Source: Sulfuricurvum sp.
Lineage (GTDB): Bacteria > Campylobacterota > Campylobacteria > Campylobacterales > Sulfurimonadaceae
Direction: 5' to 3'
Length of the DNA stretch: 64,000 nt
Assembly: GCA_028710885.1 (NCBI GenBank)
Contig: JAQTTG010000003.1
Location: 62,001-126,000, forward strand
Under the pieces are notes generated by a model that ran no database searches, had not been told where the DNA came from, and worked only from the letters and a program-made list of their open reading frames with translations. The position numbers and the translations under genes were made by a program. Below are positions 1 to 64,000 of this stretch, piece after piece; positions within the stretch are counted from its first letter, which is position 1; every line of letters starts with the position of its first letter.

Positions 1-52
1 TTAAATAGATGTTTATGATGTAAACTTCACACACGCTTCCCAATGTATTCGA

Positions 53-58
53 TATAAT
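53..58 (+). promoter_or_regulatory. Candidate -10 box before pgaB
   Basis: A perfect TATAAT stands 82 bases before the preferred pgaB start. No good -35 box is seen at 17 bases, which is common for Campylobacterota sigma70 promoters. All three plus-strand frames meet a stop within the first 18 bases, so nothing more than the last few codons of an upstream gene can lie in this leader. Confidence 0.4.
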
Positions 59-140
59 TACAAGATTATTTTCCTCTCCCTCTGAATCAAATGTTGTGCT
101 ATGAAAAAATATCCTGATAATGGCGAAAGATAGGTATAAC

Positions 141-2156
141 GTGCGTAAATCAATTTTTAAATTTATGTTTCTTTTTATAGGTGTTACGAGCATTTGTGGT
201 ATGGCCAATGAATTACCAAATGCATGCAGTCGTGATCAAAATGATAATGAGTTCACCATACTAAGCTATCATGAAGTAGCAGATAAAAGTGAAACATTAG
301 ATCCAAGCTATACGGTTACTCCAGCACATTTTAATGAGCAAATTCACTGGCTGATAAATAATGGGTACCATTTTGTCAGTATTGATGATATTCTGCGTTA
401 TCGTAATAATGGAAAAGCATTGCCAGACAAAGCTGTTTTGATTACTTTTGATGACGGGTATCAATCTGTATATGAGCATGCTTATCCGGTTTTGAAAAAA
501 TATAAGATTCCTACTGTTATAGCACTGGTCGGAAATTGGATGCGTGCCAAGGATAAAGTTGATTTTGATGGACATATGATTGATAGGGATAAATTTTTAA
601 GCCAAGCAGAGATTAAAGAGATGGTCGATAGCGGTTTAGTGGAGATTGCTAGTCATAGTTGCTGTTTGCATAAAGGGATTCCCGGAAACCCTCAAGGTAA
701 TATGGAATCTGCCGTGACAACTCGACAATGGCTTGGTGATAAAAAAGGGTATGAGGATGAAAAAACCTATCAGCAACGCGTTTACAATGACTTGTTAGAA
801 AACAGTACTTTTTTGAAGCAGTACACAGGACAAAAGCCCCGTGTCATGGTATGGCCATATGGGCGTTATAATATCGAATCTCGTCGTATTGCTGAAAAGC
901 TTGGGATGCCTATAGGGCTGACACTCGATGATGGAAGCAATACTCGTATTACCCCTTTATGGGGGTTGAGACGTGTATTGGTTGAAGGAAGAATGACGCT
1001 TCAAGAGTTAGACCGTAACATGTGGTCGCGAAATGCTAATTTAACTGATGATGATCGTACGACAAAAGCGGCACATATTGACTTGGATTATATTTATGAC
1101 CCGGATCCTGTTCAGCAGGAGAAAAATATCGGGCTATTACTAGAACGGATCAAAAAACTGGGTATTAATACGGTCTATCTACAGGCGTTTGCTGATCCTG
1201 ATGCAGATGGTGCGGCGGATTATGTTTATTTTCCAAATCGTAATATACCCATGCGTACTGATTTATTTAATCGGGTATCTTGGCAAATATCAAAATGTAC
1301 ACAAGTTAAACGTATTTATGCCTGGATGCCAATGTTGGCTTGGCATTTACCGCAAAACAATTCAGCTGCTAAAGATATGGTTGTGACACTGCAGGTTGAT
1401 CCAACACATCTTAATATGGGATATCATCGATTGTCCCCATTTTCTCCGAAAGCACGTAAAGTGATTCGACAAATTTATGAAGATTTGGCAAAATCATCCT
1501 ATATTGACGGTATATTATTTCATGATGATGTTACATTATCCGATTTTGAAGATGATAGTATCTCCGCACATAATCAATACAAAAAATGGGGATTGGCGCA
1601 AAATGTTACTCAAATTAGAGCAAATAAAGAGCAGTTTCAAAAATGGACTAAGCTCAAAACACGTTATTTGGATCAATTTGCATTGCAATTGGCTCAAATT
1701 GTAAGAGATGAACAGCCAGGATTGAAAACGGCACGTAATTTATACGCACAAGTTGCTTTGAATAAAAATTCTGAGGAGTGGTATGCGCAAAGCTTGGCAG
1801 ATTCAATTAAAAACTATGATTACACTGCCATTATGGCAATGCCGTATATGGAAGAAGCGAGTGATAGCGAACAATTTTTTAATCAAATCGTTAAACGTGT
1901 TAAAGAAGAAAAATGCGGCCTTGAACGTACGGTAATGGAGCTACAAACAGTGGATTGGAGAAAAAATAATGAGCCGCTTTCTTCCAATGAATTGAGCCAT
2001 ACAATACGATATTTGTATGGATTGGGGGTTCATCATGTGGCGTATTATCCGGATAACGTGTATAGTAATAACCCAGATGCTGATAAAATAAATGATGATT
2101 TTGCACAAAAGCCAGTAAGAATGCATGAATTACCAACTAACGTGTCGAATCAATAA
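141..2156 (+). CDS. pgaB: PgaB, poly-beta-1,6-GlcNAc N-deacetylase
   Basis: Periplasmic enzyme that partly deacetylates poly-beta-1,6-N-acetylglucosamine (PNAG) so that it can be exported. From the GTG at 141 the protein has 671 residues. A hydrophobic signal sequence covers about residues 3-22 and no convincing lipobox is seen, unlike the E. coli lipoprotein. The NodB deacetylase domain follows: ITFDDGY puts the metal and catalytic aspartates at about D104-D105, and a His-x4-His pair lies at about H172 and H177. The C-terminal half (about 310-660) matches the glycoside-hydrolase-like PgaB domain. GTG 141 is preferred over ATG 120 because an AGG lies just upstream and the signal peptide then begins cleanly. 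It runs into pgaC after nine bases. Family assignment is firm; the start is inferred. Confidence 0.88.
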   Translation: MRKSIFKFMFLFIGVTSICGMANELPNACSRDQNDNEFTILSYHEVADKSETLDPSYTVTPAHFNEQIHWLINNGYHFVSIDDILRYRNNGKALPDKAVLITFDDGYQSVYEHAYPVLKKYKIPTVIALVGNWMRAKDKVDFDGHMIDRDKFLSQAEIKEMVDSGLVEIASHSCCLHKGIPGNPQGNMESAVTTRQWLGDKKGYEDEKTYQQRVYNDLLENSTFLKQYTGQKPRVMVWPYGRYNIESRRIAEKLGMPIGLTLDDGSNTRITPLWGLRRVLVEGRMTLQELDRNMWSRNANLTDDDRTTKAAHIDLDYIYDPDPVQQEKNIGLLLERIKKLGINTVYLQAFADPDADGAADYVYFPNRNIPMRTDLFNRVSWQISKCTQVKRIYAWMPMLAWHLPQNNSAAKDMVVTLQVDPTHLNMGYHRLSPFSPKARKVIRQIYEDLAKSSYIDGILFHDDVTLSDFEDDSISAHNQYKKWGLAQNVTQIRANKEQFQKWTKLKTRYLDQFALQLAQIVRDEQPGLKTARNLYAQVALNKNSEEWYAQSLADSIKNYDYTAIMAMPYMEEASDSEQFFNQIVKRVKEEKCGLERTVMELQTVDWRKNNEPLSSNELSHTIRYLYGLGVHHVAYYPDNVYSNNPDADKINDDFAQKPVRMHELPTNVSNQ

Positions 2157-2165
2157 GGATAATTT

Positions 2166-3467
2166 ATGACAACTTTCCATGTAGTGTGGCATTTAATTTG
2201 GCACTTAGTATTGGGGTATGTATTTTATTATCCATTATTTATGTCAACTTTATGGATGGTAGGGGCAATTTTCTTTTATTATAAAAATGAAAAACCGTAT
2301 CTTAAAGACATTATTCCTCCTCTCAGATCGGGTGAGAGTTGGCCTGGAGTTAGTATTATAGTGCCTTGTTATAATGAAGGTCAAAATGTTCGAGAAACTA
2401 TTCATCATGCACTTAGTGTTAACTATCCGGAATTTGAGGTCATTGCGGTTAATGATGGAAGCAAAGATGATACTTTAGAGATATTAGTAAGTCTAGCAAA
2501 TGATAATCCAAAATTAAAAGTTGTTAATCTAGCAGAAAATCAAGGCAAAGCATTAGGGTTACAAGCTGGTGCGTTGTTAGCAAAATATGAGTATTTGATT
2601 GGGATTGATGGAGATGCATTGATTGATCCGTATTGCGTTCATTGGATGGTCAAACATTTTATACGTTATCCCGAAGTTGCCGCAGTAACAGGTAACCCTA
2701 GAATACGTAATCGCACCAGCTTGCTTGGTAAAATTCAAGTGGGTGAATTTTCGTCGATTGTGGGAATGATTAAGCGGGCACAACGTAGTTTTGGGCGATT
2801 GTTTACTGTTTCTGGGGTTATTACCGGTTTTCGAAAATCTGCTGTTCATGAGGTAGGATATTGGAGCCCGGATATGCTGACAGAGGATATCGATATTACT
2901 TGGAAACTCCAACGTAACGGTTGGGATGTCCGTTTTGAGCCACGTGCATTGGTATGGATTTTGATGCCGGAAACATTGAGCGGATTATGGAAACAACGTT
3001 TACGTTGGGCTATGGGCGGTGCTCAGGTTATGCTGAAAAATTTTAAAGTTTTATTTTCGCACAAGCAAACCCATCTTTGGGGTTTGATGACTGAGTTGAT
3101 GCTTAGTATGATTTGGGCATATAGTATGGTATTGGTGATTTTGATATGGTTAATCAGCTTTTTGTTGCCTGTACACTATTTAATGCCTACTGAATCACCT
3201 ATTCTTCCGGATCAAGGAAGTGTTATTCTTATTGGTGCATGTTTGGTGCAGTTTGCAGTTAGTAAATGGCTGGATGGTCATTATGATGAAGGTTTGGGTA
3301 AAAATTATTTTTGGATGATCTGGTATCCGTTTGCCTATTGGTTTTTGAATTTATTTACAGCCGTTACTGCACTCCCAAAAGTTTTATTTGCCAAAAAAAC
3401 TCGTGCGAGATGGGTTAGCCCTGATCGTGGTGTACATCAACAGATACAAAAATCGAAAGAAGGTTAA
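2166..3467 (+). CDS. pgaC: PgaC, poly-beta-1,6-GlcNAc synthase
   Basis: Inner-membrane processive GT2 glycosyltransferase that polymerises UDP-GlcNAc into PNAG and, with PgaD, moves it across the membrane. The 433-residue length is normal. N-terminal membrane segments cover about residues 8-40. The cytoplasmic GT-A domain shows VPCYNEG, VNDGSKDDT, a DGD metal site, the TEDID catalytic-base motif and QRLRW near residue 278, the Q-x-x-R-W mark of processive synthases. Three or more membrane helices follow at about 310-410. It sits between pgaB and pgaD in a compact operon with an AAGGA-type ribosome site. Confidence 0.93.
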   Translation: MTTFHVVWHLIWHLVLGYVFYYPLFMSTLWMVGAIFFYYKNEKPYLKDIIPPLRSGESWPGVSIIVPCYNEGQNVRETIHHALSVNYPEFEVIAVNDGSKDDTLEILVSLANDNPKLKVVNLAENQGKALGLQAGALLAKYEYLIGIDGDALIDPYCVHWMVKHFIRYPEVAAVTGNPRIRNRTSLLGKIQVGEFSSIVGMIKRAQRSFGRLFTVSGVITGFRKSAVHEVGYWSPDMLTEDIDITWKLQRNGWDVRFEPRALVWILMPETLSGLWKQRLRWAMGGAQVMLKNFKVLFSHKQTHLWGLMTELMLSMIWAYSMVLVILIWLISFLLPVHYLMPTESPILPDQGSVILIGACLVQFAVSKWLDGHYDEGLGKNYFWMIWYPFAYWFLNLFTAVTALPKVLFAKKTRARWVSPDRGVHQQIQKSKEG

Positions 3468-3471
3468 TGCT

Positions 3472-3909
3472 ATGGAAACTATGATTATAAATAAACGCCA
3501 TGAATTGCCGGTTTCAAAAAGGTTGATTTGGGATATAGGGACTATTCTATTGTGGATTGGATGGATATACCTTTGGAAGCCTGTTCTTATAGTATTTTAT
3601 AAAATAATCATGTTAGATGCACCAGTTGAAGAAATTTCGGATGTTATATACAATGAAATTAACGCTGTGCCATTTGAGAATGCTGTATTTATGTTAATTG
3701 CTACACCTATTGTTTTATTTGTACTGTCACGGCTAAATAGACATGTGACACCTACAGAGCATTTGCGTTATCAATCTAATGAGTATGCAGATTATTTTAA
3801 TGTAAATCATGCAGAATTATTAGAGTGTACAAATAGTCAATTTATCACAGTGCATCATAATGAGCAAGGGTGGGTGACTGGTCTGGATAATCAGATTTTA
3901 ATAAAATAG
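3472..3909 (+). CDS. pgaD: PgaD-like PNAG synthesis subunit
   Basis: Small inner-membrane partner of PgaC, needed in E. coli for polymerisation and for activation by cyclic di-GMP. The protein has 145 residues from the ATG at 3472, which has an AAGAAGG ribosome site eight bases upstream. A longer reading that starts inside pgaC at 3388 is rejected. Two membrane helices are visible at about 20-42 and 68-86, with the DIGTILLWIGWIYLW stretch typical of PgaD, and then a hydrophilic tail of about 55 residues. Identification rests on size, topology and its place after pgaC, because PgaD sequences diverge widely. Confidence 0.8.
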   Translation: METMIINKRHELPVSKRLIWDIGTILLWIGWIYLWKPVLIVFYKIIMLDAPVEEISDVIYNEINAVPFENAVFMLIATPIVLFVLSRLNRHVTPTEHLRYQSNEYADYFNVNHAELLECTNSQFITVHHNEQGWVTGLDNQILIK

Positions 3910-4000
3910 ATGAGACTCATTACAAAAATAACTGCGTTACATATTTAATGTTTGAATAGATATTTTAGGAAGCTATTGAAAAGAGAAATTTGTGTTGTGA

Positions 4001-4088
4001 TGGCGGGCCACCAAGGATTTGAACCTTGGGAGGTATAACCCTCGCCGGTTTTCAAGACCGGTGCAATCGACCACTCTGCCAGTGACCC
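4001..4088 (-). tRNA. tRNA-Ser(UGA)
   Basis: Read on the minus strand, the 88-base gene has a 7-bp acceptor stem (GGGTCAC with GTGGCCC), discriminator G, an encoded CCA, the long variable arm of serine tRNAs, a GGTTCAAATCC T-arm and anticodon TGA in loop CTTGAAA. It is the last of four tRNAs in the transcript. Its 3' end faces the pga genes. Confidence 0.97.
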
Positions 4089-4119
4089 GTAGTAAAATTG
4101 AAACTATTTTTTTCTATGC

Positions 4120-4193
4120 TGGAGGCGGCACCCGGATTCGAACCGGGGATCAGAGCTTTGCAGGCTCATGCCTTACCGCTTGGCTATGCCGCC
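4120..4193 (-). tRNA. tRNA-Cys(GCA)
   Basis: 74 bases on the minus strand, with acceptor stem GGCGGCA/TGCCGCC, discriminator T, encoded CCA, T-loop GGTTCGAATCC and anticodon GCA in loop CTGCAAA. Confidence 0.97.
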
Positions 4194-4200
4194 ACCATGG

Positions 4201-4287
4201 TGGTGCCCGGAGCCGGACTTGAACCGGCACAGTGTTACCACCGAGGGATTTTAAGTCCCTTGCGTCTACCGATTTCGCCATCCGGGC
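4201..4287 (-). tRNA. tRNA-Leu(UAA)
   Basis: 87 bases on the minus strand, with acceptor stem GCCCGGA/TCCGGGC, discriminator A, encoded CCA, a class II variable arm and anticodon TAA in loop CTTAAAA. It is seven bases upstream of tRNA-Cys in the same transcript. Confidence 0.97.
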
Positions 4288-4347
4288 ATCTGTAGAAAAA
4301 AATATCTCAGGTCAAACATTAAAAGATCAATGTTTCAACTGAGATTC

Positions 4348-4422
4348 TGGAGCGGGAAACGAGGTTCGAACTCGCGACCCCAACCTTGGCAAGGTTGTGC
4401 TCTACCACTGAGCTATTCCCGC
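4348..4422 (-). tRNA. tRNA-Gly(GCC)
   Basis: 75 bases on the minus strand, with acceptor stem GCGGGAA/TTCCCGC, discriminator T, encoded CCA, T-loop GTTCGAACC and anticodon GCC in loop TTGCCAA. It is the first gene of the four-tRNA transcript. Confidence 0.97.
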
Positions 4423-4441
4423 ATTGTTTTTGTGGACTGGA

Positions 4442-4470
4442 AGTATAGCAAAAAAAATATGGTGTGTAAA
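4442..4470 (-). promoter_or_regulatory. Sigma70 promoter of the tRNA operon
   Basis: On the minus strand a TTTACA -35 (4465-4470) and a TATACT -10 (4442-4447) are separated by exactly 17 bases. The -10 ends 20 bases before the tRNA-Gly 5' end. This is the best-formed promoter in the window, and it fits a highly expressed stable-RNA transcript reading Gly-Leu-Cys-Ser. Confidence 0.8.
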
Positions 4471-4532
4471 GAGTTTTGGGAAATTTCTCAGTATATTTTT
4501 AAATGCATATGTTTTTTAGAGTTGCACTTCGC

Positions 4533-4538
4533 TATAAT
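4533..4538 (+). promoter_or_regulatory. Candidate -10 box of ilvD
   Basis: A perfect TATAAT lies 37 bases before the ilvD ATG, with T-rich sequence upstream and no clear -35 box. It is arranged divergently from the tRNA promoter. Confidence 0.5.
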
Positions 4539-4574
4539 CGCGCTAATTAAAACAATAATATACAAAGGAATCCT

Positions 4575-6263
4575 ATGCGCAGTGATACCATTAAACGTGG
4601 ATTTGATAAAACTCCTCACCGTAGTTTGCTTCGGGCAACTGGATTAAAAGACGAAGATTTTAATAAACCTTTTATCGGCGTGGCAAATTCGCATATAGAT
4701 ATTATTCCGGGGCACTTTTTTCTCCAAGAGTACGGACGTATCGTCAAAGAGGCGATCCGCGAAGCGGGTGGGGTACCGTTTGAATTCAATACGATCGGCG
4801 TCGATGACGGTATCGCGATGGGACATGATGGTATGCTTTACTCGTTACCGAGCCGTGAGTTGATTGCGGACTCTATCGAGACGGTGATGAACGCGCACAA
4901 GCTTGATGGCCTTATCTGTATCCCTAACTGTGACAAGATCGTTCCGGGGATGCTGATGGGAGCGCTTCGCGTCAACGTTCCAACGATTTTTGTTTCGGGC
5001 GGACCGATGAAGGCAGGACACAAAAAAGATGGAACTCCGATTGATTTGGCAACGGCGTTCGAGGCGGTAGGGAAACATGCCGACGGTAAAATGTCCGATG
5101 AAGAGCTCTATGAGATTGAGTGTGAAGCGTGTCCGAGCGGCGGATCGTGTTCAGGAATGTTTACCGCCAACTCGATGAATACACTCTGTGAAGCGATGGG
5201 GGTTGCATTACCGGGTAACGGTACTGTTTTGGCGATGACGCCGGAGCGTATTGAGATGGTGAAAACGGCGGCACGCCGTATCGTCGAGATGGTAAAAGAC
5301 GAAAATTCTCAAAAATGGAATATGCAAAATATCCTCAATGAAAAAGCGATTCATAACGCGTTCGTCGTCGACATGGCGATGGGAGGAAGCTCGAATACCG
5401 TTCTTCACATGTTGAGTATTGCAAAAGAGGCGGGTGTTGATTTTGATATTACCCAAATCAACAAGATCAGTGAGAATGTTGCCCACATCGCGAAAATCTC
5501 TCCATCACTTTCAACTGTTCATATGGATGACATTAACCGTGCCGGCGGAGTCAATGCAGTTATGAAAGAGGTGAGCCGTCGCGGTGGAATTCTTCATACA
5601 GATGCGATGACCGTTACTGGTGAGACATTGGGTGAGCGTATCAAAGATGCGGTGATCAAAGACCCTAATATTATTCATACCAATGAAAATGCCTACTCTC
5701 CGGTTGGCGGACTCTCGATCTTGTTCGGTAATCTTGCAGAAGAGGGTGCGGTTGTCAAGACGGCGGGAATTACCCCTAATATGAGAGCTTTTAAAGGAAC
5801 TGCTGTCTGCTTTAATAGCCAACAAGAGGCGATTGCCGGAATCGTAGGGCATAAAGTCAAAGCGGGCGATGTCGTTGTTATCCGCTACGAAGGACCTCGT
5901 GGTGGTCCAGGAATGCAGGAGATGCTCGCCCCTACCGCGCTGATCATGGGGATGGGATTGGGCGAGAGTGTTGCTCTTATCACTGATGGACGTTTTTCGG
6001 GTGCGACTCGCGGTGCCTCGATTGGTCACGTAAGTCCAGAAGCAGCTGAGGGTGGTTTGATCGCCCTCATCGAAGACGGTGATGAGATTGAGCTTGACGT
6101 TGACAGTCATCTATTGCAGCTCAATGTGAGTTATGAGGTGCTTGAACAGCGTCGTCTCCACTGGAAACCGATCAAAAAAGAGATCCCTTCCAAATGGCTC
6201 AAACGCTACAGCCTTCTCGTCTCTAACGCTTCAAATGGTGCTGCGCTAAAAACTGAGCTTTAA
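4575..6263 (+). CDS. ilvD: Dihydroxy-acid dehydratase
   Basis: Third shared step of valine and isoleucine synthesis: it dehydrates 2,3-dihydroxy-isovalerate or -3-methylvalerate to the 2-keto acid. It also feeds leucine and pantothenate. The 562 residues match the family length. Cluster and metal-binding stretches are visible as CIPNCDK near residue 115 and [17 protein letters not shown] near 185-205, with GRFSGATRG in the C-terminal part. The ATG has AAAGGA upstream. It is a single gene with its own -10 box and an intrinsic terminator that lies inside the 3' end of the convergent pglF-like gene. Its G+C content is clearly higher than that of the pga genes to the left. Confidence 0.97.
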
Positions 6264-6267
6264 ATTC

Positions 6268-8073
6268 TCAGGTGCCGGAGGGTTGAAACTCCGGTACGAT
6301 TTTTTGTAACGCTTCTATAATATTTGTGCTTTCGGATAGCTTTTTAATATCTTCTTTTAACTCTTCGATCGGATAGTGGGTTGAACCGGCAATCATAATC
6401 GACTCATACGACGTTTTTTGCTCACTGTCATTGATCAAAAGCTCTTCGTAAAGTTTTTCACCCGGACGTAATCCTGTATAGATGATTTCAATAGGTTGAG
6501 AGGCATAGAGGCGGATCATGGTCTGTGCCAGATCAACGATTTTGACCGATTCACCCATATCAAGAATGAAAAGTTCGCCTCCCCGTGCAATTGCCGCAGC
6601 TTGAAGTACCAGCTGGCATGCTTCGCTAATGAGCATAAAATAGCGGGTCACTTCCGGATGAGTTAGTGTGATAGGTCCACCCGCTTCGATTTGGGCTTTA
6701 AATTTTGGTATAACACTTCCACTAGAACCTAAAACATTGCCAAAACGGACTGATACAATTTCACTGTTTCGAGGGTCTACATTTTGGGCATAAAGTTCAA
6801 CTATTCTTTTTGTTGCACCCATCACATTCGTAGGTCGAACGGCTTTATCTGTGGAAATAATAACAATTTTACTAACATTGTTAGCAATGGCACTATTGAT
6901 TATGTTTTGACTTCCTATGATATTGTTCATGATAGCAGTATGCATATTTGTTTCACATAACGGAACATGTTTATATGCAGCAGCGTGAATAATAATATCG
7001 GCATTAGCCCCTTTAATAATCTGGTTTACTACGTCATAATCGGTAATAGTGCATAAGTGTAAAGCTGCATTGGGGATCTTTTCACCGATTTGGTAGAGAT
7101 TATATTCACTATGATCGATCAATATAAGTTTTTTAGCACCAAATTGGTGACATTGCAAAGAGATTTCACTTCCGATACTTCCCCCTGCACCAGTAATAAG
7201 AATAGATTTTTCGTAAATAAATTTTTTAATCGTATCCGTGTCCAAATCTTTTGGATGACGTGCAAGAAGTTCCTCGACAGAAAGAGAGGTAATTGTCTCT
7301 TTTCCATCTGATAGAAGAGAAGATCGTTTGATGTTTCGTATTCCGGAATCAGTGAGTATTTTATAAGCTTCTCGAACATAGGTATTTGGTAAGGAACCGT
7401 CGATGATAGCAGCAGTAATAAATTTTTGTTTAATTAAAGCAGGGATCTCTCGGATGCTCGATATTCTGATATTATTTAGATTCGAGCCGATCATATTATG
7501 GTTTTTTTCTTGCAACGCAATGATCTCGACAGGATAATAATCATTAGATGTTTCTAACATGCTTTTGATAAGGTTTGTTGTGTTGGCAGAGATCCCTATT
7601 AGCAATGTTGGATTTAACTTTTCATGAGATGTGTTCATCCCTAATAGGATACGTTTAAAAAGACGAAGGCCACCTAAAAAAATTAGAGACAGGAGAAGAT
7701 CAATAATAATAACACTTCTTGGAAAAGGGGAAAATAAAGAGGGGATAATAATGTAAATAAGGGCAATGGTTCCATAGGTAAGTAGAAGCGCAAAAAAAAG
7801 TTTTTTGGCCTCTTCTAGACCATAAAATCGCCAGATGATAGAATAGTTTTTATAGTGATAAATAAAGAAAAGTTTGAGTGAGATAAAAATTATTGCAATA
7901 TCTATAAAAGGGGTTAAAAATTCATTCGGAATATCGAAGTTAAAACGTAAAAGATAGGCGCTATAAAGGGTGAATAATGATAAAAAAAAGTCAGAAATCA
8001 GAAAAAACACAATGCGTTTAGTATTGCTTGGCGTTAATAAATATGTTTTTTCTTGATTTGTATATATTCTCAT
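6268..8073 (-). CDS. pglF: PglF/WbpM-like UDP-GlcNAc C4,6-dehydratase
   Basis: Membrane-anchored NAD-dependent dehydratase of the FlaA1/WbpM/PglF family. It converts UDP-GlcNAc to UDP-4-keto-6-deoxy-GlcNAc, the first step to several deoxyamino sugars. The 601 residues resemble C. jejuni PglF. Four N-terminal membrane helices lie at about 20-140, a degenerate N-terminal Rossmann domain covers about 150-260, and the SDR domain begins at the TGAGGSIGSE NAD site near residue 292. STDKA and NVMGATKR supply the Thr-Asp-Lys and Met-x3-Lys set typical of long-chain members, where Met replaces the usual Tyr. It is the last gene of the minus-strand glycan locus, four bases after pglB. The product could feed bacillosamine, QuiNAc or FucNAc; the neighbouring reductase favours the last two. 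Confidence 0.92.
   Translation of the reverse strand: MRIYTNQEKTYLLTPSNTKRIVFFLISDFFLSLFTLYSAYLLRFNFDIPNEFLTPFIDIAIIFISLKLFFIYHYKNYSIIWRFYGLEEAKKLFFALLLTYGTIALIYIIIPSLFSPFPRSVIIIDLLLSLIFLGGLRLFKRILLGMNTSHEKLNPTLLIGISANTTNLIKSMLETSNDYYPVEIIALQEKNHNMIGSNLNNIRISSIREIPALIKQKFITAAIIDGSLPNTYVREAYKILTDSGIRNIKRSSLLSDGKETITSLSVEELLARHPKDLDTDTIKKFIYEKSILITGAGGSIGSEISLQCHQFGAKKLILIDHSEYNLYQIGEKIPNAALHLCTITDYDVVNQIIKGANADIIIHAAAYKHVPLCETNMHTAIMNNIIGSQNIINSAIANNVSKIVIISTDKAVRPTNVMGATKRIVELYAQNVDPRNSEIVSVRFGNVLGSSGSVIPKFKAQIEAGGPITLTHPEVTRYFMLISEACQLVLQAAAIARGGELFILDMGESVKIVDLAQTMIRLYASQPIEIIYTGLRPGEKLYEELLINDSEQKTSYESIMIAGSTHYPIEELKEDIKKLSESTNIIEALQKIVPEFQPSGT
6272..6305 (+). terminator. Intrinsic terminator of ilvD
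   Basis: A 9-bp stem (GTGCCGGAG/CTCCGGTAC, one G-T pair) with an 8-base loop is followed by six T. It begins nine bases after the ilvD stop and lies within the last codons of the convergent glycosylation gene. Confidence 0.75.
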
Positions 8074-8077
8074 TAAT

Positions 8078-10195
8078 TTATAGCTTGAGTTTGAAAATTT
8101 TGCTCATAGGATCAAGAATGACCGGTTCAAAAAGATTTTTGTCATATCGTTCAAAAACAAACATTTGAATGTAGGTTGAATTAAGGTAAAAATCATCGAC
8201 TACCAAAAATCGTCCATAGCTTGGCATGTATATTAGATTTAGCCCTTCTGACGCAAACTTTTGTTCGTTCACTTGAAGTATTTTATTTGAGGAATAGCTT
8301 ACTTGGTAAAAAGATTTTATAGGTACTTCCTGTGTACCTAATTTTATGATATTTTTATCTTTAATAATGGAAAGACCGCTTCCGAGGTCAACTATTTTCC
8401 CCGTATCTTGAATCGTTTGTGTTGAATAGAAAAAAGGTTGTTGTTGATGCACATTAGGATTTTTAAGATCAAGATTACTAAAAAGGGTCACTGTCGGAAG
8501 GATTTCCATCATTCGAAGAGGAAGATAGAGGTAGATATTCCGTGTTTTTTTAGGGAGTTTATACTCTGGTAATGATAGCGCTGTTAAAAACTCTTCCGGG
8601 TCTTTAAATCCTTCTTTGCTCATCATGTATTCAAAGTCATTTTGAGTTTTGTTGGTATCACTATAGCCATTTTCAGTGTATTCAGTAAATAGACGTAACA
8701 TATGAGCCGCAGAGAGTGGGTCTTGTGTTGTTAAAACATATGAAGCGGGAAAGTTGACATCACCAGTGTGTTTTCCTCCGTCAATCCATGTTTTAACATC
8801 ACTGTAGTAACGTATTGGGTAGCCATAATCCCACCATGCAACAACGTAATCTTCTCTTTGTGCAATTTTATGTAATTGCTCTAAGGAGGTAACTTCCTGA
8901 TTTGTAAGAACCGTAGGGGTCATATATTCTTTAATATGTGCATAGTTTGGATAGAGTGCAGTTACGGTAAAAAAAATCACTGAAACATAGCGAAGCCATG
9001 GTTTTTCTATTCGCTGTGTTAGCCATAAAAGCAAATACGCAAATCCGATTGCCATCATAGGGACTGCATAGATTGTAAAGCGTAGTCCAGAAGAGATTGC
9101 TATAAATCCAAGTCCCACCAAGGGTAGAGTGATAAGTAATGGACGATAAGCGATAATAGCCATTATATATCCGATACATGAAAGAATAAATGTAATGGTA
9201 TGTCCGCTTATTCGCTCAGCAAAAACAGTGAATGGAATATGTCCAGCCTCACGTACTGTGTCAATAACATTGTAGTAATGAAGTGAAGAAGAAATTGTCG
9301 TATTCTCAGAAGTATTATGAAAAATATAGAGTTTTAACAGAGTCCATATATAATCAAATCCTCCGGTGTAAAAGTAAGCACCCATAAAAGTAATAAAAAT
9401 TGGCCAAAAGAATTTTTGAGAGAGTTGCTCCTGAAAATGAAAGAATACAAATACAACAGATGCTAAAACAATTTTAAGAGTTAGTGGAAGAGATAAAATC
9501 CCGATGAGAATAAAGAGGGCAATTTTATAAAAAAAGATATTTTTTCGATTGACCAAGATGGTATACACAAGAATAATAGCAAAAAGTGCACTATCAAGTG
9601 CATATGCTTGGGGATACCACCACTGATAGAGTCCTATAGATAGTGTGATAGGAAGAAGAAAACGGTTATGTTGATGGGTTAGCGCAAGAATAAGAGAAAA
9701 CATTTCAAAGACTGGGAAGACAATATTGAGCATATCGGTGTCATAGTAGCCGCTCATGGTACGGTTGTAATAACTATTTGCAATAGAACCGAGCAATGCA
9801 GCGATAAATCCCATTGTAGTTTGTTGAAATGCACGTCCGATTAGGATTAACGGAATTATAATAAGCGAGCCGATAAAAGCAGGCATATAGAGGATGAGTG
9901 TTTCAAAGCTAACGGGAAAAATCTTGGACAATAAGGCTGTGAGTTCTGCCATAGGAGCTTCAATTGGGGAGATGCTTTTTGCATTAATATTGTTATTTAA
10001 AACATCTTTAGCATCTGCAGCGAACAAATATCCATCGTTAGTATTGATCATAAGCTCATTATTCCAATGAAACTGGGCTAGAGAGCTAAATTCATGTACC
10101 CATAAAAACCGTAGTGATACGGAAAAAAGATAAGCAATAAGTATCATTAAGATAAGTGTTTGTATCGATGTGCGATCTTCGTGCAGTTTTAGCAT
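8078..10195 (-). CDS. pglB: PglB oligosaccharyltransferase
   Basis: STT3-type enzyme that moves a lipid-linked glycan en bloc to Asn in periplasmic proteins. The 705 residues compare with 713 in C. jejuni. About thirteen membrane helices precede a periplasmic C-terminal domain. Signature sites are present: NTNDGY near residue 51 (first metal Asp), YYDTDML near 155 (D-x-D), AERISG near 330, whose Arg corresponds by motif to the C. lari residue that reads the acidic -2 position, and WWDYG at 454-458, almost the same place as in Campylobacter. The acidic bacterial sequon D/E-x-N-x-S/T is therefore expected (inference). It is co-transcribed with the flanking glycan genes; a 50-base gap separates it from the upstream pglC-like gene. 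Confidence 0.97.
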   Translation of the reverse strand: MLKLHEDRTSIQTLILMILIAYLFSVSLRFLWVHEFSSLAQFHWNNELMINTNDGYLFAADAKDVLNNNINAKSISPIEAPMAELTALLSKIFPVSFETLILYMPAFIGSLIIIPLILIGRAFQQTTMGFIAALLGSIANSYYNRTMSGYYDTDMLNIVFPVFEMFSLILALTHQHNRFLLPITLSIGLYQWWYPQAYALDSALFAIILVYTILVNRKNIFFYKIALFILIGILSLPLTLKIVLASVVFVFFHFQEQLSQKFFWPIFITFMGAYFYTGGFDYIWTLLKLYIFHNTSENTTISSSLHYYNVIDTVREAGHIPFTVFAERISGHTITFILSCIGYIMAIIAYRPLLITLPLVGLGFIAISSGLRFTIYAVPMMAIGFAYLLLWLTQRIEKPWLRYVSVIFFTVTALYPNYAHIKEYMTPTVLTNQEVTSLEQLHKIAQREDYVVAWWDYGYPIRYYSDVKTWIDGGKHTGDVNFPASYVLTTQDPLSAAHMLRLFTEYTENGYSDTNKTQNDFEYMMSKEGFKDPEEFLTALSLPEYKLPKKTRNIYLYLPLRMMEILPTVTLFSNLDLKNPNVHQQQPFFYSTQTIQDTGKIVDLGSGLSIIKDKNIIKLGTQEVPIKSFYQVSYSSNKILQVNEQKFASEGLNLIYMPSYGRFLVVDDFYLNSTYIQMFVFERYDKNLFEPVILDPMSKIFKLKL

Positions 10196-10245
10196 TGGAT
10201 AGGGCTCCCATTTTGTATATTTGTATTTTAGCTAATTAATCAGCA

Positions 10246-10812
10246 CTAATGGGAAACACCATCTTTTTTGATAACTTTTAAAAAAGTTAAAAGAATGATT
10301 TTTAGATCAAAGGTAAATGATTGTAGATGTAAGTATTGTGTATCCAGTGCTACTTTTTCTGGAATAGGAAGTTCGTCTCGGCCATTGATTTGTGCCCATC
10401 CGGTAAGCCCAGGTGTTAAAATATGAACACAAGCTTTTGTACGTTGCTCAATCAAATCGTCTTGATTGAATAAGGCTGGACGGGGTCCAACAAAACTCAT
10501 GTCTCCTTTTAAAATACTCCAAAGTTGTGGAAGTTCATCTAAACTGCTTTGGCGTAAAAAAGAGCCGATAGGAGTGAGGTAGAGTTGTGGGTCAACGAGT
10601 AGATGGGTGGCAACGGTGGGTGTATTAATACGCATTGTACGAAATTTCGGCATTAAAAAAATAGTATTGTTTTTACCTATGCGTTTGGACCAATAAAGGA
10701 TTGGCCCTTTTGAGGTTATTCGAACTAAAATTGCGGAGATTATAATAAGCGGAAAAAATACGAAAGTTGTTATACCTGCTATGACAATATCAAACAAACG
10801 TTTTAATATCAT
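10246..10812 (-). CDS. pglC: PglC-like phosphoglycosyl transferase
   Basis: Monotopic phosphoglycosyl transferase that joins a sugar-1-phosphate from a UDP-sugar to undecaprenyl phosphate, starting glycan assembly on the lipid carrier. It has 188 residues, the minimal size of this family (C. jejuni PglC has 200). One N-terminal re-entrant helix spans about residues 12-32. KFRTM, the catalytic Asp-Glu in SLDELPQ near residues 90-96, GDMSFVGPRP and WAQINGRDELP follow in the usual order. It overlaps the upstream reductase gene by four bases (ATGA type). The partner reductase suggests that the sugar is not necessarily bacillosamine; WbpL-like specificity for QuiNAc or FucNAc is possible although the fold differs from WbpL. 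Confidence 0.92.
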   Translation of the reverse strand: MILKRLFDIVIAGITTFVFFPLIIISAILVRITSKGPILYWSKRIGKNNTIFLMPKFRTMRINTPTVATHLLVDPQLYLTPIGSFLRQSSLDELPQLWSILKGDMSFVGPRPALFNQDDLIEQRTKACVHILTPGLTGWAQINGRDELPIPEKVALDTQYLHLQSFTFDLKIILLTFLKVIKKDGVSH

Positions 10813-11666
10813 AAGTGCATTCCTTCTAACATTAATCTGATTCCATCTTCAACTCGGTAGGGATTAGTAAGATTTAATTGTCGTTTTGTTTCACTATTAT
10901 CCATGATTAAACTTTCAAATAAACGTTGATAATAGGAGGGTTTAAATGTTTTGAGCAAAAATTCAAATCCGGGTATACGGATAAGGTAGACTTTTTTATC
11001 GAGTGCTTGGGCTATATAGTGGATTAATTGAGAGGTGGATGGTGAAACATCATCTCCAGCTAGATAGACACCACTTTGTTTTTGTTCTAAGAGAACATCT
11101 ATCAGATGGGTAAGATTACCTACATAAACCATACTGCGGGAATTGTGTATTTTTGCAAATGGCAAAACGGGTATTGCTTTTATTAGGTCAATCAAATTTT
11201 TCATATTGGCTTTGACACCCTCCCCATAAACGATTGGTGTACGTATGATCGAAACGATAAAGTTATGATCCTGTAGTGTCTGAAGTTGGAGTTCAGCCTT
11301 TCGTTTGCTTTTACCATAATCATCTTGAGGACTGCAAGGGCTGTTTTCAGTATATATCAGATCACTTTCTTCCCCATATACTTTTATAGTGCTCATAAAA
11401 ATAAAATGCTTTACACCGGATGCTTTTGCTGATTTTGCCAATTCTAATGTTTGCGTAACATTGATTTTTTCATAGGCATTTGCATCGTCTGGCATAGTCA
11501 TCTGATGAACAAGAGCGGATAAGTGAATAATCGTATCCACTTGTGCAAAAGATAAAGTTTCAATAGAGACTTTTTGCAGTGAAATAGGGATTATATGATG
11601 CTTTGTAAACTCTTTTTGAATATGCTTTCCGATAAAACCTGATGCGCCGGTGAGGAGAATTTTCAT
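10809..11666 (-). CDS. SDR reductase/epimerase, WbpV/WreQ-like
   Basis: Extended short-chain dehydrogenase of 285 residues. GASGFIGKH at 7-15 binds NAD(P), STIKVYGE carries the catalytic Ser/Thr region and YGKSK near residue 138 the Tyr-x3-Lys. The segment RTPIVYGEGVKANMKNL and the following NSRSMVYVGNL are characteristic, to my recognition, of the WbpK/WbpV/WreQ group, which reduces UDP-4-keto-6-deoxy-GlcNAc to UDP-FucNAc or UDP-QuiNAc. Its position between a PglC-like transferase and glycosyltransferases, with the dehydratase in the same operon, fits that job. A UDP-GlcNAc 4-epimerase (Gne) is the main alternative. It overlaps both neighbours by four bases. Confidence 0.8.
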   Translation of the reverse strand: MKILLTGASGFIGKHIQKEFTKHHIIPISLQKVSIETLSFAQVDTIIHLSALVHQMTMPDDANAYEKINVTQTLELAKSAKASGVKHFIFMSTIKVYGEESDLIYTENSPCSPQDDYGKSKRKAELQLQTLQDHNFIVSIIRTPIVYGEGVKANMKNLIDLIKAIPVLPFAKIHNSRSMVYVGNLTHLIDVLLEQKQSGVYLAGDDVSPSTSQLIHYIAQALDKKVYLIRIPGFEFLLKTFKPSYYQRLFESLIMDNSETKRQLNLTNPYRVEDGIRLMLEGMHL

Positions 11667-12493
11667 ACGATATCATAACCCAATTTTTGAAGTGTTTCAC
11701 GATTAATTTTTTTTCTATTGTTATCAAAAAACCAGCCATATTGATTAAAATAAATAAATACGGAGCGTATAAACGTTTTGAGAAGTTCAAAACTTTTATG
11801 TGAACCTCTTTCGTATTCATGGACAATAGAGACATGGGGGTAAAGGACAGTTTTTGAGATCTTTCCGATACGCCGGGTGAGATCGGCATCTTCGAGATAC
11901 ATAAAATATCGTTCATCAAAAAGTCCTGTTTGGCTAAGCGTTTCGGTACGCAAAAACATAAAACATCCTGAAATAAAAGGGATTTCAGCCGTAGAAGAGT
12001 AGTCAAAAAAGGTGAGTGCATATCTACGATTAAGTTTTTCGAGATAACTTTTGATCGGAATAAATCGTCTGGCAAATAGATCCCAAGGGGTCGGTAATAG
12101 TTTTGCAATATATTGAAGCTCGCCATCGGGATAGAGAACTTTTGGCATTAGTAACCCCACATCCAAGTGAGCATCCATATACGCCAGAATTTTCTCTAAT
12201 ATCCCACGCTCAAAATGGACATCGGGGTTAAGGACAAGATGATATTTTACCCCATAGGTAATGGATCTTTTGATAGCTATATTGTGTGCAGTACCGAATC
12301 CAGGATTGGAGGGATTGTGAAGATATTGGATTCGGCTATCCAATGAGGCTAACATTTTGAGTTCATCGGTGGGTGAGTTATCAATGAGGTAGAGGGTAAC
12401 ATCAAGCGACGTATTTAAAACACTCTGAATCGCTTTTTGAAGCATTGGTATGGGGTTGTTATAGAGGACGATGGAGACGGTAAGTCTATGCAT
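11663..12493 (-). CDS. GT2 glycosyltransferase, WbbL-like
   Basis: Cytoplasmic GT-A fold family 2 transferase of 276 residues. It opens with VSIVLYNNP and shows YLIDNSPTD, NPGFGTAHN, LNPDVHF (metal site), a GCFMFLR stretch and a FDERYFMYLEDADL acceptor/base region near residues 190-205. This layout is that of the rhamnosyltransferase WbbL group, which often adds the second sugar on a lipid-linked amino sugar. Substrate cannot be read from the sequence. It overlaps the reductase by four bases and the next glycosyltransferase by eight, so translational coupling is likely. Confidence 0.8.
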   Translation of the reverse strand: MHRLTVSIVLYNNPIPMLQKAIQSVLNTSLDVTLYLIDNSPTDELKMLASLDSRIQYLHNPSNPGFGTAHNIAIKRSITYGVKYHLVLNPDVHFERGILEKILAYMDAHLDVGLLMPKVLYPDGELQYIAKLLPTPWDLFARRFIPIKSYLEKLNRRYALTFFDYSSTAEIPFISGCFMFLRTETLSQTGLFDERYFMYLEDADLTRRIGKISKTVLYPHVSIVHEYERGSHKSFELLKTFIRSVFIYFNQYGWFFDNNRKKINRETLQKLGYDIV

Positions 12494-13220
12494 GAAAAAA
12501 ATATCTTTTCAAAAGATTTCTGAGCATAATAATACGAAAGTACACTTTTTTAAGAAAGCCATATTGACTGATTCCTACAGAGGCAGAAGCATTAGTTTCA
12601 TGTCTGCGATAAGCAATTAATTTTTCCTTACAAAAAATACTTTTTCCGAAGGCTTCACCGATTAAGCCTATCCACCAATCGTGCATTGGAATATCAGAGG
12701 GAAAAGGCAATGCTTTGGCTAAAATTTTCCTATTAAAAGCCATGCAACAGCCAATATAACTATTTTTACATAGATTGTTTATCAATCCTGATTTAGAATT
12801 GGTTTGCTCGAAAAAAGAGTCAAAAAGGATAATGCCATTTTTATCAATAATGTGGCAATCGCCAAGGACAATATCGGCGTCCTTTAAATAGTTTAGCATG
12901 GTTTCTACTTTATTAGGCATCCAGATATCATCTTGATCGGCAAGTGCGATGTAGGTTCCAGAACAAAGAGAAAGAGTTTTTTCAAAATTTTTGATTGGAC
13001 CAAGATTTTCATCATTTAAATGAAGTTTGATTCTATCGTCTAAAGTTACATATTCTTGAAGAATTTTGTAGGTTGAGTCGGTTGATCGGTCATCACAGAT
13101 AACTATTTCAAGATTGGTATATGTTTGCGATACAATTGAGTCCAGTTGCTGACGTAAAAATTTTTCACCATTATAGGTTGTCATTGCAATTGAAAAAAGA
13201 TTATTTTCCATATTTTCCAA
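12486..13220 (-). CDS. GT2 glycosyltransferase, paralogue 1
   Basis: Family 2 transferase of 244 residues with FSIAMTTYNGEKFL, EIVICDDRSTD, ENLGPIKNFEKTL and ALADQDDIW (metal site), then a MHDWW motif near residue 178. These blocks closely match the gene at 14046-14990, so the two are paralogues; this copy lacks about 70 C-terminal residues that the other has. The AxADQDDxW signature is common in polysaccharide and O-antigen transferases that use rhamnose or other deoxyhexoses, but the donor cannot be inferred safely. The start ATG overlaps the end of the upstream gene by 20 bases. Confidence 0.78.
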   Translation of the reverse strand: MENMENNLFSIAMTTYNGEKFLRQQLDSIVSQTYTNLEIVICDDRSTDSTYKILQEYVTLDDRIKLHLNDENLGPIKNFEKTLSLCSGTYIALADQDDIWMPNKVETMLNYLKDADIVLGDCHIIDKNGIILFDSFFEQTNSKSGLINNLCKNSYIGCCMAFNRKILAKALPFPSDIPMHDWWIGLIGEAFGKSIFCKEKLIAYRRHETNASASVGISQYGFLKKVYFRIIMLRNLLKRYFFHA

Positions 13221-14049
13221 CTAAAAAGTGATAAAATCCTCGTAAGATATTTTTTGCACGTTCTAATCGCTTATCATCATATAAAAGAACAAATATAACA
13301 ATTTTAAATAAGTATAAGAGCCTTTTTCCCGTGAAAGTTGGATAGGAATATGCATATGTTCGACAAATATATAATCCATTTCTAATAATATAATAATATC
13401 TGCTTGTGGCATGTGATCTGAATATTGTTTTTTTTCCATTGCGTAGAATAATTTTTGGTTCACCTAATTTATGTTCAAGGAATATATTTTTAAATTTGAT
13501 TATATAAAAGCCTAGTCTTTTTGCTCTAAGACAATAATCATGATCAACTTCATCAATAAAAAGTTTTTCTTCAAATTGACCAATTTTTTGGAAAAGTGAA
13601 AGATTTAAAATATTACCAGATGTGATTACAATTAGTTCGGTAGCAGCTTGGCAAAAATTATTATTGACAAAATTATATGCTTCATATTGTGGAGCAAAAA
13701 TAGCTATTTTTTCTTTTTCTTTGTATTGTAACCAGCAATCTAAATAGTTTGTAATCATTTCGTATTCAAAACGACTATCTTGGTCCATGGTTAATAGCCA
13801 TTCATATCCCATGGATATAGCTTTATTTGCTCCGATATTTAATGCATGAGCAATTCCTTGATTTCCATTGTTATTGATATATTGAATTTTTGAATTTTTA
13901 GATAGATTGATAATAAGAGAATGATTAATAGTGTCTGAGTTGTCCACAGCAATAAGAATATCAATATGGTTAATATACGATTCAATATTCGATATAACCG
14001 ATTCATTAGGGTTGTATAAAACAATAACACCACCACATTTGTTTTTCAT
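13201..14049 (-). CDS. GT2 glycosyltransferase, rhamnosyltransferase-like
   Basis: Transferase of 282 residues with GGVIVLYNPNE, LIAVDNSDT, GNQGIAHALNIG, TMDQDSRF (metal site) and IDEVDHDYCLRAKRLG. This pattern matches the RfbF/rhamnosyltransferase subfamily of GT2. A hydrophobic patch near residues 240-255 may touch the membrane. It overlaps both neighbours (20 bases and 4 bases). Base composition is very AT-rich, about 30 percent G+C by eye, lower than the pglB end of the locus, which suggests separate acquisition of the central transferases. Confidence 0.78.
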   Translation of the reverse strand: MKNKCGGVIVLYNPNESVISNIESYINHIDILIAVDNSDTINHSLIINLSKNSKIQYINNNGNQGIAHALNIGANKAISMGYEWLLTMDQDSRFEYEMITNYLDCWLQYKEKEKIAIFAPQYEAYNFVNNNFCQAATELIVITSGNILNLSLFQKIGQFEEKLFIDEVDHDYCLRAKRLGFYIIKFKNIFLEHKLGEPKIILRNGKKTIFRSHATSRYYYIIRNGLYICRTYAYSYPTFTGKRLLYLFKIVIFVLLYDDKRLERAKNILRGFYHFLVGKYGK

Positions 14050-14990
14050 CCTACGATATCCATCAAAAAATTTTTTATGTAAAAATAATTTTTATAAGGG
14101 TAAAGGATTTTATGATATTTTAAGCTTATTAAAAAAGTTTTGAAATGAAATTTATTTTTGAGGTAATCTTCAAAGTAAAGTATAGCATTGTTGATGTCAG
14201 GAAGGTATTCGTTAACCCATTTTATATTTTTTATTGCATGTAGATTTTGGTGATGTTTCTGGTAAGCACGTATTCTATGATGTTGAATATTATTGAATCG
14301 TTTTATAATATTTGAATAAATATCTTGAAAAACTGAAGTATTTTGACTTGATTTTACTCCAGTGTTTTGTCTAATATGTTGTCTATATTGGGTTAAACTT
14401 TTGTCCGTATAACAAATTTTTTTATCTGCTGCAGCACATATTGCTAACCACCAATCGTGATACGTGATTTCTTCTGGAAAAGGTAGTGCGGTTAAGAGTA
14501 AATCTTTTTTTATTAAGATTGTGCACCCTGTAACTACATTTCGAAAAAGTAAACTTTTTAAATCAACAAAGGTGTCAACATTTTTTTTCCAGTAAAGGCT
14601 GATTACATGGTCCTGATCGTCAATAATCGAGCAATTACTGTGAATTAATAAGTTTGGACCAATTTCATGTATTAAAACTGCAAGTTTCTCTTTTTCCCAA
14701 ATGTCATCTTGATCTGCAAGAGCAATATACTCTCCTGTGCAAAGTGCAAGAGCCTTTTCAAAGTTTTTAACAAAACCAATATTGATTGGATTGGAATAAA
14801 TACGGATTCGAGAATCGTGTTTACTATATTCGGTCAGAATTTTCAGCGTATTATCGGTTGAGTGGTCATCACAGATAATGAGTTCAAAATTAGAATACGT
14901 TTGTTTTAGAATCGAATCTAATTGCTTGTGCAAAAAGATCTCACCATTGTATGTTGCCATGGCAATCGATATAAGATTATTTCTAAACAT
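14046..14990 (-). CDS. GT2 glycosyltransferase, paralogue 2
   Basis: Family 2 transferase of 314 residues from the ATG at 14990, which has an AGGAA ribosome site six bases upstream. An in-frame ATG at 15056 would add 22 residues but has no ribosome site and overlaps the small ORF before it. Blocks ISIAMATYNGE, LIICDDHSTD, VKNFEKALALC, ALADQDDIW and YHDWW near 180 align with the gene at 12486-13220, so a duplication is clear. A C-terminal extension of about 75 residues is absent from the paralogue. AT-rich like its neighbours. Confidence 0.8.
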   Translation of the reverse strand: MFRNNLISIAMATYNGEIFLHKQLDSILKQTYSNFELIICDDHSTDNTLKILTEYSKHDSRIRIYSNPINIGFVKNFEKALALCTGEYIALADQDDIWEKEKLAVLIHEIGPNLLIHSNCSIIDDQDHVISLYWKKNVDTFVDLKSLLFRNVVTGCTILIKKDLLLTALPFPEEITYHDWWLAICAAADKKICYTDKSLTQYRQHIRQNTGVKSSQNTSVFQDIYSNIIKRFNNIQHHRIRAYQKHHQNLHAIKNIKWVNEYLPDINNAILYFEDYLKNKFHFKTFLISLKYHKILYPYKNYFYIKNFLMDIVG

Positions 14991-15087
14991 AAAATTTCCT
15001 AAATTGTTGTACCAGTGCCCTATAATTGGTGACATAAGTATTTTGATAAATTTCATCGATGTAATGAAGTAGTTGTTCTTTTTCCAT
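14983..15087 (-). CDS. 34-codon ORF between pglK and a GT2 gene
   Basis: An ATG lies one base after the pglK stop (TAA-C-ATG) and opens 34 sense codons that end by overlapping the next gene's start by eight bases. The peptide begins MEKEQLLHYIDEIYQNTY, with no membrane segment and no domain I recognise. Its coupling to both neighbours fits a translated link in the operon. It might instead be the leftover N-terminus of a decayed transferase or methyltransferase gene. Evidence is only position and overlap. Confidence 0.4.
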   Translation of the reverse strand: MEKEQLLHYIDEIYQNTYVTNYRALVQQFRKFYV

Positions 15088-15088
15088 G

Positions 15089-16801
15089 TTATGGCTTTTC
15101 ATTAAGATTGATCTGTGAATTGTTTATGCTAAATATTTTTTTACACCCTCTAATGGTGCTCAGTCGATGGGCAATGACAATCAATGTTTTATCTTCGCTA
15201 ATTTTATAGATTTCTTCCATAATTTTACTTTCACTATCAGTATCAAGAGCGCTAGTTGCTTCATCAAGGACTAAAATTTCAGGATTACCGTAAAGTGCAC
15301 GAGCGATAGCGATTCGTTGGCGCTGTCCTCCACTGAGTTTAATTCCACCTTCGCCAACTATGGTATTCATGCCTTCGTGATTGATTTCTAGAAACTCTAA
15401 AATATTTGCTTGACGAAGAGCATTTTTTATTTGAGTTTTATTGATAGGCTTTCCGAATGCAACATTTTGAGCCACGGTACCGTCGAAGAGATAGATGCTT
15501 TGTGGAATATACCCAATCTTGCTTCTCCATGATTTGATATTTTTTTCATCCAAAACGACACCATCGACGGTTATTGAGCCACTTTTTGGTCGGTAAAGAC
15601 CGATAATTAGATCGACCAATGTCGATTTACCACTTCCACTTTCTCCAATGAATGCTACTTTATCCCCTTTTTGAATCGATAGTGAAATATTTTTGAGTAT
15701 GAGTTTATCTTCGTTGTATTCGAAGTGAATATGATCAAGCATAAGGGTTTTATCAAATACGATTGGGTTTTTTTGTAATTTTTCTGCATCGTACATGAGA
15801 TCATTGTGAATTATATCCAGGGAACTTTTGTAAAAAAGTATTTGATTATAGCCAGATAAGATACGGTTTGCCGATGGCATAAGACGATAGAGTCCTAACA
15901 CAAACATTGAGATAATCGCTAATGCACCAGAAATGTCACTTTTATATTTATAAATTATATAGATAACCATGCAAATAATGATTCCAAATCCGAGGGCTTC
16001 TAAAAAAAGTCTTGGAAAATGGGCAAGGGTTTCATTCCGTATATTTGCTTGAGCATAACCTGTACTTGCATCTTCAAATTTTTTGAGAACAATTTCTGTA
16101 TTGGATGTAAGTTTCATCATTTTAAAATTGCCGAGGCTGCTATGGATAATTTCGAAAAATTTTTTTTGATGCTCTTCTCGTGAGATTCCTGCTTTTTTAA
16201 TGGCTCGTGATACAGTCATGATGAGTAAAAATGCATTCACAACAAGAATTGCACTTATAAGTAAAGTGATTTTCCAGTTGATATAGAGCATGATGGCATA
16301 AATAAAAATAACGACAAAGATTTCACTGAGCATGAGTAGTAGCCCAGATATTAAATTTGTCATATTTTGTGCTTCATTGATAATTGCTTTGCTGAGGTCA
16401 GCACTGTTTTTATCAATAAAGGATCTATAGCTCATTCCAAGGTAATTTTCAAAAAGACGGTATGCAATGAGGTGATAACGTCCTTTCGAAAATTTTGCTA
16501 AAAGGTAAAAATATCCCATATTGAGAGCTGATCGAGTAAAATAAAAGATTAATAGTCCTATACCTGCAACTACTACAAAGTGAATATCATTTTTAAAATG
16601 AAAAAAAATATAAATATGTTGAAGATAAGCACTTGAATGAATCGCAGAAAAGTTACTGCTTATAGAAATAAAAGGTAGTATTGCTCCAACTCCAATCATC
16701 TCAATGAATGAAATTATAATAGAGATAAAAATCAAAATAAAAAGAAATTTTTTATCATGTTCTGTAAGTATTGAAAAAAGTTTTGTAAAAAAATATTTCA
16801 T
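15089..16801 (-). CDS. pglK: PglK-type lipid-linked oligosaccharide flippase
   Basis: ABC half-transporter of 570 residues (C. jejuni PglK has 564) that flips the undecaprenyl-diphosphate glycan to the periplasm for PglB. Six membrane helices occupy about 20-310. The ATPase domain carries Walker A GESGSGKST near 372-380, Q-loop GYIPQSIYLFDG, signature LSGGQRQR, Walker B ILVLDEATSALD and the switch His in IAHRLS. It is the first gene of the ten-gene minus-strand glycan locus; its promoter lies in the 75-base gap shared with asnB. A lipid A flippase (MsbA) is unlikely because of the setting and PglK-like length. Confidence 0.9.
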   Translation of the reverse strand: MKYFFTKLFSILTEHDKKFLFILIFISIIISFIEMIGVGAILPFISISSNFSAIHSSAYLQHIYIFFHFKNDIHFVVVAGIGLLIFYFTRSALNMGYFYLLAKFSKGRYHLIAYRLFENYLGMSYRSFIDKNSADLSKAIINEAQNMTNLISGLLLMLSEIFVVIFIYAIMLYINWKITLLISAILVVNAFLLIMTVSRAIKKAGISREEHQKKFFEIIHSSLGNFKMMKLTSNTEIVLKKFEDASTGYAQANIRNETLAHFPRLFLEALGFGIIICMVIYIIYKYKSDISGALAIISMFVLGLYRLMPSANRILSGYNQILFYKSSLDIIHNDLMYDAEKLQKNPIVFDKTLMLDHIHFEYNEDKLILKNISLSIQKGDKVAFIGESGSGKSTLVDLIIGLYRPKSGSITVDGVVLDEKNIKSWRSKIGYIPQSIYLFDGTVAQNVAFGKPINKTQIKNALRQANILEFLEINHEGMNTIVGEGGIKLSGGQRQRIAIARALYGNPEILVLDEATSALDTDSESKIMEEIYKISEDKTLIVIAHRLSTIRGCKKIFSINNSQINLNEKP

Positions 16802-16826
16802 AAATTTTTGTTGTATTGCCTAATTG

Positions 16827-16832
16827 ATTATA
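16827..16832 (-). promoter_or_regulatory. Candidate -10 box of the glycan operon
   Basis: On the minus strand TATAAT lies 26 bases before the pglK ATG. No strong -35 is visible. It faces away from the asnB -10 box 19 bases further on, so the two promoters are back to back. Confidence 0.45.
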
Positions 16833-16850
16833 GTTGACTCTATGATAGCG

Positions 16851-16856
16851 TATAAT
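16851..16856 (+). promoter_or_regulatory. Candidate -10 box of asnB
   Basis: A perfect TATAAT lies 21 bases before the asnB GTG, so the leader would be very short. A TTGACT lies 11 bases upstream, too near to act as a normal -35 box. Confidence 0.45.
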
Positions 16857-16876
16857 TGTGAAAAAAAAGGTTTCCG

Positions 16877-18682
16877 GTGTGTGGTGTATTTGGAATTATT
16901 GGTAATTATTCTCCTGTCAAAGCACGTGAAGCGTTGGGAACAATAGCCCATAGAGGGAGAGATAATTGTGGGATTGTTGAAGAACACCGATTTTTTTTGG
17001 CTCATCAACGACTCTCAATTACCGATAATCATCATAGATCTCATCAACCAATGTGTAGAGGTCGATTACTGATCAGTTTTAACGGTGAGATATATAACCA
17101 TTTAGAACTCCGAAGGCAATTAGAAATTCAAGAATGGGAAACATTTAGCGATACTGAAGTAATTTTAGCAGCTTATGAACGATGGGGAATTGAATGCGTT
17201 AAACACTTTGAAGGAATGTTTGCATTTGCTTTGTTTGATGGTGAAAAACTCTATTTAGTGCGAGATCGCTTTGGTAAAAAGCCTCTTTTTTATCATCAGA
17301 GTAAAGAGGCTTTTATCTTTGCTTCGGAGATTAAGGCTATCAAACCTTTTCTATCCTCGATTCAAATGAACGAAGAGGCTTTACACTCTTATCTCTCATT
17401 TTTGGCTCCAACACCACCGCATACCTTTTATCTGGGAATAGAAAAATTAGAAAGTGGTGAGTGGCTATGTTTTGAAAACGGGAAGATTACCAAGCACCAA
17501 TATTATAATTTACTCGATACTCCGCCATCGAATATTGTTACTTCGGCTGAAGCTTTAACGCGTATTGAAGAGGATATTCACCGATCGATTGCTACACGTT
17601 TGGATACAAAGGCATCTACAGCAGCACTTCTCTCTGGTGGATTGGACAGTGCTATGATATGTGCAATTGCATCATGTCAAGGAAAAAAACTTCCGGTATT
17701 TACTCTTGGGTATAATGAATATGGTGCTTATGATGAGCGTATTAATGCGGAAATAACAGCAAAATATTTAGGATTGGAGCACACTGAAGTTGTGATTTCG
17801 CAAGACGATTTTCATGAACATCTCGATGAACTTTTAATCCACATGGATGAACCTCTGAATGATCCAGCGGCATTACCGCTCTATCTGTTGATGAAAAAAA
17901 TCGGTACAGAGGGGTATAAAGTGGTGTTGAGCGGGGAGGGATCTGATGAGCTATTCTTTGGATATCGGCAATATTTTGAGTACCTTGATATTGAAAAAGC
18001 GGCTTTATTACAGCATAAAAATTGGCTAAAAAAATATTTTCATAGCAATTTTTCTATGAATCGGGAGTGGGAATGGTACAAACGGATCTTTGATGATACT
18101 CTCCTCTTTCGTACATCTGGGGATAAATTTACAGATCTACAGCAAAATAAGCTCTTCCGTCGTAATGTTCGAGATAACGATTCAATGCGGTTTTTACAAA
18201 AATATCGAGATTTCTTTGAGCAAAGTAAACATACAGACCCTAGCATTTGGTACAGCGTAATTGATTTAAAACTTTTTGTCGGCGAGCATTTTTTGACAAA
18301 GCTCGATCGTGTTTCAATGGCACATACGATTGAATCGCGTACACCATTTTTAGATCATCGACTAGCCGAGACCATACTGTCAGTTAATCCAGTACTACGT
18401 ATTGGTGAGGGGGATACGAAGACCCTGCTCAAGCAGATCGCTCGTAATTATCTTAGTGATGAGATTATTAATCGGAAAAAAAAAGGGTTTGCAAATCCCT
18501 ATATGGAGTGGCTGGTTGCGACAGGCCGAATCGATTTGATACGAGAGGTAAATGCCCAAACAGGGCTTTTTTATCCTGAAGTGATTGAAGAATATTTAGA
18601 ATTAGCCCGACGAGGAAAGTTTAAACAGCATGTTTGGGGATTATACGTCCTTAGTCATTGGATAAAAAGAGAGTTGCTTTAA
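16877..18682 (+). CDS. asnB: Asparagine synthase, glutamine-hydrolysing
   Basis: Class B asparagine synthetase of 601 residues. Translation starts at GTG 16877 behind AAAGG, so the catalytic Cys is residue 2 of CGVFG once Met is removed. The N-terminal glutaminase (1-210) has AHRGRDNCG and FNGEIYN. The synthetase domain has the SGGLDSA pyrophosphate loop near 254-260, then SGEGSDELFFGY and LDRVSMAHTIESRTPFLDH. It makes Asn from Asp, Gln and ATP. It stands divergent from the glycosylation operon; relatives in sugar clusters amidate uronic acids, so a role in glycan decoration is possible but not shown. Confidence 0.9.
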   Translation: MCGVFGIIGNYSPVKAREALGTIAHRGRDNCGIVEEHRFFLAHQRLSITDNHHRSHQPMCRGRLLISFNGEIYNHLELRRQLEIQEWETFSDTEVILAAYERWGIECVKHFEGMFAFALFDGEKLYLVRDRFGKKPLFYHQSKEAFIFASEIKAIKPFLSSIQMNEEALHSYLSFLAPTPPHTFYLGIEKLESGEWLCFENGKITKHQYYNLLDTPPSNIVTSAEALTRIEEDIHRSIATRLDTKASTAALLSGGLDSAMICAIASCQGKKLPVFTLGYNEYGAYDERINAEITAKYLGLEHTEVVISQDDFHEHLDELLIHMDEPLNDPAALPLYLLMKKIGTEGYKVVLSGEGSDELFFGYRQYFEYLDIEKAALLQHKNWLKKYFHSNFSMNREWEWYKRIFDDTLLFRTSGDKFTDLQQNKLFRRNVRDNDSMRFLQKYRDFFEQSKHTDPSIWYSVIDLKLFVGEHFLTKLDRVSMAHTIESRTPFLDHRLAETILSVNPVLRIGEGDTKTLLKQIARNYLSDEIINRKKKGFANPYMEWLVATGRIDLIREVNAQTGLFYPEVIEEYLELARRGKFKQHVWGLYVLSHWIKRELL

Positions 18683-18684
18683 CA

Positions 18685-19179
18685 CTATTTTGTTTCCATT
18701 AAAAGTGCTAATTCGAGTGTACCGCTAATATAATTCGCAAAAAAGCTCATAATACCTTCATCTTTATCATTAAAATCACCATTGTATTTATTGAGTAATT
18801 GGATGACACCGATTACTTCTTGACGAGAATTAAAGATAGGGACTGCAAGAATATTTCGTGTTACAAAACCGCTTTTTTCATCAATTTTTACTAAAAAACG
18901 GCTATCTTCATAAGGATGATTGACTAATTGAGCCACTTTGGTTGTAACAGTGTCTCCAACAATGCCAGAATCTAAACCAATTGCTATCTTGCCAATTCCA
19001 TCACTGTGTTTTGTCCAGAGCATACCACCAGCTTGGTCAACCATAAAAATGGAACATCGTTCAGCGTTTACAATCGCTTTCGCTTCTTCTGAAATTGTAG
19101 GTAATGAATCTTCAACTTGATCGAGTCCGGCAAGACGTTTACCAAAATCTGCAATTCGTTTATATACTTCTAAACTCAT
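18685..19179 (-). CDS. Stand-alone GAF domain protein A
   Basis: A 164-residue cytoplasmic protein that is essentially one GAF domain (about 20-160). Conserved blocks are ERCSIFMVD, MLWTKHSDG, GIVGDTV, GFVTRNILAVPIF and VIGVIQLLNK. No output domain follows, so it presumably senses a small molecule or redox state and acts through a partner. It is the downstream member of a tandem pair, overlapping the upstream gene by four bases; the two share the same block order and are paralogues. Ligand unknown. Confidence 0.75.
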   Translation of the reverse strand: MSLEVYKRIADFGKRLAGLDQVEDSLPTISEEAKAIVNAERCSIFMVDQAGGMLWTKHSDGIGKIAIGLDSGIVGDTVTTKVAQLVNHPYEDSRFLVKIDEKSGFVTRNILAVPIFNSRQEVIGVIQLLNKYNGDFNDKDEGIMSFFANYISGTLELALLMETK

Positions 19180-19697
19180 CGTATTCCCTTTGTAAGTAAT
19201 GTTGCTTCATCATCAAATAGCATGGCAAGCTCAATGTAACCACTGATGTAATGTGCAAAAAAGATCATAAATTTTGCATCTTCGCGTGAAAATCCTCCCG
19301 GCTTATTCAGTAATTGAAAAACACCAATAACGCGGCGAGAAGAGTCAAAAATCGGGATAGAGGCAATGTTTTCAGTAACAAAACCGGTTTTTTTGTCAAT
19401 GATGGGTAAAAAGCGCGGATCGTCATAGGGATCATTTACTAATAGAGGTTTACCCTCTTTGAGGGTATGTCCGACAATCCCATCATCTTGATGAACCATG
19501 ATTTTTTCCATGCCATCAGCTAATGTTGTCCAAAGCATTTGTATTTTTGGATTGTAAATAAAAATAGAACATCGTTCTGCGCCACTTACTTGTTTCGCAT
19601 ACTCCGAAATCATCGGGAGACCTTCATTTAGCGTTGGACGATTTAATAATGTTCGTCCGAATTCTGCCAATGTAGAATAAGAAGCTGTAGTCAACAT
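19176..19697 (-). CDS. Stand-alone GAF domain protein B
   Basis: Paralogue of the preceding GAF protein, 173 residues from the ATG at 19697, which has AGGAG four bases upstream; a longer reading to 19736 lacks a ribosome site. GAF blocks ERCSIFIYN, MLWTTLADG, GIVGHTL, GFVTENIASIPIF and VIGVFQLLNK run from about 35 to 160. No enzymatic or DNA-binding part is present. The overlap with gene A (ATGA) suggests coupled synthesis and perhaps a heterodimer. Confidence 0.75.
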   Translation of the reverse strand: MLTTASYSTLAEFGRTLLNRPTLNEGLPMISEYAKQVSGAERCSIFIYNPKIQMLWTTLADGMEKIMVHQDDGIVGHTLKEGKPLLVNDPYDDPRFLPIIDKKTGFVTENIASIPIFDSSRRVIGVFQLLNKPGGFSREDAKFMIFFAHYISGYIELAMLFDDEATLLTKGIR

Positions 19698-19803
19698 AAC
19701 TTCTCCTAAAATGAGATAAGGACAAATCGTATCCACTTGAAGCTAAAATATAAATCAATGCTAAAAAAATTAAAGTAAAAAGTACAGAAAGGTTATAAAG
19801 AAT

Positions 19804-19823
19804 GGCTCCCTAAAAAGGGAGTT
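19804..19823 (-). terminator. Possible terminator after the ydcH-like gene
   Basis: On the minus strand ACTCCCT-TTTT-AGGGAGC forms a 6-7 bp hairpin just after the stop at 19829. Only a weak T-rich run follows, so the call is tentative. Confidence 0.4.
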
Positions 19824-19828
19824 TGAAA

Positions 19829-20065
19829 TTAGAGGTTGTTTGCTTTTTTGTATTCGATAATCATTGCATACGCTTCATCTTTAAGCAATAATTTTTCTTT
19901 TTTGAGTTTTTCAAGCTCAAGATCAGTCATTGGAACGTCACCATTTTCTGCTTTGCTTATTTGGTTGTCAAGATCGTTATGGCGATCAAAAATTTTCAAA
20001 AAGTGAGCGTTTGCTGCATCATTTTGTTTCATGTGCGTTATGACGTCGCGGTATTCGTGTAACAT
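19829..20065 (-). CDS. YdcH/DUF465 family small protein
   Basis: A 78-residue, mostly helical charged protein with the YdcH-family layout: a short helix around HFLKIFDRHNDLDNQI, a small turn, then a long helix LELEKLKKEKLLLKDEAYAMI. A coiled-coil hairpin is expected. Function is unknown for the family. It is a single gene on the minus strand between the GAF pair and dcd. Confidence 0.75.
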   Translation of the reverse strand: MLHEYRDVITHMKQNDAANAHFLKIFDRHNDLDNQISKAENGDVPMTDLELEKLKKEKLLLKDEAYAMIIEYKKANNL

Positions 20066-20155
20066 AGGGATTCCTTAGTAGGGGTTTAGATTTTTGAAAT
20101 TTTACCACTTAAGTCCCTTTTAAAACCTTACAAGATCAAATTTTGGTCATTTATA

Positions 20156-20716
20156 TTATCCCAAAATGCGTGGTAATGTAATCCCTTCTTGTCCTTGATA
20201 TTTTCCGCGTTTGTCTTTGTAACTGGTTTCACACATCTCGTCTCCTTGTAAAAAGAGGACTTGCGCTATCCCTTCATTGGCGTAGATTTTTGCAGGAAGT
20301 GGTGTTGTGTTGGAAATTTCAATCGTAATGTGTCCTTCAAACTCTGGTTCAAAAGGGGTTACATTGACGATAATGCCGCAACGTGCATAGGTTGATTTGC
20401 CCAAGCAGATCGCTAATACATCACGTGGAATTTTAAAATATTCTACTGTACGTGCCAAAGCAAATGAGTTTGGTGGAACGATACAAACATCACCTATAAA
20501 GTCTACAACATTGGCATCATCAAAATGTTTTGGATCGACAACTGTTGAATTGAGATTGGTAAAAATCTTAAATTCATTGCTTACGCGAATGTCGTAACCA
20601 TAAGAGCTAAGGCCGTAGCTGACGACTCCAACACCTACTTGATCTTCGCAAAATGGAGCAATCATTCCTTCACTTAACGCTTTTTCTCTAATCCATCCAT
20701 CGCTTTTGAGACCCAT
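20156..20716 (-). CDS. dcd: dCTP deaminase
   Basis: Deaminates dCTP to dUTP, supplying dUMP for thymidylate synthesis. The 186 residues match the family. Visible blocks are the N-terminal [17 protein letters not shown] near 38-45, [11 protein letters not shown] with the nucleotide-binding Ser/Arg set near 110, and the catalytic Glu in [12 protein letters not shown] near 128. It is divergent from accB across 73 bases. Confidence 0.95.
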
Positions 20717-20789
20717 TGCACTATCCGTTCTTAAAAATATTTGTGGTAGTATAGCACATCTATTACCCTACTTTTAGGAGCATTTTCCA

Positions 20790-21242
20790 ATGGATATGAA
20801 ACAAATCAAAGCCCTTTTGCAAGAGTTTGACGCAAGTACTCTTTCAAAATTAAAAATTACTCAAGACGCTTTTTCGATTGAACTTGAAAAAAATATTGGT
20901 GTTGTAAGTGCACCTGTAATGGCAGCTCCAGTAGCAGTTGCGGCAGCGCCTGCAGCTGTCTTAGTCACAGATTCCAGTGTGTCTGCACCGGTAGTACATA
21001 CAGGAGATATGATCCTATCCCCTATGGTCGGGACATTTTATGGTGCTCCATCTCCGGATTCAGCACCGTTTGTCAAAGTTGGTGATCGTGTGAAAAAAGG
21101 TCAAGTAATTGCAGTTCTTGAAGCGATGAAAATTATGAATGAGCTTGAAGCAGAATTTGATTGTGAAATTCTAAATGTATTGGTTTCCGATGCGCAAGCT
21201 ATTGAATACGATATGCCACTTTTCGCGGTTAAGAAGCTTTAA
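20790..21242 (+). CDS. accB: Biotin carboxyl carrier protein of acetyl-CoA carboxylase
   Basis: Carries carboxybiotin between the biotin carboxylase and carboxyltransferase parts of acetyl-CoA carboxylase, the first step of fatty acid synthesis. The 150-residue protein has a helical N-terminus, an Ala/Pro/Val linker at about 45-70 and the biotinyl domain after residue 75. The modified lysine is K114 in EAMKIMNE. An AGGAG ribosome site precedes the ATG. accC follows after two bases in the same transcript. Confidence 0.96.
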   Translation: MDMKQIKALLQEFDASTLSKLKITQDAFSIELEKNIGVVSAPVMAAPVAVAAAPAAVLVTDSSVSAPVVHTGDMILSPMVGTFYGAPSPDSAPFVKVGDRVKKGQVIAVLEAMKIMNELEAEFDCEILNVLVSDAQAIEYDMPLFAVKKL

Positions 21243-21244
21243 TC

Positions 21245-22585
21245 ATGGCAGAAATCAAACGTATTTTAGTCGCAAATCGCGGTGAAATCGCGCTTCGTGC
21301 TATCCGCACCATCAAAGAAATGGGCAAAGAGGCGGTAGCGGTTTATTCAACTGCTGATAAAGATGCTTCGTATCTTAAACTCGCTGATGCCGCAATTTGT
21401 ATCGGGGGCGCTCCGAGTTCTCAGAGTTATCTAAACATCCCATCAATTATTGCTGCTTGTGAAATCAGTGGATGTGATGCAGTATTTCCTGGGTATGGAT
21501 TTTTGTCTGAAAATCAACATTTTGTTGAGATTTGTACCCACCACGGGATCAAATTTATCGGACCAACCCCTGAAGTTATGGTGATGATGTCGGATAAATC
21601 CAAAGCCAAAGATGTCATGATTGCCGCAGGTGTTCCGGTTGTTCCGGGATCAGACGGCGCGATTAAAGATATAGCAGAAGCAAAAGTACGTGCCAAAGAG
21701 GTTGGTTATCCGGTTATCCTCAAAGCCGCAGCTGGCGGAGGCGGGCGCGGAATGCGTGTTGTTGAAGATGAAAGTTATATCGAAAATGCTTTTTTAGCGG
21801 CAGAAGCGGAAGCGATTGGGGCATTCGGTGATGGAACCATCTATATGGAAAAATTTATCAAAAATCCTCGTCATATCGAAGTACAAGTGATCGCGGATTC
21901 TCATGGTAATGTTTTACATATTGGTGAACGCGATTGTTCGATGCAACGTCGTCATCAAAAATTGATCGAAGAATCTCCTGCGGTAGCATTGACTCCTGAA
22001 ATCCGTGCCGAGTTGCATGCATCAGCGGTGCGCGCGACTAAATACATTAAATACGAAGGTGCGGGGACATTTGAATATCTTCTCGATGCCGATAAAAAGT
22101 TCTACTTTATGGAGATGAATACCCGTCTTCAGGTAGAACACACAGTCTCAGAGATGGTGAGTGGTTTGGATTTGATTGAGATGATGATTCGTGTGGCTGA
22201 GGGAGAAGCGCTTCCTCCACAAGAAAGTGTTATTCTTGGTGGTCACTCTATCGAATGCCGTATCACTGCCGAAGATCCGATCAAATTCTTACCGTGTCCG
22301 GGGAAAATTACACAATGGATTACTCCAGGTGGACGGAATGTTCGTATTGATAGCCATGCGCACAGTGGATATATCGTCCCTCCGACTTATGACTCAATGA
22401 TCGGGAAGTTGATTGTATATGGTAAAGACCGTAACGATGCAATCGCTATAATGCATCGTGCATTAAGTGAATTTACCGTTACCGGAATTAAAACAACGAT
22501 TCCATTTCATATGAAAATGATGAAAAATCCTGATTTTATCAATAATAACTTCGATACCAAATACCTCGAAAACTATAACGGCTAA
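21245..22585 (+). CDS. accC: Acetyl-CoA carboxylase, biotin carboxylase subunit
   Basis: ATP- and bicarbonate-dependent carboxylation of the biotin on AccB. The 446 residues are normal. ANRGEIALRAIRT starts the biotin carboxylase N-domain, KAAAGGGGRGMR near 159 is the ATP-grasp glycine loop, ERDCSMQRRHQKLIEESP and EMNTRLQVEH near 286-295 carry catalytic residues. It ends in a good intrinsic terminator that overlaps its stop codon. Confidence 0.97.
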   Translation: MAEIKRILVANRGEIALRAIRTIKEMGKEAVAVYSTADKDASYLKLADAAICIGGAPSSQSYLNIPSIIAACEISGCDAVFPGYGFLSENQHFVEICTHHGIKFIGPTPEVMVMMSDKSKAKDVMIAAGVPVVPGSDGAIKDIAEAKVRAKEVGYPVILKAAAGGGGRGMRVVEDESYIENAFLAAEAEAIGAFGDGTIYMEKFIKNPRHIEVQVIADSHGNVLHIGERDCSMQRRHQKLIEESPAVALTPEIRAELHASAVRATKYIKYEGAGTFEYLLDADKKFYFMEMNTRLQVEHTVSEMVSGLDLIEMMIRVAEGEALPPQESVILGGHSIECRITAEDPIKFLPCPGKITQWITPGGRNVRIDSHAHSGYIVPPTYDSMIGKLIVYGKDRNDAIAIMHRALSEFTVTGIKTTIPFHMKMMKNPDFINNNFDTKYLENYNG

Positions 22586-22607
22586 TGCCGTTATAACACT
22601 CTTTTTT
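22574..22607 (+). terminator. Intrinsic terminator of accBC
   Basis: Perfect 9-bp stem TATAACGGC/GCCGTTATA with a TAAT loop that contains the accC stop codon, followed after a few bases by a run of T. Confidence 0.85.
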
Positions 22608-22678
22608 CTCATTAAAACTTCTTTTTAGTTTTCCTCAATTACACTATAGTTATCAAGCTAACACTAAAAGAGGCTAAT

Positions 22679-24808
22679 ATGAATAATCTAAGTATTGCAC
22701 AGAAGGTACATATACCGCTTATTGCATCCATTTTGATAGGATTTATTGTAGTTTTGGTTAACTATTGGATTTCTGTTGATCAAATCAAGTCAGATGTTTA
22801 TACGACACAATCCAAAGAGATGACCACAATTTTTAATGAAGCGATTGATGCTAAAAGCAGTGTTGGAATAACTAATGCGATTGGTATTTCTAAGAATAGT
22901 ACTCTTGTTGCCGGATTAGCAAGCGGTCAGAGAGAAGATACTTTACATGCACTGCAGTCTCTTTCTAAAGAGTACAAAGAGAACACAAAATTCGGCAATA
23001 TTAAAATACATGTACATGATCGGGATATTCATAGTTTTATACGTGCATGGAAGCCTGAAAAATTTGGTGATGATTTATCAGGATTTCGAAAAACCATTGT
23101 AGCTGTCAAGGAAAGCCGTAAACCGCTTGTTGCATTAGAAGTTGGAGTTGCAGGACTTGAGCTACGGGGGATTGCTCCAGTAATATCAGGAGATCAATAT
23201 TTAGGTTCAGTCGAGTTTATGCAGGGTTTGAATTCGGTTGTTAAAGATCTGCGTAAAAACTTTGGAAGTGAGCTGATTGTAGCATTGGATAATCATTATC
23301 TTAGTACAGCAAAAGAGTTAAAAGATGCACCTAAAATCGGGAGTAATTTTACCCTTGCCGTTAAAGAAGATGTTGTGGATAAAAGCTTTTTGAAAGAGCT
23401 TTCCAGCGCGGTATTTGATCCGAAAGCAGGTTCTTTTACAACAGAGGGGTACTATGTTGTTCCTATTGTGATTAAAGATTATTCGGGTCAAGATGTTGGG
23501 TACGCATTTTCAGGGAAAAAACTTGAAAGTGTAGAAGCAATCATTAATCAATCTGAGAATTCCCTGCTTCGTCAAGTCATTATTATGTCGGTTCTGGATG
23601 TTATTATTTTGGTGCTATTAATAGCTATTGTGCGCCGTGCAGTAACTACACCGATTGAAAATCTCGATCGGATTGCACAAGAATTAGCGAGTGGAGATGG
23701 TGATTTAAGTAAACGACTTCAAGTTGGTGCAAATGATGAGATTGGAAAAGCAGCAAAAAGTTTTAATATTTTTATTGAGAAAGTCCAAAAAATAGCGCAA
23801 ACAGTAGAACAGCGTGCGCAAGAAGCTATGGTTGCACAATCTATTTCTCAAGAACAGATGCAAAAAAATGAGATGTCTTTGGTATTAGCTCGTCATATGA
23901 TTCAAGGCTCAATATCAAATGCGGGAAGCTTGAGAAGTTCGTTGGAAGAAAATATACGAAATCTTCACGATGTTAATGAACTTAATTATGATACCGGTAA
24001 AGTTGTAGATGACGTAAGTAATCAAACCGATGAAATTATGGCTAGTATGTCTCATATTACCGAAATGATTAATGATTCACGGGCTAACTCGGAGCAGCTA
24101 AATCATAATGTAGGCGAGATTTCTAATGTCATCACGCTTATCAAAGATATTTCTGATCAAACCAATCTTTTGGCACTCAATGCAGCGATTGAAGCGGCGC
24201 GTGCCGGTGAACATGGACGAGGGTTTGCCGTAGTTGCAGATGAAGTACGTAAATTGGCAGAACGTACTCAAAAAGCGACAAGTGAAGTAGAAGCGAATAT
24301 CAGCATTTTGAAACAAAATTCAGTCGGAATGTTGGAAAACAGTGAAAAAGTAGAAGAACATGCACAAGCGTCGGCTCAAAAATTAGATCAATTTAAAGAT
24401 GTAATGGAAAAATTGATTAAAAATGTTGAACAAATTAAAAAAGATAATCAAGCAATAAGCTATGAAATATTTGCAAACATGGCTAAAATAGATCATATGA
24501 TATTTAAAAACAATGCTTATTCTGCTGGCTTTGAAGGAAAATTTGAGGGTACGGTAAGCGATCATCATACCTGTGCATTAGGTCGTTGGTATGAAAATGG
24601 TGATGGTAAAGCAGTATTTTCTTCTCACTCATCGTATTCAAGAATGCTAGAACCACATAAGCAAGTTCACGAAGAAGTACATAAAGCGATGAAACTGCTA
24701 AATGAGAATGCAGTGAAAAATTCAAAAGCCATAGCAAATTGTTTTGAATCAGCAGAAAAAGCAAGTATGGAATTGTTTAATATTTTAAATGAAATGGTGG
24801 AGTCTTAA
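22679..24808 (+). CDS. Methyl-accepting chemotaxis protein with zinc-binding CZB domain
   Basis: Membrane chemoreceptor of 709 residues. One helix at about 12-30, a periplasmic sensor of about 265 residues that resembles double-Cache type 3 domains, a second helix at about 297-318, HAMP to about 370, and the cytoplasmic signalling hairpin with the tip sequence [29 protein letters not shown] near 490-520. After it a C-terminal CZB domain shows an early His (IDHMIF near 605), the [13 protein letters not shown] motif near 629-641 and HKQVHEEVH near 660. CZB domains bind zinc and have been linked to zinc or hypochlorite sensing. Single gene with its own terminator. Confidence 0.93.
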
Positions 24809-24825
24809 GACTTCATCATTTCTAG

Positions 24826-25662
24826 TTACTCCGGTAAGCGGAGTGTTTTTATTTCTGCACTTAGGCGCAAGCGTGTAAAATAATCATTTAACACTTGATT
24901 GCGTTTTTCTCCTAAAATCGCGTTGTCAATTTGTGCACGACTTTTGTCTAGACTCTCTGTAATAAGATTTTGTTTATCTCGCATATAAAAACTCATAAAC
25001 CCATTTTTCCCATTTGGTAGAATTGGTCCAAAGTTTCCAGATTGAATTTTGTTAAGAATTTGTGCAAGTTGTGGGTCGATGGATGATGCAGGAATATTCT
25101 CGTCTTTCGTTTGGATATTTTCCACATTTTGCATAGGATTGCTTATTTTAGAGGCTAAAGCTTCTTGGGAATTAGAGAGATAAAGTGTGACATCATAGCT
25201 ATCTGGATGTGAAAAATCATCTAGATGGAGTTGGTAATATTCATTTTCTTCTTCGACACTTGGTTGTGCCATTTTAGAAAAGGCTATCGCTTGATAAAGT
25301 TTTTGCCCTTTGAGATTATCTTCTATTCTTGTTTTTAGATCTTTTTCATTAAGTCCTCGAACTGTTAGCATCGCATTGGTAAATTGTTCTGTTGAAAGGT
25401 TGTTTTGAGCTGCCATTCGGCCTAATTCATCTTGGACTTCAGAAGCAGTAACCGTGATTTTTCTTTCTTGTGCTTCGAGTTGTTCCAGTTTTTTACGAAT
25501 TAATGTATCGGCGCTTTGTTTTGCATCTGTACCGCTTTGTTTCATCTCCTGTTGTACTTCATAAATGGTAATTGGAGTGTTTTTGACCAATACGGCAACG
25601 CCGCCGATAGGGGCACTCCATAAAAAGGTGGCAAGTAGTGCCGAAAGAGTGATTGAACGCAT
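24826..25662 (-). CDS. SurA-like periplasmic chaperone, possibly without PPIase activity
   Basis: Exported protein of 278 residues from the ATG at 25662, chosen because AGGAG lies five bases upstream; a reading from 25707 lacks this. The N-terminal signal peptide ends near LWSAPIGG. The middle (about 30-140) matches the SurA N-terminal chaperone fold, with VLVKNTPITIYEVQQEM and LEQLEAQERKI. The C-terminal half occupies the place of a parvulin domain but the usual parvulin blocks are not obvious, so catalysis is doubtful. It probably helps outer-membrane protein assembly. Divergent from gltX. Confidence 0.7.
   Translation of the reverse strand: MRSITLSALLATFLWSAPIGGVAVLVKNTPITIYEVQQEMKQSGTDAKQSADTLIRKKLEQLEAQERKITVTASEVQDELGRMAAQNNLSTEQFTNAMLTVRGLNEKDLKTRIEDNLKGQKLYQAIAFSKMAQPSVEEENEYYQLHLDDFSHPDSYDVTLYLSNSQEALASKISNPMQNVENIQTKDENIPASSIDPQLAQILNKIQSGNFGPILPNGKNGFMSFYMRDKQNLITESLDKSRAQIDNAILGEKRNQVLNDYFTRLRLSAEIKTLRLPE
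24828..24850 (+). terminator. Intrinsic terminator of the chemoreceptor gene
   Basis: ACTCCG/CGGAGT, 6 bp, with a 5-base loop followed by GTTTTT. It lies inside the last codons of the convergent SurA-like gene. Confidence 0.65.
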
Positions 25663-25752
25663 TGATGCTCCTATGCAAAAGTTTCCTATTTTACCCGCTT
25701 TTAACAAAGCCTTAACTAAAATGCCGACATTGTATCCACAAAGGATTAACCG

Positions 25753-27135
25753 ATGATAGTCACCAGATTTGCTCCAAGCCCTACGGGGTATTTACATATC
25801 GGCGGTTTACGAACCGCATTGCTCAGTTATCTGTGGGCGCGCCGTAACAATGGAAAATTTTTGCTCCGTATCGAAGATACCGACTTTAGCCGAAACGATG
25901 AAGCCGCAGCTCTTGCGATTGTCGAAGCATTCAAATGGGTTGGATTGGAACATGACGGAACCATCGAATACCAATCCAGCCGATTGGCAATTTATCAAGA
26001 GTACGCCCAAAAGCTCCTCGATAGCGGTAAAGCCTACAAATGTTACATGAGCCGCGAAGAACTCGATGCATTGCGTGAAGAACAGAGCGCGCGTAAAGAG
26101 CGTCCGAAATACGATAACCGTTACCGCGATTTTACGGGGACTCCACCGGAGGGGCGCGAAGCGGTAATCCGTATCAAAGCCCCTTTGGAAGGATCGATTA
26201 CGGTACATGATGGGGTCAAAGGGGACGTTGTGTTCAACGTTGCTGATATACTCGATGATTTTATCATTGCCCGCGCCGATGGTACACCGACGTATAACTT
26301 CGTTGTTGCCGTCGATGATGCATTGATGGGGGTTACGGATGTTATTCGAGGCGATGATCATCTCTCTAACACCCCTAAACAGATCGTCGTGTATGAGGCT
26401 CTCGGCTTTCCGATACCGCGATTTTTCCATGTTCCGATGATCCACAACCATGAGGGCAAAAAGCTCTCAAAACGTGATGGTGCGACCGATGTAATGATGT
26501 ATAAAGAGATGGGTTATGCTCCTGAAGCACTGCTCAATTTCCTCGTCCGTTTAGGATGGAGTCACGGCGATCAGGAGATTTTCTCGATGGCAGAGATGCT
26601 CGAACTCTTTGATCCAAATGATATTAACCGCTCTGCATCGGTCTATAACGTTGAGAAACTTGACTGGCTCAATGCCCACTACATCAAAAACACGCCGAAC
26701 GACAAACTGTGCGAACTGTTGGAGTTTCACGGTGTGATGCTGGTCAGCCATGACAAACGCGAAATCTTGCTCGATGCGCTGAAAGAGCGTTCCAAAACGC
26801 TCGTCGAGATGGCCGCTCAGATCAATGAGATTTTGGTACGTCCTGCGGCATTTGATGAAGCGGCACTGAAAAAAGGGTACAAAGAGGAATCAAAAGCAAT
26901 TTTGATGAGTTTCGCAGAGGCATTAAAAAATAGTGCTGAGCTTCATTTACCAAGCGATTATCACCATGTGATGGAGAGTATTGTGGCACAGTTGGAGATC
27001 GGTTTCGGGAAAATCGGGCAACCGCTTCGCATCGCACTGATGGGGAAACTCTCAGGACCGGGATTGGATACGGTTATGGCGATTATCGGTGTGGACGAGA
27101 CATTGGCGCGTATCGAAGCGCTGTTAAAGCACTAA
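25753..27135 (+). CDS. gltX: Glutamyl-tRNA synthetase
   Basis: Class I aminoacyl-tRNA synthetase of 460 residues that charges tRNA-Glu (many Campylobacterota have two GltX enzymes, one of which charges tRNA-Gln). PSPTGYLHIGG at 8-18 is the HIGH region and KLSKRDG near 236-242 the KMSKS region. The anticodon-binding helical domain fills the C-terminus. The stop overlaps the convergent mqnA stop by four bases, and the terminator lies inside mqnA. Which tRNA is used cannot be decided from sequence alone. Confidence 0.95.
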   Translation: MIVTRFAPSPTGYLHIGGLRTALLSYLWARRNNGKFLLRIEDTDFSRNDEAAALAIVEAFKWVGLEHDGTIEYQSSRLAIYQEYAQKLLDSGKAYKCYMSREELDALREEQSARKERPKYDNRYRDFTGTPPEGREAVIRIKAPLEGSITVHDGVKGDVVFNVADILDDFIIARADGTPTYNFVVAVDDALMGVTDVIRGDDHLSNTPKQIVVYEALGFPIPRFFHVPMIHNHEGKKLSKRDGATDVMMYKEMGYAPEALLNFLVRLGWSHGDQEIFSMAEMLELFDPNDINRSASVYNVEKLDWLNAHYIKNTPNDKLCELLEFHGVMLVSHDKREILLDALKERSKTLVEMAAQINEILVRPAAFDEAALKKGYKEESKAILMSFAEALKNSAELHLPSDYHHVMESIVAQLEIGFGKIGQPLRIALMGKLSGPGLDTVMAIIGVDETLARIEALLKH

Positions 27136-27812
27136 TACCTAATCTTTGAAAGAGAGGGATTTAGCCCTCTCTTTTTCGCTTCTTTCACAAATCGTTTATA
27201 CCCTCTCTCCTCTTTCACACCCACTTTATAACTGATAAACTGTAGATAATGGATGATTTGTTTAGGACTCAGGTTACTTTTGCGAGATACATCCATCAGT
27301 ATGTAGTAGGGTATTTTGATCTTTTTAGCCACAAATGCACGGCTGAGACGGCGCAGTTCATCGTCATGGTGATGGGTACAGAGGAGGGCAAAAACAAACG
27401 GTAATCCCATTCGCTCGTACCAAAGTTCTCCAAGATCGGAGTGTTCACCTCCGCTGTAATAGTAGCGTAACGCTTTGTCTCCGATGAGTACTTCGCCGTG
27501 AACGTCCAAAATCTGTGCGAGGAGATTGGAGGTCGCCGAATCTGCGTCCGCTTTATCAGGATTAGGAAGTGAGAGGACGCTAAGCACTTCACGCTGTGCG
27601 ACGATCCCGACTCCAAAGTGGCGGCAGTTTTTGGCGGTGATGCTGGAGATAAATGCCGCATCGATTCGCCGCATGGCAAACTCACGGTTGAGAGCGGAAG
27701 GGACACCTTTATGATAATGGAGACTTTGATGAAATTGGGTGCTTCGAGAATATCGTTTGATAAAAACATGAAACGGCAGAAGATTTAAAAAATCAATTTT
27801 TCCGAAAATCAA
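27132..27812 (-). CDS. mqnA: MqnA-like menaquinone enzyme (chorismate dehydratase family)
   Basis: Protein of 226 residues in the MqnA/MqnD substrate-binding-like family. MqnA dehydrates chorismate to 3-(1-carboxyvinyloxy)benzoate, the first step of the futalosine route to menaquinone used by Campylobacterota. The N-terminal GKIDFLNLLPFHVF and VPSALNREFAMRRIDAAFISS (about 36-56) are family blocks, and GDKALRY and WYERMGLPFVFALL follow. It is shorter than many MqnA proteins (about 270), mostly through C-terminal trimming. It stands alone with no other mqn gene in the window, as in other Campylobacterota. Confidence 0.85.
   Translation of the reverse strand: MIFGKIDFLNLLPFHVFIKRYSRSTQFHQSLHYHKGVPSALNREFAMRRIDAAFISSITAKNCRHFGVGIVAQREVLSVLSLPNPDKADADSATSNLLAQILDVHGEVLIGDKALRYYYSGGEHSDLGELWYERMGLPFVFALLCTHHHDDELRRLSRAFVAKKIKIPYYILMDVSRKSNLSPKQIIHYLQFISYKVGVKEERGYKRFVKEAKKRGLNPSLSKIRY
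27149..27176 (+). terminator. Intrinsic terminator of gltX
   Basis: A 10-bp stem AAAGAGAGGG/CCCTCTCTTT with an ATTTAG loop runs into T residues. It lies within the 3' coding end of the convergent mqnA. Confidence 0.75.
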
Positions 27813-27885
27813 ACTATCTTCCTCATAAAAATAAAAACCATTATACTAATTGATCCCTGACAAGGGACTGTTATCATGGATTCGA

Positions 27886-27891
27886 TATAAT
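27886..27891 (+). promoter_or_regulatory. Candidate -10 box of moaD-moaE-moeA
   Basis: TATAAT 37 bases before the moaD ATG. A small dyad TCCCT-GACA-AGGGA lies about 20 bases upstream of it and could be an operator, but it matches no site I know. Confidence 0.45.
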
Positions 27892-27928
27892 CATTCTAAA
27901 GAAATATCCTCTAAAGAGATGTATATAC

Positions 27929-28150
27929 ATGATAACAATTGAATTTTTAGGGCCGATACAAAAAGCGGCTATTACAATGGAAGCAGTGTCACTGCGTGAT
28001 GTAGCAGAAGTATTAAAGCAAGATGATGAGTTGGTACAATGGATTGATAATTGTGCGGTAGCGCTAAATGATACCCTTGTCGCATCGCTTGATATTCCTC
28101 TTAAAGATGGAGATAAAATATCTCTGCTCCCTCCGGTATGCGGCGGATGA
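27929..28150 (+). CDS. moaD: Molybdopterin synthase small subunit
   Basis: A 73-residue beta-grasp sulfur carrier. The C-terminal Gly-Gly (PPVCGG) is the site thiocarboxylated for transfer of sulfur to precursor Z. LLPPVCGG and the acidic DGDKISLL are family marks. It is the first gene of a three-gene molybdenum cofactor operon; its stop overlaps the next start. Confidence 0.93.
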   Translation: MITIEFLGPIQKAAITMEAVSLRDVAEVLKQDDELVQWIDNCAVALNDTLVASLDIPLKDGDKISLLPPVCGG

Positions 28151-28599
28151 GTATGTTGGAACTCTATGAGGGGGCATTAAATGTTCCTGAAATCATTACC
28201 CGCTGGTATGCGGAAGAAGCCGATTATAACTACGGTGCCTATATACCTTTTATCGGAACCGTGCGTGCAGAAGATGGGATCGAGGGGCTGAGTTTCGATG
28301 TGTATGAGCCGATTTTGTCCAGTTGGTTCGATACGTGGCAAGCAAAAGCCGAAGCTCTTGGGGCGAAACTCAAAATGGCACACAGTCGAGGGGATGTTTT
28401 GGTACATGAAAGTTCGTATATTGCAGCAGTATTTTCTCCGAAACGTCGTGTTGCATTAGAGATGATCGAGCAGTTTGTCGAGGATTTCAAAGCCTCGGCT
28501 CCGATTTGGAAATATGACCTTAAAGACGGTCAACGGCTCTATGCAGCGGATCGTTCTACGGCGATTCAAGGTGCTGGCATTTTGGGAGGCAAATCATGA
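28147..28599 (+). CDS. moaE: Molybdopterin synthase catalytic subunit
   Basis: Large subunit that, with MoaD, converts precursor Z into molybdopterin. It has 150 residues from the ATG at 28147, chosen for its ATGA overlap with moaD; an ATG at 28138 and one at 28153 are alternatives. FIGTVRAED near 40 and the conserved PIWKYDL lysine near 123 are recognisable. The C-terminus overlaps the moeA start by four bases, again an ATGA type coupling. Confidence 0.9.
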   Translation: MSMLELYEGALNVPEIITRWYAEEADYNYGAYIPFIGTVRAEDGIEGLSFDVYEPILSSWFDTWQAKAEALGAKLKMAHSRGDVLVHESSYIAAVFSPKRRVALEMIEQFVEDFKASAPIWKYDLKDGQRLYAADRSTAIQGAGILGGKS

Positions 28600-29795
28600 T
28601 TTCGTATGAAACCTCTCAAAATATGATCAGTCTTCTTAGTCTAGGGAGTGTCCGAAGCGAACGGGTTGTTTTGACCTCTGCCTTGGGGCGAATTTTGGCA
28701 GAAGACATTGTTGCGAACAGTGATTACCCTCTCCATCCGACCTCGGCGATGGACGGATATGCCATTCTTCACGAAGATTTGGGTGAATATGACACCCTTG
28801 AAATTCTCGGAGACAATCCTGCAGGAGCGGATGAAATCGGTGGTGTGATGAGCGGGGCGTGTATCAAGACCTTTACGGGTTCATTGATGCCTAATGGAGC
28901 CGATACCCTCATACCGATCGAAAACGTCCGTGTTGAGGGATCACATATCGTGATTGAGAAGTCGGTACCGTTCGGTTTCGCGGTACGTCCGGTGGGTGAG
29001 AGTTACCGCGAGGGAGATGTCTTAATTGCGCGTGGAACTAAAATCGGTTTTGCCGAGATTGGTGTGTTGGCAGGGATCAACCGTGTGATGATTCGTGTCG
29101 CACAGCGTCCCCGTGTGGCGATCATCGCAACGGGAAGCGAGATTCTCGATGTGGGTGAGGAGTCTCGCCACGCCGGACAAATCCGAAGCTCCAACAGCTA
29201 CACCCTTCAAGCCCTCGTCGATCAGCTCGGAGGTGAGAGCGTTCAGATGGGGATTGTCGGAGATGATAAAACGGCGATTATGGAGCGCTTTGAAGAGGCT
29301 ATCAGCTCGTGTGACATCGTCGTGAGTACGGGTGGGGTGAGTGTCGGCGATTATGATTTCGTCAAACATATCGTCCCCAAGCTTGGTGCCGAAGTGATCT
29401 TCAAAGGGGTTAATATCAAACCGGGGCAGCACGTCATGGTGGCTCAGCGAGGATCGAAATTTATCGTCTCTCTCCCTGGGTTCGCTTACTCCTCGACCGT
29501 TACTTTTATCCTCTATGCCGCACCGCTGATCGCTCGGATGTTGGGGGTTGAGAATCCCTACGATGTGATCGAAGCAACCCTCAAAGTGCCGTTCGGAAAA
29601 CGCTCAAACAAAAGCGAATTTACCGCGTGCAATCTCTCTTTTGAAGAGGGGCGCTACTGGGTTGATTTCGAGGGGAAAAAGACGGGAAGTTCTGCCATTT
29701 TGACCAATCTTCTCGGCAATGCAGGCTTGATGATTTGTGGTGAAGATGATGGAGATTTGGAAGCGGGAACACTCGTTAGAGTCATTAAACTCTAA
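28596..29795 (+). CDS. moeA: Molybdopterin molybdenumtransferase
   Basis: Inserts molybdenum into adenylylated molybdopterin. The 399 residues fit the family. PTSAMDGYA near 48-56 marks domain I, ATGSEILD near 177, STGGVSVGDYDF near 247-258 the molybdopterin site, and GVNIKPGQHVM near 275. The usual LPGNPVS block reads LPGFAYS here, a departure seen in divergent MoeA copies, so it may be a specialised MoeA. It is last in the operon and ends in a strong terminator. Confidence 0.93.
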   Translation: MISYETSQNMISLLSLGSVRSERVVLTSALGRILAEDIVANSDYPLHPTSAMDGYAILHEDLGEYDTLEILGDNPAGADEIGGVMSGACIKTFTGSLMPNGADTLIPIENVRVEGSHIVIEKSVPFGFAVRPVGESYREGDVLIARGTKIGFAEIGVLAGINRVMIRVAQRPRVAIIATGSEILDVGEESRHAGQIRSSNSYTLQALVDQLGGESVQMGIVGDDKTAIMERFEEAISSCDIVVSTGGVSVGDYDFVKHIVPKLGAEVIFKGVNIKPGQHVMVAQRGSKFIVSLPGFAYSSTVTFILYAAPLIARMLGVENPYDVIEATLKVPFGKRSNKSEFTACNLSFEEGRYWVDFEGKKTGSSAILTNLLGNAGLMICGEDDGDLEAGTLVRVIKL

Positions 29796-29804
29796 CGGTT
29801 TTTT
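29774..29804 (+). terminator. Intrinsic terminator of moaD-moaE-moeA
   Basis: A perfect 9-bp stem CGTTAGAGT/ACTCTAACG contains the moeA stop codon in its 3' arm and runs straight into GTTTTTT. Confidence 0.88.
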
Positions 29805-31125
29805 ATTTCATAATCTTCGCTTTAATCGCTTCTTCTTCAATCAATGATTTGCGGTATTTGACCGCTACGATTTGCTCGGTTTCATTGATAAACCACTCCG
29901 CGATATGCTCGTGTTCCAAGCTATTTAGTTTCTCCATATCGACATGATCCATCGGGATATAGAGGTGAGAAAAGCGGTGAGGGTTTTGCATTTTCAATGT
30001 CCACAACAGCCATAATGTACTGATGACGATTAATGCGATCGTGAACACTTCACGGCTGGAATACTGCAACGCAATCCCCGCTGCCGCTCCACCGATAAAC
30101 GTCATAAAGTAGGCAAATCCATTGGCAATACCCAAAGCCGCCCCTTTTTGGTGAACTTTAGCGTATTTGGAAATCATCGATTGCACCAGCGGTTCCATCA
30201 TATTAAATGCCATAAAAAAGCTCACAACCCCTGTGATAAACTCCCAGCTCTTGGTTGCGAACCCCATAAGGGTAAAGGCTGCGATAAAGAGGACGATCGA
30301 AATCAAAAATATTTCGCGCGGTTTGTTGTACTTTTCTCCGAAAACAGCGGCAGGTCCCATTGCTAAAAGCCCCATGACCATTGCCGGGATAAATGCTTGC
30401 CAGAGGTCTTTTTTGTCCCATAAAAATCCGTATTCAGGTTTGGTCAAAAAGATTGGGATTAGGACGAATGAAACGGTCATTAACCCTTTTTGCATCCCGT
30501 TGGTGATGATCATACTGAGGAGATTCGGATCTTTGAGTATATCTTTTGTTGTAGTTGACGAATGGTAGATATGGCGGATACGCGGTGGGGTCGGAACATT
30601 GGTAAAGAGGACGATCATCGAGAGGATCGACAAAACAGCTGCGATCCAAAACAATGATGAAAATCCAAATCCTGCGGCGATAACAGGTCCAAGAGCCATC
30701 GCAGCGGCGAAGCTGATGGCGATCGTTCCCCCCATAAGAGCCATAGCATGACCCCGTTTCTCTTCATTCACCAGATCGCTGATCATGGCGGGGATGACCG
30801 CACCGATTGCTCCGGCACCTTGTAAAAAGCGTCCTGCCATAAGGGTATAGATATCGGTACTCACTGCACAGACGATTGATCCGACGAGGAAGATGACGAG
30901 CCCGAGCAGAAGAGTCGGCTTGCGCCCGATTTTATCACTCATGATCCCGAAAGGGACTTGAAAAATTGCCTGTGTAAGAGCGTAACCGCCTACGATGACA
31001 CCGATGAGTAGAGGTGTGGCACCTTCGAGATTCAGCGCATAGGCAGAGAGAACCGGAAGTACGAGAAAAAGACCAAAAAATCGGAGCGATAAAATCGCGG
31101 AGAGGGGGAGAACCGTTTTAAACAC
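29803..31125 (-). CDS. MFS transporter, YajR-like
   Basis: Major facilitator protein of 440 residues that starts at GTG 31125. Twelve membrane helices fit. Motif A appears as GIMSDKIGRKPTLL near residues 60-73, and motif B-like RFLQGAGAIGAV near 98-109, the features of drug/H+ antiporters such as YajR. A C-terminal soluble tail of about 60 residues after residue 380 may correspond to the small YAM-like domain of that family. Substrate unknown. Convergent with moeA, divergent from rdgB. Confidence 0.82.
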   Translation of the reverse strand: MFKTVLPLSAILSLRFFGLFLVLPVLSAYALNLEGATPLLIGVIVGGYALTQAIFQVPFGIMSDKIGRKPTLLLGLVIFLVGSIVCAVSTDIYTLMAGRFLQGAGAIGAVIPAMISDLVNEEKRGHAMALMGGTIAISFAAAMALGPVIAAGFGFSSLFWIAAVLSILSMIVLFTNVPTPPRIRHIYHSSTTTKDILKDPNLLSMIITNGMQKGLMTVSFVLIPIFLTKPEYGFLWDKKDLWQAFIPAMVMGLLAMGPAAVFGEKYNKPREIFLISIVLFIAAFTLMGFATKSWEFITGVVSFFMAFNMMEPLVQSMISKYAKVHQKGAALGIANGFAYFMTFIGGAAAGIALQYSSREVFTIALIVISTLWLLWTLKMQNPHRFSHLYIPMDHVDMEKLNSLEHEHIAEWFINETEQIVAVKYRKSLIEEEAIKAKIMK

Positions 31126-31225
31126 CGTGCAACCTTAGATACGTTAAAATTTTCAGTATTATATTACACCCTTAGATGAAACGTCGGGTAAACGCCGAAC
31201 GTTAAAGTCTACTGTAAGGAAAGCA

Positions 31226-31828
31226 ATGAAAATCGTCTTAGCAACGTCAAACAAAGGGAAAGTTCGAGAGATAATCGAGCTTCTCCATGATCGGGAAGTT
31301 TTTCCCTATACCGATTTGATCGAGGGCTTCGAGATCGTCGAAGACGGTGAGACGTTTAAAGCCAATGCGCTGATTAAAGCGCGCGCCGTATACTCGGCAC
31401 TGGGAGATGAAAATGCGATTGTGATCGCCGATGATAGCGGTATCAGTGTCGATGCACTAGACGGTGCTCCGGGGATTTACAGTGCACGGTACGCGGGTGA
31501 GAGTGCAAATGATCGGGATAATCTCCTGAAACTCGTGGACGCACTCAAAGAAAAAGGGTTGAGTACTTCTCCCGCTCACTATACCGCGGCGATTGCGATC
31601 GTTTCGCGAGAAGGGGAAAACTGTGTGCATGGATGGATGCACGGGGATGTGATTACGGAGCTGCGTGGCGAAAACGGATTTGGATACGATCCTATTTTTA
31701 TTCCAAACGGCTTTGAACATACCTTAGGTGAGTTAGATAACGATGTAAAAAAAGGGCTTTCCCACCGTTCCAAAGCGTTGGAATTGGCGAAGATTTTGAT
31801 CGATCAGATCAAATTATTGCGGGTTTAA
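31226..31828 (+). CDS. rdgB: RdgB/HAM1 dITP/XTP pyrophosphatase
   Basis: House-cleaning enzyme that hydrolyses dITP, ITP and XTP to the monophosphates, keeping deaminated purines out of nucleic acids. It has 200 residues. [10 protein letters not shown] at 7-16 binds the nucleotide, [11 protein letters not shown] near 69-79 holds the catalytic Asp, and GFGYDPIF and SHRSKAL are present. AAGGA precedes the ATG. Its stop overlaps the convergent uppP stop by four bases. Confidence 0.95.
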
Positions 31829-32604
31829 GCGGGAAGTTCCGTAATTAAATAAAAGAAGATAACCCCGACGATAATGCGGTAAATCGCGAACGGGATAAAA
31901 GTATGGCGGCTAACAAATCCGATAAACGCTTTGACGGTTGCAAGTGCGAAGACAAATGCGGTGATAAAAGCGATGATCAGCATCGACCAATCATCCACAA
32001 CAAGCTCATGGCGATGTTTGAGTAGATCGTATGAGGTCGCGATAAACATCGTCGGAATGGCGAGCAAAAACGAAAACTCGGCGGCACTTTTACGGTTTAA
32101 TCCCATAAACAGTCCCCCGATGAGGGTTGCACCGGAACGGCTGGTTCCCGGAATCATCGAAAAACTTTGAAAAACACCGATCGTAAATGCTTCTCTGAGC
32201 GTCAACTCACCCAAATCTTTCCCCTCATCGATCGCTTTATCTCGACGAAAATACTCAATTACCAAGAATATAATACCGCCTACGATGAGCATAATACTTA
32301 CCGTCTCCACTCCGAAAAGAGCTTTGATATGTTTGTAAAATAAAAAGCCTAATGCTCCGGTGGGGAGAAAAGCGACGGCGATTTTAAACCAGAGGGTTTT
32401 ATCCTGTAGGAGGCGTTGGGCATACAAAAACAAGACAGCGAGGATGCTTCCGAGTTGGATAGAAACTTCGAATGCTTTATGAGCAGCGGTTTGTTGAAGT
32501 CCTAAAAGTTGTGAGGCTAAGATGAGATGTCCAGTGGAGGAGATAGGCAAAAATTCGGTTACACCTTCCAATGCACCCAAAATTAGCGAGTCAAATAATG
32601 TCAT
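31825..32604 (-). CDS. uppP: Undecaprenyl-diphosphatase
   Basis: Integral membrane phosphatase (BacA) that recycles undecaprenyl diphosphate to the monophosphate carrier used for peptidoglycan, O-antigen and the N-glycan made by the pgl genes in this window. The 259 residues give about eight helices. [14 protein letters not shown] at 14-27 and [13 protein letters not shown] near 155-167 are the two catalytic motifs. Single gene. Confidence 0.96.
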
Positions 32605-32717
32605 AGATACTCTTTTTAGCGAAATTCTAACACATGATTATTAACCTTAAACCTCTCCTAACCTCAATTAGGATAAAATGCGCGGATTTATGACACTTTC
32701 CCTCAAGGAATTTTTGA

Positions 32718-33821
32718 ATGTTACTTTTTACTCCCGGACCTACCCCAGTACCTGAATCCGTTCGCGTTGCGATGGCAGGCGAGACACTTCACCACCGCAC
32801 TCCTGAGTTCGAAGCAATTTTTGAGCGAACACGCACGTTGTTGTTTGAACTTCTCGGGATGGATGAGGTATTGATGCTAGCATCCTCAGGAACCGGAGCT
32901 ATGGAGGGGGCAGTGATTAATCTCACTCACTCCAAACTTCTTTCGATCAATTCAGGAAAATTCGGAGAGCGTTTCGGAAAAATCGCGGTGGCACACGGGA
33001 TCGCGAATGTTGAGATTAAACACGAATGGGATACCCCCGCGAGTGTGGAAGAGGTTCAAGCGGCTTTAAACGCAAATCCAGACGTTGATGCCATCGCAAT
33101 TCAAATCTGTGAGAGTGCCGGCGGTTTGCGCCATAGCGTTGAAGCCATTGCAAGCGCGGTAAAAGCACACAATCCATCTATCATGGTGATAGCGGATGGT
33201 ATTACGGCGGTGGGTGTTGAGAAAATCGACGTTACCAACATCGACTGTATCATCTCTGGGAGCCAAAAAGCGTTGATGCTCCCTCCGGGACTTGCGATTA
33301 TGGGACTTTCCAACGCGGCGATTGAGAAGATCGGAAGCGGCAAAGGGTACTATTTCAACCTTGCTACCGAGATCAAAAATCAGCGTAAAAATACTACGGC
33401 TTGGACGGCGGCTACGACGATTACTATTGGTTTGGAAAGTGTCTTGAACCGCATCAAAGCAGAGGGTGGATTGGATAAACTCTACGCCGACACGGCGCGC
33501 CGTGCGAAGGCTACCCGCGAAGCGATGATAGCGATCGGTCTTTCCATCTACCCGATCAATCCTGCCGATTCGATGACGACGGTAGGGGACGTCGAAGCGA
33601 AAAAAATCCGCTCAACCCTCAAGCAATTCGACGTAAACGTCGCGGGTGGACAAGATCATATTAAAGATTCCATTTTCCGTATCAACCACATGGGTCTCAT
33701 CGCTCCGTATGAAGCGTGTTGGGCAGCGAATGCCGTAGAATTGGCACTTGATAAAATGGGTCGCCGCGCGTATGACGGAACCGCAAACCGCGTGTTTAAC
33801 ACCGTCTATTTTGGACTCTAA
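32718..33821 (+). CDS. Class V aminotransferase, alanine-glyoxylate type
   Basis: Pyridoxal-phosphate enzyme of 367 residues. TPGPTPVPE opens the family, ASSGTGAMEG near 57-66 is the phosphate loop, DGITAVG near 156-162 holds the cofactor Asp, and SGSQKALMLPPG near 177-188 carries the Schiff-base lysine. The family includes serine-glyoxylate and alanine-glyoxylate transaminases; the true substrate is not evident. A TAAAAT -10 candidate lies at 32674-32679. The hisZ-like gene follows after four bases, so they are probably co-transcribed. Confidence 0.85.
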   Translation: MLLFTPGPTPVPESVRVAMAGETLHHRTPEFEAIFERTRTLLFELLGMDEVLMLASSGTGAMEGAVINLTHSKLLSINSGKFGERFGKIAVAHGIANVEIKHEWDTPASVEEVQAALNANPDVDAIAIQICESAGGLRHSVEAIASAVKAHNPSIMVIADGITAVGVEKIDVTNIDCIISGSQKALMLPPGLAIMGLSNAAIEKIGSGKGYYFNLATEIKNQRKNTTAWTAATTITIGLESVLNRIKAEGGLDKLYADTARRAKATREAMIAIGLSIYPINPADSMTTVGDVEAKKIRSTLKQFDVNVAGGQDHIKDSIFRINHMGLIAPYEACWAANAVELALDKMGRRAYDGTANRVFNTVYFGL

Positions 33822-33825
33822 TATT

Positions 33826-35933
<2,108 letters not shown>

Positions 35934-35952
35934 CCATTATTGAGGAGCTGCT

Positions 35953-36375
35953 ATGAGCAAATCGCGCTATGAGCCTTTGGTTAAACTCAAGAAAAAGAGT
36001 TTAGACAATGTTGAGCGTGCACTTATAGCAGCGAACAATATGCTCTCATGCGCTTCTGATAAACTCAACCATTCTTATGAAGAACTTTCTCGTATGCACC
36101 TACCATCACAAGGAACTGTAGGTGAATTTTCTCAAGCAACTGCTATGATTCATGCACAACATTTAAGTATTGATCAATATCGTAGCGCTTTGGAACTTGC
36201 AGAGCAGGAACAACGCTATATGCGCGAACGTTTTAAAGAGGCAATGATAGAGTATGAAAAGTTTAAATATTTGGAAGTGCAAGAATTAAATGCAAAGATG
36301 AAACTGATGAAAGCACAGGAATCAAAAATGTTAGATGAAATCGGTACTATGATGTATAAAAGTGAGAGAATATGA
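35953..36375 (+). CDS. fliJ: FliJ-like flagellar export protein
   Basis: Small coiled-coil protein of 140 residues; long amphipathic helices cover nearly the whole chain (for example 15-60 and 75-135). FliJ forms the central stalk of the flagellar export ATPase FliI. In H. pylori the gene after purA (HP0256) is a FliJ relative affecting motility, and this gene holds the same place, 20 bases after purA with a GAGGAG ribosome site. Sequence alone would only say coiled coil; the name depends on synteny. Confidence 0.72.
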   Translation: MSKSRYEPLVKLKKKSLDNVERALIAANNMLSCASDKLNHSYEELSRMHLPSQGTVGEFSQATAMIHAQHLSIDQYRSALELAEQEQRYMRERFKEAMIEYEKFKYLEVQELNAKMKLMKAQESKMLDEIGTMMYKSERI

Positions 36376-36899
36376 GATCGGTAGGATTGATTTTATTTTT
36401 CGGAATATATATATTTGCGGCAACCCAAAATACAAAATCATATGAGTGTACGAAAATTTTTGAAGATCGTAAAAATGAGTTACTGGTTGAATTGGATCAT
36501 ATAGATGAACAGCGACAATCTCTGGATGCATTAAAGCGAGCAACAGAGGAACTATTACGAAAAAAAGAGGCTATGGTACAAGGTAAAGATACAAAAGTTG
36601 ATCAAAAATTGACTGAGATTAAAGAAAAAGAGTCTTCAATTAAAAAGATGTTAGATGAAAACAAAAAAATATTGGATGAAATGAAACAGCTAAAAGTGGA
36701 TAAAGTTTCTCAAACATACGCAAAAATGAAGCCTGCATCTTCGGCACTTATTTTGGCAGAGATGTCAGTATCTGATGCTGCTGATATTCTTAGTACACTT
36801 AATACTAAGGTCGTAGGACAAATATTAGCGAAGATGGAGCCGAAAAAAAGTTCAGCCATTACTGAGAGATTACGCAAAATCCAAGAGCCTACTAAATAA
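36372..36899 (+). CDS. MotE-like periplasmic flagellar protein
   Basis: Exported protein of 175 residues that overlaps fliJ by four bases (ATGA). Signal sequence at 1-17, then a coiled coil (about 30-120) rich in Lys, Glu and Gln, then a MgtE-N-like helical domain with KMKPASSALILAEMSVSDAADIL (about 118-140) and LNTKVVGQILAKMEP. This is the layout of MotE-type proteins, which in Alphaproteobacteria chaperone MotC; the Campylobacter counterpart is Cj1496c by gene order. A flagellar role is inferred from domain and neighbour. Confidence 0.72.
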   Translation: MRSVGLILFFGIYIFAATQNTKSYECTKIFEDRKNELLVELDHIDEQRQSLDALKRATEELLRKKEAMVQGKDTKVDQKLTEIKEKESSIKKMLDENKKILDEMKQLKVDKVSQTYAKMKPASSALILAEMSVSDAADILSTLNTKVVGQILAKMEPKKSSAITERLRKIQEPTK

Positions 36900-36971
36900 C
36901 TCTCTAGTAGCTCTAAGCGATTTCAGAGGTATTTTAGGCTAAAATGCAGAAAATTTCACTCAGGGCTGGCA

Positions 36972-37523
36972 ATGAAGGTTTCACTGACACACGTACCCCA
37001 TATCGCGACACGAATCGCTGTCGATCTTAGCCGCAGCGGATTAGTCACAATGACTAAAGGGCTCGAGAGTACCGCTAAAGAGGCTGAAGCTATTTTAGCT
37101 ATAAGCATAAAAAAAGAGATGGCACTCGAAGAAAAAGTCAAAGAGATTGTGAATGCGAATGAAGAGCAGATCGATTTTTATTTGGCAGATGAGCGACAAC
37201 TATTTTTTATGATTAAAAAGAAACTTGCTCCGGAATATGGAGTTATTCTCTCATATGAAGATCGTTATTCTGATATTGCACATCAGATACTTGATATATT
37301 ATATGAAGAAGATTTAATCAATTACGATGTGAGTGAAAATCGTATTAAAAATATTATTTATGATGCAATAACTGGCTCAATCGCCGATACTGGTGAAATA
37401 GAAAATGCAGTATTCCAAAAATTGAAAAGCTATAAACGTGATTTAATTCCAGGCACAGATGAGTATGAAATTGTATATGAAAAACTTTATAAAGATGAAT
37501 TGACTAGACGGGGGATGGCATAA
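36972..37523 (+). CDS. DUF507 family protein
   Basis: A 183-residue soluble protein of the DUF507 family, which has no settled function and is typical of Campylobacterota and Aquificota. VPHIATRIAVDLSRSG near the start and EIVYEKLYKDELTRRG at the end are recognisable. Highly helical and acidic. Its stop overlaps the carA start (TAATG), so the two are probably coupled, as in the Campylobacter order. Confidence 0.8.
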   Translation: MKVSLTHVPHIATRIAVDLSRSGLVTMTKGLESTAKEAEAILAISIKKEMALEEKVKEIVNANEEQIDFYLADERQLFFMIKKKLAPEYGVILSYEDRYSDIAHQILDILYEEDLINYDVSENRIKNIIYDAITGSIADTGEIENAVFQKLKSYKRDLIPGTDEYEIVYEKLYKDELTRRGMA

Positions 37524-38650
37524 TGCGTAATGTTTGGATCTATCTCGAAAACGGTACTTATCTAGAAGCCAAAAGTTTTGGTGCTGATACCACAGCTGTT
37601 GGAGAAATTGTATTCAATACATCGATGAGCGGCTATCAAGAGATTATTACTGACCCATCGTATGCTGGTCAGTTTGTAACTTTTACAATGCCTGAAATTG
37701 GAAATGTCGGTGTTAATAATGAAGATATGGAAAGTTCTCGTGCACACTGCAAAGGGGTAATTGTTCGTCAATATCAAAATGCGTATTCAAATTTTCGTGC
37801 TGAGGAAGCCTTGCATACATTTTTGGAAAAACAAGGGATTATTGGTATCTGCGATATTGATACTCGCTATATCACCAAAATGCTCCGTAGTGAGGGGGCA
37901 ATGATGATGATAGCTTCGACTAAAGTGAGTGACAAAGAAGAGCTCAAAAAAATATTAGAGAATTCGCCTCGTATTGAAGAGATAAACTATATCGAAGAGG
38001 TAAGCACAAAAACCGCCTACACTCATCGCAACGGTATTTATGATCCGTTTAATTTCCGATATAACGAAGCCGCTGCACCGAAAGCACGTATTGCTGCGAT
38101 CGACTTCGGGGTAAAACGTAATATTCTCAATGAACTCACTGAAGCTGGTCTCGAGGTTGAAGTTCTCCCTAATACTTTCAATGCGGATGAGCTTATTGCC
38201 CGTTATGATAATAAAGAGATCGATGGTGTATTTCTCTCTAATGGTCCGGGAGATCCTCTTGTCCTTAAAAAAGAGCAAGAAGAGATTAAAAAATTGATTG
38301 AGCGTAAAATACCGTTGTTTGGGATTTGTTTAGGACATCAACTTCTCTCTATTGCACATGGCTACGATACTCATAAGCTTAAATTCGGTCACCATGGTGG
38401 GAATCATCCGGTCAAAAATGTGAAAACAGGAATGGTAGAGATTACGGCACAAAATCATAACTATAACGTTCCTGAATCGGTACGTGAAATCGCTGAAGTG
38501 ACCCATATTAACCTTTTCGACAATACCATTGAGGGGCTTCGCTACAATAGCGGTCATGTCTTTTCGGTTCAGCATCATCCTGAATCAAGCCCAGGTCCAA
38601 AAGAGAGCCGCTATATTTTCAACGAATTTCTTCAACTTCTTCAACGCTAA
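37523..38650 (+). CDS. carA: Carbamoyl-phosphate synthase small subunit
   Basis: Glutaminase subunit that supplies ammonia to CarB for carbamoyl phosphate, used in pyrimidine and arginine synthesis. The 375 residues fit. The N-terminal CarA domain (1-150) has NTSMSGYQEIITDPSY. The class I amidotransferase domain has GPGDP, nucleophile Cys in GICLGHQ near 264-270 and the HHPE base near 351. carB is not in the window. Ends in a clear terminator. Confidence 0.96.
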   Translation: MRNVWIYLENGTYLEAKSFGADTTAVGEIVFNTSMSGYQEIITDPSYAGQFVTFTMPEIGNVGVNNEDMESSRAHCKGVIVRQYQNAYSNFRAEEALHTFLEKQGIIGICDIDTRYITKMLRSEGAMMMIASTKVSDKEELKKILENSPRIEEINYIEEVSTKTAYTHRNGIYDPFNFRYNEAAAPKARIAAIDFGVKRNILNELTEAGLEVEVLPNTFNADELIARYDNKEIDGVFLSNGPGDPLVLKKEQEEIKKLIERKIPLFGICLGHQLLSIAHGYDTHKLKFGHHGGNHPVKNVKTGMVEITAQNHNYNVPESVREIAEVTHINLFDNTIEGLRYNSGHVFSVQHHPESSPGPKESRYIFNEFLQLLQR

Positions 38651-38654
38651 TAAC

Positions 38655-38681
38655 AAAAAGAGGATAATATTTCCTCTTTTT
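38655..38681 (+). terminator. Intrinsic terminator of carA
   Basis: Perfect 10-bp stem AAAAAGAGGA/TCCTCTTTTT with a 7-base loop, four bases after the carA stop. The 3' arm ends in five T, and the A-run on the other side would allow use in both directions. Confidence 0.85.
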
Positions 38682-38732
38682 GACGATAATTTTCCTTCAA
38701 AGTGTTACTTTTTTACCCCTGATTCTGTAAAT

Positions 38733-38756
38733 AAACTTAAATATATCGTTAAGTTT
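38733..38756. promoter_or_regulatory. Dyad AAACTTAA-N8-TTAAGTTT before ccoN
   Basis: Perfect 8-bp inverted repeat with 8-base spacer, about 190 bases before ccoN. It does not match the FNR box or the Nssr TTAAC-N4-GTTAA site. It could be an operator or only an AT-rich coincidence. Confidence 0.3.
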
Positions 38757-38833
38757 CAATAGTGTGAAAAACATTTAATAATTTAAGATTCCTCAAATAC
38801 TGCGGTTGCTATCATTAGAGTGTTTAATAGCCT

Positions 38834-38850
38834 ACTTTTGTTACAAAAGT
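38834..38850. promoter_or_regulatory. 17-bp palindrome before ccoN
   Basis: ACTTTTGT-T-ACAAAAGT, a perfect palindrome with 8-bp half sites, 90 bases upstream of ccoN. The form fits a dimeric transcription regulator better than an RNA hairpin, because only one base would be left for a loop. The regulator is unknown. Confidence 0.4.
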
Positions 38851-38855
38851 GTTAA

Positions 38856-38901
38856 GGGCACCTTTTATTTCATAATAATTTTTGTGGAATAAGAGGTGCC
38901 C
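38856..38901 (+). promoter_or_regulatory. Long hairpin in the ccoN leader
   Basis: GGGCACCTTTTATT (38856-38869) pairs with AATAAGAGGTGCCC (38888-38901): 14 bp with one G-T pair and an 18-base loop. No T run follows, so it is not a simple terminator. It ends 41 bases before ccoN and may be a 5'-UTR structure that stabilises the oxidase mRNA or takes part in control. Confidence 0.5.
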
Positions 38902-38941
38902 TAATAGGCTCTTATGCTTTGAATCTTTAAGGAGGTCGTAA

Positions 38942-40423
38942 ATGGAGAATCGTCCATTGGAGTATGATTACACAGTCGCGAAGATGTTTATGCTTACAAC
39001 TGTGTTACTCGGAATCGTCGGGATGCTTGTCGGCGTTATTTTGGCATGGGAAATGGCATTTCCTGCTGTCAATACTATCGCGGGTTCAGGATTGGCGGAA
39101 TACACAAATTTCAGTCGTCTACGCCCGTTGCATACAGATGCAGTAATTTTTGGATTTACCCTTAGTGGTATTTGGTCAACATGGTATTACGTAGGTCAAC
39201 GTGTATTGAAAGTATCGATGGCAGAATCAAAATTTTTGATGTTCCTCGGTAAATTGCACTTTGGTTTATATTTGCTAGTAGTTGTTTCGGTTGTTGTATC
39301 ACTTCTTTTAGGGGTTACTACTTCTAAAGAATATGCAGAGTTTGAATGGCCTATCGATATCGCTGTTGTTGTGGTATGGGTAACTTGGGGTATGTCAATT
39401 TTTGGTTTGATCGGTATTCGCCGTGAAAAATCATTGTACATCTCTATTTGGTATTACATTGCTACTTTCCTTGGAATCGCTATGTTGTACCTGTTTAACA
39501 ACATGGAAATCCCAACGTTTTTCGCTTCAGGTGGAATTGGTGCATGGTATCACTCTGTATCTATGTATTCAGGTACCAATGATGCATTGGTTCAATGGTG
39601 GTATGGGCACAACGCGGTTGCGTTTGGTTTCACAGTACCTATCGTTGCGATGATCTATTACTTCCTTCCAAAAGAATCAGGGCAAGCGGTTTACTCATAT
39701 AAATTGTCTCTTCTCGCATTCTGGGGATTGATGTTTGTTTACCTTTGGGCAGGCGGACACCATTTGATCTACTCTACAGTACCAGACTGGATGCAAACTA
39801 TGGGTTCTGTATTCTCTGTTGTATTGATTCTTCCATCATGGGGTTCAGCTATTAATATGCTCCTTACAATGAAGGGTGAATGGCAACAAGTTGCAGCAAG
39901 TCCATTGATTAAATTCATGATTCTTGCGTCAACATTCTATATGTTTTCAACTCTTGAAGGTCCAATCCAAGCGATCAAATCAGTTAATGCACTTGCGCAC
40001 TTCACAGACTGGATTGTCGGTCACGTACATGATGGTGTTCTTGGTTGGGTTGCATTTATGATTATGGCATCATTGTTCCATATGGCTCCACGTGTATTTA
40101 AACGTGAGATCTATTCAAAATCATTGATGAATACACAATTTTGGATTCAAACTTTGGGTGTTGTTCTTTATTTCACATCTATGTGGATTGCAGGTATCAC
40201 ACAAGGTATGATGTGGCGTGCTCATGATGAGTTTGGTAATCTTGCTTACTCATTTATTGATACGGTTGCAGTATTGCACCCATATTTCACGATCCGTGCG
40301 GTAGGGGGTACATTGTACTTCTTAGGTATGTTCTTGTTTGCATTTAACATGTACAAAACAATGACAAGCTCTCGCCGTGTTGAAGAGAGTGAATTACAAA
40401 ACGCGTCGCCTATGGGCGCATAA
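38942..40423 (+). CDS. ccoN: cbb3-type cytochrome c oxidase subunit I
   Basis: Catalytic haem-copper subunit of the high-affinity terminal oxidase for low oxygen. The 493 residues give about twelve membrane helices. Haem and copper ligands are visible in HTDAVIFGFTLS near 60, WWYGHNAVAFGF near 220-231, GGHHLIYSTVPDW near 271-283 and the haem His pair in VGHVHDGVLGW near 360-370. AAGGAGG precedes the ATG by six bases, the strongest ribosome site in the window. It heads a ccoNOQP operon with accessory genes. Confidence 0.97.
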   Translation: MENRPLEYDYTVAKMFMLTTVLLGIVGMLVGVILAWEMAFPAVNTIAGSGLAEYTNFSRLRPLHTDAVIFGFTLSGIWSTWYYVGQRVLKVSMAESKFLMFLGKLHFGLYLLVVVSVVVSLLLGVTTSKEYAEFEWPIDIAVVVVWVTWGMSIFGLIGIRREKSLYISIWYYIATFLGIAMLYLFNNMEIPTFFASGGIGAWYHSVSMYSGTNDALVQWWYGHNAVAFGFTVPIVAMIYYFLPKESGQAVYSYKLSLLAFWGLMFVYLWAGGHHLIYSTVPDWMQTMGSVFSVVLILPSWGSAINMLLTMKGEWQQVAASPLIKFMILASTFYMFSTLEGPIQAIKSVNALAHFTDWIVGHVHDGVLGWVAFMIMASLFHMAPRVFKREIYSKSLMNTQFWIQTLGVVLYFTSMWIAGITQGMMWRAHDEFGNLAYSFIDTVAVLHPYFTIRAVGGTLYFLGMFLFAFNMYKTMTSSRRVEESELQNASPMGA

Positions 40424-40437
40424 CAGAAGGGGGAAAT

Positions 40438-41130
40438 ATGTTTCATTGGTTAGAAAAACACCCGTTCTTTTTCGCGGTAGCGGTATTCGTTACCATCGCG
40501 TTTGCGGGGCTTATTGAAATTTTGCCAAACTTTGCAGAAGCGTCTCGTCCGGTTATCGGAACGAAACCTTATAGCACTTTGGAATTAGCTGGCCGTCACG
40601 TTTACATCAAAAACAGTTGTAATGCGTGTCACTCACAATTGGTTCGTCCATTTAAATCTGAAACTGACCGTTACGGTCATTACAGTTTGAGTGGAGAATA
40701 TGCATATGACCGTCCATTCTTGTGGGGTTCAAAACGTACTGGTCCTGACTTGATGCGTGTAGGCAACTACCGTACAACAGATTGGCATGAAAACCACATG
40801 AAAGATCCATCTGGAGTTGTTCCGGGATCTATCATGCCGGCATATACATGGATGTTTAAAAATACTGCGGATATTGATACTGCTTATGCAGAGCAAATAA
40901 CTGTTAATAAAGTATTTAATACACCTTATAACCAAGAACTTCCTATGGCTGATGGCACAAAAGCTACAGTTAAAATGGCAGCTACATTGGATGAAGCACA
41001 TGCTGATGCTCTTGCTGAAGCAAAAGTAATTGCAGCAGACATGAAAGATCAAGACGTTAAAGATGCGGTTGAAGCAGGTCAAATTCCTGAAATCGTAGCA
41101 CTTATCGCTTATCTTAACAGTTTGAAATAA
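40438..41130 (+). CDS. ccoO: cbb3 oxidase monohaem subunit
   Basis: Membrane-anchored c-type cytochrome that passes electrons from CcoP to CcoN. It has 230 residues with one N-terminal helix (about 10-30) and a C-x2-C-H haem site at C61, C64, H65; the axial Met is probably in GSIMPAYTWM near 137. Follows ccoN after 14 bases. Confidence 0.96.
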   Translation: MFHWLEKHPFFFAVAVFVTIAFAGLIEILPNFAEASRPVIGTKPYSTLELAGRHVYIKNSCNACHSQLVRPFKSETDRYGHYSLSGEYAYDRPFLWGSKRTGPDLMRVGNYRTTDWHENHMKDPSGVVPGSIMPAYTWMFKNTADIDTAYAEQITVNKVFNTPYNQELPMADGTKATVKMAATLDEAHADALAEAKVIAADMKDQDVKDAVEAGQIPEIVALIAYLNSLK

Positions 41131-41140
41131 GGAACATTGC

Positions 41141-41335
41141 GTGAATATTGGTACGATTCAAGCGTATGCTTACTTTTTTTTCGTCGCCTTTTTGGTGATA
41201 GTTCTGTACTCGTACATATACCATTTGTACAGTTCACAGAGAAAAGGGAAGCGCGATTATGAAAAGTACAGTAATATCGCGCTAAATGATGATATTACAG
41301 ACCAACCGGTCGAAGATATCTCAAAAAACGATTAA
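41141..41335 (+). CDS. ccoQ: cbb3 oxidase small subunit CcoQ
   Basis: A 64-residue single-helix protein (helix at about 8-30) with a charged C-terminal tail. CcoQ helps stability of the oxidase complex. The name is supported by the position between ccoO and ccoP and by the typical YSYIYHLY boundary; sequence conservation in this subunit is low. Confidence 0.88.
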   Translation: MNIGTIQAYAYFFFVAFLVIVLYSYIYHLYSSQRKGKRDYEKYSNIALNDDITDQPVEDISKND

Positions 41336-41352
41336 AAAAGTAGGAGGCATAA

Positions 41353-42282
41353 ATGAATAAGACTATACTTGCCGCTATCGCATTCGTACTTCTAATGGCG
41401 GGTGCAACCTATCTTGCGGTCGGCGGCGCCGGCGGTATGGGTGGAGAAGGCGATTGGGTCAATAAACTCGCCGTATTAGGTGCAGTTGTTCTATTTATTG
41501 TTACCACATTCGTAGTAACAAAATATGTTAGACAAATGCAAAATGACCGCGCTGGCGGTAAACTGGCTGATGAAAATTGGGATGGCATAGGTGAATTTAA
41601 AAACGAACTTCCTTTTGGTTGGGCTGTTATTTTCCTAGGTTTGACAATTTGGGCAATTTGGTATTTCCTTGCAGGATATCCAGTTAATGCGTATTCACAA
41701 ATTGGTGAATACAATGAAGAAGTAGCGGCACATGATGCTAAATTTGAAGCGCAATATGCAAATATGGATGATGCAACCCTAAAAGAAATGGGTGGATCAG
41801 TCTTTATCGTACAATGTGCTCCATGTCATGGGCTTCAAGCAGATGGTATGGATGGTAAAGCAGCTAATTTGAACCACCGTTTAGAAGAGAAATCAATTAA
41901 ACATGTGATCCAAAACGGTTCAAACAACCAAATTCTTGGTATGGAAATGCCTATGCCAGATCGTAATGGTTTGATGAATGCTAATACTGGTGCTTTGATC
42001 ACTGATGCTGAAATTGATGCAGTTACTAAATATGTAGCTGGTGGATTAAAAGGTACAGAAGGTGCTGATGTATTTGCAGGCGTATGTGCTGCATGTCATG
42101 GACCTGATGGTAAAGGTATGGATATGGTTGCTCCAAGTATTGCTGAATTCAATCCTACGCTTATCGCGAATGTATTGAAACACGGTAAAAAAGGTGCAAT
42201 CGGTCAAATGCCGGCATTTAATAACTTGACAGAAGTTCAAGTTAAAGCGCTTGGTGCGTATGTCACCAGCCTTAGCAAATAA
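41353..42282 (+). CDS. ccoP: cbb3 oxidase dihaem subunit
   Basis: Membrane-bound dihaem cytochrome c that accepts electrons for the cbb3 oxidase. It has 309 residues, with N-terminal helices at about 5-22 and 32-52 and another at about 95-115. Two haem sites are present: C155-x2-C158-H159 and C245-x2-C248-H249. The GGxGGMGGEGDW stretch after the first helix is glycine-rich and unusual in composition but lies outside the haem domains. Confidence 0.96.
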   Translation: MNKTILAAIAFVLLMAGATYLAVGGAGGMGGEGDWVNKLAVLGAVVLFIVTTFVVTKYVRQMQNDRAGGKLADENWDGIGEFKNELPFGWAVIFLGLTIWAIWYFLAGYPVNAYSQIGEYNEEVAAHDAKFEAQYANMDDATLKEMGGSVFIVQCAPCHGLQADGMDGKAANLNHRLEEKSIKHVIQNGSNNQILGMEMPMPDRNGLMNANTGALITDAEIDAVTKYVAGGLKGTEGADVFAGVCAACHGPDGKGMDMVAPSIAEFNPTLIANVLKHGKKGAIGQMPAFNNLTEVQVKALGAYVTSLSK

Positions 42283-42293
42283 GGAGAGTCATA

Positions 42294-42500
42294 ATGGAAA
42301 ATCGTAGTATTTTTGCATTGGACGGTATTACAGGGATGTTGATTGCAACTGTATTGTTGCTTTCAATTCTTGGATTCCTAACAATTTTGGGATTGGGTGC
42401 ACAGCAACATAATGCAGCAAACTTCTACCAAATTGAAAATGAAAAAGAGATCAAAATGATCAGCACTGATAATGCTGCTCATAAGATCGATGTAAAATAA
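42294..42500 (+). CDS. DUF4006 family membrane protein
   Basis: A 68-residue protein with one helix (about 12-36) that recurs after ccoP in Campylobacterota as DUF4006. The short C-terminal tail is charged. Function is unknown; constant linkage to cco genes suggests an assembly or stability part of the oxidase. Eleven bases after ccoP with AAGGAG. Confidence 0.82.
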   Translation: MENRSIFALDGITGMLIATVLLLSILGFLTILGLGAQQHNAANFYQIENEKEIKMISTDNAAHKIDVK

Positions 42501-42510
42501 GGAGTTTTAG

Positions 42511-42612
42511 ATGGCAAGTATCATGGATAAACTCATCACAATTGCATTAGTGATTTCTGCAGCGGTAACGTTGTGGGCGGTTGTTACACCGAATCACCTA
42601 TTCGTCGGTTAA
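42511..42612 (+). CDS. 33-residue membrane peptide in the cco operon
   Basis: A short reading frame with a good AAGGAG ribosome site, ten bases after the DUF4006 gene. The peptide begins MASIMDKLITIALVIS and has one hydrophobic helix (about 7-26), then PNHLFVG. It resembles the tiny single-helix subunits of other haem-copper oxidases in size, but I do not recognise it. It is easily missed by annotation because of its length. Position, ribosome site and topology support translation. Confidence 0.7.
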   Translation: MASIMDKLITIALVISAAVTLWAVVTPNHLFVG

Positions 42613-42621
42613 GGGTAGCTT

Positions 42622-43323
42622 TTGTTACTCTCGCGAGGGCTAGCGGCCCTCACCTTTTTATTCTTCTTTTCTCTTTCTCTTAATGCGGAATTTTTATATA
42701 AAGACGATGTTGTCAATAATCCTAAATTTGCAGAACAAATTAATGCAGTAGGCGCAGAGCTAAAAGCTAAAACAGGTGTCTCTCTTTACCTCGTTATGGT
42801 ACGAGATACTGAAGATAATCAAAGCATTGCAGAGTTTGAAAAGCAATTGGTTTCACAAGTTGGGGAACCTGCGGTAATTATGACATTTATAGAGCTTAAA
42901 CAGCAGGTCGATATTCTCGCTCGTCCCATCTCTTTATACAAACATTTTAACAAAGGACAAATCCTTAGTCCGAATGCAACTTTCATCGGTTCGGTGATAA
43001 GTGCAGCTATGTTCGCTCGAACATACGATGAAGCAAAAGAGTTTATTGTCAATCGTGGCGGTACAATTTTGCCTATATTGGGAGAAAAAACAAAGGGTGA
43101 TGATACTGTCAAAAAATATTCTGTTGCCATGTATAATGGATACAGTGATACGGCAGATCAGATTGCTGCTGCACAAGGAATATCCTTAAGTTCATCTGCC
43201 GGAAACGGGAGTAAAAACTTTATTGATATTATTCGATTAATATTTTACGGTATTATTCTTTACGGTCTCATCCGATATATACGAGGTCGATTTTTTACTC
43301 GTAAAAAGGATATCAATGTTTAA
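42622..43323 (+). CDS. TPM-domain membrane protein in the cco operon
   Basis: Protein of 233 residues that starts at TTG 42622 behind AAGGG. A signal sequence or helix covers 8-22. The middle part (about 25-160) resembles TPM domains (YgcG family) with GVSLYLVMVRD, and a C-terminal helix lies at about 205-222 with a basic tail. TPM proteins in other bacteria have been linked to phosphatase or membrane-repair roles, none proven here. It overlaps the fixH-like gene by eight bases, so an oxidase-related task is inferred from neighbours. Confidence 0.65.
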   Translation: MLLSRGLAALTFLFFFSLSLNAEFLYKDDVVNNPKFAEQINAVGAELKAKTGVSLYLVMVRDTEDNQSIAEFEKQLVSQVGEPAVIMTFIELKQQVDILARPISLYKHFNKGQILSPNATFIGSVISAAMFARTYDEAKEFIVNRGGTILPILGEKTKGDDTVKKYSVAMYNGYSDTADQIAAAQGISLSSSAGNGSKNFIDIIRLIFYGIILYGLIRYIRGRFFTRKKDINV

Positions 43324-43822
43324 AAATCCTGGTACAAAATGGCCTATCATAATTGCATTATCGATAGTTGCTGTTATAGGTTTTTCAGTTGCTACTATTA
43401 AAGCAGCGGTAACACATCCTGTCGAAATGTCTGATTATGCTATGCAAAATTATCATGATTATGATAATAATGTTAATGACATAATTAATGCGCAAATTTC
43501 TTTTGACAAAAAATATAGTATTTCCTTTTTAACTCCACAAGTTATGGAAAAAGGGACAGTTATTGTTTATCAAATAACAGATAAATCAGGTAAAGCTATT
43601 AATGATGCAAAAGTAGAATCTTTATTAACACGTCCTGATAACAAAGAGAGTGATATTAACCTTACAGCCCCAATTGCACATGAAGGGAAATATACTTTTA
43701 ATGCTGTCGATCTTCCAAAACCTGGGCGATGGGATATTTTGACAAAAATTACTATAGGAAATGATCAGCGTTTTTATAATCTAAAAGCTGATACGCGTAA
43801 TCCTAATACCTTCGAATTTTAA
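43316..43822 (+). CDS. FixH-like oxidase accessory protein
   Basis: A 168-residue protein with an N-terminal membrane helix (about 10-30) and an extracytoplasmic beta-sandwich domain. HPVEMSDYAMQNY after the helix and the KPGRWDILTKI strand near 141-151 match the FixH/CcoH family that helps assemble cbb3 oxidase. Last gene of the cco operon. Confidence 0.78.
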   Translation: MFKNPGTKWPIIIALSIVAVIGFSVATIKAAVTHPVEMSDYAMQNYHDYDNNVNDIINAQISFDKKYSISFLTPQVMEKGTVIVYQITDKSGKAINDAKVESLLTRPDNKESDINLTAPIAHEGKYTFNAVDLPKPGRWDILTKITIGNDQRFYNLKADTRNPNTFEF

Positions 43823-43830
43823 ATGCTTCT

Positions 43831-43860
43831 CTGGTTATTCTCGCATCAGCGAGAATCCAG
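43831..43860 (+). terminator. Hairpin at the end of the cco operon
   Basis: CTGG-TT-ATTCTCGC/GCGAGAAT-CCAG: an 8-bp inner and 4-bp outer stem with a 4-base loop and a TT bulge, nine bases after the fixH-like stop. No T run follows, so it may protect the mRNA end or aid termination rather than be a classic terminator. Confidence 0.5.
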
Positions 43861-43954
43861 TACAATTACTGCAAATAATAAACTTCAAATGAGCCTATTA
43901 TTATCCTTTGTATATGGATAGTAGACAATAAAGAAACAATCGGAGAAGTTACGT

Positions 43955-46297
43955 ATGAACAAAGAGTGCATAGTCTTTCCGACAGCTAGGTGCATACGAG
44001 AAGCAATTGAGCATTCTGTTGAGATCTTTTTACCTCAGACAATGACGATGGGAGAATTTCTCTCCCGTGCGTATGTTACGGTAGGGAGAATCATTCCAGA
44101 TGAAGATCTACGCTTATTGGCAATGCACGAAGCCTCTGATTTTTCCGCCTTTTCCGCACTTCAAATCGAGCGAAACTTTTTCAGTTTTATCCAAAATTCC
44201 GAGTATTTGTTTCGTTTTTTCGAAGAGCTCTCTTCGGAGCAGGTTTCGATAGAAGTTCTCCAATCGGTAGATGTTTATGGAGAATATGAAGAGCACATAG
44301 CAATTCTTAAACGGCTTCGTGAACGGTATAAAGAGATAGTTGAGCGCGAGGGGTGGGCGGATCGGATATTTAACTCCGAACACACAACTATACAGCACGA
44401 TTTTTTGCGTAACTTTGAGACGATTACCATTATGGTCGAGGGGTATTTGAGCCGACATGAAATCGCACTTTTACGAGAGTGTGCCAAACATCTTGAGATT
44501 ATTATTCTCTATAACACGACGTACTATAATAAAAAAATGACGACACGATTTGAGGAGATGGGATTTGCTCTCCAAGATGGGACGGAGTATCGATTATCCC
44601 TCAGTGAAATCAAAATTTTAGATGAGAGAGCGCTTCATATAAATCGAGATGTGACGTGTGAAGTGTTTCATACGCGTCTCTCGCAGATGGGATTTATCAA
44701 ATCATCTATCGAAGCATTTGTGCAAGAGGGGATTGCACCTGAGAAAATAGCGGTCGTATTACCCGATGAAGATGCGGCTACGATGTTAAAGGAGTTCGAC
44801 AGCGAGGGGAACTTCAACTTCGCGATGGGAGAGCCTTTTAGCAAGTGTACACTCTACAGAGAATTAGAGAGTATCATCCTCTTTTTAGACGAAGCGAGTG
44901 TTTTGAACCGTGAGAGAATCCGAAACATCAAAACGGAAACGATTGATTGGTTTAAAGCCCATTATCCGAAAAAATTTCACTTTTCACAGCTGGAAGAATT
45001 GACAGGATTGTTGGAAGGTGCCGATGAAGAGTCAATGGAGATCGTTCGTGATGAACTTCACCGTTTCAGTCACCTTTCTCATGCTTTAGAGATGATGGAT
45101 TTTAGAGCCGTATTTCGAATTTTTATGAACCGACTGGCTCAGCAGAGTATCGATGATGTCCGCGGGGGAAAAATCACCGTTATGGGGCTGTTGGAGACAC
45201 GCGGCGTTTCATTTGAGGGGGTAGTGATCGTCGATTTTAATGAGGGGTATGTCCCGCACAAAAGCGAGAAAGACCTCTTTTTGAACACCAAAACCCGTGA
45301 ATACGCAGGTCTTCCGAGCGCCCATGATCGCGAATCCCTCCAAAAACACTACTACTCGATCCTCTTTAACCGTGCCAAAAAAGTTGCACTCGGATGTGTC
45401 CAAAACGCCGAATCGGTACCATCGCGCTTTTTGCTTCAATTAGGGATTAAGAGTATCCCTGCACAGTATCGGTACGAAGAGGTATTATTCACAGCTGCGA
45501 GCTTTAACGTCCGGCAAGTGAAAAGCTATGAGTGTGAATACGATTTTACCGCCTATCCCCTCTCATCAAGCGGCATCAAAAGCTTTTTGAGCTGTAAAAG
45601 ACAATTCTATTATCGTTACATAGAGCGCATACGAGATCATGAACTACCGCGAGATCTTTCGCAAGAGCGAGATATCGGAAATGCACTGCACAGTGCGCTT
45701 GAGAAGGTGTTTACAGAGAGAAAGAGCTATTCCTCTGCAACTCAGATCAAAGAAGCTCTTCGTGCCGTGTGGGAAGAGAGTGGTGGTGATGATCCACTGG
45801 AACGACATATGAAACGGCTATGGCTCGATAAATTAGATCTCTTTTATGAGTATGAAGCATCACGCTTTGCATCGGGGGTACGGGTTCTTTATACCGAAAA
45901 AGAGATGAGTACGACAGTGGAGGGGATAACCCTCACCGGACGAGTCGATCGGATTGATGAAGCCGAGGGGAAATTCGAAGTGATCGATTATAAAAGCGGT
46001 AAATACCCCGATACTAACAAAGAACCAAAAGAGAGTGATGAGGATTATCAGCTCAGTGTGTATGCTCTTCTTGCGGGTGAGTTGGGGCAGGTGGCACGAT
46101 GCGGCTACTATGACTTGAATAAGGGAGAGTTGAAAATAGAGCAATTTTTGGAAGTGAAAATAGCCAAATTGCGTGAGATATTGGCGTATATGGCCTCTGC
46201 GAAAACATGGGAATGGGAGATGTGCGAGGAGCTGAGCCGATGCCGCTATTGTCCCTATGTCTATCTCTGCCATCGGGAGGTGATGCGTGGAGTTTGA
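43955..46297 (+). CDS. addB: AddB-like helicase-nuclease subunit
   Basis: Subunit of the AddAB enzyme that resects double-strand breaks for RecA. It has 780 residues, shorter than B. subtilis AddB. The N-terminal part is a degenerate helicase fold. The C-terminal PD-(D/E)XK nuclease shows GRVDRIDE and VIDYKSGK (about 648-675). An iron-sulfur set is visible: one Cys in FLSCKRQFYY near 548 and a C-x2-C-x5-C group (CRYCPYVYLC) near 765-774, the same spacing as in B. subtilis AddB. It overlaps addA by 11 bases. Confidence 0.9.
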   Translation: MNKECIVFPTARCIREAIEHSVEIFLPQTMTMGEFLSRAYVTVGRIIPDEDLRLLAMHEASDFSAFSALQIERNFFSFIQNSEYLFRFFEELSSEQVSIEVLQSVDVYGEYEEHIAILKRLRERYKEIVEREGWADRIFNSEHTTIQHDFLRNFETITIMVEGYLSRHEIALLRECAKHLEIIILYNTTYYNKKMTTRFEEMGFALQDGTEYRLSLSEIKILDERALHINRDVTCEVFHTRLSQMGFIKSSIEAFVQEGIAPEKIAVVLPDEDAATMLKEFDSEGNFNFAMGEPFSKCTLYRELESIILFLDEASVLNRERIRNIKTETIDWFKAHYPKKFHFSQLEELTGLLEGADEESMEIVRDELHRFSHLSHALEMMDFRAVFRIFMNRLAQQSIDDVRGGKITVMGLLETRGVSFEGVVIVDFNEGYVPHKSEKDLFLNTKTREYAGLPSAHDRESLQKHYYSILFNRAKKVALGCVQNAESVPSRFLLQLGIKSIPAQYRYEEVLFTAASFNVRQVKSYECEYDFTAYPLSSSGIKSFLSCKRQFYYRYIERIRDHELPRDLSQERDIGNALHSALEKVFTERKSYSSATQIKEALRAVWEESGGDDPLERHMKRLWLDKLDLFYEYEASRFASGVRVLYTEKEMSTTVEGITLTGRVDRIDEAEGKFEVIDYKSGKYPDTNKEPKESDEDYQLSVYALLAGELGQVARCGYYDLNKGELKIEQFLEVKIAKLREILAYMASAKTWEWEMCEELSRCRYCPYVYLCHREVMRGV

Positions 46298-48989
46298 ACC
46301 GTTTTTAGCCTATGAAGCAAGTGCGGGGAGCGGTAAAACGTTTAATCTTGTCGTCCGTTATTTGAGCCTCCTCTTTATGGGGGAGAACCCCTCTTCGATT
46401 GTTGCTTTGACTTTTACCAACAAAGCGGCGAATGAGATGTTGGAGCGGATTATTGTAACACTCGAAGAGCTGCCATCGCGTAGTGAACTTGCTCATATCG
46501 CACGTCTAAGCGGAATCGATGAAGAGACTATTTTAGAAGAACGCCCTAAAGTACTTGTGCGATTTTTGCGTTCCGATATCCAAATCTCTACTATCGATAA
46601 ATTTTTCGGTCGGATATTACGTAAATTTGCCCTCAATGCCGGATTAATGCCAACTTTTAAAACGGTACAAAATCATCATGAAACGGCATTGCTTGAGCGA
46701 TTTTTAAACGAGGTGGAGGTGTCTCACTCAGAGAGTGCCTTGGTCCATTTATCGATTTTGAGTGACAAACGGCTTGGGGATCTTTTTTCGCTCCTCTCTT
46801 CGCTGTATTCCAAGTACAAAGAGTTAAATCTAGATGCGTACGGTACGCTCAGTATTCCCGATGATACCAGTGCGCAGACTTTGGATATTGCACGAGAACT
46901 CTCTACCCTCGTACTCTCAAAACCGCTCAGTGATCGCGCTACAAAAATAATGCAGATCGAAAATTATGAGGATCTATTAGGTAAAACTTGGCTGCAAAAA
47001 CCGACTCTGGAATATTGGGATTTTAAAAAAAGCTATGAACCTCGGATGGATGAGTTGCTCCATGAACTTCAAAGCGCTGTGGCCATACAGATGCGCCGTC
47101 GCGAAGTGCTCTATTTCAAAGAGCTATTTTCGATTTTAAAGCTTTACATCAAAAGCCGACAAAGTATGGCGGTGCAGAGCAATGAACTGAGCTTTGATGA
47201 TATTACCCTGAATGTTCATACCCTTTTACGGGAAAAACTGGAGAGTGAATTTCTCTATTTCCGCCTCGATTCCCGCCTCAAACATCTTCTTCTCGATGAG
47301 TTTCAAGATACCAGCGTCATTCAGTTCGATATTCTCCGTCCACTGATCGAAGAGATCCGATCCGGTGTCGGGGTGAACGAAGGGGGGAGCTTCTTTTTTG
47401 TCGGAGATGTAAAACAGTCTATTTACCGTTTTCGCGGCGGGGTGAGCGCACTGTTTCATCAGGTCGCGGAGTTATTCGATGTTCGAGTGGAACCTTTGAG
47501 AGTCAACTACCGATCCCGCAGTGAAATTGTCAATTTTGTTAATAGCGTGTTTGAGGGGAAGATTAAAGGATATATTCCTCAGCAAAGCCCGCAAAGTTTC
47601 GTGGGAGGGTATGTCGAGGTAACGAGCAGTGAAGATCTCCTCCAGAGCCTCGGTGAGAAGATTGCAGCATTGATCGGCGCAGGGATAATACCCGAAGAGA
47701 TTGCCATTTTGACCGCAACCAACAAAGACGGGAGTGCGGTAGAAGAGACGTTGAGTGAGCTGGGATACGATGTGGTGACGGAGACGACGGCACGTCTGAT
47801 AGCTCAACGAAGCGTCCGCGCTATCATCGAGTATCTTCGCTACTGTTATTTCACAGAATCAATTTACCGCTCCAACTGTGCGGCACTTTTAGGTGTCGAG
47901 GCATCTTTAATCGAATGTCATGAGGTGAGCGAAGTGCTGAGTGCGGTAATCGCTTTTGTTAGACAATTTAAGATTGCCGATAAAAGTGCGTTGATGTTTA
48001 TTGAAGCATTGAGAAGTTACCGCGATATCGAAGAGGTCGTTTTTGAAGTTGATCGTTTGGAGACCTCTTCGCCCCAAAGTGATCTTAAAGGTATACGGAT
48101 TATGACGGTCCATAAATCCAAAGGGCTGGAGTTTGAACATGTCATTGTCCTGGATCGGCTCGGAACGCCTCGGAGTCATAATGACGCTATCGTTTATGAA
48201 TATGATGGGGCACAACTGCGGGGGATGCACTATCGAATAAAAGGGCGTGAAGCATTAGATCCGACGTATGCCAAGGCATTAGAGGCGGAAAAAAGAGCCT
48301 CGGATGAAGATCAGCTCAATGCGCTGTATGTCGCATTGACCCGTGCAGTAGAGTCACTGAGTGTGATTACAAAAAGAAAGAGCTCATGGTTTGATCCGCT
48401 TGAACTGAGTGCATCGGTACAAGGAGAGCTGGAAATAAAACCTCGAAACCATGAACCTATACTTCAGCCAAAAGAGGTCGATTTTAAAGCGCTTCAATTC
48501 GGTCGACAAGACGAGAGCATTCGCTCTGCTAAAGAAGCAACGTATGATTATGCGGCGGTTCAGTTTGGGTTGGCATTGCATTATACGCTGGAGATGATGG
48601 GAGAGTTTACGCTCATTTCACTGCACAATGCCATTGAATCAACCCGTAACCGATATGGGGCAACTTTGCAAGCGGGTGCGATGGAAGAGATTTCTCAAAG
48701 GATAGAACGATTGATTTATGATGAGCAGTTCGGTGCTCTTACACGGGGGATAGTGCGAAAAGAGCAGATGATACGTCATAAAGGGAACTTGGGTGTAATC
48801 GACCTCCTTGTAGAACAAGAGAGCGGATTGGTGATCATCGATTATAAAAGCGGACGGGAAGAGGAGCAAAAACATCGCGAGCAAATTTATCGGTATGCCG
48901 ACGCGATACGTGCATTTACCGATAAGGATGTTCAAGGGTATGTGTGTTATCTCATGGGAGATAGAATCGAATGGATGAAGTGCTTATAA
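46287..48989 (+). CDS. addA: AddA-like UvrD-type helicase-nuclease
   Basis: ATP-driven helicase and nuclease of 900 residues that pairs with AddB in break repair. It starts at GTG 46287 with GGGAGG upstream. Helicase motifs: Walker A ASAGSGKTF at 11-19, LTFTNKAANEM near 41-51, DEFQDTS near 337-343, GDVKQSIYRFRGG near 374-386, MTVHKSKGLEF near 604-614 and VALTRA near 683. The C-terminal nuclease has VIDLLVEQ and IIDYKSGR near 835-855. Overlap with addB implies coupled synthesis. Confidence 0.93.
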   Translation: MEFEPFLAYEASAGSGKTFNLVVRYLSLLFMGENPSSIVALTFTNKAANEMLERIIVTLEELPSRSELAHIARLSGIDEETILEERPKVLVRFLRSDIQISTIDKFFGRILRKFALNAGLMPTFKTVQNHHETALLERFLNEVEVSHSESALVHLSILSDKRLGDLFSLLSSLYSKYKELNLDAYGTLSIPDDTSAQTLDIARELSTLVLSKPLSDRATKIMQIENYEDLLGKTWLQKPTLEYWDFKKSYEPRMDELLHELQSAVAIQMRRREVLYFKELFSILKLYIKSRQSMAVQSNELSFDDITLNVHTLLREKLESEFLYFRLDSRLKHLLLDEFQDTSVIQFDILRPLIEEIRSGVGVNEGGSFFFVGDVKQSIYRFRGGVSALFHQVAELFDVRVEPLRVNYRSRSEIVNFVNSVFEGKIKGYIPQQSPQSFVGGYVEVTSSEDLLQSLGEKIAALIGAGIIPEEIAILTATNKDGSAVEETLSELGYDVVTETTARLIAQRSVRAIIEYLRYCYFTESIYRSNCAALLGVEASLIECHEVSEVLSAVIAFVRQFKIADKSALMFIEALRSYRDIEEVVFEVDRLETSSPQSDLKGIRIMTVHKSKGLEFEHVIVLDRLGTPRSHNDAIVYEYDGAQLRGMHYRIKGREALDPTYAKALEAEKRASDEDQLNALYVALTRAVESLSVITKRKSSWFDPLELSASVQGELEIKPRNHEPILQPKEVDFKALQFGRQDESIRSAKEATYDYAAVQFGLALHYTLEMMGEFTLISLHNAIESTRNRYGATLQAGAMEEISQRIERLIYDEQFGALTRGIVRKEQMIRHKGNLGVIDLLVEQESGLVIIDYKSGREEEQKHREQIYRYADAIRAFTDKDVQGYVCYLMGDRIEWMKCL

Positions 48990-49070
48990 AAAACTTAATT
49001 TCAGCAGATTATAAGTTTAAAAGGGTACAATTTCGCCACTATTTATAGAGACTTTAAAAGGAGACTCAAG

Positions 49071-49493
49071 ATGAAATTTACTAAAATTGCTTCACCTGAG
49101 CAAATCGAGCGTAAATGGGTTTTGATCGATGCGGAAGGGAAAACATTCGGTCGTATCATGACTGATGTTGCTACTCGTCTTCGCGGTAAAGATAAACCTT
49201 ATTTTACCCCAAATATCGACTGTGGTGACTTCGTTGTTATCATTAACGCTGAAAAAGCGATTATTAATGGTGGCGGTAAAGCGGCTACTAAAACATACCA
49301 CCGTCACACAGGTTACTTCGGTAACGTAAAAAGTGAAAAATTTACAGAACTTTTGGCTACTAACCCAGAAAAAGTTTTCAAACTTGCAGCTCGCGGTATG
49401 CTTCCTAAAACAAAATTGGGTCGCGCAATGCTCAAAAAATTGAAAGTCTATGCAGGTGCTGAACACCCTCACTCTGCACAGATCGCTAAGTAA
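49071..49493 (+). CDS. rplM: 50S ribosomal protein L13
   Basis: Large-subunit protein needed early in 50S assembly. The 140 residues fit. RKWVLIDAEGKTFGR, RGKDKPYFTPNIDCGDFVVIINAEK and AARGMLPKTKLGRAML are family blocks. AAAGGAG ribosome site. Paired with rpsI after nine bases, the usual bacterial arrangement. Confidence 0.98.
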   Translation: MKFTKIASPEQIERKWVLIDAEGKTFGRIMTDVATRLRGKDKPYFTPNIDCGDFVVIINAEKAIINGGGKAATKTYHRHTGYFGNVKSEKFTELLATNPEKVFKLAARGMLPKTKLGRAMLKKLKVYAGAEHPHSAQIAK

Positions 49494-49502
49494 GGATAAA
49501 CC

Positions 49503-49892
49503 ATGGCAAAAACGTATGCAACCGGAAGAAGAAAATCTTCAATCGCTAAAGTATGGCTTGCTCCGGGTACAGGTAAAATCACTGTAAACGGTCTTTCACT
49601 CGACGCATGGCTCGGTGGTCTTGAAGCAAAAAAATTGCGTGTTACTCAACCGCTTTCTTTGACAAAACAAGATACATCGGTTGATATCACTGCGACTACT
49701 CTTGGTGGTGGTTTTTCTGGTCAATCAGATGCACTTCGTCACGGTATTTCACGCGCTCTTTGTGCGTTTGATCCATCATTCCGTGCGGTTCTTAAACCGT
49801 TTGGTATGCTGACTCGTGACTCACGTATTGTTGAGCGTAAGAAACCGGGTAAACGCAAAGCGCGCCGTTCTCCACAATTCTCAAAACGTTAA
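49503..49892 (+). CDS. rpsI: 30S ribosomal protein S9
   Basis: Small-subunit protein whose basic C-terminal tail reaches the P-site tRNA. It has 129 residues, with [14 protein letters not shown] at 5-18, [15 protein letters not shown] near 72-86 and the end [11 protein letters not shown], the standard terminal lysine-arginine form. Followed by an intrinsic terminator. Confidence 0.98.
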
Positions 49893-49900
49893 TCGTTTTC

Positions 49901-49935
49901 TCTTCCCATTCGGGAAGAAGTTTCTCTTTTCTTCT
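49901..49935 (+). terminator. Intrinsic terminator of rplM-rpsI
   Basis: TCTTCCC/GGGAAGA, 7 bp with a 4-base loop, nine bases after the rpsI stop, followed by a T- and C-rich tract. Confidence 0.65.
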
Positions 49936-50000
49936 TTATTCCTCTTTTAAAATATCTTTTTCACTTTTTTGTTTTTATTCAGTATTAGGCATAGAAAGCT

Positions 50001-50006
50001 TATAAT
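50001..50006 (+). promoter_or_regulatory. Candidate -10 box of eptA
   Basis: TATAAT 28 bases before the GTG start of eptA, preceded by T-rich sequence with no clear -35 box. Confidence 0.45.
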
Positions 50007-50033
50007 ACCCTAATCAATTTAACCGGAGTCGCA

Positions 50034-51635
50034 GTGTTTTTTACTTTTTTAAAGCCTAAAAAGGCACAAATAGTTATTGTTTTCGTTTCACTTTTTTTTG
50101 TTCTTTTTGCAAACGGAGCTTTTTTTAAGCATGTATTAGAAGTGTATCCTTTTGTTGGTGGGAATATTTATTTTGTTCTATCTTTAGGAATTGTTTTGTT
50201 GTGTGCAACGGTGATTGTACTGACACTGCTTAGTTGGCGTTATACGCTAAAACCTTTACTAATCATAATATTATTGGTATCCTCGATGGTCGCTTATTTC
50301 ATGGATGCGTATGATGTTGTTATAGATACACACATGATTCAAAATTTATTAGAAACTAATATCAAAGAATCGGCTGATTTATTGAGTTTGAAACAAGTTC
50401 TTTATTTTCTTGTATTGGGAGTGATCCCTTCCATTATTTTATTTCGCATTAAAATCGTTTCCAGAACATTAAAAGAGACGATAATTGATAAAGCAAAATC
50501 AATTGCTATTTCTTTGGTTATTGCGGTTTTGATGATTTTTTCATTCAGTAAATACTACACCTCTTTTTTCCGAGAGCATAAACCCTTGCGTTATTATACA
50601 AATCCGGCATTTTATATCTATTCGTTAGGCTCATATGTTCAAAAAACATTTTCTCATCCTTATAGCGGGTTAATCTCAATCGGGCAAGATGCAAAAATTG
50701 TTGCAGAGAATAACGAGCCTCGGAAATTGATCATTCTTGTCGTTGGAGAAGCGGTGCGATGGGACCATTTTTCTTTGAATGGATATGAACGTGAAACAAC
50801 TCCACTTTTGAAAAAAGAGGATGTTATTAATTACACACAATTCACATCATGCGGTACTGAAACAGCAGTATCCGTACCTTGTATGTTTTCATCATTTGGA
50901 CGTGAACATTATGAAAAAGAACAAGCACTGCATACTGAAAATGTATTGGATATCATGAAGCGAGCAGGCGTGAATATTCTTTGGCGTGAGAATAATTCTG
51001 ATTCTAAAGGAGTTGCACAACGGGTGGAATTCCAAAATTATCAATCACCTAAAAACAATAGTATTTGCGATGAAGAGTGTCGAGATGAGGGGATGTTGGT
51101 TGGATTGCAAGGGTATATCGATTCCCATCCGAAAGGGGATATCCTTATTGTCTTGCATCAAATGGGGAATCATGGTCCGGCGTATTATAAACGTTATCCA
51201 AAACAATATGAAAAATATACCCCAGTCTGTAAAACGAATCAATTAGAGCAGTGTTCAAAAGAAGAAATTACCAACGCTTATGATAACTCAATTTTGTATA
51301 CGGATACATTTTTATCCAAAGTGATTGGATTACTCAAAGACAATGATAAAAATTATGCTACCGGAATGTTTTATTTAAGCGATCATGGTGAGTCATTAGG
51401 GGAAAAAGGTCTCTATTTGCATGGGTTTCCTTACAGTATTGCACCGGAAGCTCAAAAACATATTCCTGCCGTGATGTGGTTTGGAAAACAGTTCAATATT
51501 GATAAAGCGAAGATCGCAGAGAATGCAAAATTACCTCAAACTCAGGACTCCGTATTTCATACTTTATTAGGATATTCTGAAGTTAATACATCTGTTTATA
51601 AACCTGAACTTGATCTTTTACATGTTGGCCGTTAA
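50034..51635 (+). CDS. eptA: EptA-like phosphoethanolamine transferase
   Basis: Inner-membrane enzyme that adds phosphoethanolamine from phosphatidylethanolamine to lipid A, and in C. jejuni also to the flagellar rod. It starts at GTG 50034 and has 533 residues. Five membrane helices lie in the first 200 residues. The periplasmic sulfatase-like domain shows VVGEAVRWDHFSLNGY near 236-251, the nucleophile Thr in SCGTETAVSVPCMFSS near 271-286, LHQMGNHGPAYYKRYP, and LSDHGESLGE near 448-457 with the zinc Asp-His. Disulfide cysteines are present as in family members. Overlaps the PAP2 gene. Confidence 0.93.
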   Translation: MFFTFLKPKKAQIVIVFVSLFFVLFANGAFFKHVLEVYPFVGGNIYFVLSLGIVLLCATVIVLTLLSWRYTLKPLLIIILLVSSMVAYFMDAYDVVIDTHMIQNLLETNIKESADLLSLKQVLYFLVLGVIPSIILFRIKIVSRTLKETIIDKAKSIAISLVIAVLMIFSFSKYYTSFFREHKPLRYYTNPAFYIYSLGSYVQKTFSHPYSGLISIGQDAKIVAENNEPRKLIILVVGEAVRWDHFSLNGYERETTPLLKKEDVINYTQFTSCGTETAVSVPCMFSSFGREHYEKEQALHTENVLDIMKRAGVNILWRENNSDSKGVAQRVEFQNYQSPKNNSICDEECRDEGMLVGLQGYIDSHPKGDILIVLHQMGNHGPAYYKRYPKQYEKYTPVCKTNQLEQCSKEEITNAYDNSILYTDTFLSKVIGLLKDNDKNYATGMFYLSDHGESLGEKGLYLHGFPYSIAPEAQKHIPAVMWFGKQFNIDKAKIAENAKLPQTQDSVFHTLLGYSEVNTSVYKPELDLLHVGR

Positions 51636-52329
51636 AAATATATGGGTGAGTGCACTCGCCCTAATAGCCGTTATCCTTTTTTTTGGATTGAGTGGTGCTG
51701 ACATCTGGGTACAAAGCCATTTTTATAATCCGATAAATCATCAATGGATTTTAGATAGCAACCGTCCGATACCAAAATTTATTTTTTATGATGGGATCAA
51801 ACGGTTACTAATTATTATCGGAGTGGTTCTTTTAGTAGGGACAATTGCGTTTTGGAAACGCCCTTTTTTTCAGTTGTATCGACGTGGAATGGTGATTGTC
51901 CTTTTATCCTCTATTTTGGTGCCCGTTGTCATCGGTTCTCTTAAGGCAGTAACAAATATTCCTTGCCCAAAAAATTTGGAAATTTTCGGCGGAACTTATC
52001 CGCATACATGCGTTTGGGAGAAATATCCGAGTGATTTTTGTCATAAAGAGAAAATGAAATGTTGGCCGGCAGGACATGCAAGCGGTGGTTTCGCACTATT
52101 ATCGTTAGTTTATTTGTTTCGTACTCGAAGAAATAAAATTATTGCGGGTTCATCAGCCATGATTATTGGATGGAGTATGGGGACATATAAAATGATCATA
52201 GGAGATCATTTTTTAAGCCATACGGTTATCACAATGGTAATGGCTTGGTTTCTGATCTCTTTGATTGTAATGGCCACTAATACGGTTTGTGAGCGTAACC
52301 GCATACGTAAAGAGGCCGCAGCCAATTAG
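51622..52329 (+). CDS. PAP2 family phosphatase, possible LpxE-like lipid A phosphatase
   Basis: Membrane phosphatase of 235 residues from ATG 51622, overlapping eptA by 14 bases; a TTG at 51610 is an alternative. About six helices. The PAP2 triad is readable as K-x5-PCP near 114-122 (Cys in place of the usual Arg), CWPAGHASGG near 147-156 and Y-K-x5-DHFLSH near 190-201. Pairing with eptA recalls H. pylori HP0021/HP0022, where LpxE removes the 1-phosphate before EptA acts. The substrate here is inferred from that pairing; undecaprenyl or phosphatidylglycerol phosphate is also possible. Confidence 0.75.
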   Translation: MLAVKNIWVSALALIAVILFFGLSGADIWVQSHFYNPINHQWILDSNRPIPKFIFYDGIKRLLIIIGVVLLVGTIAFWKRPFFQLYRRGMVIVLLSSILVPVVIGSLKAVTNIPCPKNLEIFGGTYPHTCVWEKYPSDFCHKEKMKCWPAGHASGGFALLSLVYLFRTRRNKIIAGSSAMIIGWSMGTYKMIIGDHFLSHTVITMVMAWFLISLIVMATNTVCERNRIRKEAAAN

Positions 52330-52333
52330 ATGC

Positions 52334-52339
52334 TATAAT
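52334..52339 (+). promoter_or_regulatory. Candidate -10 box of the peptide-binding protein gene
   Basis: TATAAT 24 bases before the TTG start at 52363, just after the PAP2 stop codon. Confidence 0.4.
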
Positions 52340-52362
52340 CTCATCTAAAAATTGGGCTGAAA

Positions 52363-53862
52363 TTGAAATTTTTATTACTTTTATTGCAAAGTGTTTGGTT
52401 AATTGCTTCAACTCTTCACCTGAGCACTTCATCAAATCCAGCACGGCTAAATCCGATTATCGCAACCGATTCTGCAAGTGCTTCCATCTCCGGATTTTTA
52501 TTTAATGCGTTGGTGAAATACGATGAGAGTGGACAGAAAATTATCGGGGATTTGGCCGAATCGTACCGTTTTGTAACCCCGACGCTGATCGAATTCAAAC
52601 TGCGTCACGGGGTGAAATGGCATGACGGAAAAGCCTTTAGCGCTCGTGATGTCCTCTTTACCTACAATCTGATCAAATCTCCGAGTACGATTACCCCGTA
52701 TGCTTCTGATTTTCGGGTTATCAAAAGCGTTACCGCGGTTGATGATTATACCCTTCGCATAGCGTATGAAAAACCCTATTTCAAGGCATTGGAAGTGTGG
52801 ATGATGGGGATTGTTCCAGAGCATATTCTGAAAAATGACAAAGACATTATGGGGTCACAATTTAACACGCATCCTATCGGTACGGGTCCCTATATTCTCA
52901 AACAATTAGAGTTTTCCAAACAGATTGTGCTGGAAGCTAATCCTTCTTATTTTGAACACAAACCGAAGATCGAAAAAATTGTATTTCATGTTATCAGCGA
53001 TCCGATGACCCGTTTTTTGATGCTCAAATCGGGTCAAATCGATGTGGATTCATTGGAACCGATGCAATATGAACGGCAGTTGGATAAAAACTTCAAAAAC
53101 AGTTTTGCAACTTTGGAACTCCCTTCGCACACCTACACCTATCTTGGGTTTAATTTGAGATTGAAAAAATTTCAAGACCCTCGTGTCCGCGAAGCATTAT
53201 CGTTGGCAATCGACCGTCAAGCGCTGATCGATATTCTCTTCTTGAAGCACGGTACCGTGTGTACGGGTCCGTTTTTACCGGGGAGCAAAGGATTTAACGA
53301 TGAGGTTAAAGCCCCACAACGCAATCTTGAGCGCGCAAAAGAGCTCTTGAGGGCGGCAGGCTATACAAAAGTTCATCCTCTTGAGTTTGAAATCGCCACC
53401 TCGAACTCCAACGCAGTCCGCCCTTATGCGGCGGAAATTTTGCAACGGCAGCTGCTCGATGTCGGAGTTAAAGTGACACTGCGGATAATGGAATGGCAGG
53501 CATTTTTAAATACGGTTGTTGCTCCGCGTAAATTTGATACCGTATTATTAGGATGGCAACTCGCACCCACTCCTGATCCATACGCACTCTGGCACAGTGA
53601 TAGCGACGTAGCGGGAGGATTTAATCTGATTGGATACCACTCGAAGCGCACCGATCAACTGATCGAGGAGATGGAACGCTCTACTGATTCCGAAAAAACG
53701 GCAGTACTGCAACGTCAAATTTTTGCTCAAATTACGGGAGACAATCCGTATCTCTTTTTGGTTATCCCCAACGAGATCAATGTCTATAATCGTTCGATCA
53801 AGGGGATAAAACCGAGCATCAACGGTATTTGGGAAGATTACATCGATTGGGAGAAACAATAG
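52363..53862 (+). CDS. ABC transporter substrate-binding protein, peptide family
   Basis: Periplasmic solute-binding protein of SBP family 5 (OppA/DppA/NikA type), 499 residues, starting at TTG. The signal peptide covers about 1-17. RLNPIIATDSASASISGFLFNALV, LRHGVKWHDGKAFSARDVLFTYNLIK and DPRVREALSLAIDR are family blocks. No permease or ATPase gene is next to it, so it either serves a distant transporter or has another role. Substrate (peptide, nickel complex or other) is not readable. The last base of its stop overlaps the next GTG start. Confidence 0.85.
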   Translation: MKFLLLLLQSVWLIASTLHLSTSSNPARLNPIIATDSASASISGFLFNALVKYDESGQKIIGDLAESYRFVTPTLIEFKLRHGVKWHDGKAFSARDVLFTYNLIKSPSTITPYASDFRVIKSVTAVDDYTLRIAYEKPYFKALEVWMMGIVPEHILKNDKDIMGSQFNTHPIGTGPYILKQLEFSKQIVLEANPSYFEHKPKIEKIVFHVISDPMTRFLMLKSGQIDVDSLEPMQYERQLDKNFKNSFATLELPSHTYTYLGFNLRLKKFQDPRVREALSLAIDRQALIDILFLKHGTVCTGPFLPGSKGFNDEVKAPQRNLERAKELLRAAGYTKVHPLEFEIATSNSNAVRPYAAEILQRQLLDVGVKVTLRIMEWQAFLNTVVAPRKFDTVLLGWQLAPTPDPYALWHSDSDVAGGFNLIGYHSKRTDQLIEEMERSTDSEKTAVLQRQIFAQITGDNPYLFLVIPNEINVYNRSIKGIKPSINGIWEDYIDWEKQ

Positions 53863-54506
53863 TGAAGCCTATTATTTTGTTTGATTTGGACGGAACGTTG
53901 ATCGATTCGACCGAAGCGATTTTGGAGAGCTTTCATCATACGTTAAAAACCCACGGGTTGCAACAATCGATCAGTGATGAGATGATCACCTCACAAATCG
54001 GCCATACGTTGGAGACGATGTTTGCAGGTGTGGGAATAGATTCTGAACGTATCGATATGCATGTGTCGACCTATAAATTGTATTATCGCGAGATTTCCCG
54101 GCAAAAGACACTACTGCTTCCAGGTGCAGCGCAAGCTATCCATGAAGCTTCTATATTCGCACGTTTAGGAATTGTTACGACGAAGACAGGGCTCTATTCG
54201 CGTGAACTGATGGAACATTTTGAATTAATGCACTATTTTGAGACACTGGTAGGACGGGAGCATGTGGAAAATGCAAAACCTCATCCTGAGCCGATTTATA
54301 AAGCACTGGAGCAGATGGGTAATCCATCCCCACATGTGTGGATGATCGGAGACACGCTTTTGGATATAGAAGCATCTCAAAGAGCAGGGATTCAATCGGT
54401 AGCTGTTTTAAGCGGATATGATAATGAAGAACAATTGCTAACATTAACAGATATTATAAAACCTGATGTGCTTGAAGCGGTTAGGTATATCGCAAAGCGG
54501 GGATGA
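53862..54506 (+). CDS. HAD hydrolase, phosphoglycolate phosphatase-like
   Basis: HAD-superfamily phosphatase of 214 residues from GTG 53862, one base overlapping the upstream stop; a longer frame from 53829 starts inside that gene. Motif I FDLDGTLIDS at 6-15, motif II in VTTKTG near 105, motif III Lys in NAKPHPEPIYKAL near 148 and motif IV GDTLLDIEAS near 167-176 are complete. The helical cap fits Gph or pyrophosphatase PpaX-like enzymes. Substrate uncertain. Confidence 0.82.
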   Translation: MKPIILFDLDGTLIDSTEAILESFHHTLKTHGLQQSISDEMITSQIGHTLETMFAGVGIDSERIDMHVSTYKLYYREISRQKTLLLPGAAQAIHEASIFARLGIVTTKTGLYSRELMEHFELMHYFETLVGREHVENAKPHPEPIYKALEQMGNPSPHVWMIGDTLLDIEASQRAGIQSVAVLSGYDNEEQLLTLTDIIKPDVLEAVRYIAKRG

Positions 54507-54628
54507 AAGTAACATTTTTTCTTTAGATTGTGGTCACTAAAAGGGTGAAAAGCTACATTTAAGAGCAACTTTCATAGAATACACGTATTGATAAAATTCA
54601 ACTTAAACTTAAGTCAGAGGGAGAATTC

Positions 54629-55186
54629 ATGCTAGAGATTCGATGGCATAGTCGAGCCGGGCAAGGTGCCGTAACTGGTGCAAAAGGTCTGGCAGACGTT
54701 GTATCCACCACCGGTAAGCATGTACAAGCATTTGCTTTTTATGGATCAGCCAAACGTGGAGCAGCCATGACGGCATATAACCGTGTTGACGATAAAGTGG
54801 TTATGAACCACGAGAAATTTATGAGACCTGATTATGTTTTGGTTATTGACCCAGCATTGGTATACGTTGCAGACATTACTGCCAATGAAAAAGAAAATAC
54901 TATTTATATCGTTACGACTCATATGAGTACGGAAGAACTTATTGCATCTCAGCCTAAATTAGAAGGGAAGCAAGTTTATACGGTAGATTGTATTAAAATC
55001 GCTCAAGAGACAATTGGAAAAGCAATTCCAAATACTCCAATGCTTGGTGCCTTAATGAAAGTATCTAAAATGTATGACATTGAGTTTTTTAAAGATAGTA
55101 TGGTAAAAGTACTTAAAAAATTGCCGCAAAAAATTATCGATGCCAACATGATCGCGATTCAACGCGCGTATGATGAAGTGAAGTAA
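54629..55186 (+). CDS. porG: Pyruvate:ferredoxin oxidoreductase gamma subunit
   Basis: The 185-residue gamma domain of the four-subunit enzyme that links pyruvate oxidation or synthesis with ferredoxin or flavodoxin. RWHSRAGQGAVTGAKGLAD near the start and GSAKRGAAMTAYNR near 48-61 are family blocks. First gene of porGDAB, with GAGGGAG before the ATG. In chemolithotrophic Campylobacterota the enzyme can run toward pyruvate together with the reductive TCA cycle (inference). Confidence 0.94.
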   Translation: MLEIRWHSRAGQGAVTGAKGLADVVSTTGKHVQAFAFYGSAKRGAAMTAYNRVDDKVVMNHEKFMRPDYVLVIDPALVYVADITANEKENTIYIVTTHMSTEELIASQPKLEGKQVYTVDCIKIAQETIGKAIPNTPMLGALMKVSKMYDIEFFKDSMVKVLKKLPQKIIDANMIAIQRAYDEVK

Positions 55187-55193
55187 GGAGCAC

Positions 55194-55610
55194 ATGATGG
55201 AAAAAAAAGGATGGGATGGGTTTGAAATCGGTGCCATGCTCCGAACGTTTGAAGGGGCAGTAAGCGATATTGCTACTACGCTCCCTGAAAATCGCCCTTA
55301 TTCACAATCAAGCTCGTTTACTGCGAGTGTGGCCGATTGGCGAATTGAAAAACCTTTGTTTAACAAAGATTATTGTATCGATTGCCAATTTTGCTGGGTT
55401 TATTGTCCAGATATGTCGATTATTTCTCGCGATAAAAAAATGATCGGGATCGATTTTGACCATTGTAAAGGGTGTGGGATTTGTGTACAAGTATGCCCGA
55501 CAAATCCAAAATCTCTTTTAATGTTTCCAGAGCAAAAAAATGAAGAGGCAGCTCTTGCAGAGTGGCCTAAAAAAGAGAATAAAGCTGATGCTGAAGTGAA
55601 GGAAGACTAA
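55194..55610 (+). CDS. porD: Pyruvate:ferredoxin oxidoreductase delta subunit
   Basis: Ferredoxin-like subunit of 138 residues with two 4Fe-4S motifs, CIDCQFCWVYCP near 61-72 and CKGCGICVQVCP near 91-102. The N-terminal 50 residues are an extra segment, and the Lys/Glu-rich tail is flexible. Seven bases after porG and overlapping porA by one base. Confidence 0.94.
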   Translation: MMEKKGWDGFEIGAMLRTFEGAVSDIATTLPENRPYSQSSSFTASVADWRIEKPLFNKDYCIDCQFCWVYCPDMSIISRDKKMIGIDFDHCKGCGICVQVCPTNPKSLLMFPEQKNEEAALAEWPKKENKADAEVKED

Positions 55611-56833
55611 TGGCTGATACAATCGAACTACGCGATATTGAGGTTTGGGATGGTAATATGGCGGCTAGCCATGCGCTTCGTCAAGTACAAGTTGATGTTG
55701 TAGCAGCATATCCGATTACACCATCGACTCCAATCGTTGAAAATTATGCAGGATTTACAGCAAACGGTTATGTTGACGGTGAATTTGTTATGACTGAATC
55801 TGAACATGGAGCAATGTCTTGTTGTATCGGCGCGGCTGCTGCTGGTGGGCGTGTTGCTACGGCAACATCATCACAAGGATTTGCGTTGATGTTGGAGACG
55901 TTGTATTCCGCGTCAGGTATGCGTTTACCAATCGTACTTAATCTTGTTAACCGTGCTATTGGTGCACCTCTAAACGTAAACGGTGACCATTCAGATATGT
56001 ATATGGGGCGTGATAGCGGCTGGATTCAATTTGGTGCCTATTCTCCGCAAGAAGCATATGATCTTAATTTCATCGCATTTAAAGTTTCAGAGGATCATGA
56101 TGTTCGTTTACCGGCGATTGTGAATCAAGATGGATTTATGACCTCACATACCGCTCAAGGTGTTCATACTATGAGTGATGAGGTAGCTTATAAATTTGTA
56201 GGCGATTATAAACCGATGAATGATATGCTCGATCTTGATCATCCTGTTACTCATGGGGTACAAACCGAAGAAGATTGGCATTTTGAGCATAAAGCACGTC
56301 AACAACACGCACTTATGACAGCAGTTATCCCTAAAATCGAAGCAGCATTTGATGAATTCGAAAAATTGACAGGTCGCCGTTATAACATTGTTGAGCAATA
56401 CAACATGGAAGATGCAGAAGTAGCAGTTGTTTGTTTAGGAACATCTGTTGAAACAGCGCGTGAAGTGGCGGAAGAGATGCGTTCACAGCATGGAATCAAA
56501 GCGGGTGTTGTCGGTATCCGTGTTTTCCGTCCATGGCCATTGGAACAAATTGCAGCGGCATTAAAAGATGTTAAAGCTGTCGCTACTTTGGATCGATCAA
56601 GTCCACACGGTGCGATGGGTGCTTTGTTTAATGAGGTGTCAGGTTCATTGTTCAATACCGATACTAAAGCAGTATTGAATAACTACATCTACGGATTGGG
56701 CGGACGTGACTTGACTAAAGCACATCTGGTGAGTATTTTTACAGATCTTAAAGCGAATGCGGATGCAGCCAAGCTGACAACACCATTGCAACAATATATC
56801 GGTCTTCGCGGACCGAAACTCTCTTTTTTCTAA
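55610..56833 (+). CDS. porA: Pyruvate:ferredoxin oxidoreductase alpha subunit
   Basis: Thiamine-diphosphate pyrimidine-side subunit, 407 residues. AAYPITPSTPIVE near 34-46 and SEHGAMSCCIGAAAAGGRVATATSSQGFALM near 64-94 are diagnostic, and the transketolase C-terminal-like domain follows from about 260. The stop is followed by porB after nine bases. Confidence 0.96.
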   Translation: MADTIELRDIEVWDGNMAASHALRQVQVDVVAAYPITPSTPIVENYAGFTANGYVDGEFVMTESEHGAMSCCIGAAAAGGRVATATSSQGFALMLETLYSASGMRLPIVLNLVNRAIGAPLNVNGDHSDMYMGRDSGWIQFGAYSPQEAYDLNFIAFKVSEDHDVRLPAIVNQDGFMTSHTAQGVHTMSDEVAYKFVGDYKPMNDMLDLDHPVTHGVQTEEDWHFEHKARQQHALMTAVIPKIEAAFDEFEKLTGRRYNIVEQYNMEDAEVAVVCLGTSVETAREVAEEMRSQHGIKAGVVGIRVFRPWPLEQIAAALKDVKAVATLDRSSPHGAMGALFNEVSGSLFNTDTKAVLNNYIYGLGGRDLTKAHLVSIFTDLKANADAAKLTTPLQQYIGLRGPKLSFF

Positions 56834-56842
56834 GGAGCCCTT

Positions 56843-57799
56843 ATGTCAGAAATTAAAAAAATTAAAAATCTCAAAGAGTTTTCCACTTCAGCGGATCGCT
56901 TTGAGGGGGCTAACCTTCTTTGCCCGGGCTGTGCCCACTCGATTATTGTTCGTGAAGTGCTCAATGCAACTAACGATGATTTGATTCTTGCAGCATCTAC
57001 TGGTTGTTTGGAAGTGTGTACGGCAGTTTATCCGTATACTTCATGGGATGCATCTTGGATTCATATCGGATTTGAAAATGGCTCATCTGCGGTAGCAGGT
57101 GCTGAAGCGATGTATAAAGCGCTTAAAACAAAAGGGCGTTTAAAACAACCAGATCGTACTCCTAAGTTCGTTGCTTTCGGTGGAGATGGTGCGACTTACG
57201 ATATCGGTTTCCAATGGATATCTGGATGTTTTGAACGTGGACACAATATGATGTATGTTTGTTTGGATAATGAAGTCTATGCAAACACAGGTGGACAACG
57301 CTCAAGCTCGACTCCAATCGGTGCATCGGCGACAACGACTCCTGCTGGACGTGTCAGTTATGGTGAAAAACGTAACAAAAAAGACATGATGGCAATTATG
57401 GCAGCACACGGTGCTCCGTATGTTGCTCAAGTTGCTCCGAACAAATGGAAAGATATGGTTGCTAAAATCCAAAAAGGGTTTGCAGCAGAGGGTCCGGTAT
57501 ATATTAACGCGATGTCAGCTTGTACTACAGAGTGGAAATTTGCGCCAGAAGATACAATATCTATTTCAGATTTGGCGACCGATTCTTTGGTTTTTCCATT
57601 GTACGAAATTATCGATGGAACAAAACTAAACATCACTTATCGTCCAAAAAATATTATTCCGGTACGTGATTACCTCGGTGCTCAAGGGCGTTTCAAACAC
57701 CTTTTCACTAAACAATATGATTACCTAATCGATGAGTGGCAAGCACGTGTCGATGCAAAATGGGATTATCTTCAACGACGCGAAGAAGCAAGCGTTTAA
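56843..57799 (+). CDS. porB: Pyruvate:ferredoxin oxidoreductase beta subunit
   Basis: Thiamine-diphosphate-binding subunit of 318 residues. LCPGCAHS near 27-34 and the later Cys residues (GCLEVC near 54) bind the third 4Fe-4S cluster. FGGDGATYDIGFQW near 113-126 and DNEVYANTGGQRS near 141-153 form the GDG-NxxN-like cofactor site. Last gene of the operon, followed by a terminator. Confidence 0.96.
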   Translation: MSEIKKIKNLKEFSTSADRFEGANLLCPGCAHSIIVREVLNATNDDLILAASTGCLEVCTAVYPYTSWDASWIHIGFENGSSAVAGAEAMYKALKTKGRLKQPDRTPKFVAFGGDGATYDIGFQWISGCFERGHNMMYVCLDNEVYANTGGQRSSSTPIGASATTTPAGRVSYGEKRNKKDMMAIMAAHGAPYVAQVAPNKWKDMVAKIQKGFAAEGPVYINAMSACTTEWKFAPEDTISISDLATDSLVFPLYEIIDGTKLNITYRPKNIIPVRDYLGAQGRFKHLFTKQYDYLIDEWQARVDAKWDYLQRREEASV

Positions 57800-57810
57800 T
57801 TTTCTTTAAC

Positions 57811-57845
57811 GATTCCCCTCCAAAAGCGGGAATCATCCCTTTTTA
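57811..57845 (+). terminator. Intrinsic terminator of porGDAB
   Basis: GATTCCC/GGGAATC, 7 bp with a 10-base loop, then ATCCCTTTTTATT. It lies 12 bases after porB. Confidence 0.65.
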
Positions 57846-57929
57846 TTCTCTTCAATCCTTTCTTCTAACATTTGTATCACAATTGCTCGTTATACTCCTC
57901 AAATTGTATTTTAGATTTTAGGAGTATAT

Positions 57930-58340
57930 ATGGCAGATTATAAAATTGAAGCTGTTGAAGGTATTGGTGCTGTAATAGGTGAAAAATTTCGTTTGGCTGG
58001 TATAAAAAATACAAACGAATTATTGATTGCTACATCAACACCGAATAAACGCAAAGCATTAGCAATTTCGACCGATATATCTGATAAATTGATTTTACGT
58101 TTTGCAAATATGGTAGATTTATTTCGTATAAAAGGCATTGGACCTCAATATGCAGAATTATTGGAAGCTTCCGGTGTGGATACTGTTAAAGAATTAGCGC
58201 AACGTGTAGCCGAGAATCTTCTTAAAAAAATGGATGAAGTAAATACAGCTAAACATCTGAGTAAACGTATCCCGACTGAAAAAGAGATGCTTCGATGGAT
58301 TCATGAAGCAAAAAATCTTCCATGTATAATTGAGTATTAA
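57930..58340 (+). CDS. DUF4332 helix-hairpin-helix protein
   Basis: A 136-residue soluble protein with two helix-hairpin-helix units, VEGIGAVIGEKFRLAGI near 9-25 and IKGIGPQYAELLEASGV near 68-84, each followed by a T-x-x-E-L helix. This is the DUF4332 layout, resembling the DNA-binding tails of RadA/Rad51 and similar proteins. DNA or nucleoprotein binding is possible; no catalytic motif is seen. An own ribosome site (TAGGAG) precedes the ATG. Confidence 0.75.
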   Translation: MADYKIEAVEGIGAVIGEKFRLAGIKNTNELLIATSTPNKRKALAISTDISDKLILRFANMVDLFRIKGIGPQYAELLEASGVDTVKELAQRVAENLLKKMDEVNTAKHLSKRIPTEKEMLRWIHEAKNLPCIIEY

Positions 58341-58406
58341 TCAACAATAACTCAATATGGAACCCTCTTTGCTTTATCTTTACCAATAAAAATTATTGGA
58401 TTAAGA

Positions 58407-58610
58407 ATGTACCGTATGACCTATAATCACACCGGTGTAACCGGATGTTCCGCACGTGGCATAGCTAAACGTGAAAGTGAACAAGAATTACAAGAACTTG
58501 CTGAAGAATTAAAAGATTCTATTTGTAATGTACATATAGAAAAAATTGAAGATGAGATTGAAAAAAATATTCCAATGGGCATATTTGAAAATATGAAAGA
58601 ATTGAGATGA
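58407..58610 (+). CDS. 67-residue protein of unknown function
   Basis: Not recognised. The reading frame overlaps lsrK by four bases (ATGA), which supports translation and coupling. The N-terminus is small and polar, and residues 22-60 are a charged helix rich in Glu and Lys. No membrane segment or known motif; the single Cys pair (residues 14 and 39) could be redox active, with no further evidence. Confidence 0.5.
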   Translation: MYRMTYNHTGVTGCSARGIAKRESEQELQELAEELKDSICNVHIEKIEDEIEKNIPMGIFENMKELR

Positions 58611-60139
58611 GTCGCTATTTTCTCGTACTCGATGCGGGGACGGGAAGCATACGATCTATCATCTTTGATACCCTCGGTAACCAAATTGCCATAGCCCAAT
58701 ACGAGTGGGAACACATCGCAGAATCAGGTGTTGCGGGATCGATGGGATTTGATTTCGCTCAAGGGTGGGATCTCGCCAAGAGATGTATCAAAGAATCCCT
58801 CTCTCATGCTCATATTAGTGCATCAGAGATCATTGCCGTGTCAGCATCCAGTATGCGCGAGGGAATTGTTGTTTATGATGGCGAAAAACGAGAACTTTGG
58901 GGTGTTGCGAATGTCGATAGCAGAGCGAGTGCTGAAGTATCTTATCTCAAAAACACCTATCCATCATTAGAACGGGAGAGTTATACTAAAAGCGGACAAA
59001 CCTTCGCCCTCTCCGCCGCACCTAGAGTGCTGTGGCTGAAAAACAACCGCCCATCACTGTATGAAAAAGCCCGCTACTTTACGATGATTAGCGACTGGAT
59101 ACTCTTTAAACTCAGCGGAGAGTTAGCTTCTGAGCCTTCCAATGCGGGGACGGCGGGAGCCTTTAGTCTCAAAGAGCGTAACTGGAACAAGTGTGAGTTT
59201 GAGCAATGCGGTCTCAAAGATTTGTTTGTCCCGATACGGGAGAGCGGAGAGATATTAGGACATATCAGTAGACAAGCCTCGGAGGAAACGGGTCTGAGCA
59301 CCGATACCCTTGTTGTAGTGGGGGGTGGAGATGTTCAAATCGGCACTGCTGGTTTAGGAGCTTCCAAGCTCGGTGATGCGGTGGTACTCGGTGGAAGTTT
59401 TTGGCAGCAGGTGGTGAATATCCCCTCTGATGTGAACCTCTCCGATGAAATGCTGTTGCGTGTCAATCCACACGTGGTTCGCGGGATGTCTCAGGCAGAG
59501 GGGATTACCTTTTTTACGGGGTTGGTGATGCGATGGTTCCGTAACAGTTTCGGATGCGGAAAAAGCTACGCTGAGCTAGAAGCACTAGCAGCATGTGTAC
59601 CGCTTGGATCGTACGGGATTACCCCGATATTCAGCGATCGGATGAATTACGGGGAGTGGATACACGCCGCCCCCTCATTTATCGGATTAGGTCTGGATGA
59701 GTCCAAATACAATGTTGCTTCAATGTTTCGTGCTCTCGAAGAGAACGCCTGCATCGTAAGCGCGATCAATCTGGAGAATATCAAAGGCTTTAGCGGTGTC
59801 TCACCAACCTCCATCACCTTTGCGAGCGGAGCCTCCAATGGGGCATTATGGTCTCAGATTTTGGCCGATGTGACGGGATTAGCAGTCAATGTCCCGGTAG
59901 TCAAAGAGGCTACGGCATTGGGTGTAGCAATGGCGTGCGGGATCGGTGCAGAGGTGTACAACAACTTCGAAGAAGCGGGAAAAAACATCGTCAAAATCGA
60001 GCGAACTTACGAGCCGAATATGCTAAATCACGTACAATACGGCGAGATAAAAGAGAAATGGCTCAAAGTGTACGCCGCGCAGATGGAGTTAGTTCGTGAG
60101 GGTGTAACGGAGCCGATGTGGAAGGCTCCTGGAGTTTAG
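58607..60139 (+). CDS. lsrK: AI-2 kinase (LsrK-like FGGY carbohydrate kinase)
   Basis: FGGY-family kinase of 510 residues, near the length of E. coli LsrK (530). LsrK phosphorylates the AI-2 precursor DPD at C5 in the cytoplasm. The N-terminal VLDAGTGSIRS at 7-17 and SASSMREGIVVYD near 80-92 form the first domain's phosphate and sugar sites; GGGDVQIGTAGLG and GGSFWQQVVN near 260-280 lead to the second, and ASGASNGALW near 406 binds the nucleotide. Xylulose and glycerol kinase are alternatives, but luxS and an LsrG-like gene nearby favour LsrK. Convergent and overlapping with the lsrG-like gene by four bases. Confidence 0.85.
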   Translation: MSRYFLVLDAGTGSIRSIIFDTLGNQIAIAQYEWEHIAESGVAGSMGFDFAQGWDLAKRCIKESLSHAHISASEIIAVSASSMREGIVVYDGEKRELWGVANVDSRASAEVSYLKNTYPSLERESYTKSGQTFALSAAPRVLWLKNNRPSLYEKARYFTMISDWILFKLSGELASEPSNAGTAGAFSLKERNWNKCEFEQCGLKDLFVPIRESGEILGHISRQASEETGLSTDTLVVVGGGDVQIGTAGLGASKLGDAVVLGGSFWQQVVNIPSDVNLSDEMLLRVNPHVVRGMSQAEGITFFTGLVMRWFRNSFGCGKSYAELEALAACVPLGSYGITPIFSDRMNYGEWIHAAPSFIGLGLDESKYNVASMFRALEENACIVSAINLENIKGFSGVSPTSITFASGASNGALWSQILADVTGLAVNVPVVKEATALGVAMACGIGAEVYNNFEEAGKNIVKIERTYEPNMLNHVQYGEIKEKWLKVYAAQMELVREGVTEPMWKAPGV

Positions 60140-60441
60140 AAACTATACGCCTTTTCATCAAGAAGGTCTAGCTCTTCCGTGTATTTATCGTCAACATACG
60201 GCTCATAGTGCGATTTATAGTACGCATAATGTTCCGTGTGCTTATGACCTTCTAACGATGCTTCATCGGCCCATGACTCAATCGCAAAAAATTTGCGAGG
60301 ATTGTTTTGGGATTGGAAGATGTAATAAAACAGACATCCCGGTTCTTTGAGTGAAGGTGCTACCATGTCTTCGAGCAGTTTTTTAACCGTTGCGATGTGC
60401 TCCTCTTTGGCGATAAAGGTCACTTTTTTTGTAATTTTCAT
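60136..60441 (-). CDS. lsrG: LsrG-like antibiotic-biosynthesis-monooxygenase fold protein
   Basis: ABM-domain protein of 101 residues. KVTFIAKEEHIATVKKLLEDMVAPSLKEPGC and FFAIESWADEASLEGHKHTEHY are the dimeric ferredoxin-like fold typical of LsrG, which isomerises phospho-AI-2 to 3-hydroxy-2,4-pentadione-5-phosphate. LsrG is about 96 residues in E. coli. ABM proteins also include quinol monooxygenases, so the name rests on its neighbours lsrK and luxS. The adjacent upstream gene on the same strand is the class II aldolase. Confidence 0.72.
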   Translation of the reverse strand: MKITKKVTFIAKEEHIATVKKLLEDMVAPSLKEPGCLFYYIFQSQNNPRKFFAIESWADEASLEGHKHTEHYAYYKSHYEPYVDDKYTEELDLLDEKAYSF

Positions 60442-60466
60442 TTTTTTCCTTATTATTTATTTTAAT

Positions 60467-60537
60467 ACGCCACCGGAACAAAGTCCCGCTTGGCTGCGCT
60501 AACGCTGAGTTTCCCTCAGCGGGAAGCTCGCACACAG
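60467..60537. repeat. 70-bp repeat, copy A
   Basis: Begins ACGCCACCGGAA and ends GCTCGCACACA. It aligns with copy B at 62631-62699; the right-hand 48 positions differ at about nine places. A central hairpin GCTGAG-TTTCC-CTCAGC is kept in both copies. It lies between the class II aldolase stop and the lsrG-like gene and is clearly richer in G+C than the surrounding gap. Confidence 0.75.
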
Positions 60538-60547
60538 TGAACCGTGC

Positions 60548-61720
60548 TTATTTCTTTAATTTGGCCTGTTCGAGTTCCCAATATTCCATTTGGAACATTT
60601 GAGGTAGTGTGAGTGATCCCCATCCTCCGAGCTGTTCGGCGCAGAGGATTGCGGTGATCGTGTGTTTGACGATTTCGCCGATGATACAGGACTCTTTTTC
60701 ATCTTTACCTAGCACGACGATCCCGACTCCTTTGATCACTGCGTAGCGGGGAGCAAGATCGAGACAGATATGTTCCGAGGATGCATTAGCATCAAAATAG
60801 GCTTTGTAGTCGTGTGCAAATTTTGCGATCCCCTCTGCAATATCGCCGTCGATGATGGCGGGAAAAGGTTTGATACGGATGACATGCTCAGGGGTTAATC
60901 CCCCTCTTTTTACCAGAGCGTCGAGATTGGGGAGGATACTGAACAGCTGTGCACGCGGCGAATCAATGAGGAGCGGAAATAGTTCACTTCCATGCAGTTT
61001 AGCCGCTTCAATTCCTACTGCTTCGGCAACTGTTTTATCCCCTTTGCCTTCACAATCTCCGCACGCGAGGGTGACGTTTTCGTTGAGGTACTCTTCGGCA
61101 ACAGTGACGAGGTCAATCATTTTCTCATACGCACGCTGTGCATTATTATCAAACGTGAAAACGCCGTGATGCATCAGAATTATCCCTGATAAGCTATCCC
61201 ACTCGATGCCGCGGGTAAGCTCGTAGATATGTTTGGCGAGATCGAATCCGGGCATCACGTAATCAATGATGAGCATGTTTTTCCCGTAGAGCTTTTGGAT
61301 CAATGCTTTACCCTCAGGGGTATTGGTGAGGGTGACAACTGCATCGGCATGGGTGTGATCGACGTAGTCATAGGGGATGATGGCGTGGAGGATCGCTTCG
61401 ATGGAGGGGTTCGGAAAGCTTTGGTCACTCATCGCGGCACGTTGTTCCTCCACCATTTTGGTATCACTGAGACTTTCACGTGTTGCCATTTCCAAAAGGA
61501 CGTCGAGCTTGACGGGGGAAAACCCCTCTTTTTCGATGGTATCGAGATTCCAGCCGCTCCCCTTGACGTAGAGGATATTATCGATTTTCACCGAAGTATT
61601 TCCGCCGCCGTGGAGAACCAGCTCTTTGCTTTGACCCAAGAGCTGAGAGGTATAAACCCTCATTCCCAGTGCGTCGTTTTGGTACTGTGCGGCTAAGTGA
61701 GCGTCAAAGAGGCTTGTCAT
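60548..61720 (-). CDS. Class II aldolase/adducin family protein
   Basis: Zinc-dependent aldolase-fold protein of 390 residues, similar to the N-terminal aldolase half of bifunctional rhamnulose-1-phosphate aldolase/dehydrogenases and to short-chain aldolases such as FucA. HGGGNTSVK near 38-46 is the phosphate-binding loop, H122-T-H124 with the later H184-H185-G form the zinc set, and an acidic residue near 90-100 could be the catalytic Glu. The C-terminal 150 residues extend beyond FucA and are not recognised. Position divergent to luxS and in line with the lsrG-like gene suggests a job on LuxS-derived five-carbon compounds, but the substrate is unproven. Confidence 0.75.
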   Translation of the reverse strand: MTSLFDAHLAAQYQNDALGMRVYTSQLLGQSKELVLHGGGNTSVKIDNILYVKGSGWNLDTIEKEGFSPVKLDVLLEMATRESLSDTKMVEEQRAAMSDQSFPNPSIEAILHAIIPYDYVDHTHADAVVTLTNTPEGKALIQKLYGKNMLIIDYVMPGFDLAKHIYELTRGIEWDSLSGIILMHHGVFTFDNNAQRAYEKMIDLVTVAEEYLNENVTLACGDCEGKGDKTVAEAVGIEAAKLHGSELFPLLIDSPRAQLFSILPNLDALVKRGGLTPEHVIRIKPFPAIIDGDIAEGIAKFAHDYKAYFDANASSEHICLDLAPRYAVIKGVGIVVLGKDEKESCIIGEIVKHTITAILCAEQLGGWGSLTLPQMFQMEYWELEQAKLKK

Positions 61721-61766
61721 AATGTTAGATCCTTCTATTAGTGGTCAAATTATAGCGATGAGGGGA

Positions 61767-61772
61767 TAAAAT
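61767..61772 (+). promoter_or_regulatory. Candidate -10 box of luxS
   Basis: TAAAAT within GATAAAAT, 44 bases before the luxS ATG, in the divergent gap with the aldolase gene. No clear -35 box. Confidence 0.35.
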
Positions 61773-61784
61773 ATGCTAATATTG

Positions 61785-61809
61785 CTTCAATTAAAGACAG
61801 ATATTGAAG
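61785..61809 (+). promoter_or_regulatory. Hairpin covering the luxS ribosome site
   Basis: CTTCAAT (61785-61791) can pair with ATTGAAG (61803-61809), 7 bp with an 11-base loop. The 3' arm includes most of the GAAGG ribosome site, which is followed by the ATG at 61817. Pairing would hide the site. No known riboswitch consensus fits. Confidence 0.4.
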
Positions 61810-61816
61810 GATTTTT

Positions 61817-62323
61817 ATGCCGTTACTCGATAGTTTTTGCGTAGACCACACTATTATGCCAGCCCCTGCCGTTCGTCGCGCCAAAGGGATGAAAACGCCT
61901 AAAGGTGATGATATTACCGTGTTTGATCTCCGTTTTTGCCGTCCGAATGAGGCGATTTTATCATCTGAGGGGATTCATACCTTAGAACATCTTTTCGCCG
62001 GATTCATGCGTGATCATTTGAACTCTGATAAAACTGAGATTATCGATATCTCTCCGATGGGATGTCGTACCGGATTTTATATGAGCGTGATCGGAACACC
62101 GAGTGAAGAGACCGTTGCCGAGGCATGGGAAGCGTCAATGAAAGATATCCTCGCGGTTGAGAAACAAAGTGATATTCCGGAACTCAATATTTATCAATGC
62201 GGAACGTACACAATGCATTCACTCGAAGATGCGAAAGCAATTGCGACAGAGGTACTTCGCCGTGATATCGATATTATGGATAATGAAGCGTTATCGCTTG
62301 ATCTTTCAAAGGTAGAGAAATAA
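61817..62323 (+). CDS. luxS: S-ribosylhomocysteine lyase
   Basis: Cleaves S-ribosylhomocysteine to homocysteine and DPD, the AI-2 precursor, in the activated methyl cycle. The 168 residues fit. The metal site is H54-T-L-E57-H58 with C128, and the catalytic Cys is C83 in MGCRTGFY. It is divergent from the class II aldolase and overlaps the next gene by one base. The gene order fits an operon with two small genes of unknown role. Confidence 0.96.
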
Positions 62324-62625
62324 TGTTGCTCTTGTTGCCGATGGATGGGGATGATACCCAAGAAAGCGAACTCACTGGAATTTTATCCGCAACGCATTGG
62401 GCAACGGTTGAAGTGGAAGAAGGGCGTGTGGTAGAGATCAACTTTTATACTGATCGTACAGTGATTGAAGGATGGCTTGATGCCGTGATCGTTACCAATA
62501 ACTACGAACCCGTTATGGAGTTCATCGATAACCAAATGATGGTTCTCGTCGCCCATACTCAGCGCACCATCGATGACATCGTTGAAGCTTATTTATTTAG
62601 AGAATTGCACGACTTGTCTATTTGA
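62323..62625 (+). CDS. NifX-like small protein of unknown function
   Basis: A 100-residue protein that starts in the luxS stop region (one base overlap). The pattern TVEVEEGRVVEINFY and the later DAVIV and TIDDIVEAYLFREL resemble the NifX/NifB dinitrogenase-cofactor fold, but identity is low and no cluster ligands are seen. I would call it a small alpha/beta protein of unknown role, co-transcribed with luxS. Confidence 0.55.
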   Translation: MLLLLPMDGDDTQESELTGILSATHWATVEVEEGRVVEINFYTDRTVIEGWLDAVIVTNNYEPVMEFIDNQMMVLVAHTQRTIDDIVEAYLFRELHDLSI

Positions 62626-62630
62626 TTTTA

Positions 62631-62699
62631 ACGCCATCGGAATGCATCCCGATTGGCTACGCTAACGCTGGGTTTTGCTCAGCGCAAGGCTCGCGCACA
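62631..62699. repeat. 70-bp repeat, copy B
   Basis: Second copy of the repeat at 60467-60537, same orientation on the plus strand, starting ACGCCATCGGAA and ending GCTCGCGCACA. The central hairpin is GCTGGG-TTTTG-CTCAGC. It sits between two co-directional genes and creates an open frame upstream of the next gene, which is why that gene can seem longer than it is. Confidence 0.75.
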
Positions 62700-62732
62700 T
62701 ATGTGCTTGAAAATCCACTAAAAGTGAATTTG

Positions 62733-63218
62733 ATGACCTCTTTTTGCGATCTGTTTCAAACATCGCCCCAGATGAAAATCTTGGTGGCGACCTCTCATTT
62801 TGATATCCTCATTGAAGAAATTTGCACCTATTTACAACCTTTTAACGCGACAGTCGATCTTTCCCTCTATCCGGGTGAACATACCGAGCACGCTTCTGCC
62901 GTTATCGGCAAAGTAGATACGATCAAAGATTTTAACTCACCGATCCGTTCCGCGACACGTGATTATGAGACGATCGTCCTCCAAGATGTTTTGCATTTGC
63001 ATTCCTTGCCACTGAAACTGCTACAGCTTGTCTACCGATCACTTGAAAACTCCGCAGAGATTATCATTGTTCAGTCTAAAGGAGTAATGGAGACATCGGA
63101 AGTAGAGGCATTGTTGGAGCGATCCGAATTCCGTGCGGCGAATACGATTAGTGATTTGATAGCAGGATATGATGTGATTGTGGCGAAAAAGATGCATATG
63201 TGGGGTAATGGGCTTTAA
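62733..63218 (+). CDS. Methyltransferase-like protein of unknown function
   Basis: A 161-residue protein from ATG 62733. A TTG at 62622 would add 37 residues encoded by the repeat and is rejected. The part after residue 80 reads like the second half of a class I methyltransferase: ETIVLQDVLHLHSLPLKLL, a strand AEIIIVQSKG, then a helix and the strand YDVIVAKK. The SAM-binding glycine loop is not visible, so it may be a divergent or inactive member. Ribosome site weak. Function unknown; linked to luxS only by order. Confidence 0.5.
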   Translation: MTSFCDLFQTSPQMKILVATSHFDILIEEICTYLQPFNATVDLSLYPGEHTEHASAVIGKVDTIKDFNSPIRSATRDYETIVLQDVLHLHSLPLKLLQLVYRSLENSAEIIIVQSKGVMETSEVEALLERSEFRAANTISDLIAGYDVIVAKKMHMWGNGL

Positions 63219-63224
63219 CATTTG

Positions 63225-64000
63225 TTATTGAGGTATAGGAGGAAACTGTACTCTTCCTATAGATGTGAATAGTACTTTTCTGCATTTTGTAGCAAACCTA
63301 GCATCTTTATTATTGGAAAGATATTGTGCTACATTGAATAAATCTGGTGTAAAAACTAAAGCTGTAGAGCTCGTACTAGCAGCAGACATGCATTTTGTAG
63401 TAAACGGCTCATCTCTTTCTTCAACTGGAATAAGTCTATAAGAATTTCCAAACAGCACAGCTTTGGCTGGACTTTCAATGTCATCGCGTTCTAAATCTTC
63501 ATGGATATTTAGAGCTAATTGTCTTAGTTTATCAATATTTACTGCCTTGTTGTCTTTACCTTCAGCTTCCCCAATGAGACGACCTTCTTTAGATTGAAAT
63601 ACAGCATCAAATTCGGATTTCCCGTCATTAAATTGCGAAACATCAAAACCTATAATTTTTAAGGCATCAAGTATTGCATATTCTAATGGTTTTCCTTTTT
63701 CAAATAAAAGGTTTCTTAGTCGTCCTAAGTCTTTAATTTGCTCAAGAATGATTTCTTTTTCAACTTGGGCTTTTTCTAATTTTGATTCAACCTGTAATAA
63801 TTTTACTAAGGCAGAATTTTCTTCTTTTAACTTATAACTTTGCTCTTTTGCCCATTCTGGTTCAGGAGTTAATTCGTCTAAATTGCGTAGTGCCTTATCT
63901 ATAGAAACAACTGTATTGATTAATTTTGCCGAGAATTGTTCTGCTTTTTTAGTCCATCCTCCATTTTCATCAAAGAACTCGTCAGAGTAAAAGTCAATAT
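63225..64000 (-). CDS. Coiled-coil protein with PD-(D/E)XK-like domain, partial
   Basis: The frame is open from the stop at 63225 to the window edge (258 codons), with the N-terminus outside. Residues near the edge are acidic and helical, then a coiled coil (about residues 65-105 of the visible part) rich in Lys, Glu, Leu. After it comes KPLEYAILDALKIIGFDV and a restriction-endonuclease-like motif: Asp in SEFDAVF and, after 14 residues, E-x-K in GEAEGKD. The last 90 residues include TALVFTPDLFNVAQYL. Nuclease-related activity is inferred from the motif; a defence role is possible. No family name is safely given. Confidence 0.6.
   Translation of the reverse strand, partial: IDFYSDEFFDENGGWTKKAEQFSAKLINTVVSIDKALRNLDELTPEPEWAKEQSYKLKEENSALVKLLQVESKLEKAQVEKEIILEQIKDLGRLRNLLFEKGKPLEYAILDALKIIGFDVSQFNDGKSEFDAVFQSKEGRLIGEAEGKDNKAVNIDKLRQLALNIHEDLERDDIESPAKAVLFGNSYRLIPVEERDEPFTTKCMSAASTSSTALVFTPDLFNVAQYLSNNKDARFATKCRKVLFTSIGRVQFPPIPQ

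Follow-up and report, generated by a model that had tools for sequence, protein, structure and literature searches.

The 33-codon frame between the DUF4006 and TPM-like genes of a Sulfuricurvum ccoNOQP operon is, by sequence comparison, ccoY, a gene already named in Campylobacter jejuni. On balance we favor the view that CcoY is a phylum-wide one-helix peptide of cbb3 oxidases that lies at the periphery of the enzyme, and that a conserved hairpin behind ccoY gives rise to more ccoNOQPXY than ccoZH message. Comparative analysis indicates that the hairpin at the ccoY/ccoZ position is a conserved, selected fold in most of the families examined. The peptide gene itself is ordinary and already published in C. 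jejuni; the hairpin at this junction appears to be undescribed.

The DNA analyzed, here called the window, is a stretch of 64,000 nucleotides from one contig of Sulfuricurvum sp. The operon is packed tightly at window positions 38942-43822 on the + strand in the order ccoN-O-Q-P, ccoX, ccoY, ccoZ, ccoH, and its CcoN is 94% identical to that of another Sulfuricurvum contig (L053). Its features are the following.

38942..40423, + strand: ccoN, cbb3 oxidase catalytic subunit (TIGR00780, 679 bits, above cut-off)
40438..41130, + strand: ccoO (TIGR00781, above cut-off)
41141..41335, + strand: ccoQ, GTG start (TIGR02736, above cut-off)
41353..42282, + strand: ccoP (FixP_N and Cytochrome_CBB3 above the Pfam cut-off; the TIGR00782 match is below its cut-off)
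42294..42500, + strand: ccoX (DUF4006), 68 aa (PF13179, 98.3 bits against a cut-off of 22)
42499..42504, + strand: AAGGAG, ribosome-binding site for ccoY (from sequence)
42511..42612, + strand: ccoY, 33-aa one-helix peptide MASIMDKLITIALVISAAVTLWAVVTPNHLFVG (conservation, pN/pS and match to the C. jejuni-type peptide)
42622..43323, + strand: ccoZ, TPM-like, TTG start, with a hydrophobic N-terminus and a C-terminal helix
42635..42651, + strand: predicted hairpin GAGGGC-TAGCG-GCCCTC with tail ACCTTTTTAT, in ccoZ codons 5-10
43316..43822, + strand: ccoH, FixH-like (PF05751, 38.8 bits against a cut-off of 23)

The four genes that the initial annotation placed after ccoP (DUF4006, the 33-codon frame, a TPM-domain gene and a FixH-like gene) were all found where it had put them, on the + strand. 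Its description of spacing and overlap typical of one transcript holds, with gaps of 10 bp (ccoX/ccoY) and 9 bp (ccoY/ccoZ), an 8 bp overlap of ccoZ with ccoH, and a gene set that forms one conserved cluster. The strong ribosome site claimed for the peptide is the AAGGAG that ends six bases upstream of the ccoY ATG, and the FixH-like label agrees with a PF05751 score above cut-off. A large gene lies 3' of ccoH at 43955-46297, which we take to resemble an AddB-type helicase-nuclease, and a protein similar by eye follows ccoH in L064.

The TPM assignment fared less evenly: the fold search ranks TPM-type structures first, but the window protein scores below the Pfam cut-off for PF04536 (17.9 bits against 22.1, E 0.0032), a family matched at E ≤ 0.01 by 7 of 16 aligned CcoZ members. 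The predicted CcoZ model is of modest confidence (pLDDT 73), and a single match reached E ≤ 0.001, that to AtTLP18.3 (3pvh, E 6.8e-4). It was followed by 8ovc_V (1.5e-3), 6hwh_O (9.4e-3) and 6adq_J (3.6e-2), chains of the Mycobacterium smegmatis supercomplex to which the model is similar with query TM-scores of just 0.23-0.27, and which are probably MSMEG_4692, to judge from PMC8267372. As far as a predicted model allows, these matches agree with the published TPM reading of CcoZ (PMC8267372).

The ccoY frame carries the marks of a real gene. With fixed criteria (25-45 aa, hydrophobic, an SD-like motif), an open reading frame was found directly 3' of DUF4006 in 78 of 81 loci: 32/33 of the same genus, 16/18 from other families and 30/30 of family f14. 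Under the same criteria the rates were 8/405 after other same-strand open frames, 0/46 on the opposite strand, 82/1620 at random points and 24/1620 in shuffled sequence. The same-genus miss (L024) carries a 29-aa form, and in the two other-family misses (L048 and L051) the peptide sits further downstream. In L048, ccoG (4164-5633) stands directly behind ccoX and before ccoY (5646); a ccoG-like start likewise follows ccoX in L051, with ccoY further on (5683), and in L253, a locus too short to reach ccoY. The same-genus set of 29 distinct sequences gives a pN/pS of 0.24, with variable codon positions numbering 28 of 33 at the third base, 16 at the first and 11 at the second. The peptide also has a conserved end of TPNHLFVG type. 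The window peptide lies above the hydropathy threshold, between ccoX (DUF4006) and ccoZ (TPM), and matches no model in Pfam or NCBIfam. The initial annotation had proposed retention of the frame behind DUF4006 in relatives as a check on its peptide; the conserved position and the pN/pS value uphold that proposal and the view that the gene is conserved and linked to the oxidase, indicate that the frame is under purifying selection and rule out a chance open reading frame at 42511-42612.

What did not survive is the suggestion that the peptide might be unrecorded, which the published ccoY rules out. The C. jejuni genes cj1486c, cj1485c, cj1484c and cj1483c were deleted in a 2021 study that named the first three ccoX (DUF4006), ccoY and ccoZ (TPM/DUF5130) and identified cj1483c as the ccoH homologue; oxidase activity required ccoX and ccoH, and ccoY and ccoZ were important for it (PMC8267372). 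Cj1485, now CcoY, resembles the window peptide in its 33 residues, its one predicted helix and its place between ccoX and ccoZ; it differs in that its contribution to full oxidase activity comes from C. jejuni mutants (PMC8267372), the window peptide being one predicted in a Sulfuricurvum-type environmental genome. Nine putative supercomplex components were recovered by mass spectrometry after blue-native gels, with CcoX, CcoZ and CcoH and without CcoY (PMC8267372), which counts against CcoY as a subunit. Tryptic analysis can miss a peptide of about 33 residues. The deletion cassette contained a promoter and lacked a terminator to limit polar effects, and no genetic complementation of the ccoX, ccoY or ccoZ mutants was found in the available portion of that article (PMC8267372). 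Elsewhere cj1485c appears in a list of down-regulated transcripts, which shows that its RNA can be detected (PMC7099621).

The window was tied to cj1485c through the gene-specific part of the published cj1485c primer, which was searched in two genera. It was found in none of the 20 genomes searched in one genus (≤1 mismatch) and in 7 of 43 of another (≤2 mismatches), exactly in three (G151, G290 and G133). G151 has a 33-aa frame at the primer site and a next gene of 200 codons from its ATG, lengths equal to those printed for Cj1485 and Cj1484 (PMC8267372); with the exact primer match, this suggests that G151 belongs to C. jejuni or to a very close relative. Window CcoY and the open reading frame at the primer site are identical at 16 of 33 residues (48%, pair E 7e-11), a number that none of 20000 shuffles reached (best 11). 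In addition, a profile built from 22 same-genus CcoY peptides found the primer-site frame as its only significant match in each of L207, L208 and L209 (E 4.4e-13, 9.6e-14 and 9.1e-14, respectively).

The phylum was surveyed in 397 genomes, each at least 90% complete. DUF4006 is present in 380 and ccoN in 381 (378 above its cut-off), and a ccoY profile, built partly from genomes on which it was then run, matched at E ≤ 0.1 in 311, chance matches included. Matches of the chance type were seen in G061 (0.025) and G092 (0.051), both without ccoN. Seventy of the non-matches are f14 genomes, 30 of 100 f14 genomes being matched, several of them weakly (hand count); outside f14, ccoN is present without a ccoY profile match in G273, G417 and G429, the ccoN match of G429 being weak. 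A small hydrophobic frame of divergent sequence nevertheless occupies the ccoY position in all 30 fetched f14 loci. The same-genus CcoY profile found nothing significant in L177, L180, L188, L199 or L070, and since it does not recognize the f14 peptides, ccoY orthology in that family rests on position. L070, from an uncultured Helicobacteraceae bacterium, carries an f14-type peptide. L177 and L178 (f14) encode a divergent peptide of 35 aa, MKFTTLEKILALMVVATILMTIVISFVPNLFLFST, from a start 4 bases before DUF4006 ends, and have no strong hairpin there. By this survey, ccoY goes with the cbb3 oxidase in almost all of the sampled phylum.

Just behind ccoY, within ccoZ codons 5-10, a terminator scan flagged GAGGGCTAGCGGCCCTC at 42635-42651. 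The region as a whole holds 6 terminator-like sites against a shuffle mean of 3.8 (sd 2.3), and with counts so near the mean a single prediction meant little before comparative tests; a search of 38600-44000 against Rfam gave one match, at chance level (E 0.39). The window hairpin is a borderline case in these tests, ranking in the top 3.4% of 205 same-strand blocks for fold energy. Its arms are identical in 49 of 50 readable loci of the window's family (51 given), the search pattern demanding the arms and the sole non-match, L137, keeping GGG, GCC and CTC by reading; these hairpin codons are thus used in 50/50 loci, while the codon for the loop leucine takes all four third bases. The palindrome GAGGGC-N5-GCCCTC occurs in 65 of 81 window-family genomes against 5 of 81 for the reversed control, its position behind ccoY having been checked for part of them. 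The stem sequence being almost invariant in this family, covariation is absent there, and the U tails behind the hairpin are weak. A one-mismatch copy of the palindrome lies elsewhere in the window, at 26452-26468. A second predicted hairpin, AGGGTAGC...GTTACTCT, spans the ccoZ ribosome site and TTG start at 42608-42634; L018 has a similar one, and this structure could couple translation of ccoZ to that of ccoY.

Beyond the window's family, the local fold energy behind ccoY was ranked at each locus against all other same-strand blocks, the loci in this ranking, in the junction comparison and in the synonymous-codon test being not independent, as near relatives and repeated genomes are included (for example, L056 is the contig of L034 and L067 that of L046; L133-L162 and L207-L209 repeat several genomes). 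The fold behind ccoY lay in the top 5% in 15 of 16 analyzed loci of other families (18 given), in 14 of 16 named contigs (21 given; these and L070 were assigned to groups from sequence and title), in 20/30 of L133-L162, in 3/3 C. jejuni-type loci, in 14/30 of f14 and in 8/32 of the same genus. When junctions were compared outside f1 and f14, the position behind ccoY reached the top 5% in 22 of 23 loci (mean -15.6 kcal/mol). Behind each of the seven other operon genes, between 0 and 5 of 23-25 loci did so, with means of -5.3 to -8.3 kcal/mol. Within f14, 16/33 loci reached it behind ccoY and no more than 1 behind any other gene; L045 (family f2) was counted with f14 in the junction and synonymous tests and, in the junction test, also in the other group. 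The stems at the ccoY/ccoZ junction of other families occupy the same place with quite different sequences. In L048 and L051, where ccoY lies away from ccoX, the stem stays behind ccoY, and in L048 it reads as a textbook terminator shape with eight T. The hairpin is missing (-0.7 kcal/mol) behind the ccoXY copies that have no ccoZ after them (L221 and L226, from genomes G378 and G414); each of these two genomes carries a second DUF4006 match. Taken together, these comparisons tie the hairpin to the place where ccoY meets ccoZ.

Covariation was counted in two family alignments from which some loci were left out (L037, L246, L255, L264, L271 and L272 from A3; L221, L222, L225 and L226 from A2), those omitted from A3 including f11 loci with weak folds (L271, -6.2; L272, -4.2); the f9 and f11 alignment samples were taken from hit lists and are non-random. 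Cells changed on both sides numbered 25 in A3 (26 sequences) against 9.2 in shuffles, and 6 in A2 (16 sequences) against 1.3. In both alignments, none of the 500 shuffles reached the observed number of compensatory-change cells, number of paired cells or covariation score, and sliding the pairing lowers the values. By the two measures that the tool rates least sensitive to relatedness, A3 does not stand out, with 4 pairs with double change against 3.5 (283/500 shuffles as high) and 9 further pair types against 9.6 (481/500); A2 stands out by one of them, with 3 such pairs against 1.0 (9/500 as high), and not by pair types (106/500 as high). Since the shuffles keep relatedness, more weight is placed on recurrence across families and on the codon test than on covariation counts. 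For A4, the alignment of family f20, RNAalifold predicted no pairs, most likely as MAFFT leaves the stems of that family unaligned, and A4 was kept out of the counts.

The mechanism that we propose is the following. An mRNA hairpin would form just after ccoY, in the codons for the ccoZ signal peptide, and, through partial transcription termination or protection of the 3' end, would leave more ccoNOQPXY than ccoZH message, a difference that would set the amounts of subunits relative to assembly or linker factors. CcoY most likely packs as a peripheral helix on the oxidase or on a Qcr-oxidase assembly, where it may help the assembly or stability of the enzyme. Translation of ccoZ runs through the hairpin, and a ribosome arriving from ccoY could therefore, we conjecture, keep the hairpin from forming. 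A more specific version is tentative, and we hold it a little short of probable: an attenuator in the ccoZ signal-peptide codons of most Campylobacterota, with fold kept while sequence changes, would divide the subunits N, O, Q, P, X and Y from substoichiometric Z and H, and would mark CcoX and CcoY as true subunits.

Of the 119 loci whose fold is -8 kcal/mol or better, 50 have at least five T in the 8 nt after the stem, and the overall excess is small (3.9 T in 8 nt against 3.3 in the following sequence), the tail rows for the window, L007, L021, L031, L072, L137, L149 and L266 being among those that use a longer or alternative hairpin and not short-stem tails. Given U tracts in many loci but weak ones in the window's family, termination, 3'-end protection and translational control are all conceivable, and attenuation is favored. 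A hairpin acting on translation, by limiting or timing initiation of ccoZ or by slowing the ribosome as the signal peptide emerges, and leaving transcription unaffected, would suit the poor tails of the window's family, the second upstream hairpin predicted over the ccoZ ribosome site in the window, and the start of the stem about 13-20 nt behind the ccoZ start (in the window, L041, L048 and L207, by eye), within the first ccoZ codons; the terminator-like stem with a U tract in several families (L041, L048, L068, L143 and L254-L259) tells against it, and we consider it unlikely. The same U tracts, found in many families, favor termination over a role of the stem in shielding the 3' end of a ccoNOQPXY message processed by endonuclease cleavage, a doubtful reading to which conservation of the stem even where the U tract is weak does lend something.

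It is highly improbable that the hairpin is a by-product of hydrophobic signal-peptide coding, with its leucine, alanine, glycine and phenylalanine codons. This stretch is rich in T and low in complexity, and when synonymous codons were shuffled within ccoZ with protein and codon usage kept, the window gave p=0.053 and 33 of 167 loci lay above 0.05. The other 134 of 167, however, beat the shuffles at p ≤ 0.05 (f1 34/49, f14 20/35, f9 18/18, f20 16/16, f11 27/30, others 19/19), two of 169 loci (L024 and L044) having been dropped and L048, L051, L221, L226, L234, L255, L264, L252 and L253 left out by choice. The invariant GGG, GCC and CTC beside a freely varying third base in the loop leucine, and the lack of a comparable fold at other operon junctions, likewise oppose a coding by-product. 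We also think it very unlikely that CcoY has no function as a protein and that its frame merely couples translation to ccoZH, the mutant phenotype being a polar effect. ccoY usually stands directly before ccoZ, and its deletion alters the neighborhood of the hairpin; yet amino-acid conservation, with the low pN/pS and the conserved TPNHLFVG-type end, the published cassette with promoter and without terminator (PMC8267372), and the existence of ccoXY copies with no ccoZ behind them speak for a functional peptide.

Several known systems invite comparison with the favored reading of a peripheral peptide and an attenuating hairpin. A CcoY profile searched against PDB sequences returned no oxidase chain at E ≤ 10, a 33-residue profile having little power. 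The tiny CcoM of cbb3 oxidase is presumably a chain of 5djq. Kinship of CcoY with CcoM was considered and finds no support in that low-power search, which gave no oxidase chain. The resemblance lies in the description: CcoM of Pseudomonas stutzeri is also a tiny one-helix peptide of a cbb3 oxidase (PMC8267372), of 36 aa (PMC10433244). Within the same phylum, CioY of C. jejuni is a peptide of 34 aa, for the most part a single helix, whose gene follows those of a terminal oxidase (PMC11955535); it is likened here by description and belongs to the CioAB oxidase, whereas CcoY belongs to the cbb3 enzyme. Among the literature matches listed, with subscription papers and supplements outside their range, no description of the hairpin behind ccoY was recognized. 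The nearest is the HRC-8-4 motif of Rhodobacterales, a structured element found after ccoNOQP and before the assembly genes ccoGHIS (PMC8632094); it is likened by description and, unlike the ccoY/ccoZ hairpin, sits before ccoG, in another class of bacteria. Term-seq and RNA-seq data for C. jejuni NCTC11168 have been deposited as GSE230837 and GSE230835, the Term-seq set covering the wild type and RNase mutants (PMC11187230).

The gene carries the finding made in C. jejuni over to almost all of the phylum sampled, and it takes a divergent form in the Helicobacteraceae-type family f14. If the hairpin acts as proposed, it would explain how different amounts of subunits and assembly factors arise from one transcript, and it would make ccoY and ccoZ deletions harder to interpret.
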